DNA of 40,153 bases. Source: Salinivirgaceae bacterium (lineage in GTDB: Bacteria; Bacteroidota; Bacteroidia; Bacteroidales; SZUA-534). The stretch spans positions 1-40,153 of the forward strand of contig JAUXEM010000010.1 in the NCBI GenBank assembly GCA_030620515.1. Direction: 5' to 3'. A model generated the notes under the pieces. That model ran no database searches, was not told where the DNA came from, and saw nothing but the letters and a program-made list of their open reading frames with translations. Position numbers and translations under genes: made by a program. Position 1 is the stretch's first letter. Each line of letters begins with the position of its first letter. Positions 1 through 40,153 of the stretch are shown one piece after another.

Positions 1-70
1 ACTCATTAGTTCCAATCAATTGACTAACAATTAAATACCCCGCAAGCAGAATAAACTTATTAAAGCTCAT
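1..70 (-). CDS. 5' end of an exported or membrane protein, cut by the window edge
   Basis: On the minus strand an ATG at 70 opens a frame that stays open to the window edge. It encodes MSFNKFILLAGYLIVSQLIG and a few more residues. A positive residue followed by a long hydrophobic run is typical of a signal peptide or first membrane segment, so the protein is probably exported. A Bacteroidota-type -7 box (TATCTTTG on the minus strand, 92-99) lies about 20 bases upstream and supports both start and direction. Only 23 codons are visible, so no family can be named. Confidence 0.5.
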   Translation of the reverse strand, partial: MSFNKFILLAGYLIVSQLIGTNE

Positions 71-878
71 ATTTATTCTTTTTAGATGCGTCAAAGATAT
101 TATTTTTATGCAGACTTAAACTCGGATATAAATGAAAATTAAAAATATATTGGATTATTGTGAACGAAAAAAAATAATATGGACAGGCGAATGATTAATC
201 ATCTGCTGTGCAAATGATCCAAACAATAAACTACTGTATTTCTCATTGTGCTCATTATAATAATAATTAAATCAGCATTAATCCTTATTCTATATGGCTT
301 CAGCTATATTTCTGGCTATAATATAGTTTTGCACAACTTTTTCATTTCTTCTTCCTAGGTATTGGTCTCCCTGAATCATATATTATTTAAGTCTTTTTGT
401 GTAGATGCCATATTATCTCTGACCTACCTTACGCAAAAAGAATATATCATGCTGACATTCAAATGGTTACTTTGCGCACTCCAGCAATAAAAAAACTCAT
501 CTATTTGAGGAATAATGATTTGTAAACTATTTCAAAAAATAATTATCCGTTCATAATATTACATTTGTAAAGAAATTAATTTTTGAAAAAGTTTCCAAGT
601 GTATTTATATAATACATCTATTTCGCTCGCCTGCAGCAACGGGTTGCAAAACCCTTAAAACTGTATTTCACGAACACCTATAAAATAATAATTGCTGTTA
701 GTAAATATAAGGATATATCTAAGTGTTTTGCCACTCTCATAGTAAATTAAGAATAGGCTTTACAGCCACATCACACTAAGAACAACTGACACAATAACAT
801 TAACATGCTGATAATATAATGTTAATAATATACCATTTTGATATGACAATGATACCAAATTGATAAAAGTGTGATTCT
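71..878. other. Long gene-free stretch
   Basis: About 800 bases lie between the edge gene and the lipoprotein gene. I see no open frame with protein-like composition on either strand. Visible items are the promoter box at 92-99 (minus) and an 8-bp inverted repeat, TAACATTA at 795-802 with TAATGTTA at 817-824, which could be a 3' hairpin for the gene ending at 879. The rest is AT-rich with no clear RNA gene. Confidence 0.5.
92..99 (-). promoter_or_regulatory. Bacteroidota -7 promoter box for the left-edge gene
   Basis: The minus strand reads TATCTTTG, a full match to TAnnTTTG, the -7 element of Bacteroidota primary-sigma promoters. It would place a transcript start about 15 bases before the ATG at 70. 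I see no clear -33 TTG element. Confidence 0.45.
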
Positions 879-1340
879 TTATTTCAGTTTTACTTTTTCG
901 CTATGCTTAATCTTAATATTTTTGTTGAAAAACATATACTTCACATGTAAACTACCTTTTAAGCTTAACTCCACGCTCCCTTTCCCTAAAAACCCTAGAA
1001 AAGATGCTCCTGCAAGCAAAATATTTTTCTTCTTTATATTAATTGAAAACTCCGAGCTAAAGTTGCCTTTTTTATTCACAATAATAGTTTCGGAGGCTTC
1101 TAATTTACCTAAAAAAACATCTCCAATATAAACATCAATGTCAACATCCTGAATTGTTAGTTTTACATTGTTTGGATTATATAAGGTGATATTTGTTAAA
1201 ATGGTACTCCCTTGTTCTTTCGAATGATCGAAATCAATATTATTGATTGATTTTAGTTCAATTGTTTTATTGCCACAGCTTGCTAGTAGCAATGTGAATA
1301 AAACAATACTTAACCAGAAAAACAATTTATTTAATCTCAT
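879..1340 (-). CDS. LEA type 2 (WHy-domain-like) lipoprotein
   Basis: The 153-aa product has a short hydrophobic N-terminus ending in LLLASC at about residues 17-22, a clear lipobox, so it should be a lipid-anchored envelope protein. The rest alternates beta-strand-like segments and includes phrases typical of LEA14/WHy proteins (TNITLYNPNNVKLTIQDVDI around residues 50-69, then a region where an extra-chain value is offset and restored). These small Ig-like folds are common in Bacteroidota and have no settled enzymatic role. The gene lies downstream of the ExbB/ExbD operon but behind a strong terminator (1371-1396), so it may have its own transcript or receive only read-through. The family call rests on pattern, not on a search. 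Confidence 0.7.
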   Translation of the reverse strand: MRLNKLFFWLSIVLFTLLLASCGNKTIELKSINNIDFDHSKEQGSTILTNITLYNPNNVKLTIQDVDIDVYIGDVFLGKLEASETIIVNKKGNFSSEFSINIKKKNILLAGASFLGFLGKGSVELSLKGSLHVKYMFFNKNIKIKHSEKVKLK

Positions 1341-1370
1341 AATAGTATACTTAATACACCAAAAAACAAA

Positions 1371-1396
1371 AAGGCTGCTCCAAATGAAGCAGCCTT
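1371..1396 (-). terminator. Intrinsic terminator of the ExbB/ExbD operon
   Basis: AAGGCTGCT (1371-1379) pairs perfectly with AGCAGCCTT (1388-1396) around an 8-base loop. On the minus strand the stem is followed by TTTTTGTTTTTT, so it ends transcripts coming from the exbD genes. It lies 20 bases past the stop at 1416. Confidence 0.85.
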
Positions 1397-1415
1397 TTGT
1401 TAAATTTATATAAAC

Positions 1416-1889
1416 CTAGTTCTCTTTAATTCCCTTTCGGGTAGAGTAGTTTATTTTTAAAGCACTTACACGTCGTAACTCTTGCTTAATATCTGATACA
1501 ATACCCATTTTGGTTTTTGCATCTACTTTAAGCGAGGTAGTCATTAAAGGCACCTCTTTTTCGTCACGTTGAATACGTTCTGATTCAATATAGTCACCTA
1601 TGTCACTTACATTTGCAAATTGATCGTTTAGCTGAATACGCGGTTCGGTACCAAAAAGTTTTCTAAATTGGTCTTTTGGTGCTCCTACATTTATATAACT
1701 AACTAACGATTTCTTCTCAAGTTTTTTTACTTCTGTTGCAGACGGAATTTTTACTTGTACTTTTAAATCAACTTCTTTCATGGTTGTGCTAACCATAAAG
1801 AAAAATAATAGCATAAATACAATATCCGGTAAGGCAGAGGTGTTAATTGCTGGTAATTCTTTACCACTATCTTTTCTAAATTTTCCCAT
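1416..1889 (-). CDS. exbD: ExbD/TolR-type biopolymer transport protein, second copy
   Basis: The 157-aa protein has one N-terminal membrane helix (about residues 18-38) preceded by a short basic cytoplasmic segment, then a periplasmic domain. The helix carries SALPDIVFMLLFFFMVSTTM, which contains the conserved Asp of ExbD/TolR proteins that takes part in proton flow. With ExbB it would form an inner-membrane motor using the proton gradient to energise outer-membrane TonB-dependent import or a Tol-like function. Its start is 2 bases from the stop of the preceding exbD, so the two are co-transcribed and probably translated together. Paired, non-identical ExbD genes are usual in Bacteroidota. 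The transported substrate cannot be told from here. Confidence 0.9.
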   Translation of the reverse strand: MGKFRKDSGKELPAINTSALPDIVFMLLFFFMVSTTMKEVDLKVQVKIPSATEVKKLEKKSLVSYINVGAPKDQFRKLFGTEPRIQLNDQFANVSDIGDYIESERIQRDEKEVPLMTTSLKVDAKTKMGIVSDIKQELRRVSALKINYSTRKGIKEN

Positions 1890-1891
1890 AA

Positions 1892-2464
1892 TTAATTTCC
1901 TCCATAGTTTTTAGGTTCTGCTTCAGAAATACTTTTTGGAAAAATCTTTTTAACAGCACTTTTATGCGCCTTATCTAAGTCATCGTACTTCTTTCCAAAT
2001 TTCCTTAACGAAAGCTCATCACGTAATTCGTTGTAAGCCATTGCCAATTCATTTTGTACTTGTACGTATAATCCGTATGAAGTTCCTCGGTCGTTTTGCA
2101 AAGAAATAACCTGTTTCGAGACTTCAACCAAACCAAAGAAATCAACCTCTTTTTCTTTGAATTCAGGTAAATTTTCGTCTCTTGCAGGGTTTTCAATAAA
2201 CTCCTTTGCTTCTTCTTTTAAATTGCGAATATGCATTAATTTTCCTTCAACCAAAAGTTGATCATTCTTGTTAATAAGAACCACAAAAATATTTCTTTCC
2301 TTAATTTTATCATCATTTTCCTGATCTTCAGGAACTGGTGGTGGCAACATTGTTGAAATACCTAAATCGGTATCCATAGTTGTTGTAACCAGGAAGAAAA
2401 TTAATAACATAAAGGCGATATCGGCCAAAGATGCTGCATTATATTCTGGAAGTTTTTTTGGCAT
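1892..2464 (-). CDS. exbD: ExbD/TolR-type biopolymer transport protein, first copy
   Basis: The 190-aa protein has the family layout: short N-terminus, a membrane helix at about residues 10-30 with ASLADIAFMLLIFFLVTTTM including the conserved Asp, then a periplasmic domain. The C-terminus is longer and more basic than in the downstream copy. It is the third gene of the minus-strand operon that begins with ExbB at 3782. An unusually good Shine-Dalgarno (AAGGAG, 2470-2475) lies 5 bases before the ATG, and a 7-bp hairpin (2494-2509) lies in the gap before it, so expression of this subunit may be set separately from ExbB. Confidence 0.9.
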   Translation of the reverse strand: MPKKLPEYNAASLADIAFMLLIFFLVTTTMDTDLGISTMLPPPVPEDQENDDKIKERNIFVVLINKNDQLLVEGKLMHIRNLKEEAKEFIENPARDENLPEFKEKEVDFFGLVEVSKQVISLQNDRGTSYGLYVQVQNELAMAYNELRDELSLRKFGKKYDDLDKAHKSAVKKIFPKSISEAEPKNYGGN

Positions 2465-2469
2465 TTTTT

Positions 2470-2475
2470 CTCCTT
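2470..2475 (-). promoter_or_regulatory. Shine-Dalgarno sequence of the first exbD
   Basis: The minus strand reads AAGGAG, 5 bases before the ATG at 2464. Most genes in this window have no such site, as usual for Bacteroidota. The inverted repeat GTATTGC/GCAATAC (2494-2500 and 2503-2509) sits just upstream. Confidence 0.5.
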
Positions 2476-2513
2476 TTTATTTTTTATAAAGTTGTATTGC
2501 AAGCAATACTCTA

Positions 2514-2933
2514 CTATTTAAATGCTCCTTTTATCTCAGTATATATTAAGCTTGCAAATGATAAACCCAATAATACATAAAGTAGATAAAGAACTGCTCC
2601 AGACCATCTTGATACTACACTAGTAATATCAAAAGGAACGCCGGCTGCATCAAGAAGAATAACATCAGATGCAAATGCATAAGATATTCCTAATAGTACT
2701 GCAAAAACAGCAATAACAGATACACTTGTTATAATGCTTTTTTTGCTACTAAACATATTCATTAGTCCGAATACTGCTACGGCACCAATTGCACCTATAG
2801 CTAAAATGTATGACCAAACTAATAGCATATTCTCATCTAAGTTAACCATGAAGATAATGCCTAAAAGTACACTAACTGCAAAGAGAACTATGAATAGAAT
2901 AGAAATTATTTTAATTGCTGAACTATTACCCAT
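2514..2933 (-). CDS. Small four-helix membrane protein between exbB and exbD
   Basis: This 139-aa protein is almost entirely hydrophobic, with four predicted membrane helices at roughly residues 8-30, 37-58, 66-88 and 108-133 and short loops. It starts 6 bases after the ExbB stop and is followed 49 bases later by exbD, so it belongs to the same transcript. I do not recognise a named domain. Position suggests an accessory or regulatory subunit of the ExbB/ExbD motor, which is inference from context only. Confidence 0.75.
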   Translation of the reverse strand: MGNSSAIKIISILFIVLFAVSVLLGIIFMVNLDENMLLVWSYILAIGAIGAVAVFGLMNMFSSKKSIITSVSVIAVFAVLLGISYAFASDVILLDAAGVPFDITSVVSRWSGAVLYLLYVLLGLSFASLIYTEIKGAFK

Positions 2934-2939
2934 AATAGA

Positions 2940-3782
2940 TTACTTTTGAGAGTGATTGTACTTTGTTAAAATATCAATTAATGAGATAGAAGCATCTTCC
3001 ATATCATTTACAATAGAGTCGATCTTAGCAACACAATAGTTGTAAAGAATCTGTAGAATCATAGCTACAATAAGACCAGTTACTGTTGTAATAAGGGCCT
3101 GAGAAATACCACCAGCTACAAGAGCAGGAGAAATATCACCAGCTGCCTTAATTGCATCAAATGCCGCAATCATACCAATTACAGTACCCATAAATCCTAA
3201 CATAGGAGCAAGAGCAATAAATAATGAAATCCAAGATAAGTTTTTCTCTAATAAACCTGTTTGAACACCACCATATGATACAACTGATTTTTCAACAATC
3301 TCAATACCTTCTTCAGAACGGTCTAAACCTTGATAGAAAATACTTGCAACAGGTCCTTTTGTGTTACGACAAACTTCTTTAGCTGCCTCAACGCCACCTT
3401 GCTGTAAAGCTTCTTCAACGTTTAAAAGTAATTTTTTAGAATTACTAGCAGAGAAGTTTAAGAAAAGAATTCTTTCAATAGCGATAGCTAAACCAAGAAT
3501 TAATGCTAAAATAACAATACCCATAAATTCGGCACCACCTTCAATAAATTTTGCTTTAATTACTTGGTGCATGCTTTTCCCTTCAATAGCTGCTTCGTCT
3601 TCAACAACAGTCTCTTCTATTACTTCTTCTGTTACTTCTTCAGCAACAGCTGCGGAATCGATTGCAGTAGAATCAGTTACCATTGTTGTCTCTCCTTCTG
3701 TTACGTCATCCTGTGCAAAAGTTACGTTAGACGCCATTATTAGCATCCCAATCACAGCGAATAATGCGAGTAGTTTTTTCAT
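2940..3782 (-). CDS. exbB: MotA/TolQ/ExbB-family proton channel protein
   Basis: The 280-aa protein carries the MotA/TolQ/ExbB domain in its C-terminal two thirds. A membrane helix near residues 83-105 is followed by a cytoplasmic segment and two further helices, with the signature LAPMLGFMGTVIGMIAAFDA around residues 192-211 and GGISQALITTVTGLIVAM near 225-242. It would pair with the two ExbD proteins encoded downstream. Two features are less usual: a cleavable-looking signal peptide (residues 1-23, ending TFAQ) and a strongly acidic linker (about residues 25-68, rich in Glu, Val and Thr) before the first channel helix. This N-terminal extension would lie in the periplasm. The start lies 55 bases after tRNA-Ser on the same strand. 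Confidence 0.92.
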   Translation of the reverse strand: MKKLLALFAVIGMLIMASNVTFAQDDVTEGETTMVTDSTAIDSAAVAEEVTEEVIEETVVEDEAAIEGKSMHQVIKAKFIEGGAEFMGIVILALILGLAIAIERILFLNFSASNSKKLLLNVEEALQQGGVEAAKEVCRNTKGPVASIFYQGLDRSEEGIEIVEKSVVSYGGVQTGLLEKNLSWISLFIALAPMLGFMGTVIGMIAAFDAIKAAGDISPALVAGGISQALITTVTGLIVAMILQILYNYCVAKIDSIVNDMEDASISLIDILTKYNHSQK

Positions 3783-3837
3783 TGCTTTTGTTTTTTTGTT
3801 ATTACAAATTTTAATTTTACATTAATCTAAATTATTG

Positions 3838-3927
3838 CGGAGATAGAGGGATTCGAACCCCCGATACCGTTTCACACGGTATACACGCTTTCCAAGCGTG
3901 CGCCTTAAGCCACTCGGCCATATCTCC
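3838..3927 (-). tRNA. tRNA-Ser (anticodon GGA)
   Basis: On the minus strand the acceptor arms GGAGATA (complement of 3921-3927) and TATCTCC (complement of 3839-3845) pair perfectly. The anticodon stem CACGC/GCGTG encloses the loop TTGGAAA, giving anticodon GGA. A long variable arm (ATACCGT/ACGGTAT) and the T arm with GGTTCGAATCC are both present, as expected for a class II serine tRNA. The discriminator base is G and the 3' CCA is not encoded (GCA follows). A 6-bp hairpin (3930-3935 with 3946-3951) lies in the leader. Confidence 0.97.
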
Positions 3928-3994
3928 GTAATCTGAAAACTTTATCAGATTTTGGGCGGCAAAATACAAAAAATATCAACACAAAAAACAGGAA

Positions 3995-5029
3995 TTAAGC
4001 ATTTATTTCACCTCTTAACGATTTTAAAAGGTACTCCTTAATTTGTTCTTTATTGTATTTTTGCCCCAACAAAAACATTAATTTTGCAACTGCTGTTTCT
4101 GTTGTAATATTTTTTCCATTTATAACACCTGCATTTAATAAGCCTAGGCTTGTAGCATACTTTCCCATATTAACACTACCTGCATTACATTGTGTAACAC
4201 TTAAAACTACAACACCCCTGTCAATTGCATACTTTATTTTTTCAGTAAACCAATCTAAAGTAGGCGCATTACCCGAACCATATGTCTCTAAAACCAGCCC
4301 TTTTAGTCCTTTAATATTTACTATTGCATCAACCACTGATGGTTGAATACCTGGGAAAATTTGTAGAATAGCTACATTTGGATCAAGCTTATTGTAAACT
4401 TTAATATCCTTTTTAATTACAGGATAGCAAATTGCTGAATAGTTATAAGATATATCTATACCAGCTTTTGCCAGCTCAGGGTAATTATAAGATCTAAATG
4501 CATCAAAATAATCGGCATTGTGTTTGGTTGTACGGTTTCCTCGATACAACATGTTTTCAAAAAACACCGACACTTCAGGAACTATTGGTTGCCCGTCTTT
4601 TGTTGCTGCTGCAATTTCAATAGCGCTAATAAAATTTTCCTTGCCATCTGTTCTGAGAGTACCTATTGGAAGTTGCGAACCAGTAAAAACTACAGGCTTA
4701 CCTAAATTTTCAAGCAAAAAACTTAAAGCTGCTGCTGAATATGCCATTGTATCGGTACCATGTAGAATAACAAAGCCATCATACTTGTGATAGTTTTTCT
4801 CTATTAATTCTGCTAAATGAATCCAAATTTCAGGAGTAATATTAGATGAATCAACTACCTTTTTAAAAGTTATGGTTTCAATATTAAAAGCAAAGTTATT
4901 CACCTCTGGTACTTGCTTTCTCATATGTCCAAAATCGAAAGGCGCCAACGAACCCGTTTTCGGGTCATTAACCATTCCAATTGTACCCCCTGTATATATT
5001 ATTAATATAGATGTACTTTCTTGACTCAT
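3995..5029 (-). CDS. ansA: Type I (cytoplasmic) L-asparaginase
   Basis: The 344-aa protein matches asparaginase I in length and motifs. The nucleophile region IYTGGTIGM is at residues 11-19 and the second active-site motif HGTDTMAY at 90-97. GSQLPIG and VFFENMLYRGNRTTK follow in the expected order. It hydrolyses asparagine to aspartate and ammonia. No signal peptide is present, which fits the cytoplasmic type I enzyme rather than the periplasmic type II. It starts 18 bases after the tatD stop, so the two are probably one transcript. Confidence 0.95.
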   Translation of the reverse strand: MSQESTSILIIYTGGTIGMVNDPKTGSLAPFDFGHMRKQVPEVNNFAFNIETITFKKVVDSSNITPEIWIHLAELIEKNYHKYDGFVILHGTDTMAYSAAALSFLLENLGKPVVFTGSQLPIGTLRTDGKENFISAIEIAAATKDGQPIVPEVSVFFENMLYRGNRTTKHNADYFDAFRSYNYPELAKAGIDISYNYSAICYPVIKKDIKVYNKLDPNVAILQIFPGIQPSVVDAIVNIKGLKGLVLETYGSGNAPTLDWFTEKIKYAIDRGVVVLSVTQCNAGSVNMGKYATSLGLLNAGVINGKNITTETAVAKLMFLLGQKYNKEQIKEYLLKSLRGEINA

Positions 5030-5047
5030 ATTATACTGTTACCTTAT

Positions 5048-5818
5048 CTAAATATTAAACACCTCAAGTGCATTCTTAGTTGTTGTTGCTGCAATCTGCT
5101 CCAAAGGAATCTGTTTTACTTCGGCAAGCTTTTCGGCTATTAGCCTAATATAGCTGCTTTCGTTTCGCTTACCTCTAAATGGAACTGGTGCAAGATAAGG
5201 ACTATCCGTTTCCAAAACAATATGATTTATGTCAACCTGTTGAATGACATCGCGTAAATTTGTGTTTTTAAACGTTAGTACGCCTCCAATACCCAATTTT
5301 AAACCCATTGCTGTAATCAATTTTGCCTGTTCTAGAGTTCCGCCAAAGCAATGAAAAATACCACTAATATCTGGTGTTACAATTGGTTCTAATAATTTAT
5401 ACACTTCATCGAAAGAGTCGCGAGTATGTATAACTATTGGCCAATTAAGCTCCTGAGCCCACTTTACTTGAGTTACAAAAGCATCTTGCTGCTCTTTAAA
5501 ATGTGTTTTATCCCAATATAAATCTATACCTATCTCTCCTATACCATGAAACAAAGAACCTTGTGAGATGTATTTCTCAGCTATTTGCAGTTCTTCCTTA
5601 TAATTATTTTTTACCGATGTGGGATGCAAGCCCATTAAAGGTATTAAATGCTTACTGTGTTTTTCCGAAAACTCAACCTGTGCACTATGTGTTGAACTAT
5701 CTATTGCTGGAAGAACTATTTTATTCACCCCCTCATATATTGCTTTTTGAAGCACCTCTTCTCTATCTGCATCAAACTCGGTGGCATATATATGAGCGTG
5801 CGTATCTATAAATTCCAT
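5048..5818 (-). CDS. tatD: TatD-family metal-dependent deoxyribonuclease
   Basis: I place the start at the ATG at 5818, giving 256 aa. The frame remains open 39 codons further upstream, but that stretch is not protein-like and a -7 box at 5841-5848 would be inside it. Metal-binding and catalytic motifs of the TatD family appear in order: DTHAH (residues 5-9), GEIGID, IVIHTRDS, GIFHCFGG and ETDSPYLAP. TatD proteins are two-metal TIM-barrel nucleases linked to DNA repair and quality control. It is probably co-transcribed with ansA. Confidence 0.93.
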   Translation of the reverse strand: MEFIDTHAHIYATEFDADREEVLQKAIYEGVNKIVLPAIDSSTHSAQVEFSEKHSKHLIPLMGLHPTSVKNNYKEELQIAEKYISQGSLFHGIGEIGIDLYWDKTHFKEQQDAFVTQVKWAQELNWPIVIHTRDSFDEVYKLLEPIVTPDISGIFHCFGGTLEQAKLITAMGLKLGIGGVLTFKNTNLRDVIQQVDINHIVLETDSPYLAPVPFRGKRNESSYIRLIAEKLAEVKQIPLEQIAATTTKNALEVFNI

Positions 5819-5840
5819 AAAAATGTTTAAACAATGCTTG

Positions 5841-5848
5841 CAAATATA
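5841..5848 (-). promoter_or_regulatory. -7 promoter box of tatD-ansA
   Basis: The minus strand reads TATATTTG, matching TAnnTTTG, 22 bases before the chosen tatD ATG. It argues against the longer upstream reading frame being translated. Confidence 0.55.
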
Positions 5849-5894
5849 CTCTTTCTTATTGGTGTATTTTTGTTTAATAAAAACGGAATTACAT

Positions 5895-5985
5895 AGTGAA
5901 TGAGATTGCTTATCAAGCCTGAGGCTGAATCGCAATGACTAATAATCGGATGAATCGCTGCGAGGAAGAACAATATGACAGTTAT
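5895..5985. repeat. Dispersed-repeat-like palindromic sequence between dprA and tatD
   Basis: The gap contains inverted words typical of dispersed GTCATTGCGA...GCAATCTC repeats seen in many bacterial genomes. Read on the minus strand, GTCATTGCGATTCAGCC is followed by CAGGCTTGATAAGCAATCTC. The inner GCCTCAGGC can fold, as can ATTGC with GCAAT. A second, weaker TGTCATATTG lies on the dprA side. Only one copy is present here, so dispersal is inferred from resemblance. Confidence 0.35.
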
Positions 5986-5988
5986 TCC

Positions 5989-7089
5989 CTAAATTTTAAC
6001 AAAAATTTTACCGGGTAAGCATTTAATTACTCCTGAAAATTCCAGATTTAAAAGGAGAGCTGAAACTTTTGCCATGGTAAATTCTGATTCTCGGCAAATG
6101 GTGTCAATATTTAATTCTTCTCCATTTTCAAAAACAGTTAATAGCTGCTCCTCTTCTTTGGTTAAATTAACAAAAAGCTCTTTCTGCTTGGGCTCAGTAT
6201 TTCTGTTCCAACCCAACAAATATTCTATATCGGCAACTGACTCTAATAATGCAGCACGATTTGTTTTTATAAGCTTGTTGCAACCTAATGAGTATTTATC
6301 GCCTAAGCGACCAGGAACAGCAAAAACATCACGACTATAGGAATTAGCTAAATTGGCAGTAATAAGAGAACCCCCCGTTGTGCCGCTCTCCACAACAATT
6401 GTTGCATCACTAAGCCCTGCAATTATTCTATTACGGCGAATAAAATTATTTTTATCGGGAAACATTCCGCTAAAAAATTCTGACACTACTGCCCCTTGCT
6501 CTAACATCTGCGTTGCAACATCACGATGTTTTGCAGGATAAAGCTGATCAAGCCCATGAGCCAGTATCCCAATTGTTGGTAAATTCTCTTTTAGCGCAGC
6601 TTTATGAGCAGCTATATCAATGCCAAATGCCAAGCCACTAACAATTACAACATCATGCCCACTCTGTTTAAGTTCACTTATAAGTTTATTACAAAAATCA
6701 ATTCCGCGTTGGGTAGCATTTCTAGTTCCAACAACACTTAAATATTTTCTATTATCGCTAATAGCTTGCCCTCTCGAGAAGTACAACAATGGACAATCAT
6801 CGCTTTGTTTTAAGCGGTAAGGATAATCGTCATCAAAAAAAATAGTTACTTTAATTTTATATTTTTCTATAAACTCAAGCTCCTTGTCAGCTAATTGAAA
6901 ATGTTTATTACTTAATATTTGTTCAACTATTTGATTGCCAAAACCTGGAATTTTCAACAAGTCTTTTCTTGAAAGTTTAAAAACATTCTCAATTCCCTGT
7001 GCGTAGGCAATAAGTTTTCGTGAGTTAATACTACCTATTCTTGGAATAGCCATTAATGCCAAATAATCTCTTATGTTAGGATTGGGCAC
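5989..7089 (-). CDS. dprA: DNA-processing protein DprA (Smf)
   Basis: The 366-aa protein has an N-terminal helix-hairpin-helix region (residues about 10-60, with LLKIPGFGNQIVEQIL) and a Rossmann-like DprA core (about 75-285). Core motifs are SVVGTRNAT, VIVSGLAFGIDIAAH, GILAHGLDQLYP, FIRRNRIIAGLSDATIVVES and GGSLITANLA. A C-terminal winged-helix-like segment follows. DprA loads RecA onto incoming single-stranded DNA in transformation. The start codon is GTG at 7089; I see no better ATG nearby. It lies 5 bases after the stop of the upstream membrane-protein gene, indicating co-transcription. Confidence 0.95.
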   Translation of the reverse strand: MPNPNIRDYLALMAIPRIGSINSRKLIAYAQGIENVFKLSRKDLLKIPGFGNQIVEQILSNKHFQLADKELEFIEKYKIKVTIFFDDDYPYRLKQSDDCPLLYFSRGQAISDNRKYLSVVGTRNATQRGIDFCNKLISELKQSGHDVVIVSGLAFGIDIAAHKAALKENLPTIGILAHGLDQLYPAKHRDVATQMLEQGAVVSEFFSGMFPDKNNFIRRNRIIAGLSDATIVVESGTTGGSLITANLANSYSRDVFAVPGRLGDKYSLGCNKLIKTNRAALLESVADIEYLLGWNRNTEPKQKELFVNLTKEEEQLLTVFENGEELNIDTICRESEFTMAKVSALLLNLEFSGVIKCLPGKIFVKI

Positions 7090-7094
7090 GATTA

Positions 7095-7568
7095 TTATGA
7101 CTTTTTCTTATTCAAATCCTTAATTAAATCCAAAGCATCTTTAATCTGCTCTATTTCAGAATCACTAAGTGCACTTATACTTATTTTTGGGTAAGCAGCT
7201 ACTCCCCCTGGTGAATTTAAAAAAAGAACAATCGCCTTTTTAATGCCAAATAAAGACGAAGAAATTTTGTAATCGTGAAACTGTTCCGATTTTATTTGAA
7301 TTGAACTATTTTGCGTTGGGAATGGGCTCATTGATTTGAACCGCAATTGAACTTTATCGGGACCAGCATAGAATATAATGTAATAAAGCTGAAAAACTGA
7401 CATTAATCCGAAAAACAATAATAATGCAATGCCTGCAAAAATAGCCCATTTAAACTCCTTACTATCTGTAAGTAAATAAATAAGTGCCGCACTAAGCACA
7501 ATTAAAAATGGAATTAACATGTATAGTAAACGTATTTTTCCAGCTCGAGGTTTATTATCTAATTTCAC
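7095..7568 (-). CDS. Two-helix membrane protein of unknown function, upstream of dprA
   Basis: The 157-aa protein has two adjacent N-terminal membrane helices (about residues 14-34 and 40-68) followed by a soluble domain of roughly 85 residues. The domain has alternating strands (KVQLRFKSMSPFP, QFHDYKISSSLFGIKKAIVLF) and a final helix (SDSEIEQIKDALDLIKDL). This layout resembles small PH-like membrane proteins, but I cannot assign a family. Its stop is 5 bases before dprA and its start is 55 bases after the tadA stop, so tadA, this gene and dprA form one minus-strand unit. Confidence 0.75.
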   Translation of the reverse strand: MKLDNKPRAGKIRLLYMLIPFLIVLSAALIYLLTDSKEFKWAIFAGIALLLFFGLMSVFQLYYIIFYAGPDKVQLRFKSMSPFPTQNSSIQIKSEQFHDYKISSSLFGIKKAIVLFLNSPGGVAAYPKISISALSDSEIEQIKDALDLIKDLNKKKS

Positions 7569-7623
7569 AGCTTTAAGGTTTTTAGTTTCATCAAAAATAG
7601 TTCAAATAATTTAACCAAAGAAA

Positions 7624-8061
7624 TTATCTTTTCTTTGCAAAAAACTCCTTGAGTAATTGTGCACAATCATTTTCTAAAATGCCTCCAATCACTTCTGTTT
7701 TTGGATGTAAAATATTTGTAGTCTGACTAGAAAATCCACGTTTTACATCTGAAGCCCCATAAACAACTCTGCCAATTTGTGTCCAATAAGAAGCCCCAGC
7801 ACACATCACACACGGTTCAAGCGTTACATAAAGAATACAGTCTTTTAAATATTTACCGCCAATTGCATCAGCAGCAGCAGTATAAGCTTGCATCTCGGCA
7901 TGTGCAGTAACATCGTTTAATGTCTCGGTTAAATTATGTGCCCTTGCAATTACTTTATTCATTGATACTATAACTGCTCCTACGGGAACTTCATCTTTAT
8001 CGAATGCAGTTTTTGCTTCTTCTAAAGCTTTTTGCATAAAATATTCGTCAGAAAAAATCAT
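7624..8061 (-). CDS. tadA: tRNA-specific adenosine deaminase TadA
   Basis: The 145-aa protein has the cytidine-deaminase-like zinc fold. The motif HAEMQA (His54, Glu56) supplies a zinc ligand and the catalytic Glu, and EPCVMCAGA (Cys84 and Cys87) supplies the other ligands. EVPVGAVIV near the N-terminus is typical of TadA and separates it from guanine or cytosine deaminases. It converts A34 to inosine in the tRNA-Arg(ACG) anticodon. A small palindrome, ACCCTA-AC-TAGGGT (8081-8094), lies in its leader. Confidence 0.93.
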   Translation of the reverse strand: MIFSDEYFMQKALEEAKTAFDKDEVPVGAVIVSMNKVIARAHNLTETLNDVTAHAEMQAYTAAADAIGGKYLKDCILYVTLEPCVMCAGASYWTQIGRVVYGASDVKRGFSSQTTNILHPKTEVIGGILENDCAQLLKEFFAKKR

Positions 8062-8445
8062 TATAAAAAGGTATTAATTAACCCTAACTAGGGTAATAAA
8101 ATTGTTTTAAAATGCCTACTACCGACATTTCACAAAGGTAAAAACAACAACAACAAAATATATATTATAATGCCATTAAGATATTTACCTATTTGGCAAT
8201 ATCAAATTCTAATAAAAATATTACTTTCGCAAAGTAAAAATAAGTATTAAATAGATACAACATTTTAATTTATTTTGAGAAACAAAGTTAGATGTTCTGT
8301 TTATAATTGACAAGTACACAGTTAGCAGTTCCCAGTCAGTATTCCAATACTGAATACTGAGTACTGAGTACTACTTTATAAAAACATTGAACATTATAAA
8401 TTTTACTTTCGAAAACAAAAGATGAAGTGTCATAAATAAAATAAT
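8062..8445. other. Divergent intergenic region between tadA and aspS
   Basis: The region carries transcription starts for tadA (leftward) and aspS (rightward). Two copies of TACTTTCG, close to the -7 box TAnnTTTG, occur at 8222-8229 and 8404-8411; the second is well placed for aspS. A short repetitive patch is listed separately. I see no gene here. Confidence 0.45.
8313..8373. repeat. Short palindromic and tandem repeat patch upstream of aspS
   Basis: TCAGTATT (8336-8343) and AATACTGA (8346-8353) form an 8-bp inverted repeat with a 2-base spacer. It is followed by tandem ACTGAGT-type units to about 8372. Preceding words of the form AGTTAGCAGTTCCCAGT resemble simple dispersed repeats in Bacteroidota genomes. 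Only one copy is in the window. Confidence 0.4.
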
Positions 8446-10203
8446 ATGTATCGTACGCACACTTGTGGAGAGCTAAGAGCAGAGAATATTGGAAATAGTG
8501 TTACCCTTAGCGGATGGGTTCAAAAAGCCCGTGTATTAGGAGGTATGTCCTTTGTTGATTTACGTGACCGATATGGTATTACACAATTAGTTTTCGATGA
8601 TTCGAAAAATGCTGATGTAGCTAAGCAAGCTCAAGAATTAGGTCGTGAATTTGTTATTTCGATTACTGGAGAAGTTATTGAGCGCCAAAGCAAAAATAGC
8701 AAAATGTCTACTGGCGATATTGAAATAGTGGTTGATAAATTAACCATCTTAAATAAATCGGAAATTCCACCTTTCACCATTGAAGACAATACCGATGGTG
8801 GAGATGAGCTACGCATGAAATATCGTTACTTAGATTTAAGACGTGCCCCATTGCAAAAAGCATTAGAGCTACGACATAAAATGGGTATTGAGGTACGTAC
8901 ATTTTTACACAATCAGGGTTTTTATGAAATTGAAACTCCTTACTTAATAAAATCAACTCCTGAAGGAGCTCGTGATTTTGTGGTTCCATCGCGCATGAAT
9001 TCAAATCAGTTTTATGCCTTACCACAATCGCCACAAACTTTTAAGCAATTGTTAATGATTGCAGGTTACGATAAGTATTTTCAAATTGTAAAATGCTTTC
9101 GCGATGAAGACTTAAGAGCCGATCGTCAACCTGAATTTACACAGATTGACTGCGAAATGGCTTTTGTGGAAAGAGACGATATTTTAAACATGTTCGAAAA
9201 TTTAGCGAAACATCTTTTCAAAAGTATTAAAGGATTTTCTTATGATGGCGATTTTCCAAAAATGGCTTATAGCCAAGCTATAGAACAATATGGCAACGAC
9301 AAGCCTGATACGCGTTTTGGCATGCTTTTTAATGATATTACTGAAATGGTTCATGGAAAAGGATTTGTTGTTTTTGATAGTGCCGAATACGTTGCTGGCA
9401 TTTGTGCTGAAGGATTAGCATCTTACTCTCGTAAAGAGCTTGATAAATTAATTGATTTTGTTAAAAAACCACAAATTGGTGCAAAAGGATTGGTTTACGT
9501 TAAAGTGAACGAAGATGGTACGTTTAAATCGAGTGTAGATAAATTTTTTGATGCAAATGAACAAAAAGCATGGGCTGAAAAAATGGGTGCAAAACCAGGC
9601 GACTTGCTCTTAATTTTAGCTGGCAACAAAAGACAAACACAGAGTGCATTAAGTGAGTTGCGCCTTGAAATGGGAAGCCGACTAGGATTAATGGATAAAA
9701 ATACCTACTCGCCACTATGGGTAGTTGATTTCCCATTATTAGAATGGGACGAAAAAAGCGGTAGATTTCATGCCATGCACCATCCATTCACATCGCCAAA
9801 ACCTGAGGATTTACAGTTATTTGATACTGACCCAGGTAAAATGAATGCCAATGCTTACGATTTAGTAATTAATGGCGTTGAAATTGGTGGTGGCTCAATT
9901 CGTATTCACGATAAAGATTTACAAGCCAAAATGTTTAAAGCTTTAGGCTTTTCAAAAGAAGAGGCTGAAGAGCAATTTGGATTCTTAATGAATGCCTTTA
10001 AATACGGCGCACCACCTCATGGTGGCGTAGCTTTTGGTTTCGACCGTTGGGTATCGTTATTTGCCGGATTCGATTCAATTCGTGACACTATAGCATTCCC
10101 CAAAAACAATTCAGGTAGAGACGTAATGATTGACTCTCCATCTAACATAGCTCCTGAGCAATTAAATGAGTTAAACCTTTCGCTTACCAAGCCTACTGAG
10201 TAA
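8446..10203 (+). CDS. aspS: Aspartyl-tRNA synthetase
   Basis: The 585-aa length fits bacterial-type AspRS. The N-terminal OB-fold anticodon-binding domain covers about residues 1-105 ([20 protein letters not shown]). The class II catalytic core carries motif 2, [18 protein letters not shown], at about 218-235, and motif 3, GVAFGFDRW, near 527-535. The bacterial insertion (GAD) domain lies between them. It charges tRNA-Asp. Without the rest of the genome I cannot say whether it also mischarges tRNA-Asn. A terminator-like hairpin follows. Confidence 0.97.
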
Positions 10204-10225
10204 AAAACATACTAAATTATTATAT

Positions 10226-10251
10226 AAAGGTCTGCTATTTGGCAGGCCTTT
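10226..10251 (+). terminator. Terminator-like hairpin after aspS
   Basis: AAAGGTCTGC (10226-10235) pairs with GCAGGCCTTT (10242-10251), with one G-U pair, around a 6-base loop. There is only a short T run, so it may be a weak terminator or a transcript-end stabiliser. Confidence 0.55.
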
Positions 10252-10377
10252 ACTGCTAGGTGCCACTGACGTTAAGCAAGTTGTTAACATTATTTTATTA
10301 ATAACTTAATCAGTTATTTTATACAACCTGTCTTTTCAAATAATATATTTGACTCAGTAAAAAAAAGTAAAACTTAT

Positions 10378-10680
10378 ATGTTAACTACAAAGTTTTTAAG
10401 TGGAGCAATTGAAGCATCGTTAATAGGTACGGTGAAAGTAAATTGCAATATCTCAAAGGAATTTGAAGCTAAACTAATTGAACTAATTGGGAAAACAGAG
10501 CGGCTCATTCTAAATTTAGAAGGTGTTCGATTTATTGACACTTATGGCTTTGAAGCTTTGATTAACACAAAACAACAAGCTAAAAATAAAAGCATAATTA
10601 TAAAAAATGCTAACGAAGATATAAGAGAGCTTTTTAAACTTTTAAATCTAGATGAAGAATTTCAATTCAGTGAAAATTAA
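10378..10680 (+). CDS. STAS-domain (anti-sigma antagonist-like) protein
   Basis: The 100-aa protein is a single STAS domain: beta strand, helix (residues about 29-42), then the core LILNLEGVRFIDTYGFEALI and a C-terminal helix (EDIRELFKLL). STAS proteins such as SpoIIAA are switched by phosphorylation of a Ser in a DSSG loop. Here the loop reads DTYG at about residues 54-57, so the usual phospho-Ser position is Tyr, with Thr beside it. No anti-sigma kinase gene is nearby. It may be a non-classical or constitutively active partner-switch protein; a SiaC-family protein, also from partner-switch signalling, is encoded at 13360. Confidence 0.75.
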   Translation: MLTTKFLSGAIEASLIGTVKVNCNISKEFEAKLIELIGKTERLILNLEGVRFIDTYGFEALINTKQQAKNKSIIIKNANEDIRELFKLLNLDEEFQFSEN

Positions 10681-11019
10681 TATTGCGATTAATATTATTT
10701 AATTAGTAGTATTGGAATGCTGAAATAACACTCATTAATCATAATAGAGCTATGGTTAGTTCTTTGCTCTGTTTTTGGGATAATTAAATAAATAGCCTAG
10801 GCATTCTCAATTTTACTAAAGGTTTAATCAGAAATAAGTTCGACAACTTAGAAATAAGATTTTGTGCATATATAAAGTTAAAAAACGTAACAATATCAGA
10901 GTTACTGTGAGTATTTTTAATTCTATATATGTGCAAAAGGTGTTTGTCAAAATCGTAAGTTATTTTTGAGTGAACCCTAAATACTTTATTACTTTCACAC
11001 ACAATAAAAAAACACTCTT
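10681..11019. other. Intergenic region before the PatB-type gene
   Basis: About 340 bases with no convincing gene. A minus-strand frame (10784-11002) exists but lacks protein-like composition. TACTTTCA at 10990-10997, a near match to the -7 box, lies 22 bases before the ATG at 11020 and is the likely promoter. Confidence 0.4.
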
Positions 11020-12195
11020 ATGAAATTCAATTTTGATGAAATTATAGACCGAAAAAATACTAATTGCATTAAGTACGATGCAATGGAGCTATATATTAAT
11101 GCCAACGAAAATGCTACTCCAATGTGGGTTGCAGATATGGATTTTAGAGCTGCTCCTTGCATTACCGAAGCAATACAAAAGAAGTTAGATCATGGTGTTT
11201 TTGGCTATGGAATAAAACCCGATGCATTTTATAATAGCATTACAAATTGGATGCATAAAAGACATGGTTGGAATATTAAAAAAGAATGGATATCGTTTAG
11301 CCCAGGAGTAGTTGCTGGTTTTACTATTGCCATTCAGCAATTTACAAACCCTGGCGATAAAATAATTGTACAACCTCCCGTTTACTTCCCATTTTCACAT
11401 TCCATTAACGATACAGGAAGACAATTGGTAAATAATCCGCTAAAACTTGAAAATGGTCGATTACAAATTGATTTTAACGAATTGATAGAAAAAATTACTC
11501 CAGATGTTAAAATGCTATTACTGTGTAACCCACATAACCCAGGAGGTAGTGTTTGGAAAAAAGAGGAGCTGAAAAAACTAAGCGAGATTTGCATTAAAAA
11601 TAATATACTAGTAGTTTCCGATGAAATACATGCTGACGTTATTTTTGCACCAAATAAACATATTCCCTATGCAAGCATATCAGAGAAAGCTGCTCAGCAA
11701 TCAATTACAGTAATGTCGCACAGTAAAACCTTTAATGTAGCCGGACTAACTACTAGCTATGTAATAATTCCTAATAAGCAATTACTTTTAGATTATAACC
11801 GAGCATTAAATATCCCACACCTAGGAATGGGAAATATTTTTGGCATCGAAGCACTAATTGCTTCCTACACTAATGGTGAAGAATGGTTAGAGCAATTGTT
11901 ATCTTATCTGGAAACAAATACGAAATACGTTATTGATTTTTTCGAAAAGCATTTAAATAAAATGACAGTAATTATTCCAGAATCGACATTTTTAATATGG
12001 ATTGATTGCCGAAAAACAAGCTGGAACATTGAGCAGATAAACGATTTCTTTTTGAACAAAGCAAATGTAGCTGTTAACGAAGGAAGTATTTTTGGTGCTG
12101 GAGGCGAAGGTTTTATTCGATTAAATATTGGATGCCCATTAAGTGTTGTTGAAAAAGCACTGAAGCAAATAAAAGAATCTTTTGATAAATTATAA
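11020..12195 (+). CDS. PatB/MalY-type PLP-dependent C-S lyase or aminotransferase
   Basis: The 391-aa fold type I PLP enzyme shows the MalY/PatB signature. It starts FDEIIDRKNTNCIKYD, then has PMWVADMDF and GVFGYG. LLCNPHNPGG binds the cofactor region, and VVSDEIHADV supplies the Asp that pairs with the pyridine nitrogen. The Schiff-base lysine is in HSKTFNVAGL at about residue 236. Family members cleave cystathionine or cysteine conjugates to thiol, pyruvate and ammonia; aminotransferase activity is also known. The gene stands alone with a promoter-like box upstream and a very strong terminator downstream. The exact substrate is not determined. Confidence 0.9.
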   Translation: MKFNFDEIIDRKNTNCIKYDAMELYINANENATPMWVADMDFRAAPCITEAIQKKLDHGVFGYGIKPDAFYNSITNWMHKRHGWNIKKEWISFSPGVVAGFTIAIQQFTNPGDKIIVQPPVYFPFSHSINDTGRQLVNNPLKLENGRLQIDFNELIEKITPDVKMLLLCNPHNPGGSVWKKEELKKLSEICIKNNILVVSDEIHADVIFAPNKHIPYASISEKAAQQSITVMSHSKTFNVAGLTTSYVIIPNKQLLLDYNRALNIPHLGMGNIFGIEALIASYTNGEEWLEQLLSYLETNTKYVIDFFEKHLNKMTVIIPESTFLIWIDCRKTSWNIEQINDFFLNKANVAVNEGSIFGAGGEGFIRLNIGCPLSVVEKALKQIKESFDKL

Positions 12196-12250
12196 AACAA
12201 GGAGCTTGAATTTTTGACTGTTCATTCAAAAATTCAAGCTCCTTGTTTTA
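12193..12250. terminator. Bidirectional terminator with a 25-bp perfect stem
   Basis: Bases 12193-12217 are exactly complementary to 12226-12250, with an 8-base loop. The outer stem reads TAAAACAAGGAGC, so each strand ends in a T-rich run and transcription from both sides could stop. It lies between convergent genes (PatB-type, plus; crcB, minus). The left arm overlaps the last 3 bases of the PatB-type gene, its TAA stop codon. Confidence 0.9.
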
Positions 12251-12253
12251 TAG

Positions 12254-12634
12254 TTAACTTATTATTTTAACAAAGGCTATTCCTACCCAAACCATTAACA
12301 AACTAAGTATAATACTTAATGAAACATAAGCCATTAAAGGAAAAAACTCACCTAGCTTAATCATATTAAATTTGTCTAATGCGAACGATGAAAAGGTAGT
12401 AAAACCACCACAAAAACCAACAGCAACCAATAACCTTATTTCCTGCGAGAATAAACCTTGTTTATCTACAATTGCATATACAATTCCAATTATTAAACTT
12501 CCCAATACATTTGCTGTAATAGTTCCCCAAGGGAAAGTTGAACCTGTAGCTTTTACAAACCATTCTTGAACTAAGAATCTACAAACCGATCCTAAAAAAC
12601 CACCAGACCCCACAAGAAATAGCATCTTTACCAT
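12254..12634 (-). CDS. crcB: CrcB/Fluc fluoride ion channel
   Basis: The 126-aa membrane protein has four helices and the family motifs in order: GGFLGSVCRF at residues 11-20, GTITANVLGSLIIG near 41-54 and GFCGGFTTFSSF near 73-84. CrcB/Fluc forms antiparallel dimers that export toxic fluoride. Only one copy is present, so a homodimer is expected. No fluoride riboswitch is apparent in the roughly 100 bases upstream. Confidence 0.95.
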   Translation of the reverse strand: MVKMLFLVGSGGFLGSVCRFLVQEWFVKATGSTFPWGTITANVLGSLIIGIVYAIVDKQGLFSQEIRLLVAVGFCGGFTTFSSFALDKFNMIKLGEFFPLMAYVSLSIILSLLMVWVGIAFVKIIS

Positions 12635-12675
12635 ATTTTATACCTCTTAAATTCAACAAACAATTTGAAAAAACC

Positions 12676-12683
12676 TACTTTTG
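12676..12683 (+). promoter_or_regulatory. -7 promoter box for the 12757 membrane-protein gene
   Basis: TACTTTTG matches TAnnTTTG and lies 73 bases before the ATG at 12757, between divergent genes. Confidence 0.45.
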
Positions 12684-12756
12684 TAATGCAAATATCACAA
12701 TATTAAATGCAAATTGTTGTCCATATAAAATTTATTTGAATCCAATACCTAATATC

Positions 12757-13236
12757 ATGACTAAAAAAAAGCTCGTTTCATTAACTTATTTGATCTTAAC
12801 ATTAGCTGGAGCATTCCTACTCATAAGTCTTTCCTTAAAAACAAGCAATGTCCTTAGCTCTAACCCTCTTTCTATGCAAGACGTTCAATTAGAGTATAAT
12901 TCCTTACAAAAACAGACAAGCTTAGTAAGTATTATCGTATTTATTGTCCTGCTTTTGATAGGATTTATAAATTATTACACAAACTCTAATTCAAAGTACA
13001 TTGTTTTAGCAAACTTACTTTATATTCCTGTTACATTATTTAATTATGTTTCGTTAAATTATAGTTTTCACAAGATGCAAGGCGTTGAACCAAATGACTC
13101 TACAGGATTTTGGCTCTTGCTTTTTATTGGAATATTCTATATTATTGGTGCAATTGTTATATCAGTAATTGGCTACTTAACTATACGTAATTTAGTAAAA
13201 AGAGCAAAACCGCACCGCAATAACAACTCAATATAA
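12757..13236 (+). CDS. Four-helix membrane protein of unknown function
   Basis: I choose the ATG at 12757 (159 aa); a TTG 7 codons upstream is possible but weaker. Predicted helices lie at about residues 7-27, 52-74, 80-97 and 121-149, followed by a basic tail (RNLVKRAKPHRNNN) that should be cytoplasmic. An extracytoplasmic loop after helix 1 is polar. The layout resembles small Bacteroidota DUF4293-like membrane proteins, but I see no diagnostic motif. It has its own promoter box and stands apart from its neighbours. Confidence 0.7.
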   Translation: MTKKKLVSLTYLILTLAGAFLLISLSLKTSNVLSSNPLSMQDVQLEYNSLQKQTSLVSIIVFIVLLLIGFINYYTNSNSKYIVLANLLYIPVTLFNYVSLNYSFHKMQGVEPNDSTGFWLLLFIGIFYIIGAIVISVIGYLTIRNLVKRAKPHRNNNSI

Positions 13237-13278
13237 TAAATTATTGGGTTGTATTTTAGGTAAAAATCAATTATTTTG

Positions 13279-13286
13279 TAACTTTG
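13279..13286 (+). promoter_or_regulatory. -7 promoter box of the SiaC-family gene
   Basis: TAACTTTG matches TAnnTTTG, 73 bases before the ATG at 13360. Confidence 0.5.
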
Positions 13287-13359
13287 ATACAATTAGGTAT
13301 AGATGCCAACGATTAAGCTTGGTTAAGAAGTAGCAATTAAACAGTCAAATTAAAAGAAA

Positions 13360-13758
13360 ATGAGCACCATAACCCCACTAATTATTGAGAAAACTACCAA
13401 AACTCCTCAAATAATTTTCGATCCATCAAATAATTTATATGAAATTTCGGGTAGATCGCTGCCAGAAAATGTTGTAAAAACCTATGAGCCTGTTTTACGA
13501 TGGATTGACCAAAACCTAGGGAAAATTCAGGAAGGCGTAGTGTTTACTTTCAGAGTAGATTATTTAAATTCTGCTTCAGCTAAAATGATATCATTAATAC
13601 TCACAAAATTAGAAGAGTATTATAAATCAGGCATTAGCATTGAAGTAAAATGGTACTACAATTTTGACGATGACGATATTCAAAGTGAAGGTGAAATTTA
13701 TGCTAAACTTAAAAAAATTCCAATTACACTAATTGGAATTGACGATAACGATGAATAA
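13360..13758 (+). CDS. SiaC-family regulatory phosphoprotein (DUF1987)
   Basis: The 132-aa protein matches the DUF1987/SiaC family in length and core motif. An early strand carries FDPSNNLYEISGRSLPENV (about residues 21-39). The signature FRVDYLNSASAKMI (about 64-77) contains the Ser/Thr region that is phosphorylated in SiaC. In Pseudomonas, SiaC is controlled by the kinase SiaB and phosphatase SiaA and activates a diguanylate cyclase. None of those partners is visible here, so the partners must be encoded elsewhere or the role differs. A strong terminator follows. Confidence 0.85.
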   Translation: MSTITPLIIEKTTKTPQIIFDPSNNLYEISGRSLPENVVKTYEPVLRWIDQNLGKIQEGVVFTFRVDYLNSASAKMISLILTKLEEYYKSGISIEVKWYYNFDDDDIQSEGEIYAKLKKIPITLIGIDDNDE

Positions 13759-13777
13759 AAAACATTTAACTTTGAGT

Positions 13778-13815
13778 AAAAAGGGATTGTATTGAAATTG
13801 ATACAGTCCCTTTTT
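13778..13815 (+). terminator. Intrinsic terminator of the SiaC-family gene
   Basis: AAAAAGGGATTGTAT (13778-13792) pairs with ATACAGTCCCTTTTT (13801-13815) with one mismatch and an 8-base loop, ending in a T run. Confidence 0.8.
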
Positions 13816-13825
13816 GTTTGTAATT

Positions 13826-13860
13826 GGGGGTCTTTGAAAAAAGCAGTTTTCAAAGCCCCC
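13826..13860. repeat. Second hairpin between the SiaC-family gene and abiEi
   Basis: GGGGG and CTTTGAAAA (13826-13840, with a one-base bulge at 13831) pair with TTTTCAAAGCCCCC (13847-13860). It is a strong 14-bp hairpin but has no T run on either side. It separates the AbiE module from the SiaC gene and could insulate it. Confidence 0.55.
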
Positions 13861-13961
13861 CTATAACAAATGGCCATTAAAACTTCAATGAAAAAATAAA
13901 TGAACAATCACATATTTTGTATATTATTTCGATAATATTCGATTTTCTATACAATATTTAC

Positions 13962-13969
13962 TATCTTTG
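13962..13969 (+). promoter_or_regulatory. -7 promoter box of the AbiE pair
   Basis: TATCTTTG matches TAnnTTTG, 23 bases before the abiEi ATG. AbiEi-type antitoxins commonly repress their own promoter, so an operator may lie near; several ATATT/AATAT inverted words at 13918-13958 are candidates. Confidence 0.5.
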
Positions 13970-13992
13970 TTTTGTAATGTAAATTTTACGAA

Positions 13993-14622
13993 ATGCCCGA
14001 ACTGAAAGAATACGGAATTATACCAATAACACCATCGATACTTAACGAAAGCTTAAGTGCATATAAATCGCCAAAAGATAAAATTAGTTCTCTTGAAAAA
14101 TCAGGCGATTTAATACGTATTAAAAATGGCTTATATGTGGTTTCTAATAAAATAACAAATAAAAACCTATCACTTGAGCTAATCGCAAATCAAATATATG
14201 GTCCATCGTACATATCGTTTGAAAGTGCTTTATGGTATTATGGAATAATACCCGAAAGAGTTTACACTACAAAATCGGCATCAATGCAACGAGCCAAAAG
14301 TTATAATACACCAGTTGGTAATTTCGAATACATAAAAGTACCTGAAGAGTATTTTAGCATTGGCTTAAAGCATATTAATATTAAAAATGAGTACGCATTT
14401 TTAATTGCCACACCCGAAAAAGCATTGTGCGATTTAATAATGTGTACAGCTGGGTTAAGGTTACAATCGGTAAAAGCTATGCACGAATATATTTTTGAAG
14501 ACATGCGTATTGACATTGAATACATAAGCAACCTAAATTTAAATATAATTGAAGATTGCATACCATTTGGGTATAAAAAAAACGAGATGCGTCTTTTACA
14601 TAAACTATTAAGTAATGAATAG
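13993..14622 (+). CDS. AbiEi-type antitoxin, transcriptional regulator-like
   Basis: The 209-aa protein has an N-terminal winged-helix-like region (residues about 12-55, including SSLEKSGDLIRIKNGLYVVS). A core follows with IANQIYGPSYISFESALWYYGIIPE at about 72-96 and TPEKALCDLI at about 138-147, both typical of AbiEi family antitoxins. In type IV systems the antitoxin does not bind the toxin but counters its effect, and it often represses the operon. The stop overlaps the next gene by 8 bases, giving translational coupling to the nucleotidyltransferase. Family membership is clear from motifs and context. Confidence 0.85.
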   Translation: MPELKEYGIIPITPSILNESLSAYKSPKDKISSLEKSGDLIRIKNGLYVVSNKITNKNLSLELIANQIYGPSYISFESALWYYGIIPERVYTTKSASMQRAKSYNTPVGNFEYIKVPEEYFSIGLKHINIKNEYAFLIATPEKALCDLIMCTAGLRLQSVKAMHEYIFEDMRIDIEYISNLNLNIIEDCIPFGYKKNEMRLLHKLLSNE

Positions 14623-15448
14623 TGTTTTTGAACAGATGGTTGCAAAGTATACGGTTCAAACACAAGCCGACAAACTAAATGCTTACCACGAAGTGATGCA
14701 AGAAATAATTCTTTCTTCCCTGCAAAGGGAAGGATTTTTTAACCATGCCGCATTTTATGGTGGTACTTGTTTGCGTATTTTTCATAAACTCCCTCGTTTT
14801 TCAGAAGACATGGATTTTTCGCTTCTCGAAATAAACAAAAACTTTTCGCTTGAACCATACTTCGGTGCTATAGTAAAGGAATTTAAAGCTCTTGGGAGAG
14901 ATGTTACAATTAATAAAAAAGTTAAGAAGAACTTTTCGCAGGTTGAATCAGCATTTTTAAAAGACACTACCGAAGTTTATAACGTAGAATTTAAAACCGA
15001 ACGAACCGTAAAAATTAAAATTGAAGTAGATACCACTCCACCCCTTGAGTTTGCAACCGAAAACAAATTACTACTACTGCCTTTTTCGTTTATGACAAGG
15101 TGTTTTACACTGCCAAACTTATATGCAGGTAAAATGCATGCTTTGCTTTTTCGAAACTGGAAACATAGAGTAAAAGGTCGCGATTGGTACGATTTTGAAT
15201 GGTATGTAAAAAGTAGTGTAAAACTAAATTTTAATCACTTTAAAGTTCGTGCATTACAAAAAGGTTATTCAGGAAAAAACGAATTTACTAAAAAAGTATT
15301 TAAACAGTTATTACAAGAAAAAATTTCACAAACAAAAATAGAATTTGTAATAAATGATGTTAAACCATTTATAAATGACACCTCGGGCCTTGAGATATGG
15401 AGTACCGATTACTTTCTACAATTGGTTGATATGATTGTTTTTGAGTAA
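14615..15448 (+). CDS. AbiEii-type nucleotidyltransferase toxin
   Basis: The 277-aa protein carries the nucleotidyltransferase motif of the AbiEii/AbiGii (DUF1814) family. FYGGTCLRIFHKLPRFSEDMDFSL lies at about residues 47-70, with the GG and D-x-D signature. A third carboxylate region, VKIKIEVDT, is near 128-136. The C-terminal motif KMHALLFRNWKHRVKGRDWYD is near 169-189. Such toxins block growth by modifying nucleic acid, with tRNA as a proven target in some members. The key catalytic residues look intact, so the pair is probably functional. Neighbours are unrelated housekeeping genes, which fits an acquired defence module. Confidence 0.88.
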   Translation: MNSVFEQMVAKYTVQTQADKLNAYHEVMQEIILSSLQREGFFNHAAFYGGTCLRIFHKLPRFSEDMDFSLLEINKNFSLEPYFGAIVKEFKALGRDVTINKKVKKNFSQVESAFLKDTTEVYNVEFKTERTVKIKIEVDTTPPLEFATENKLLLLPFSFMTRCFTLPNLYAGKMHALLFRNWKHRVKGRDWYDFEWYVKSSVKLNFNHFKVRALQKGYSGKNEFTKKVFKQLLQEKISQTKIEFVINDVKPFINDTSGLEIWSTDYFLQLVDMIVFE

Positions 15449-15608
15449 ATAACCCCTTTTTGAAAACACCAATATCTGCGTTATGTTCACCAACAAAACC
15501 AGTAACTTACATAAGTAAACTCTTTATTTTATTAACTCGCAAGCCTTGCTATTGAAGTTTTCGTAAAAGGCACTTATAAAAAAGTAGTTTTCTATCTAAA
15601 TATTAAAT

Positions 15609-15616
15609 TAACTTTG
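15609..15616 (+). promoter_or_regulatory. -7 promoter box of mfd
   Basis: TAACTTTG, a full match to TAnnTTTG, lies 24 bases before the TTG start of mfd and supports that start. Confidence 0.55.
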
Positions 15617-15640
15617 CCCTACAAATAATAATTTAAAGCT

Positions 15641-18600
15641 TTGAACACGAACAATATATTAGCAAAATACAAACAACACTCTGCCATTAAAAGCATTGTT
15701 GATTATCACAAAACCAATAATCATGGTTTTGTGAAAGGACTGAAAGGTTCATCGCCCGCAATGATAGTAGGAGCAGTATTCGAAAACAGCAATCAATCGT
15801 TCTGCATTGTTCATAACGATAAAGAAGCTGCAGCATACTTTTACAACGATTTGCAAAATATTTTGGGCGAAAACAAAGTAGAATTTTTACCTGCATCTTA
15901 CCAACGATCTATACAATACGGAAAAGTAAATAGAAATAATATTTTACTTAGAACCGATGTGCTGAGTAAGGTGTCTACTAACCAGAACCCTGTAATAATA
16001 GTAACTTATCCTGAAGCTTTAATGGAAAAAGTTATTTCGAAAGAACAATTGGTTTCGAACACATTTACCATAAGAAAAGACGATAAACTATCGATGGAAT
16101 TTGTGGTAGAATTAATGGAAGAGTTTGAATTTGAGCGTACCGACTTTGTACATGAACCTGGACAATATTCCGTTCGTGGAGGCTTACTCGATATTTTTTC
16201 TTTTGCTGGTGAAGAACCTTTTCGTGTAGATTTTTTCGGCGATGAAATAAGCAACATTCGAATATTCGACATAGAAAATCAATTAACAAAGTCTATTCCT
16301 GATTATATTACAATTATACCCAATATTCAAGATAAAATAACGGAATCATCACGAATATCGTTAACACAGTATTTACCTGAAAATACTACATATTGGTTTT
16401 CCGATTTAGACTTTACCATAGAACGTATAAATCAGATCATAGAAAAAACCAATCCTGAAGAAAATAAAAATGAACAAAGTTATGGCGAAATAACAGACGT
16501 AGTTGAAAATGGCAATCTACTAATCAATCATATGAAAGAAAAGCATACGATTGAGTTTAAACAATCAGAACTTTTAAATAGTAGTTTTATTATAGCGTTC
16601 TCAACATCTATACAGCCAGCTCTGCGAAAGAATTTCGACTTACTAATAGATAACCTAAAAAGCCATTCTGAACAATGTTATGAAAACTACATTCTTTCTG
16701 ATAGCCCCGACCAAATTGAACGACTAAATGCTATTTTCCAAGACAAAGGTTCCGAAGTTAAATATGGAACAATTAATTTTATATTGAACGAAGGATTTAT
16801 TGACCATAATTTAAGAATTTGCTGTTATACCGATCATCAAATTTTCGAACGTTTCCATAAATTTCACATAAAAACAGGTTTTACCAAAAAGGAGTCGATA
16901 ACACTTGCCGAATTAACAAGCCTGCATCAGGGCGACTATGTGGTACACATTGACCACGGTATAGGTAAATTTGGCGGACTACATAAAGTTAATCTTAAAG
17001 GGAAGCAGCAGGAAGCTATTAAGCTAATTTATCGTGATAGCGACATACTTTTCGTAAGTATTCACTCACTGCATCGCATATCGAAATATAAGGGTAAAGA
17101 TGCCGAAGCTCCAAAAGTACATAAGCTTGGGTCTGCATTATGGAAAAATCTGAAGGCAAAAACTAAAAGTAGAGTTAAAGACATTGCAAAAGATTTAATT
17201 AAACTATATGCAGAGCGAAAAACTTTAGAAGGCTTTTCCTATTCGCCCGATTCTTTTATGAATAGGCAATTGGAGGCTTCCTTTTTTTATGAAGACACCC
17301 CCGACCAGGTTAAGGCAACCAAAATGGTTAAGCAAGACATGGAAAGCATAAATCCAATGGATAGGTTAGTGTGTGGCGATGTTGGTTTTGGTAAAACAGA
17401 AATTGCAGTTCGGGCAGCTTTTAAGGCTGTAGCCGATAATAAACAAGTAGCTATTCTAGTACCAACCACTATTTTAGCACTACAACATTTTAAAACCTTC
17501 ACGAATCGTCTAAAAGACTTTCCGTGCAGTGTAAATTACATAAGTCGTTTACGCTCGGCAAAAGACCAAACCAAAGTAAAAAAAGAACTACAAGAAGGAA
17601 CTCTTGATATAATAATTGGAACACACAAGTTAGTTAGCAAGGACATAAAGTTTAAAGATTTGGGTTTATTAATTGTAGATGAAGAGCAAAAATTTGGTGT
17701 TGCTATGAAAGAGAAGCTCAAGCAAATTAAGTCAAATGTTGATACTTTAACGCTTACTGCCACTCCTATTCCTAGAACTTTACAGTTTTCGTTGATGGGA
17801 GCTCGCGACTTATCTATTATAAATACACCCCCACCAAACAGACGTCCAATTAATACTGAGATACATTCTTTTAACGAAGAAATTATTCAAGAATCGATAA
17901 ACTATGAATTAAACCGTAATGGTCAGGTTTTCTTCATTCACAATAGGGTACAGAACATTGATGAGGTTACTGCTTTAATAACTCGCTTGTGTCCTAATGC
18001 ACGTACTATTTCTGCCCATGGACAAATGGAAGGAAGACTGCTTGAAAAAATAATGCTCGATTTTATTGAAGGTAAATACGATGTTTTAGTAGCAACAACA
18101 ATAATTGAATCAGGATTAGATATTCCCAATGCAAATACTATAATAATAAATCAGGCGCAAAATTACGGACTAAGCGATTTGCATCAGTTACGTGGACGTG
18201 TAGGTCGTTCCAATAAAAAAGCATTTTGTTATCTTCTGGCACCTCCGCCAACATCATTATCTAATGAAGCCCAAAGACGTTTAAAAGCCATTGAAGACTT
18301 TTCGGAATTGGGAAGCGGTTTCAATATATCGTTACAAGATTTAGATATTAGAGGTGCAGGCAATTTATTAGGTGGCGAACAAAGCGGTTTTATTGGTGAC
18401 CTTGGTTTCGAAGCATACCAAAAGATATTAGATGAAGCATTACTAGAGTTAAAGCAAAACGAGCTCAAAGAAATTTATAGCGAAACTACAAAACAAATAA
18501 AGAAAGTTGACATGGAAGCACTGTCAAACATAAAGTTTGTTAACGATTGCTTTATAGATACCGATTTAGAACTGCTTTTTCCTGATAACTATATTGAAAG

Positions 18601-18991
18601 TATTACTGAAAGAATTAACCTATATCGTAAACTTGATGCAATTGAAAGTGAAGAAGCCTTAGAGGAGTTTAAAACACAAATTCATGATCGATTTGGTCCA
18701 TTACCAAATCAAACCATAGAACTAACTGAAGTTGTGAAATTAAGATGGCTGGCGGTTAAATTAGGTATGGAGCGCTTGCATCTTAAAAATAATAAAATGA
18801 TGGCATATTTTGTATCAGACCAAACTTCATTATTCTACCAATCACCATTGTTTCAGCAGATTCTAGAAAACGTACAAAAGCTTTCAAACAAGTGTCAAAT
18901 GCAAGAAAAAAACAATAAACTAATTCTATCTTTTCCAGAAATTAAAACTGTAAACAAAGCTTATACTCAGCTAACAAAGCTTATAGTTTAA
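15641..18991 (+). CDS. mfd: Transcription-repair coupling factor Mfd
   Basis: The 1116-aa protein has the full Mfd domain order. The N-terminal UvrB-like region includes VRGGLLDIFSF near residues 178-188. The RNA-polymerase-interacting domain starts about 430 (GDYVVHIDHGIGKFGG). The RecG-like translocase has Walker A GDVGFGKTE at about 579-587, Walker B DEEQ near 680, TATPIPRTLQFS, and the motif VI region QLRGRVGRS. A C-terminal TRCF domain follows. Mfd removes stalled RNA polymerase and recruits UvrA to lesions. The start is TTG: the next in-frame ATG is 40 codons in, inside conserved sequence, and a promoter box lies just upstream. Confidence 0.96.
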   Translation: MNTNNILAKYKQHSAIKSIVDYHKTNNHGFVKGLKGSSPAMIVGAVFENSNQSFCIVHNDKEAAAYFYNDLQNILGENKVEFLPASYQRSIQYGKVNRNNILLRTDVLSKVSTNQNPVIIVTYPEALMEKVISKEQLVSNTFTIRKDDKLSMEFVVELMEEFEFERTDFVHEPGQYSVRGGLLDIFSFAGEEPFRVDFFGDEISNIRIFDIENQLTKSIPDYITIIPNIQDKITESSRISLTQYLPENTTYWFSDLDFTIERINQIIEKTNPEENKNEQSYGEITDVVENGNLLINHMKEKHTIEFKQSELLNSSFIIAFSTSIQPALRKNFDLLIDNLKSHSEQCYENYILSDSPDQIERLNAIFQDKGSEVKYGTINFILNEGFIDHNLRICCYTDHQIFERFHKFHIKTGFTKKESITLAELTSLHQGDYVVHIDHGIGKFGGLHKVNLKGKQQEAIKLIYRDSDILFVSIHSLHRISKYKGKDAEAPKVHKLGSALWKNLKAKTKSRVKDIAKDLIKLYAERKTLEGFSYSPDSFMNRQLEASFFYEDTPDQVKATKMVKQDMESINPMDRLVCGDVGFGKTEIAVRAAFKAVADNKQVAILVPTTILALQHFKTFTNRLKDFPCSVNYISRLRSAKDQTKVKKELQEGTLDIIIGTHKLVSKDIKFKDLGLLIVDEEQKFGVAMKEKLKQIKSNVDTLTLTATPIPRTLQFSLMGARDLSIINTPPPNRRPINTEIHSFNEEIIQESINYELNRNGQVFFIHNRVQNIDEVTALITRLCPNARTISAHGQMEGRLLEKIMLDFIEGKYDVLVATTIIESGLDIPNANTIIINQAQNYGLSDLHQLRGRVGRSNKKAFCYLLAPPPTSLSNEAQRRLKAIEDFSELGSGFNISLQDLDIRGAGNLLGGEQSGFIGDLGFEAYQKILDEALLELKQNELKEIYSETTKQIKKVDMEALSNIKFVNDCFIDTDLELLFPDNYIESITERINLYRKLDAIESEEALEEFKTQIHDRFGPLPNQTIELTEVVKLRWLAVKLGMERLHLKNNKMMAYFVSDQTSLFYQSPLFQQILENVQKLSNKCQMQEKNNKLILSFPEIKTVNKAYTQLTKLIV

Positions 18992-19004
18992 ATGTAACTA
19001 CTTC

Positions 19005-19221
19005 TACTTTACGAAGTTAAAGCAAGTTGCAAATCAGCCTGTAAGGCTGAAATAATTAGCACGGAACAAGGCTCTGTGGAATTACAATATACAACACCAG
19101 CATCTGAAAGGGTGCTACTGCCCTTTCAGATGCTGGTAACCTTTCTACATTAATAGCATAGGGCGTTGCCCTATGTTAATGAATGCGCTCTTTCAGAGCT
19201 ATTTGCAACTTCGTAAAATAG
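19005..19221. repeat. Five-hairpin palindromic element enclosed by inverted repeats
   Basis: Outer arms are CTACTTTACGAAGTT plus GCAAAT (19005-19034, with a 10-base internal duplication) and its complement at 19201-19221. Between them are packed hairpins. CAGCCT/AGGCTG is at 19035-19049 and CACGGA/TCTGTG at 19060-19078. A perfect 17-bp stem pairs 19096-19112 with 19121-19137. CATAGGGC/GCCCTATG is at 19157-19175, extended by TTAA arms. GCTCT/AGAGC is at 19187-19199. I see no ORF. It fills the mfd-19313 gap and resembles dispersed multi-hairpin (REP-like) repeats in Bacteroidota. Mobility by a transposase in trans is inference. Confidence 0.7.
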
Positions 19222-19285
19222 AACTACACAGTTTTTCTAAATAAGACGATAACCTTAAAAAAAACTATTAATCACAATTTTTTAT

Positions 19286-19293
19286 TACATTTG
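19286..19293 (+). promoter_or_regulatory. -7 promoter box before the interrupted ORF and coaX
   Basis: TACATTTG matches TAnnTTTG, 19 bases before the ATG at 19313. It is the only good box ahead of coaX and may drive the whole envelope operon. Confidence 0.5.
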
Positions 19294-19312
19294 CTGCCAT
19301 AAGAAAGCGAAC

Positions 19313-19855
19313 ATGAATAATCAAGGTTTATTTATTGAGCCAAATAATATTATCGAATTATTTACTTTCGATTTAACCACTTTTTTTTTCGAAGAAGATT
19401 TTGAAGAAGTTGATTGTCATGAAGAAAAGGGAGTATTAATGGTGGAATACCAAAAACAACTTCCTTGGGTTGAATTAAAACTTTTTGATCGGGTTATATT
19501 TCGAGTTTTTAATGATAAAGACAACATAGTCGGCAGTAGTCATATAAATGTAAAATTTCCTATTAATACATAATTATTAAATCAAGAGTTACTTGCAGAA
19601 TTAACCAATACATTATTTAGTATATATGGCTGGGATGATAGCAGTAATGGAGAATGGTGTTTTAATGATAAAATGCAATTTAAAAAGAATAAATTTGAAC
19701 GGATTTGGACACTTGGAGAAGGAAGATATATTTACACAATAAAACTTACTCAAAATGAATTAAATGAAGTTGTGTTGAATATTTTATTTTTCAATCATCT
19801 GTTAAAACTAATTAATCAATCAATAAGCTTTTCTGCCAATGAATTTGGTGCTTGA
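19313..19855 (+). pseudogene. 180-codon ORF broken by one in-frame TAA stop
   Basis: The frame from the ATG at 19313 gives 86 aa and stops at TAA 19571-19573. The same frame then stays open for 94 more codons to a TGA at 19855, with protein-like content on both sides (before: LPWVELKLFDRVIFRVFN; after: GEWCFNDKMQF and GEGRYIYTIKL). A promoter box precedes it, and its 3' end overlaps coaX by 17 bases, as in coupled genes. The simplest reading is a recent nonsense change in a small protein of unknown family. Two separate short proteins (19313-19573 and 19673-19855) or a sequencing error are alternatives. Confidence 0.6.
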
Positions 19856-20558
19856 TATAGGCAACACTCAATATAAACTAAGTATTTTTAAATTTAATGA
19901 GATGGTGCATCATCAATATCTTGATGACTTAAAACCCACCTTGTTAAAAGAAATACTTAGTGAATATTCTATTGAAAAAGCCATTTATAGCGATACTCGT
20001 GGAGTATCTCATGATAGTATTCAAAAGCACATTCCAAAAATACCATTAATAGAACTTACGTATAAAACAAAAATACCTATACAATTAAATTACAAAACCC
20101 CCAAAACATTAGGTAAAGATAGAATTGCCGCAGCAGTAGGAGCCACTGCAATATTTCCAAACACACCAGTTTTAATAATCGATATTGGAACTGCCATAAC
20201 TATCGACTTTATATCCGACAAACAAATATATGAAGGTGGAACAATTTCACCAGGACAAGAACTTCGCTTTAAGGCATTGCATAATTTTACAGGAAAACTT
20301 CCTTTATTGGAACCTACAAACAAACCTAATTTAACAGGTAATACAACTAAAACAGCAATGCAGTTTGGCGTACAAAATGGAATATTATTTGAAATAAACG
20401 AGTATATTTCTCGTTATAAGAATCAATATCCTAATTTAAAGACAATAATTACAGGAGGAGATGCATATTTATTTGATACAAAAATAAAATATGCCATATT
20501 TGCGAAACCATTTTTGGTTCCTATTGGACTTAATACCATAATATATTATAATGAATAG
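19839..20558 (+). CDS. coaX: Type III pantothenate kinase
   Basis: The 239-aa protein belongs to the ASKHA-fold CoaX family. It begins MNLVLDIGNTQYKL with the phosphate-loop Asp at residue 6. The pantothenate-binding region KTLGKDRIAAAVGA follows near 88-101, then VLIIDIGTAITIDFI near 111-125 and GGTISPG near 132-138. It catalyses the first step of coenzyme A synthesis, is insensitive to CoA feedback and needs a monovalent cation. Its start overlaps the end of the interrupted ORF, and its end overlaps the next gene by 8 bases. Confidence 0.95.
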   Translation: MNLVLDIGNTQYKLSIFKFNEMVHHQYLDDLKPTLLKEILSEYSIEKAIYSDTRGVSHDSIQKHIPKIPLIELTYKTKIPIQLNYKTPKTLGKDRIAAAVGATAIFPNTPVLIIDIGTAITIDFISDKQIYEGGTISPGQELRFKALHNFTGKLPLLEPTNKPNLTGNTTKTAMQFGVQNGILFEINEYISRYKNQYPNLKTIITGGDAYLFDTKIKYAIFAKPFLVPIGLNTIIYYNE

Positions 20559-21852
20559 AAAAAACAACATAATATTATTAACTGCTTTGCTTTTAACAAC
20601 ATTGTTTGCAAGTGCACAAGTTGGATCACCGTATTCTCAATATGGTGTTGGTGACTTAAACCGAGTAGGATTTGGACAATCGCAATCAATGGGAGGCATT
20701 GGCATCGGATTAAGAACAAGCCAACATATTAATGTTTTAAACCCAGCTGCATATAGCGCTTTAGACAGTAATGCGGTAATATACGAGTTAGGGTTAAGCG
20801 GTGGTTTTAATACAGTAGAAACCACAGATGCTAGTGATTTTAAAACCGATGCTAATATAGATTATTTTGCACTTGGCTTTAGAGCAGCTCGCCGTTGGCA
20901 CACTGGATTGGGTGTATTGAAAATGTCATCAATTGATTATTTACTTAAAGAAAATATATCCAACGATTATAATGGATCGGTAGAAACTTACTATTATGGT
21001 GATGGTGGAACATATAAATTGTTTTGGACAAACTCCTTTGCTGTTACAAAGGATTTTTCTTTAGGCCTTAGTTTAAATTATAATTTTGGCGCAATAAATC
21101 GTGTTAGAACCATAGTTTTTCATGATGACAGATCTGCTGACAATACAAAATATGAAGAAAATACTAACTTATATGGTTTAACATTTGATTATGGAGCACA
21201 ATATACCATACCATTAAAAAATAGTTGGGACTTAACATTAGGTGCAACTTATTCTAATAAAATGAAAGTGAATAAAAAATCCAATGTTTTAGCTGGAACA
21301 ATTTACAATCAATCAAATGGTGAAATTATACTTGAAGATGTAGTAGGTGCTATAATAATTGACACATTGAGTTCAATGACAAGGGAAGATGAGAAAAGTA
21401 AAATCACTTTACCTCAAAAAATAGGAGCTGGATTTACTCTAACAAAAAAAAATATGCTAATTGTAGGAGCTGATATAAAATTCCAAAACTGGAGTAATCT
21501 TAAATTAGATAGCTTTGATAAGGACTTGGATGATCAATTATCTATACACGCAGGAATGGAATACACTCCCGATTACAAAAGCATGACAAGTTACTTAAAA
21601 AGAACGCATTACAGACTTGGGGGTCATTTTAACCAGTCACATATAACTATAAATGATCAACGAATTAATGATTATGGCATAAGTTTTGGGGTAGGTTTAC
21701 CATTAAGGAGGACCAACACCTCATTTAATGTCAGCTTTGAATTAGGACAAAGAGGAACAACCGAGAAATATTTAGTAAAAGAAACATACGGGATTGTTAG
21801 TTTAAACTTATCTTTGTCAGACATTTGGTTTATAAAACGTAAATATAATTAA
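20551..21852 (+). CDS. Outer-membrane beta-barrel protein (FadL/OmpP1-like)
   Basis: The 433-aa protein starts with a signal peptide (residues 1-22, ending FASAQ). It is followed by SPYSQYGVGDLNRVGFGQSQ and SMGGIGIGLR, a phrase common to Bacteroidota outer-membrane proteins of the FadL-like group. The rest is alternating amphipathic strands with aromatic residues, and the chain ends on a strand near LSLSDIWFIKRKYN. It probably forms an outer-membrane channel, with substrate unknown. The ATG overlaps coaX by 8 bases and the stop is 3 bases before the next gene, so it is in the operon. Confidence 0.8.
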   Translation: MNRKNNIILLTALLLTTLFASAQVGSPYSQYGVGDLNRVGFGQSQSMGGIGIGLRTSQHINVLNPAAYSALDSNAVIYELGLSGGFNTVETTDASDFKTDANIDYFALGFRAARRWHTGLGVLKMSSIDYLLKENISNDYNGSVETYYYGDGGTYKLFWTNSFAVTKDFSLGLSLNYNFGAINRVRTIVFHDDRSADNTKYEENTNLYGLTFDYGAQYTIPLKNSWDLTLGATYSNKMKVNKKSNVLAGTIYNQSNGEIILEDVVGAIIIDTLSSMTREDEKSKITLPQKIGAGFTLTKKNMLIVGADIKFQNWSNLKLDSFDKDLDDQLSIHAGMEYTPDYKSMTSYLKRTHYRLGGHFNQSHITINDQRINDYGISFGVGLPLRRTNTSFNVSFELGQRGTTEKYLVKETYGIVSLNLSLSDIWFIKRKYN

Positions 21853-21855
21853 AAT

Positions 21856-23235
21856 ATGAAGTCTACTTTTTTACAAACTACAGCACTAATTTTTTTCTTT
21901 GCGGTTTTAACTGCGAGTAGTGCATTTGGGCAAGCCAAACCCTACGAAAACCCAAAATATGGGAAAGACAGTGCATCTAGAATGGAGTGTTTAAAAAATA
22001 TTTCTCTTTACTCGGAGTTTTACAAACAAAAAAACTATCCAGATGCAGTTATTCCATGGAGAAAAGTTTACAATAACTGTCCAAAAGCAAGTAAGAATAC
22101 TTACCTGAGAGGTGCTACAATCTATAAAAATTTGATAGCAAAGCAAAAAAATGCAGAAGCTAAAAAGTCATTAATAGATACGCTAATGATGATTTATGAT
22201 AAGCGTATTGAGTTTTACGGATCTGAAGGTACTGTTTTAGGATATAAAGGGGTTGATCTTTATAGCTACTACAAAGATGAAAAAGCTTTGGAGGTTTACG
22301 AAATATTGAAAAAAGCATGTGAACTTGGTGCAAAAAAAACAAAATCGGCTGTAGTTTCAACATTTATGCAAGCTACGGTTGCTGTATATAAAGCTGAGCA
22401 AATTGAACCAACTGAAGTTATTACAGCATACACTCTTTCTATGAGTACATTAGAAGCTGCTGTTGGATATAACAAATCTCGTCTTGACGGTAAAGGAGGG
22501 AAAAACGCTGCAAAAGAATTAGAAAAGATTGTAACCTCCCAAGCCAATGTTGATGCTTTATTCTCGGAAAGTGGGGCTGCTGATTGCGATGCACTTGCAA
22601 GTATTTTCGCACCTAAATACGATGAAAATGCCAATAATGTAGATTGGCTTAAAAAAGTAACCAAACTACTTAACAGATACGATTGTACAGATAAAGAGAT
22701 ATTTGCAAAATCTGCAGAACAACTAAATAAATTAGAACCTTCTGCTGAAGCTGCACATAACCTTGCACGTCTTTTCCTTAAAAAAGCAGATTATGCAAAA
22801 GCAGAAAGCTATTACGAAGAAGCCACTAAACTACAAGAAGATAGTGTAACCAGAGCTTTATATTTTTACGAATGGTCAACATTAGCCATGGCACAAGTTA
22901 ACTATCCAAAAGTTCGCAAATTATCTAAACAAGCCTTAAAATATAATCCTAAAGATGGTAGACCATATTTGATGATAGGTCGTGCTTATGCAGCATCAAA
23001 AGGAATTGGTAAAGAAACGGTAGAACATAATGCTGTTTTTTGGATTGCTGTTGATAAATTTGCTAAAGCTAAAAGAGTTGATAGTTCAATAGCTGCTCAA
23101 GCAAATGAACTTATTTCAACTTACAAAAAATACTATCCTGGTTTCGAAGAATGGTTTATGGCTATTGGAACTAAAGAAGGAGATAAATATGTTGTTGGTG
23201 GGTGGATTAATGAAACAACTAAAGTAAGATTCTAG
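21856..23235 (+). CDS. Exported tetratricopeptide-repeat protein
   Basis: The 459-aa protein has a signal peptide (residues 1-26, ending SAFGQ). An N-terminal helical region contains NYPDAVIPWRKVYNNCPKAS near 56-75. Clear TPR units are near 290-330 (AHNLARLFLKKADYAKAESY) and 335-390 (YFYEWSTLAMAQVNYPKVRK, then PKDGRPYLMIGRAYAASKGI). The mix of helical pairs suggests a periplasmic scaffold. It lies between the outer-membrane protein and lptC with gaps of 3 and 14 bases, so it probably works in envelope assembly; that is inference from the operon. Confidence 0.82.
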   Translation: MKSTFLQTTALIFFFAVLTASSAFGQAKPYENPKYGKDSASRMECLKNISLYSEFYKQKNYPDAVIPWRKVYNNCPKASKNTYLRGATIYKNLIAKQKNAEAKKSLIDTLMMIYDKRIEFYGSEGTVLGYKGVDLYSYYKDEKALEVYEILKKACELGAKKTKSAVVSTFMQATVAVYKAEQIEPTEVITAYTLSMSTLEAAVGYNKSRLDGKGGKNAAKELEKIVTSQANVDALFSESGAADCDALASIFAPKYDENANNVDWLKKVTKLLNRYDCTDKEIFAKSAEQLNKLEPSAEAAHNLARLFLKKADYAKAESYYEEATKLQEDSVTRALYFYEWSTLAMAQVNYPKVRKLSKQALKYNPKDGRPYLMIGRAYAASKGIGKETVEHNAVFWIAVDKFAKAKRVDSSIAAQANELISTYKKYYPGFEEWFMAIGTKEGDKYVVGGWINETTKVRF

Positions 23236-23249
23236 TTCGTTAAACTATA

Positions 23250-23828
23250 ATGAAGTTATCGATACAACATATTATTAAATTAATATATAAAACCCCTATA
23301 ATTATAGGGGTTTTAGTTTTTATTGCTAGTTGCGAAAACGACATTAAAGAAGTGCAGGAACTTACTGCAAAGCAAGATTCTGCAATTGTATCGGCTAAAG
23401 ATATTGAAATGAAATATACCATAAATGGAAAATTGCAAGTTCTTATGACAGCTCCTATACTAAATAGGTATATTGAAGAAGACGGTAAATCATATACTGA
23501 TTTTCCAAAAGGAATGAACCTTATTTTTTATGATGAATTTGGAAACATTTCCTCAACACTAAAGTCAAACTATTCTATTTATTGGCAATCGGATGGAATT
23601 TGGGAAGCAAAATATGATGTAGAGGCAGTGAACGAAAAAGGGGAAAAATTAAATACCGAATACTTAATTTGGCATCAAGAAACTGAAAAGATATCTTCCG
23701 ATAAATTTGTAACAATGACCACAACTGATGGCATTATTTATGGAGATGGCTTTGTATCGAACCAAGATTTCTCGAGCTGGGAACTTATAAATGGACGTGG
23801 CATTATAAATGTTAGTGATTATGAGTAA
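23250..23828 (+). CDS. lptC: LptC, LPS export periplasmic bridge protein
   Basis: The 192-aa protein has a hydrophobic N-terminus (residues 9-28) ending LVFIASCEN, which is a lipobox, so it is probably a lipoprotein rather than a membrane-anchored LptC. The remainder is a single beta-jellyroll-like domain. Typical LptC phrases follow: AKDIEMKYTINGKLQVLMTA, YTDFPKGMNLIFYDEFGNIS and GIIYGDGFVSNQDFSSWEL. LptC passes lipopolysaccharide from the LptBFG transporter to LptA. A perfect 26-bp palindrome sits in the signal-peptide codons (listed separately). The end overlaps the next small gene. Confidence 0.88.
   Translation: MKLSIQHIIKLIYKTPIIIGVLVFIASCENDIKEVQELTAKQDSAIVSAKDIEMKYTINGKLQVLMTAPILNRYIEEDGKSYTDFPKGMNLIFYDEFGNISSTLKSNYSIYWQSDGIWEAKYDVEAVNEKGEKLNTEYLIWHQETEKISSDKFVTMTTTDGIIYGDGFVSNQDFSSWELINGRGIINVSDYE
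23289..23314 (+). repeat. Perfect 26-bp palindrome inside the lptC signal-peptide codons
   Basis: AAAACCCCTATAA (23289-23301) is followed directly by its complement TTATAGGGGTTTT (23302-23314), and then AGTTTTT. The RNA can form an 11-bp stem with a 4-base loop just after the start codon. Because it has a T-rich tail it looks like an intrinsic terminator placed within coding sequence; it could instead slow ribosomes at the membrane-targeting step. Confidence 0.7.
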
Positions 23829-24015
23829 GGTATCGAAACAATTAAAAATAGTTCTCGAATATATTTGGTTGACTACTGCTATTATGGCTATAGGAATAGC
23901 CACTTATGAAACTTACCAAACAGGGTTTAAAAGTGCTGTCCCATTTTATGCTTTCTTTTTTCTCGCACTATTTTTCTATACTTCACGGCGCAAAGAACGT
24001 TTAAAAAATAATTAG
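23821..24015 (+). CDS. Small two-helix membrane protein after lptC
   Basis: Starting at the ATG at 23821 (64 aa; an ATG at 23809 would add 4 residues), the start overlaps the lptC stop as ATGAGTAA. This suggests coupled translation. The protein has two short hydrophobic helices (about residues 9-28 and 35-54) and a basic tail (SRRKERLKNN). I recognise no family. Its fixed position between lptC and the CNNM protein suggests a role in the envelope operon, but that is inference. Confidence 0.65.
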   Translation: MSKVSKQLKIVLEYIWLTTAIMAIGIATYETYQTGFKSAVPFYAFFFLALFFYTSRRKERLKNN

Positions 24016-24071
24016 ATTCTATGGATATCTGTTCATATACATTTTATGATTTATTTATACTTTAGCACCAC

Positions 24072-25325
24072 ATGGAAATGCTAATCATAATTACTGCTTC
24101 ATTATTATTCTCCGCATTTTTCTCAGGAATGGAGATTGCTTTTATTTCTGCAAATAAGTTAAGAATTGAACTTGACAAAAAGCAAGGTGTAGCCTCTTCA
24201 AAAATAATTGAGATTTTCACAAAAAACCCATCTCAATATTTAGCTACTATGCTAATTGGGAATAACATAGCTCTAGTTATTTACGGTATATTAATGGCAC
24301 ATGTATTAGAAATGCCAATAATACATTTCACTCAAAACAAAGTGGCCATTTTACTAATACAAACCTTTATATCAACACTTATCATCTTATTTGCCGCCGA
24401 GTTTCTTCCAAAAAGCTTTTACAAGATAAATCCAAATAGAAACTTAAAAATCTTTGCATACCCCACTTACTTTTTTTATATTTTATTTTATCCAATAGCT
24501 CACTTTACTATTTTTCTATCGGGTAAGATTATTCATTTGTTTATGAGAGTTAAATTGCCCGACGAACCTTCAATATCTTTTAACCGGTCTGATTTAAATA
24601 ATTTAGTGAATGAAACTCAACACGAGGGTAAAAAATACAGAGAGGTAGATCATGATGTTAAGATTTTTCAAAACGCTCTAGATTTTTCAAAGGTTAAGCT
24701 TCGAGAATGTGTTGTGCCACGTACTGAAATTGTGGCTGTTCCCATAACTGAGAATGTTGAACAATTAAGACAAAAATTTATTGAAACCGGACATTCAAAA
24801 ATATTAGTTTACGAAGATTCTATTGATAATATAATTGGCTATACCCAATCAATAAAGTTATTTGAGAAGCCTAGCTCTATCACATCTATGATTCGAAAGA
24901 TTCCTATTGTACCAGAAACTATGCCAGCAAATAAACTACTAGCCATGTTTATTCAAAATCATAAAAGCATGGCACTAGTTGTCGATGAATTTGGAGGAAC
25001 TGCTGGTGTTGTTACCATGGAAGATATAATTGAAGAAATTATTGGCGACATTAAAGATGAGCATGACAAAGTAGTTTTGATTAACAACAAAATTAGCAAT
25101 ACACAATTTCAATTTTCGGGTAGATATGAGATTGACGATATAAATGAGAAATATAATTTGGACTTACCAGTTTCTGATGAATATGAAACTATTGCTGGAT
25201 TAATTTTAGCTTACCATGGTTCAATTCCAAAAATAAATGACGTTGTGGAAACTGAAGGATTCTCATTTAGCGTACTAAAAGCATCAACCACTAAAATTGA
25301 GCTAATCGAGTTAAAAACCAAGTAA
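24072..25325 (+). CDS. CNNM/CorC-type membrane protein with CBS domains
   Basis: The 417-aa protein has the standard layout. The N-terminal DUF21/CNNM membrane domain (residues 1 to about 180, several helices) contains FFSGMEIAFISANKLRIEL at about 16-34 and ATMLIGNNIALVIYG at about 58-72. A pair of CBS domains spans about 205-330 (VVPRTEIVAVP; MALVVDEFGGTAGVVTMED). The C-terminal CorC/HlyC domain runs from about 345. Such proteins act in magnesium or cobalt efflux and are often labelled hemolysin; in Bacteroidota some are called GldE-like. Which applies here cannot be decided from sequence alone. Confidence 0.9.
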   Translation: MEMLIIITASLLFSAFFSGMEIAFISANKLRIELDKKQGVASSKIIEIFTKNPSQYLATMLIGNNIALVIYGILMAHVLEMPIIHFTQNKVAILLIQTFISTLIILFAAEFLPKSFYKINPNRNLKIFAYPTYFFYILFYPIAHFTIFLSGKIIHLFMRVKLPDEPSISFNRSDLNNLVNETQHEGKKYREVDHDVKIFQNALDFSKVKLRECVVPRTEIVAVPITENVEQLRQKFIETGHSKILVYEDSIDNIIGYTQSIKLFEKPSSITSMIRKIPIVPETMPANKLLAMFIQNHKSMALVVDEFGGTAGVVTMEDIIEEIIGDIKDEHDKVVLINNKISNTQFQFSGRYEIDDINEKYNLDLPVSDEYETIAGLILAYHGSIPKINDVVETEGFSFSVLKASTTKIELIELKTK

Positions 25326-25497
25326 TTTCATTCTTTCCTTTTCAATAAAAGTAAAAAAAAACCCCTTATATTCTATCTCTTTGATTTGTTGGTTATTACA
25401 TAAAGTATATTTAATGAAATAATAGCAAGGACATTTTATAAATTTTATTATATTCGTAGCCTGAAAAATAATGATTAATTAATAGATATTATCGAAA

Positions 25498-27597
25498 ATG
25501 GCAACATTACAGAAAATTCGAAACAACGCAGGACTATTAGTATCAATAGTGATAGGGATGGCTCTTATAGCATTTATACTTGGAGATTTACTAAAAGCTG
25601 GAGGTTCCATGTTTGGAGCATCAAGAACTGATGTGGCTGAAATAGCCGGCACATCGGTGTCTATTCAAAATTTTCAGCAGAAAATAGACGAAAACGTTGA
25701 GAATTATAAAAGAAATTATGGTGAAAGCTCTCTTGACCAAGCAACAATGCAAAATGTACAAGAGCAAACTTGGGAACAAGTAATCAGAGAATACGTTATG
25801 TTAGACGAATTCGACGAATTAGGAGTTCAAGTTTCAGGCGATGAATTATTTGATATGGTACAGGGTAATAATATTCACCCACAGATAATGCAAATCCCAA
25901 TTTTTATAAACCAAGAAACAAGCCAGTTTGATAGAAATTTAGTTATCCAATTTCTAAAAAGCCTTGAACTTGATCCTTCAGGAGCCAACCTTAGTTTATG
26001 GACATCGTTTGAAAAAGGCTTGGCACAAGAACAATTAAACACAAAATATAATACTCTTATTCAAAAGGGTTTATTTATAACAAGTGCACAAGCAAAAAGC
26101 GAAACAATAAAAAAGAACACAAAAATTAATTTCGATTATATTGTTGTTCCTTATAACACAGTTGCTGACAGTGTAATTTCGTTTACTGAAGCCGAAGTAG
26201 CTAAGTACTATAATAAGAATTCATCAAAATATGAACAAGACGAAGAGTGCGAAATTAATTACGTTACTTTTCCGGTAATTGCTTCGCAAGAAGATGATGC
26301 ACAGACAAGGAAATTAGTTGCAGAATTAATTCCTGAATTTAAAACTATTGAAAACTTTGAACAGTTTATAAACTTAAATTCAGATGCTAAATTCGACGGT
26401 AAATATTTTAGCAAAGAAGAATTACCAATTTTAATTGCATCAATTTTTGAAGCTGAAAATGGAACTATAGTAGGACCATACAAAGAAGAAAATGCATACA
26501 AAATTGCAAAAGTGGTTAACACTGCAAATATACCAGATTCAGTTGAAGCTCGCCATATTTTAATTAGCCCAGACCAAATTGGGATGGAAGCTGCTGTAGC
26601 TTTAGGTGATAGTTTGCTAAATGTAGTTGAAAATGGTGGTAATTTTGCTGAATTAGCAAAAAAGTTTTCTGCCGATGGTTCGGCACAAGAAGGTGGTAGC
26701 TTAGGTTGGTTTACTGAAGGTGCAATGGTTAAGCCTTTTAATGATGCGTGTTTTTTAGGACAAAAAGGAGATATTGTAAGCGTACAGTCTCAGTTTGGAA
26801 TTCATGTAATTGAAGTTTTAAATCAAGCAGCTACAACTGAAAAAGTACAAGTGGCTATTTTAACTCGTCATATTGAAGCTAGTTCAAAAACTTTTCAAAA
26901 CACTTATGCAGCAGCAAGTAAATTTGGTGGTTCAAACAGAACTTACGATGAGTTTATGGATGCCGCCGAAAAAAAGAAGCTAAATCCTCGTTATGCTAAA
27001 TTTGGCAAAAACGATAAGCAAGTAGCTAATTTGGAAAGCCCTAGACCAATGATACGTTGGGCATTTAAAGTTGCTGAAGGTGATGTTTCTGAAATATTCG
27101 AATTTGGTGACGTTTATGTAGTTGCTGCAATTAAAAAATTATACGAAGAAGGAACTGCTCCTCTTGAAAACGTAAAAGTTGATATTGAAAGAGAAATTAA
27201 AAAACTAAAGAAAGCAGAATATTTAGTATCTAAAATTGAAGCTGCTAAGAGTGGAGCAGCAACTTTACAAACTGTTGCCAATGCTCTATCAACAGATGTT
27301 AGAGAAAGTGTAAATGCTGATTTCTCGGCTTACCAAATTCCAGGATTAGGATTTGAGCCAGAAGTACAAGGAGTTATTGCTTCTTTACCAAAAGAACAGA
27401 TTTCGAACCCAGTTGAAGGTAATAGAGGTGTATATTTGGTTCAAGTAAAAAATGTAGTTGAACCTGCTGAAAACATCGATTTTAATAGAGAAAGAAGTTT
27501 TCTTTCAACATCTATTTCGTCAAGAGTTAGATATGAAGTATACAATGCTATAAAAGAAGCTTCTGATATAAATGATAACAGATCGACTTTCTATTAG
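25498..27597 (+). CDS. PpiD/SurA-like periplasmic peptidyl-prolyl isomerase and chaperone
   Basis: The 699-aa protein has an N-terminal membrane anchor (residues about 12-31) preceded by a basic segment, then a large SurA-N-like helical domain. A parvulin domain spans about 344-440, with VEARHILISP at its start and GGSLGWFTEGAMVKPFNDACF near 400-420. A long helical tail follows. PpiD proteins sit in the inner membrane and help newly exported outer-membrane proteins fold. A good terminator follows, marking the end of the envelope operon. Confidence 0.9.
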   Translation: MATLQKIRNNAGLLVSIVIGMALIAFILGDLLKAGGSMFGASRTDVAEIAGTSVSIQNFQQKIDENVENYKRNYGESSLDQATMQNVQEQTWEQVIREYVMLDEFDELGVQVSGDELFDMVQGNNIHPQIMQIPIFINQETSQFDRNLVIQFLKSLELDPSGANLSLWTSFEKGLAQEQLNTKYNTLIQKGLFITSAQAKSETIKKNTKINFDYIVVPYNTVADSVISFTEAEVAKYYNKNSSKYEQDEECEINYVTFPVIASQEDDAQTRKLVAELIPEFKTIENFEQFINLNSDAKFDGKYFSKEELPILIASIFEAENGTIVGPYKEENAYKIAKVVNTANIPDSVEARHILISPDQIGMEAAVALGDSLLNVVENGGNFAELAKKFSADGSAQEGGSLGWFTEGAMVKPFNDACFLGQKGDIVSVQSQFGIHVIEVLNQAATTEKVQVAILTRHIEASSKTFQNTYAAASKFGGSNRTYDEFMDAAEKKKLNPRYAKFGKNDKQVANLESPRPMIRWAFKVAEGDVSEIFEFGDVYVVAAIKKLYEEGTAPLENVKVDIEREIKKLKKAEYLVSKIEAAKSGAATLQTVANALSTDVRESVNADFSAYQIPGLGFEPEVQGVIASLPKEQISNPVEGNRGVYLVQVKNVVEPAENIDFNRERSFLSTSISSRVRYEVYNAIKEASDINDNRSTFY

Positions 27598-27621
27598 GAA
27601 AGAAAAATACAGATATATAGG

Positions 27622-27652
27622 AACCGCTGCTTTTAAGTAGCGGTTTTTTTTA
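27622..27652 (+). terminator. Intrinsic terminator after the PpiD-like gene
   Basis: AACCGCT (27622-27628) pairs with AGCGGTT (27639-27645), and C27630 with G27637 in the inner part, followed by a long T run. It ends rightward transcription just before the stop codon of the convergent gene at 27650. Confidence 0.85.
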
Positions 27653-29203
27653 TGCCTCGAAACTTCCTTTTAAGCGTTTTGTCCTAATTACTTCTTGTAC
27701 CGGAATTCCGCTTATCTTACTTTCAAGCCACGATATAATATCTAAATATAAGAATGGTCTTTTTTCATATGGTTCACGAGCTAATTTCTTTAGCTCTTTA
27801 AGCAATACTTTAAAAGCCTCATTTAAATCCTCAGGCGGTGTGTTAGGTAGTCTACGTAGGAAAAAAATCAACTCCTTCTGGGTTCTATGTAAATCTTCCA
27901 TTTTAGAGAGAAAGCGATATGTTGTTTTTACTAAATACTCAATTAAATCAAAGTTCTTCATTTCAAAATGTGCAATTAAATTCAATATTCGAGCAAAACA
28001 CTGAATATCTCCCCTAAGCTCAACATCTTTAAAGTTTATTACCAAATTCAAATATTTTATTGTATTTCTATTGTCTCCGCTTCCAAAATACAAACAAGCT
28101 ATTTTATAGTAAAAAACCAGTACTACATGATTATCGAGATATATTTCATTTTCATCAAGAAATTTTACAATTTCACCAACCAATTCAGTGCCTTTAGTAA
28201 ACCTCCCTTCCATAAAATGCCAATTAATTGAATGTGTATAGTAATGTTGATAAAGCAATAGCTCAACATTTTTAGACATAAGAATATTGCCCTCATCTCT
28301 AATTTCTTTAAGCTTTTGGAGTGTTTTTTCAAACCTAACATAGTCCTGTGAAAAGTAAAGTCCATCAAGCATATTATTAATACCTTTTATATATAGATCA
28401 GACTGGTTCCTTATAGCTTCCGGATTATCATTAAAAAGTTCTACCCATTTACTAGAATACCGGTAAACCATTGTAAAATCTTGTAGTATTAAGTAATACC
28501 ACACATGCGATTGGTACAAATAAATCTTTTCGTAGAATCTCAATTTATCGACCTCAAACGAGGGCATGTATCTATGAAAGAAGTTAGTTAGAACAATTTG
28601 ATCTTCTTCGTTTCGGATGTGCCCATTTTTGATATAAAAACCATAAAGGCGAATAGCTAAATTGGATAAAGATGCCGAAAGAGATATGCTAATATTTAAA
28701 GCATCAGACTCAAGCGTTAACTCATCAGCCCTGCTTTCAATACTTCTTGTAATATATTGCGACTCTATAAGCTTTTCAAATTCTACCATTTCAAAGTAAA
28801 GAATTTCACGATGAACTTTTCGAGCTTGCAGTTTAGCTTTATTCAATGTTATTAGACTTTGTTGATATAGAGCCTTATTATATAGGATTTTTGCATAATC
28901 AAGCTGCTGCCGCAGCATAATGTCTACATCTGTTTGTTGGGCCATAAGCCTTAAACTAGTAAGTAAATTTTTACTCAAATTTGCTTTCAAGTTCGAAAGC
29001 TGAGAAGGTTTAATCGAAGGTGTTTTTAATATTATCTCCTGTTCATTATATATTACTTGCTTTTCAATAGCTTCAAATAACGATAAAAATTTAATATTCT
29101 CCCTATCTCCTATTCTGTTAACATACAATTTAAAGTTTCTTTTTTCCGCTTTAGTAAGCGATTTTATTAACTTAAATAGATGATCTGTTTGTTGTCTGGC
29201 CAT
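27650..29203 (-). CDS. Large helical protein of unknown function, Bacteroidota type
   Basis: The 517-aa protein has no signal peptide or membrane helix. It begins MARQQTDHLFKLIKSLTKAEKRNFKLYVNR, a helical lead that recurs in a Bacteroidota family of about 500 residues. The rest is almost all helix with paired amphipathic helices (LDYAKILYNKALYQQSLITL near 104-123, then many others), consistent with a TPR-like solenoid. I do not know a function. It faces away from the divergent small gene at 29391, sharing a 190-bp regulatory gap. Confidence 0.75.
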   Translation of the reverse strand: MARQQTDHLFKLIKSLTKAEKRNFKLYVNRIGDRENIKFLSLFEAIEKQVIYNEQEIILKTPSIKPSQLSNLKANLSKNLLTSLRLMAQQTDVDIMLRQQLDYAKILYNKALYQQSLITLNKAKLQARKVHREILYFEMVEFEKLIESQYITRSIESRADELTLESDALNISISLSASLSNLAIRLYGFYIKNGHIRNEEDQIVLTNFFHRYMPSFEVDKLRFYEKIYLYQSHVWYYLILQDFTMVYRYSSKWVELFNDNPEAIRNQSDLYIKGINNMLDGLYFSQDYVRFEKTLQKLKEIRDEGNILMSKNVELLLYQHYYTHSINWHFMEGRFTKGTELVGEIVKFLDENEIYLDNHVVLVFYYKIACLYFGSGDNRNTIKYLNLVINFKDVELRGDIQCFARILNLIAHFEMKNFDLIEYLVKTTYRFLSKMEDLHRTQKELIFFLRRLPNTPPEDLNEAFKVLLKELKKLAREPYEKRPFLYLDIISWLESKISGIPVQEVIRTKRLKGSFEA

Positions 29204-29390
29204 TGTATAATAATCTTTATTAAAAAAATTAACTTGCTGGTTATCAACCAGAAATTCTATTTACTTTCAATTTGACAGGCGTAGAGGAAAAATATAATGA
29301 TTTTTATAAGAAACCACCACTAATTACATTTATACCGTAAATAATAAAGGTATAATTTTAAATAAACATACTAATTAAATTCTATAACTT

Positions 29391-29657
29391 ATGATAGCAA
29401 ATACTATTAATATGAGTAATGAACAGCTTTCTCGTGCAAGTATTAACTCTCTACTTGAGACATTGCAATACTCACTTAAAAAAGACAAATCGTTAGCAAA
29501 CGATCTGGTTAATTTGTTAAAAGAACATAATATTTCGATTTCAAATGATCTTAATAAACTTATACCAGTAAGTTTTACTAAGAAAACCTCTACGGAGCAA
29601 ATAAATAAACTAAAAGTATCTTTTGATAATGATGATATAGCAGAATATCTTTTATAA
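29391..29657 (+). CDS. Small helical protein of unknown function
   Basis: The 88-aa product is polar and helical (LSRASINSLLETLQYSLKKD, then LANDLVNLLKEHNIS), with no signal peptide or membrane helix. A second ATG 7 codons in is an alternative start. The inverted repeat TTATACC/GGTATAA (29330-29336 and 29349-29355) lies about 35 bases upstream and could be an operator. I recognise no family. It is cytoplasmic by composition. I rate it moderately likely to be expressed because of its clean start, codon usage and divergent promoter position. Confidence 0.55.
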   Translation: MIANTINMSNEQLSRASINSLLETLQYSLKKDKSLANDLVNLLKEHNISISNDLNKLIPVSFTKKTSTEQINKLKVSFDNDDIAEYLL

Positions 29658-29686
29658 GCATTGTTGCTTTATTATTGCTTAAATAG

Positions 29687-29847
29687 TCTTTACAAGAAAA
29701 CTCAATTTTTTTCGCCTGCCTTACCGTCAGGCAGGTTACGCTTGCTCCCAAATTGGATATTTACGAAAGTAAACTCCCAATTTATCATCTTCGCAAGCCT
29801 TAAAAATTAAGCTTTCTTATTCAGAGACTGAGTTTTCTTGCAAGCAC
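29687..29847 (-). mobile_element. MITE-like element, copy A
   Basis: The 161-bp element has terminal inverted repeats: TCTTTACAAGAAAACTCA at the left end and the complement of TGCTTGCAAGAAAACTCA at the right (14 of 18 positions match). The 7-bp duplication TAAATAG flanks it (29680-29686 and 29848-29854). Read on the minus strand it aligns along its whole length with copy B at 36098-36238, apart from an extra CCTGCC/GGCAGG hairpin of about 21 bases near its left end. It encodes nothing. It ends 31 bases before the leuA start, so it forms most of the leuA leader region. Confidence 0.7.
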
Positions 29848-29878
29848 TAAATAGAAATTCACCCTAAATTTTTTGAAA

Positions 29879-31372
29879 ATGTCTAAAGATAAAATATTCG
29901 TTTTTGACACAACTTTGCGCGATGGAGAACAGGTTCCAGGATGTCAATTAAATACAATTGAGAAAATTGAAGTAGCCAAAGCTCTTGAAGAATTAGGTGT
30001 TGATGTTATTGAAGCTGGCTTTCCTATATCTAGTCCTGGCGATTTCAATTCAGTTGTTGAAATATCAAAAGCCGTTACAAGCCCAATAATTTGTGCTTTA
30101 ACACGTGCTGTAAAAAAGGATATTGAAGTTGCCGCTGAAGCTCTGAAATATGCTAAGCGTGGTCGAATTCATACAGGTATTGGAACATCGTTCTACCATA
30201 TACATCATAAGCTAAAAACTACTGAAGACGATATTATTCGACGAGCTGTTGAAGCTGTGATATACGCTCGCACATTTGTTGAAGATGTTGAGTTCTATGC
30301 CGAGGATGCCGGGCGTAGTGATAATGAATTCTTAGCGAAAGTTACTGAAGCTGTAATAAAAGCAGGAGCATCAGTTATTAATATTCCTGATACTACTGGT
30401 TATTGCTTACCTGGAATGTTTGGTGAAAAAATAAAATTCCTAATGAATAATGTCCCCAATATTGATAAAGCAATTTTAGCTACTCATTGCCATAATGATT
30501 TGGGAATGGCAACAGCAAATACTATTTCGGGTATATTAAATGGTGCACGCCAAGTGGAAGTTACTTTAAATGGTATTGGGGAACGCGCTGGTAACACTTC
30601 GCTTGAAGAGGTGGTTATGATATTAGAGAGTCATAAAGATTTAAACCTAACCACTTCCATTAAGCCTAAAAAGCTTATGAAAACCAGTAGGTTAGTTTCT
30701 ACTTTAATGAATATGCCTATTCAGCCGAACAAAGCAATTGTTGGTAAAAATGCGTTTGCCCACTCTTCGGGTATTCATCAAGATGGAGTAATTAAGAATC
30801 GCGAAAACTATGAAATAATTGACCCTAAGGATGTTGGTGTAAAAGAATCGGAAATAATTTTAACTGCTCGCAGTGGTAGAGCAGCCTTAAAACATAGATT
30901 AGATTTAATTGGATATACAGTAAACGGAGATTTAGATGATATTTATACTAGATTTTTGGAGCTTGCCGACAAGAAAAAACAAATAAACGATAATGATTTA
31001 GAGTTTTTAGTTTACAAAGGAAAGGGAAACGGTCGTTCATTAAAGCTTGACTACTTGCATGTGTCAACTGGTACAGCTCCTGAAACAATGGCTACTGTTA
31101 GACTAGAATTAAATGGCGAAATAAAGTCTGCTACAGCTTCAGGAAATGGTCCTGTAGATGCATCATTTAATGCTGTAAAAAGTGTAGTGAAAAAAAATAT
31201 TCACTTAGAGGAATTTTTAATTCAAGCAATTACCCGAGGAAGTAACGATGTTGGTAAAGTTCATGTACAAGTAAAAAATGCAGGAAACGTTTATCATGGT
31301 TTTTCAGGTAGTACAAATATACTAACATCGAGTGTGGAGGCTTATATTGATGCTATTGCAAAAATAAAATAG
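29879..31372 (+). CDS. leuA: 2-isopropylmalate synthase
   Basis: I take the ATG at 29879 (497 aa); a TTG two codons earlier is less likely. The N-terminal HMGL-like TIM barrel begins [18 protein letters not shown], with the metal-binding Asp in TTLRDGEQ. It contains [11 protein letters not shown] near residues 200-210 and [13 protein letters not shown] near 230-242. The C-terminal part (about 390-497) is the allosteric LeuA dimer domain that binds leucine. It condenses acetyl-CoA with 2-oxoisovalerate in leucine synthesis. No other leu gene is nearby. Citramalate synthase is a close alternative but motifs and length favour LeuA. Confidence 0.92.
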
Positions 31373-31393
31373 CAATAATTATAAATCTTTAGC

Positions 31394-31431
31394 CGAATTA
31401 AGATACTGCCTTATTCGTGACAGTTTTTTTT
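31394..31431 (+). terminator. Probable terminator of leuA
   Basis: CGAATTAAG (31394-31402) pairs with CTTATTCG (31410-31417) with one bulged T. After 6 bases comes a run of eight T (31424-31431). Confidence 0.6.
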
Positions 31432-31514
31432 AGGCTTGCTAATATTTATTTCAGAATGTGTTAAGCTTTATCATTTAGCTTTATATCCAACACAATACTT
31501 ATACGTGTTTGCAT

Positions 31515-31546
31515 AAAAAAAGGAATCCGATGATATCAAACTCCTT
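31515..31546 (-). terminator. Intrinsic terminator of the 184-aa protein gene
   Basis: On the minus strand AAGGAGTTTGAT pairs with ATCGGATTCCTT over 12 positions, using G-U pairs, around a 3-base loop (31520-31546). A T run follows (complement of 31515-31519). Confidence 0.75.
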
Positions 31547-31569
31547 AACTTATATATCGTTTTTAATTT

Positions 31570-32124
31570 CTAATTCCAAGAACAAAGAAAAACAGTTTTG
31601 GTGCTACCTTTAGACATTGATTCAATTATTTCAACATTTACTCCTTTACAGCCTGATATTTCTAAAGCCTTTTCAATCCATCCAATAATTCTGTATTCAA
31701 CTATATCGCTAGGTTCATCAAAATCACTCATTATTAGCTTAACCGTGTTCGGAGTTCTTTCACTTGTTTCCATATACGATGGACGATAATAAGCCGGTAA
31801 TATTCTACTTGCACGTTCAATAATATGTCCTGGCTTACTTACTTTAACATATAATTTATAAATTCCGTGTAAAGCAAGCTCAGCACTGTACCTACCAGAT
31901 TCCACAGCAGCCTTGTTAAAGTCATTATTAAAAAGTAAAGCTCCTATTTTTTGGGTTGTCTCAACTACTCCATGCTGCATTTCATACCAGCCTGATGTAA
32001 CTACACAATTCACTACATTTTTCGCTTCGTCTGACAAAGAATTAAACCAATCAAGAAACTTATCAGAATGAACATCTTGCACATATTCAATTATTGATTT
32101 TATAGCAGTTCCTTTTATTTCCAT
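31570..32124 (-). CDS. 184-aa protein of unknown function, possible small-molecule sensor fold
   Basis: The protein is soluble with no signal peptide. An N-terminal helical half (KSIIEYVQDVHSDKFLDWFN, residues 9-28; YEMQHGVVETTQKIGALLFN near 47-66) is followed by a mixed alpha/beta C-terminal half (NTVKLIMSDFDEP, then GVNVEIIESMSKGSTKTVFLCSW). This order resembles V4R/HNOB-like sensor domains and the DUF2378 group, but I see no diagnostic motif and do not assign it. It stands alone, with a clean intrinsic terminator at 31520-31546. Confidence 0.65.
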   Translation of the reverse strand: MEIKGTAIKSIIEYVQDVHSDKFLDWFNSLSDEAKNVVNCVVTSGWYEMQHGVVETTQKIGALLFNNDFNKAAVESGRYSAELALHGIYKLYVKVSKPGHIIERASRILPAYYRPSYMETSERTPNTVKLIMSDFDEPSDIVEYRIIGWIEKALEISGCKGVNVEIIESMSKGSTKTVFLCSWN

Positions 32125-32316
32125 CTATTTTATAATTGAGTAAGACAACTTGATTAATTTACGAAAATACCTTTTCAAGGTTTCAATAAATATCTGTAAA
32201 GTTAAACAAAATGACAAAGAGATTTTAAAAGAAGAAAAATATTTTTGATTTAAAGTTTGTATTCATGTCTTAAAGAGAAGTATTTTATTCTTTTGGTTCT
32301 TTAAAAGGCCTCTTCG

Positions 32317-33357
32317 CTAATTTTTTAAGAATATGTTATTGGTGTACTTCGACGTTTTACGTAGAGCCTTTTTACCTTTTGACAAAATAGGATAAAAAGA
32401 TATAAACCCATGAATCATGCTTTTATACTGAATAGTAGTAACAGCTACTCCTGCTTCCTCTAATTTTTTTCCAAACAGCTCTCCCTCGTCTCGCAAAGGG
32501 TCGCATTGGGCGGTAATTAATAGTGTTGGTGGGAAATTATTAGCAGAGCTTGTTAAAAGTGGTGACACATATGGGTGTGCTACATTAGTTTCTGTTAAAT
32601 ATTGCTTTTTTACTTTTCGTAGTAATGTTTCGCTTAACATATAATGCGGTCCGCAACTACCCATAAAATATTTACGCGATGCATAAACAGTATCAACCAT
32701 AGTAGTATTAGGATAGTATAATACCATCAAATTTATTTTGGGTCCATCTTCATTGTAGCTTTTTAAGATAGATGCAGCAACAAGATTACCTCCTGCACTA
32801 TCCCCAATTAAACCTATACTATTTTTATCTCCACCAAAAGAATCTATATTTTCATTTACCCATAACAACGTTTCGTAACAATCGTTTAATGCAGCCGGAT
32901 ATGGATATTCGGGCGCCAGTCTATAATCAGGTACAACTACAATACAGCCTGTTTTTATGCAAAGTTTATTTGCCAACAAATGGTAGGTTTCAATACTTCC
33001 AAAAATAAAGGCTCCGCCATGGAATAAAATAAGTACTGGGATACTATCGTCTTTTTTACTCTTTTTAGGGAAATAAATACGCAGGGGTACCCCACTAATA
33101 TTAGTGGCTGTATCTATTGTTTTATAAGCAGACTTACTAAACAGGCTCATAGTTTTGTTAAAGCGTAAAAACAAAGGATCAGGATTAGTTTCTAAAACCG
33201 GGTTTGCTTTCTTAACTATTACCTTACACATAGGTGATAATTTTGAACCTAGTTCAGGTGTTTTGCGTCTAATTTTATATATAGTATTATCTTGAGCTGC
33301 AATGCTTAAAGACAATATAATTAGAATTAAAGCGATACAATATTCTAGTCGTTTCAT
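32317..33357 (-). CDS. Exported alpha/beta-hydrolase, HSL-family esterase
   Basis: The 346-aa protein starts with a signal peptide (residues 1-21, LIILSLSIAAQ). The hormone-sensitive-lipase family motifs follow: oxyanion-hole HGGAFIFG near 113-120, the nucleophile in GDSAGGN near 185-191, the acid in CDPLRDEGE near 286-294, and the His in MIHGF near 315-319. It is therefore likely to hydrolyse short acyl esters in the periplasm or outside the cell. The substrate is not known. It lies alone on the minus strand with about 200 bases to the ankyrin gene upstream. Confidence 0.88.
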   Translation of the reverse strand: MKRLEYCIALILIILSLSIAAQDNTIYKIRRKTPELGSKLSPMCKVIVKKANPVLETNPDPLFLRFNKTMSLFSKSAYKTIDTATNISGVPLRIYFPKKSKKDDSIPVLILFHGGAFIFGSIETYHLLANKLCIKTGCIVVVPDYRLAPEYPYPAALNDCYETLLWVNENIDSFGGDKNSIGLIGDSAGGNLVAASILKSYNEDGPKINLMVLYYPNTTMVDTVYASRKYFMGSCGPHYMLSETLLRKVKKQYLTETNVAHPYVSPLLTSSANNFPPTLLITAQCDPLRDEGELFGKKLEEAGVAVTTIQYKSMIHGFISFYPILSKGKKALRKTSKYTNNIFLKN

Positions 33358-33482
33358 GCTTATTTTTAGATGGGCTAAAGTATATTATATATTATAAATA
33401 TAATCAATAGAACCATTAAAACTTTTGTTATGCCATTAAAGACGACTAAAACCATGCTATGAATTACTATTTTTAGTATTGC

Positions 33483-33509
33483 AAAAGAAAACCCAGCTGG
33501 TAGGCCGGG
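33483..33509 (-). terminator. Intrinsic terminator of the ankyrin-MBL gene
   Basis: On the minus strand CCCGGC pairs with GCTGGG (one G-U pair; complement of 33492-33509) around a 6-base loop, followed by TTTTCTTTT. It lies 57 bases after the stop at 33566. Confidence 0.75.
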
Positions 33510-33565
33510 CAACTTCAACTTATAATTCAATATGGTTTTAAGGGTTGAAAAGTGTGCTTTAAGTT

Positions 33566-35848
33566 TTATTTTTGTGTTGTTTCATTTTTTGGGGAATAAA
33601 AATATCTATCGCCTTTATAATTTATAGATGATATAAATTCCGTTACCTCAGTATATTCATTTGCCTCTTTGGCAAATTCAGGAAATACGATATCTTCGCG
33701 AGTACTAGCATGCATTGGGAGAGCAATATTTGGATTTAGTTTTTCTACAGTATATTTTACTCCTTGCTTTAAAGCAACTTTATCTCTAAAACTACAACCT
33801 GAGATTGGGAAAAAAGCTATATCAATATTACTGTAAGTTTGTGCTAAAAAGTCTATTTCACTATTATGGGCTACTGGGTTATTTCTGTTATCGTTGGCAT
33901 GGTCGCCTGGGTGATAAATAGTTACACCATCTACCTCAACTAAAAATCCTTCGCCAGCATCGGTCGATTTTATAGGTGTTACTTTAATATTGCCAACTTT
34001 TTGTGTTTCCTGAGGCTTAATGTAAGTGTATTCCGTTTCTATTTCGTCGTTAAAGCCCATAACATAGGTAATGTCTTCCACATTATTTTTCCAATCAAAA
34101 ATTGACTTGTCGTAATGGTCGCTATGATTATGCGATACAAAAACAGTAACTTTTTGATCTTTCATTTCTTCAGCACATATATAACCATTGTTTACGCAAG
34201 GCTTATCGGGTGCAGCATTTGGTTGCCAATAATCGAAAACTAATAAATTATTCTGAGTTTTAACAGCCCATCCGCTATGATTCAAATACCACACAGTAGC
34301 TTCTCCATTTTTAACCTCTTTATGACAATAATTGGGCATATTAAATACCTGTTCTGGAGCACCAGCTGCAAGAAGTTTCTTGGCAGTATTTAAATTTCCA
34401 TAATAATTCGCATAATATAATGGAGTATTTCCCAAATTATCTTTTGCTTTTACATCGCCACCATTTTCAATTAGTTTATCTATTACATCGCAAAAACCAC
34501 ATATGGCTGCTAAATGAACAACTGTTTTTCCAGTTTTATCTTTAAGTGAAATATCAACTTTTTGGTTAACTAAATAGTTAGCAATTTCTTTTTTTTCACG
34601 TTTTATGGCATGATGTAATGGTGTTTTTCCATATTTATCTTGCTTGTTTAAATCAGCGCCTCCATCAACCAAAGCCCTTACGCAATCAATGCATCTGCCA
34701 AAAGTGGAAATATGTAAAGGCGTTTGCTTATCGGCATTTAGAGCATTTACATTAGCTCCCTGTTTAATAAGGTATTTTACTATTTCGGGGTTACGCCAAA
34801 CACTATTATGCAATGGTGAACCATCTACCTTATTACAACCTTCTGCCAAACAATCTTTTGGATTAACTTTTGCACCATTCCTTACCATTAACTCCACGGC
34901 TCGTAAATTTCCCGATGAAGCAGCATCGTTTATAGGAGTAGCGCCATTAGAATTGTGTGCATTAATATCACATTCTTTTTCAATTAAATATTCTATTAAT
35001 TCCGCATTTCCTGTTCGTGCAGCAGAATGTAAGCAATTTCCACCAGTGCTATTTTTAGTATCAGGGCTTATTCCTAACTCAAAAAATGCTTTGCTTGTAT
35101 TAAGTTTTCCCCATTCTAATCCAATTTGCAATGGAGTTGCACCTTTATTGTTCTTTTCATTAATGTCGTATTTCTTTTTGTTTACCAAATGCTTTACCAT
35201 TTGTGTACTTTCTCCACTTGCAGCCCAATGAAGTGGCCCATCGCCATCATTGTCTCTAACATCACGTGAAACTCCTTTCTCCTCATACCTATCGTAAATA
35301 GCGGTATTTCCACCTAAAGCACTCCACATTAGCAAGCTAGCATTATTGCTTACTATTGCCATATAATCTGCACCATTCTTTTCTAAATAAACAGCCGTTT
35401 CAAAATCACCACTCCATGCAGCAAAATTTATAGGCATAGTGCCATCAGCAACTTTTTCATTCACCGAAACACCCTTTTCAATCAGCAATTTAACTAGGTC
35501 AATATTTCCATTTTTGGCAGCAAGGTGTATTGCCTGATACCCTTGTGCATTTTTGAAATGAATATTAGCACCCTTTTTTACAAGGTATTTTGCAATTTCA
35601 GTTTGATCTGCATTTGCTGCAAATAATAAAGGAGAAAACCCTTGTTCGTTTGTTTCTTCAAGCAAATTGGGATGATTTGAAAGGTACATCTTCACTTTTT
35701 CAATATCGCCTGTATTAATTGCCTCGAAGTATTCTTGCTTTTGTGCATCTTCGAACTCAATAACTCTAGAATAGGTTGAATTTACACATAGTAGCAATAT
35801 AAATACCATAAGTAAACAAGCTGAGAAATAATTTTTTTTCGTATTCAT
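33566..35848 (-). CDS. Exported ankyrin-repeat protein fused to a metallo-beta-lactamase-fold hydrolase
   Basis: I place the start at the ATG at 35848 (760 aa). The frame opens 17 codons earlier but that would nearly touch the upstream operator. Residues 1-27 form a signal peptide. About 13 ankyrin repeats cover residues 60-505 (for example KTPLHHAIKREKKEIANYLV), preceded by a capping repeat. The C-terminal domain (about 512-745) is an MBL-fold hydrolase with YLNHSGWAV, the metal motif HNHSDHYD near 571-578, IYHPGDHAND and PMHAST, closest to UlaG-like members. Metal ligands look intact. An exported ankyrin array joined to an MBL enzyme is unusual. The gene appears to be under the neighbouring LytTR pair. 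Confidence 0.88.
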   Translation of the reverse strand: MNTKKNYFSACLLMVFILLLCVNSTYSRVIEFEDAQKQEYFEAINTGDIEKVKMYLSNHPNLLEETNEQGFSPLLFAANADQTEIAKYLVKKGANIHFKNAQGYQAIHLAAKNGNIDLVKLLIEKGVSVNEKVADGTMPINFAAWSGDFETAVYLEKNGADYMAIVSNNASLLMWSALGGNTAIYDRYEEKGVSRDVRDNDGDGPLHWAASGESTQMVKHLVNKKKYDINEKNNKGATPLQIGLEWGKLNTSKAFFELGISPDTKNSTGGNCLHSAARTGNAELIEYLIEKECDINAHNSNGATPINDAASSGNLRAVELMVRNGAKVNPKDCLAEGCNKVDGSPLHNSVWRNPEIVKYLIKQGANVNALNADKQTPLHISTFGRCIDCVRALVDGGADLNKQDKYGKTPLHHAIKREKKEIANYLVNQKVDISLKDKTGKTVVHLAAICGFCDVIDKLIENGGDVKAKDNLGNTPLYYANYYGNLNTAKKLLAAGAPEQVFNMPNYCHKEVKNGEATVWYLNHSGWAVKTQNNLLVFDYWQPNAAPDKPCVNNGYICAEEMKDQKVTVFVSHNHSDHYDKSIFDWKNNVEDITYVMGFNDEIETEYTYIKPQETQKVGNIKVTPIKSTDAGEGFLVEVDGVTIYHPGDHANDNRNNPVAHNSEIDFLAQTYSNIDIAFFPISGCSFRDKVALKQGVKYTVEKLNPNIALPMHASTREDIVFPEFAKEANEYTEVTEFISSINYKGDRYFYSPKNETTQK

Positions 35849-35916
35849 AGCTTCAGTTTTTTGATTTATACATACAAAGTTCAGGTATGTTACTCCCAAA
35901 ATAAAGTAGTATTCTA

Positions 35917-35944
35917 TAAGCGGTTAATTCTTCCGACAAACGGT
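35917..35944 (-). promoter_or_regulatory. Candidate LytTR operator, site 1 (ankyrin-MBL gene)
   Basis: On the minus strand: ACCGTTTG, 12 bases, ACCGCTTA. The half-sites are 20 bp apart and the site ends 68 bases before the chosen ATG. The proximal half is identical in sites 2 and 3. Confidence 0.6.
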
Positions 35945-36002
35945 TTATAAAATTTAAACTACTGCTAAAATAAAGAGTCATAAAAAAATAAAACGTTACA
36001 AA

Positions 36003-36029
36003 AAAGCCCAACAAAAATTGCTGAGCTTT
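36003..36029 (-). terminator. Intrinsic terminator of the small membrane protein transcript
   Basis: On the minus strand AAAGCTCAGCA and TGTTGGGCTTT pair over 11 positions with G-U pairs, around a 5-base loop, followed by TTTTGT. It separates the short gene at 36252-36437 from the ankyrin-MBL promoter. Confidence 0.65.
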
Positions 36030-36097
36030 ATAATTTGTTATAGAAATGGTTTTAAGGATTTATTATAATATGGTAATTAAGGGTTAACTCATAACTA

Positions 36098-36238
36098 GTG
36101 TTTGCAAGAAAACTCAGTCTCAGATAAGAAAGCTACAATAATGAGGCTTTCGACGCATTGAAAATCAGGAGTTTACTTTTGCAAATGACTGATTGAGATG
36201 CAAGAATAACGAAATTAGTGGAGTTTTATTGCTGAGAC
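36098..36238 (+). mobile_element. MITE-like element, copy B
   Basis: The 141-bp element begins GTGTTTGCAAGAAAACTCA and ends with the partly complementary GGAGTTTTATTGCTGAGAC. TAACTA repeats on both sides (36092-36097 and 36239-36244), as a target-site duplication would. It shares GCAAGAAAACTCAGTCTC, GATAAGAAAGCT and GGAGTTTACTTT with copy A in the same order. It is non-coding and lies in the 3' untranslated region of the small gene at 36252-36437. Confidence 0.65.
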
Positions 36239-36251
36239 TAACTAAGTTCTT

Positions 36252-36437
36252 TTATAAAGTTGGAAATATAGAATCACATGCTTTTTTATCTAAAAAATTA
36301 TCATCTATATCAATACAAATAATTTCTTTCTTTTCAATTTTAACATCATTACTAGCACTTTCCATTTTGTCCATAGTGCTTAATAGTATTCCGGCTGTAA
36401 AACCTAAGCTTAATAATATAATAACAAGTGCATTCAT
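36252..36437 (-). CDS. 61-aa membrane-anchored small protein, likely LytTR-regulated
   Basis: The protein has one N-terminal hydrophobic helix (residues 1-19, MNALVIILLSLGFTAGILL). An acidic, polar tail of about 40 residues with two Cys (CIDIDDNFLDKKACDS) follows. The tail would be outside the cytoplasm if the helix is a signal anchor. I recognise no family, and codon-level evidence alone is weak for so short a frame. What supports it is context: operator site 2 lies 72 bases upstream in the same geometry as the kinase and ankyrin-MBL genes, and a terminator lies downstream. It could be a signal peptide-like modulator of the kinase. Confidence 0.5.
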   Translation of the reverse strand: MNALVIILLSLGFTAGILLSTMDKMESASNDVKIEKKEIICIDIDDNFLDKKACDSIFPTL

Positions 36438-36509
36438 AACAAATTGGTATTAATTAATATTCTATAACAAATCTCTGAATACTTTATACACCATGAAAGT
36501 GATTTCCGA

Positions 36510-36537
36510 TAAGCGGTTAAATTATCCGATAAGTGGT
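36510..36537 (-). promoter_or_regulatory. Candidate LytTR operator, site 2 (small protein gene)
   Basis: On the minus strand: ACCACTTA, 12 bases, ACCGCTTA. It is the best-conserved of the three sites; the flanking TCGG is also repeated. It ends 72 bases before the ATG at 36437. Confidence 0.65.
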
Positions 36538-36714
36538 AAATTTTGGAATGACAGAATATAGCAGACAGAATTTATAATTGGATAAGCGCTTCACATAAAA
36601 CAGTGTACTAAGCAGTTATGCTTAACCTATATATAACAATAACTATTAAATTGTACACAACAACTAGATCATAAGCTCTCTTAAGCCCTCACTATCTATG
36701 GCTTTACTGGCTTA

Positions 36715-36742
36715 ACCTTTTAACGACTTATTTAACCGCTTA
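36715..36742 (+). promoter_or_regulatory. Candidate LytTR operator, site 3 (kinase gene)
   Basis: On the plus strand: ACCTTTTA, 12 bases, ACCGCTTA. The distal half is more diverged. It ends 60 bases before the kinase ATG, suggesting autoregulation. Confidence 0.55.
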
Positions 36743-36802
36743 TCTTTTTTCTGTTTCTTCGTATTAATTAATACCTTAATATTGCAGTAAAATTAAACTG
36801 CT

Positions 36803-37888
36803 ATGCAAAAACTAAATTCAAATAAACTTTTCTGGATACTTCAAATTGGTGGTTGGGGAGTGTATTTTATTCTATATACATTTATATTGCATATGAACAG
36901 TAAAAAAGGATTTCAACTAGATTCGTTTTTACTATACATGCTTACATATGTTATTGCATTTTTATGTACTGTAGGTTTAAGGTATGCATATCGTTATTAC
37001 TACAAAAATAATGAGAAACTAATTTATATACCCGTACTTATATTTATAGCTACTCTTGTAACTGCCGGTGTTTTGCATTTTGTTGATTTGTACGTAAGTC
37101 ACTATTTTTGGGGTGAAGAGGGTATTGCAATATTAAAAAAGAGACTTAACTTTTTTTGGTTTGTTAAAACCCAGTACCTACACATGATACTATTGGCAGG
37201 GTGGAGTTCGCTTTACTTTGCATTAAAATATGCAATGGATTGGCAAAAAGAAAAGCTTCGCTCAAAAGATGCTGAAGCAATGGCACAAAAGGCTCAAATG
37301 GAGATGCTTCGTTATCAGTTAAACCCACATTTTTTATTCAATTCATTAAATTCTATTCGTGCTTTAGTAGATGAGAATCAAGCCCATGCAAAAGAAATGA
37401 TTACAGAGCTAGCAGAATTTTTGCGTTATTCGTTGCTGCATAAAGACACAACCTTTGTAACTTTATTAAATGAACTAGAGGCTGTAAAACATTATTTCTC
37501 TATAGAGAAAAAGCGATTTGAGGAGAAACTTGAAATTAAATATAATATTGACGATAATGTTCGTAATGTTCAAATACTTAGCTTTTTGCTTCACCCATTA
37601 ATTGAGAATGCGGTAAAGTATGGAATGAAAACTAGTACCATGCCTCTTAAAATTAGTGTTAGCGCACAAAAAACCGGCGTTGGTTTAATGCTTGAAATAT
37701 GCAACTCAGGCAAATGGATTGACCCAAATGGCGATGAAAAACATTCGGGAGGTACTGGTACCGGACTTAAAAATGTAGAGAAACGCCTTAAAAATGCATA
37801 CCAAAATGGATACCGTTTTGAAGTACTTAAAGACGAAAAAAATATTTGCATCAGAATAGAAATTAAAGAGGAGTATTTACATGGCTAA
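36803..37888 (+). CDS. LytS/YehU-type sensor histidine kinase
   Basis: The 361-aa protein has four membrane helices (about residues 10-30, 40-65, 73-98 and 118-145). A cytoplasmic His_kinase domain (PF06580 type) follows. The phospho-acceptor His is in LNPHFLFNSLNSIR at about residue 176. The ATP-binding domain has LLHPLIENAVKYG near 260-272 and GTGTGLKNVEKRL near 317-329. There is no separate sensor domain outside the membrane; sensing would be by the helices. It overlaps the response regulator gene by 8 bases. Confidence 0.93.
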   Translation: MQKLNSNKLFWILQIGGWGVYFILYTFILHMNSKKGFQLDSFLLYMLTYVIAFLCTVGLRYAYRYYYKNNEKLIYIPVLIFIATLVTAGVLHFVDLYVSHYFWGEEGIAILKKRLNFFWFVKTQYLHMILLAGWSSLYFALKYAMDWQKEKLRSKDAEAMAQKAQMEMLRYQLNPHFLFNSLNSIRALVDENQAHAKEMITELAEFLRYSLLHKDTTFVTLLNELEAVKHYFSIEKKRFEEKLEIKYNIDDNVRNVQILSFLLHPLIENAVKYGMKTSTMPLKISVSAQKTGVGLMLEICNSGKWIDPNGDEKHSGGTGTGLKNVEKRLKNAYQNGYRFEVLKDEKNICIRIEIKEEYLHG

Positions 37889-38609
37889 TAAAAAATACAA
37901 GGCACTAGTTGTTGACGATGAAAGGTTAGCTCGTAAAGACCTAACTAACATGCTAATAGAATTAAACCAAGTTGAGGTTGTTGGAGAGGCTGAGGATGTT
38001 CCATCTGCTTTGAAAGCAATAGAAGAACTTAAACCCGATATTGTTTTTTTAGATATACAAATGCCTGGTCAAAGTGGGTTCGACCTAGTAGAACAAGTAG
38101 ATTTTCCGGGTAAAGTGATTTTTGTTACGGCTTATGATGAATTTGCACTACGCGCTTTTGAAATAAATGCGCTCGACTATTTAATGAAACCCGTAAATAA
38201 AGACCGCCTTAAAAAATCGATTGAAAGAATAGAACTTAATGAACCTACATCAATAAAAGTATATCCTAAACTGCAATATAACGATCGGCTGTTTACAACG
38301 CTAGGCAACAAAGTGCAATTTTTGAAAGTTAATACAATTGTACATATTCAGGCAGAGGGCGATTATACTATGGTAGTTACCTCAGAAGGAACAAAAGGTC
38401 TTATTACAAAAACCATGAAAGAATGGGAAGAGCGGCTTCCGGATAACTTCTTTTGCCGTGTGCACCGGAATTCAATAATTAATACTGAATTTATTGTAGA
38501 GGTTGAGAAATGGTTTAACTATTCGTACCAAGCAAAACTAAAAGGCGTTGAAGAGCCCATTATTATTAGTCGTAGATATGCAAAAAAACTAAAAGATTTA
38601 TTTCAGTAG
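37881..38609 (+). CDS. LytTR-type response regulator
   Basis: The 242-aa protein has a receiver domain (residues about 7-125): acidic pocket VVDDE at 10-14, phospho-acceptor Asp in FLDIQMPG at about 58, FVTAYDEFALRAF, and Lys in LMKPV near 108. A LytTR DNA-binding domain covers about 140-242, with VNTIVHIQAEGDYTMVV, RVHRNSIIN and IISRRYAKKLKDL. LytTR proteins bind direct repeats about two helical turns apart, which fits the three 20-bp repeats found nearby. The start overlaps the kinase gene, so both are produced together. Confidence 0.95.
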   Translation: MANKKYKALVVDDERLARKDLTNMLIELNQVEVVGEAEDVPSALKAIEELKPDIVFLDIQMPGQSGFDLVEQVDFPGKVIFVTAYDEFALRAFEINALDYLMKPVNKDRLKKSIERIELNEPTSIKVYPKLQYNDRLFTTLGNKVQFLKVNTIVHIQAEGDYTMVVTSEGTKGLITKTMKEWEERLPDNFFCRVHRNSIINTEFIVEVEKWFNYSYQAKLKGVEEPIIISRRYAKKLKDLFQ

Positions 38610-38882
38610 GAAGACTATTAGATATTGAGTACAAAATAATAAGACAAAATTTAGCTGCTAGTAGCCTGAATATTTCATCTAATTAATGCCGATCGACCAC
38701 TTGCATGCAACATACAAAACACGTTGTTAAAAGAAAATGGAATATGGACACTATGATGCGTCATGCTAAAGAATTAGTTTCTATTCACACCTATTCAAAA
38801 AAGAAATATCAGTTAAAGCACCTTTATAAAGCGAATTTGAAAGAATGATGCAATTAATGGAATGGTAAATGAATGTATTAAT

Positions 38883-38890
38883 TACCTTTG
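38883..38890 (+). promoter_or_regulatory. -7 promoter box of the DEAD-box helicase gene
   Basis: TACCTTTG matches TAnnTTTG and lies 16 bases before the GTG start at 38907, supporting that start. The 38610-38880 gap holds nothing else I can identify. Confidence 0.55.
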
Positions 38891-38906
38891 CAAAAAATAT
38901 ATAATT

Positions 38907-40153
38907 GTGACTTTCGAAGAATTAAATTTAAATACGCCTTTATTAAATGCCATTGACGATATTGGCTTTATACAACCTACACCGATTCAGGTTCAGGCTT
39001 TTCCGGCAATAATGAGTGGCAAAGATGTAATTGGCATTGCACAAACTGGTACTGGAAAAACATTTGCCTACCTAATGCCAATACTCAGACAGTTAAAATA
39101 CTCTGAGAAAAAGCATCCTCGTATCTTGATTATGGTACCTACGCGCGAACTTGTGATTCAAACTGTAGCAGAAATTGAAAAGCTAGCCAAATATATGGAT
39201 TTGCGATTCGGTGGTGTTTACGGAGGAACAAATATTAAAACTCAAGGTCAGAATGTTTATAATGGTATAGATATTTTGGTAGCTACACCTGGTAGGTTAA
39301 TTGATTTGGTTATGACAGGAGTACTTCGCATAAAAACGGTATATCAGGTTGTTATTGATGAAGTAGATGAAATGCTAAATCTTGGATTTAGGCATCAGCT
39401 TATAAATGTTCTTGAGTTACTACCTCAGCGACGACAAAATCTAATGTTTTCAGCAACGCTTTCAGCCGATGTTGAAGAATTAATAAACGATTTCTTTTAC
39501 GAACCACTGAAAATTGAAATTGTGGAACGTGGTAGTCCTTTGGAGAAAATAGAGCAAATAGTTTATCATTTACCCAACTTTAATACAAAAGTTAATTTGC
39601 TTGAACTTTTTCTTAAGGAACGAGATGACATGCAAAAGATTCTTGTTTTTGTAGGTAATAAAAAATTGGCTGACCGTTTACATGTAACTATTGGCATGAG
39701 ATTTCCGGGTGATATTACTGTAATACACTCCAATAAAGCTCAAAATACTCGTATAAATGCTATTAAACGATTTGAATCGGGCGAAAACCGTGTGCTAATT
39801 GCAACAGATATAGCTGGTCGTGGTTTAGATTTTGCAAATGTTAGCCATGTTATAAACTTTGACACACCCAATGTGCCAGGCGATTATATACACAGAATAG
39901 GACGAACAGGCCGAGCTGACAAAGAGGGTACTGCCATTACTTTTGTGAATGAAGCTGAAATGGAATACCAAACGGCTATTGAAAAATTCATGAGAAAAGA
40001 AATTAAGGTTGAAGCCCTTCCTGAGCATTTAAAAATTTCAGAATTGTTTACCGAAGATGAAAAGCCTGTATTATTTGATAAAAACTATTTGAAAGAAGCA
40101 ACCATTAAACACTCACAGGGTGCTTATCACGAAAAGACAGAAAAGAATTTACA
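38907..40153 (+). CDS. DEAD-box RNA helicase, 3' end beyond the window
   Basis: The frame starts at GTG 38907 and is open to the window edge (about 415 residues seen). Motifs are in order: PTPIQVQAFPAIM (Q motif region), Walker A AQTGTGKT at about 46-53, VPTRELV, TPGRL, the DEAD motif as DEVD in VIDEVDEM near 150-155, FSATL near 180, and HRIGRTGRA near 329. Domain 1 and most of domain 2 are present. It should unwind RNA with ATP, in ribosome assembly or RNA decay. DEVD in place of DEAD is a natural variant. No ATG is available near the start. Confidence 0.93.
   Translation, partial: MTFEELNLNTPLLNAIDDIGFIQPTPIQVQAFPAIMSGKDVIGIAQTGTGKTFAYLMPILRQLKYSEKKHPRILIMVPTRELVIQTVAEIEKLAKYMDLRFGGVYGGTNIKTQGQNVYNGIDILVATPGRLIDLVMTGVLRIKTVYQVVIDEVDEMLNLGFRHQLINVLELLPQRRQNLMFSATLSADVEELINDFFYEPLKIEIVERGSPLEKIEQIVYHLPNFNTKVNLLELFLKERDDMQKILVFVGNKKLADRLHVTIGMRFPGDITVIHSNKAQNTRINAIKRFESGENRVLIATDIAGRGLDFANVSHVINFDTPNVPGDYIHRIGRTGRADKEGTAITFVNEAEMEYQTAIEKFMRKEIKVEALPEHLKISELFTEDEKPVLFDKNYLKEATIKHSQGAYHEKTEKNL

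Follow-up and report, generated by a model that had tools for sequence, protein, structure and literature searches.

A stretch of 40,153 nucleotides from a Salinivirgaceae bacterium (GCA_030620515.1, contig JAUXEM010000010.1, forward strand; coded G000 in the comparisons), hereafter the window, carries three similar direct repeats ahead of unrelated genes, which raises the question of which regulator acts on them and how far its control extends. The original prediction took them for LytTR operators oriented towards their genes, through which the adjacent response regulator would control three local units, including its own. The operators read ACCTTTTAA-11-ACCGCTTAT for the kinase-regulator operon (36715-36745, plus strand), ACCACTTAT-11-ACCGCTTAT for a gene encoding a 61-aa protein (36507-36537, minus strand) and ACCGTTTGT-11-ACCGCTTAT for a gene encoding an ankyrin-MBL protein (35914-35944, minus strand). 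Re-reading the sequence confirmed the coordinates, the strands and the 20-bp period of all three sites, and the proposed 60-72 nt between the 28-bp motif and the start codon proved to be 60 nt for the kinase, 68 nt for the ankyrin-MBL gene (taking the ATG at 35848 as start codon) and 72 nt for the 61-aa gene. The half-site is longer than originally given and reads RCCRYTYAWCG. The exact pattern ACCNNTTN-N12-ACCGCTTA occurred three times within the window and not once in 100 dinucleotide shuffles, and the whole 3.93-Mb genome contained four matches, three of them in the window, compared to none in the reversed control. A related pattern with three mismatches gave 100 matches against 156 for the control, and a looser pattern with two mismatches 40 against 75, both of which are noise. 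The 28-mer alone with two to three mismatches was dropped as a genome scan for the same reason.

The system next to the repeats is of the LytS/LytTR two-component kind, in which a His_kinase (PF06580) sensor adjoins a receiver-LytTR regulator. The LytS-type sensor histidine kinase (36803-37888, plus strand, 361 aa) has a hydrophobic N-terminal half; Pfam identified the His_kinase domain, a sub-threshold HATPase_c and one further match at chance level, and no GAF domain was found in Pfam at E <= 0.1. The response regulator (37881-38609, plus strand, 242 aa), with Response_reg and LytTR domains above the Pfam cut-off, is the proposed binder and activator. Divergent from this operon lies the gene of the 61-aa protein (36252-36437, minus strand), which has one N-terminal hydrophobic segment. 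The third unit (33566-35848, minus strand) encodes a 760-aa ankyrin-repeat protein with a C-terminal metallo-beta-lactamase-fold domain (HxHxDH) and, by eye, a signal peptide. Identity of the latter gene with a Dot/Icm effector was rejected, as the NCBIfam scores were far below cut-off and were taken as repeat similarity.

To describe the surroundings of the repeats, 22 promoters were aligned from site to start codon, with the sites chosen without using the -7 element. All 22 contain two direct repeats, 9-mers 11 bp apart, the 20-bp period having been part of the search. In the composite layout, the 9-bp repeats with their 11-bp gap are followed after 10 bp by a TTT-like -33 and, after a further 19 bp, by a -7-like element. 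The latter begins 31 nt past the 31-bp site in 21 of the 22 promoters and 32 nt past it in one; the -33 is weaker than the -7 and starts with TTT in 17/22. In the window, the kinase-operon promoter (36754-36784, plus strand) has TTTC at 36754-36757, 19 bp and TAATATTG at 36777-36784; that of the 61-aa gene (36468-36498, minus strand) has TTTC at 36498-36495, 19 bp and GAGATTTG at 36475-36468; and that of the ankyrin-MBL gene (35875-35905, minus strand) has TTTA at 35905-35902, 19 bp and GAACTTTG at 35882-35875. The five promoters of G000, which precede unrelated genes, all have at a common offset an element that matches KAnnTTTG with no more than one mismatch, and none of 20,000 dinucleotide shuffles did so, although this motif was defined only once these same five had been viewed; with the strict TAnnTTTG, four of the five share the offset, again compared to 0/20,000 dinucleotide shuffles. 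Across seven kinase and seven small-gene promoters, pairwise identity was 74-84% in the half-sites, 90-93% in the -7 and 74-79% in the -33, and 28% in the 60 nt directly upstream. The failure of the 28-mer at two to three mismatches to exceed its reversed control would be expected if the repeats reflected chance or a mobile repeat devoid of function. However, unrelated genes in seven genomes, and in additional families, share a fixed distance between the repeats and the -7 with no conservation of the flanks, and such an origin is hardly credible.

The same geometry bears on the direction of control. A bound regulator could also repress its targets, as does the LytTR protein CoxC from repeats that overlap the -35 box (PMC11347149). 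The repeats aligned here do not overlap the -33 and stop 10 bp (21/22) or 11 bp (1/22) before it, similar to those of HdrR, a shown activator of its own operon, which end 8 bp before the -35 (PMC6193735). In addition, the -7 departs from the published consensus TAnnTTTG, which is accompanied by TTTG near -33 (PMC7366714), in all 22 promoters, as would be expected if such promoters required an activator: the kinase promoters have TAnnATTG in six cases and TATAATTG in one, and the 15 others GAnnTTTG or GAnnTTTA. Repression by the adjacent regulator therefore appears improbable, and activation is the reading we prefer.

Conservation was followed in a family set of 20 genomes including G000, of which seven (G000 and six others) have an orthologue of the regulator and 13 do not. 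The six are metagenome-assembled genomes labelled Salinivirgaceae (2), Bacteroidetes bacterium (2), Marinilabiliales (1) and Rikenella (1). Their regulators are 67-77% identical to that of the window (n=6); the search of the family set itself gave 68-77%, with the next matches near 40%. Their kinases are 63-73% identical (n=6). Alignment of the orthologous regions, which the original prediction had proposed as a check, revealed a site with the 20-bp period ahead of the kinase in 6/6 loci. A site also precedes the small gene in all six relatives holding the system: in five of the six loci, a gene for a 63-64-aa relative of the small protein, with its own site, adjoins the kinase divergently, and in the sixth (G003) the small gene is located elsewhere and has the site there. 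The relatives of the small protein likewise have a single N-terminal hydrophobic segment, and the protein family was detected in 7/7 family genomes with the kinase and 0/13 without it (E <= 0.001). Ankyrin genes with a site occur in three relatives, adjoining the small gene in G001, where the contig ends within the ankyrin gene, close to the locus in G006 and at an unlinked position in G003. No MBL part of the ankyrin protein was detected in G002, G004 (a 65% complete genome) or G005. The genome comparisons support both the identity and orientation of the operators and the predicted control of all three units, the regulator's own included, by the adjacent regulator.

Specificity was addressed by two models, each scan scoring, in every genome, 150 candidates out of the several thousand that a first look produced, so that neither the target lists nor the absences are exhaustive. 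A sequence-only model from 17 sites, run over 13 genomes (seven with the orthologue, six without), gave 20 matches of 20-32 bits, all in the seven orthologue genomes, 17 of them being the training sites; the six genomes without orthologue did not exceed 15.4 bits among the candidates scored. The three new matches precede a small gene (G003:C23:6975), an ankyrin gene (G003:C23:58582) and a TonB-C-like gene (G001:C429:2796). A composite model of site and promoter (73 bp) was run over 17 genomes of the family. The 22 training promoters scored 38-58 bits, the best new match among the candidates scored 25.7 bits, and the ten family genomes without orthologue at most 16.2 bits among the 150 candidates scored in each. 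The 73-bp composite gave a clean separation: with the matrix trained without G000, the five promoters of G000 scored 39-60 bits, and among 46 candidate loci (131 kb) the 41 in which no such promoter was the best place scored at most 3.8 bits. Promoters scored 30-60 bits on leaving out one genome at a time and 22-59 bits on leaving out one gene class, compared to at most 3.7 bits in the reversed control (131 kb).

These scans also speak to the possibility that the sites are LytTR operators belonging to another LytTR paralogue of the genome. The regulator finds 22 matches in G000, one of them itself (E <= 0.001), so that systems of this kind are common in this genome, and LytTR operators are broadly alike (PMC6193735). 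However, the sites track the orthologue of the adjacent regulator, occurring in 7/7 family genomes that hold it, whereas the ten genomes without it, with no score above 16.2 bits among the 150 candidates examined in each, still contain 11-24 matches to the regulator apiece.

The regulon had been proposed to be local. The three local units stand, but control does not appear to be confined to them, as two further sites are present in G000: C164:45006, an exact-pattern match ahead of an esterase gene, and C169:7193, found with mismatches ahead of a TonB-C-like gene. Both rest on the composite model, because the sequence-only model did not have the first among its matches listed and scored the second at 13.5 bits, within its noise. 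The TonB-C-like protein lies below the Pfam cut-off; its predicted fold (mean pLDDT 78.9) matched TonB C-terminal domains best, with E-values of 0.0036 and worse. All eleven other TonB-C-like loci examined were without a site (11/11), so that control would be specific to one subgroup. In G006:C190 (L061:3899-4881), the TonB-C-like gene occurs in two tandem copies, and only the second has its own operator. Several candidates were rejected, C64:23373 being inside a reading frame and without promoter elements, and the matches of 20-22 bits in G002:C26, G004:C76 and G006:C358 likewise lying within reading frames. Further matches of the composite model were G003:C34:249056 (21.0 bits) and G114:C12:19441 (20.3 bits). 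The new match of 25.7 bits (G003:C15:130260-130330, minus strand; L141:5261-5331) stands ahead of a SusC-like receptor and is a possible further target; a -7-like element is in place, the first half-site is out of the 20-bp register, and the promoter script chose another place in this locus as best.

Outside the family, five of 247 genomes drawn from the order, besides G000, contained a kinase at E <= 1e-60. Paired divergent sites were identified in G114, G115 and G215, whose kinases are 52-59% identical, and in G147 (42%), whereas four of five kinases at 36-42% identity had no site or weak ones. In all four genomes the sites precede the relative's own kinase operon, which is a further argument against a paralogue as the binder, and we consider that assignment improbable; the adjacent regulator remains the preferred candidate. 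In G115 and G215, the divergent gene encodes an ankyrin-MBL protein with 37-38% identity to its counterpart in the window, and the top two composite-model matches in each genome are these divergent kinase/ankyrin-MBL promoters. In G114, the divergent gene is TonB-C-like, as is the gene after the best composite match (23.3 bits); the kinase site of this genome reached 18.8 bits genome-wide, near noise given a best score of 18.4 bits in a genome without a close kinase. The G147 sites were absent among the composite-model matches listed. In nine of nine promoters checked in the four genomes, a -7-like element with at most one mismatch to KAnnTTTG was found at an offset of 31 (8) or 32 (1), and the -33 starts with TTT in 6/9. 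The rigid rule 9-11-9, 10, -33, 19, -7 applies in one family and extends, with the -33 less strict, to promoters from as many as three further families; it offers a way to read the targets of an orphan system from sequence. Matches to the small protein outside the family (G115, G353; 393 order genomes) were weak, by eye formed parts of other proteins, and were discarded.

Published LytTR operators are pairs of direct repeats, each about 9-11 bp long, with 10-13 bp between them (PMC4847170, PMC11347149). The repeats of the window agree with this in length and spacing, and they fit the geometry of an activating LytTR operator in lying about 10 bp ahead of the -35/-33 and in preceding the regulator's own operon. 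The closest published operator found is that of Streptococcus mutans BrsR, ACCACTTAT-12-ACCGCTTAT, with nearly identical 9-bp repeats (PMC6193735, Table 2); those of Treponema bryantii, ACCACTTAT-11-GCCACTTAT, are nearly identical as well (PMC6193735). As sequence and geometry match these published operators, the window repeats belong to the known LytTR operator kind. The LytTR regulatory systems (LRS, HdrR/BrsR) of S. mutans and others resemble the window system in combining autoregulation with other target genes that have repeats; their repeats are mostly 8-11 bp before the promoter, favouring 10 bp before the -35, and HdrR demonstrably binds its repeats and activates the operon that encodes it (PMC6193735). 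However, the LRS spacing is mostly 12 bp, compared to 11 bp in the window, and an LRS regulator shares its operon with an inhibitory membrane protein instead of a kinase (PMC6193735), whereas that of the window follows a histidine kinase and the 61-aa gene is separate and divergent. Because it has a kinase-regulator pair, the window system is not an LRS. LRS-like operons of Bacteroides thetaiotaomicron and B. ovatus share the 11-bp spacing, with repeats 11 bp before a Bacteroidia promoter that has a 19-bp spacer, TGTA-19-TATCTTTG (PMC6193735, Table 3), but differ in repeat sequence, in having 11-bp repeats and a membrane-bound LytTR regulator, and in lacking a kinase; these are described from sequence only (PMC6193735).

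In its protein pair, the window system corresponds to BtsS/BtsR and YpdA/YpdB of Escherichia coli, which also consist of a LytS-type kinase and a LytTR regulator, YpdB binding the direct repeat GGCATTTCAT (PMC5552118, PMC4847170, PMC5431176). The regulator matched the NCBIfam BtsR model over its full length with 173 bits, below the cut-off of 246 bits. The YehU kinase architecture includes a GAF domain (PMC3875573), unlike the window kinase, and no pyruvate transporter is among the targets found, in contrast to BtsS/BtsR. The letters of a BtsR motif to which the original prediction had likened the repeats were not found in the parts of the BtsR/YpdB literature searched. The letters CCGTTTGTC of algD-RB3, an AlgR site of Pseudomonas aeruginosa, recur within the first half-site of the ankyrin-MBL operator, but the AlgR sites of algD stand singly at -470, -394 and -45, unlike the repeats of the window (PMC4064291). 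In the papers searched, neither a description of the window system nor a LytTR two-component operator characterised in Bacteroidota came up. Switches of this type are known, while the set of target genes is uncharacterised.

Taken together, the comparisons make it highly probable that the adjacent LytTR regulator, through these repeats, activates the operon that encodes it along with a small regulon of membrane and exported proteins. The kinase would phosphorylate the regulator, and two molecules of the regulator would then each occupy a half-site. The half-sites are spaced by about two turns of the helix and stop 10 bp short of the -33, where the bound molecules would assist RNA polymerase in initiating at a sub-optimal -7 element. 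The kinase-regulator operon would thereby be switched on by its own regulator in a positive feedback. The genes of the divergent 61-aa membrane protein and of the ankyrin-MBL protein would be switched on as well, as would those of the esterase and the small TonB-C-like protein at other places in the genome. We infer the binding by the adjacent regulator, the dependence on phosphorylation, activation rather than repression and the positive feedback from sequence. The regulon seems to act at the membrane and beyond, because its products have either signal peptides, recognised by eye in the ankyrin-MBL, TonB-C-like and esterase proteins, or a hydrophobic segment. One sensor is in this way linked to two proteins, a small orphan membrane protein and an ankyrin-MBL protein, whose functions thereby become testable. 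The 61-66-aa protein is under the operator each time in the seven kinase-holding family genomes; speculatively, and with considerable doubt, it might act on the kinase as a feedback modulator and, with the ankyrin-MBL and TonB-C-like proteins, make up an uncharacterised envelope response that several families of the order have retained.

Other features of the window were recorded in passing. At 13993-15448, a gene pair resembles an AbiEi/AbiEii toxin-antitoxin system; the first gene gave an AbiEi match of 47 of 150 bits, below cut-off, and the second, without an NCBIfam match, was named AbiEii by eye. A 184-aa gene without a confident Pfam family lies at 31570-32124 and, by eye, has relatives on the kinase-locus contigs of G001 (L062:9575) and G004 (L064:5291). 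Finally, an identical 14-mer with a palindromic core, TATTAATTAATACC, by eye absent from the other aligned promoters, occurs in the promoters of the 61-aa gene (36446-36459, minus strand) and the kinase (36762-36775, plus strand), in the same orientation relative to each gene and with a mean of 0.00 in 100 shuffles.
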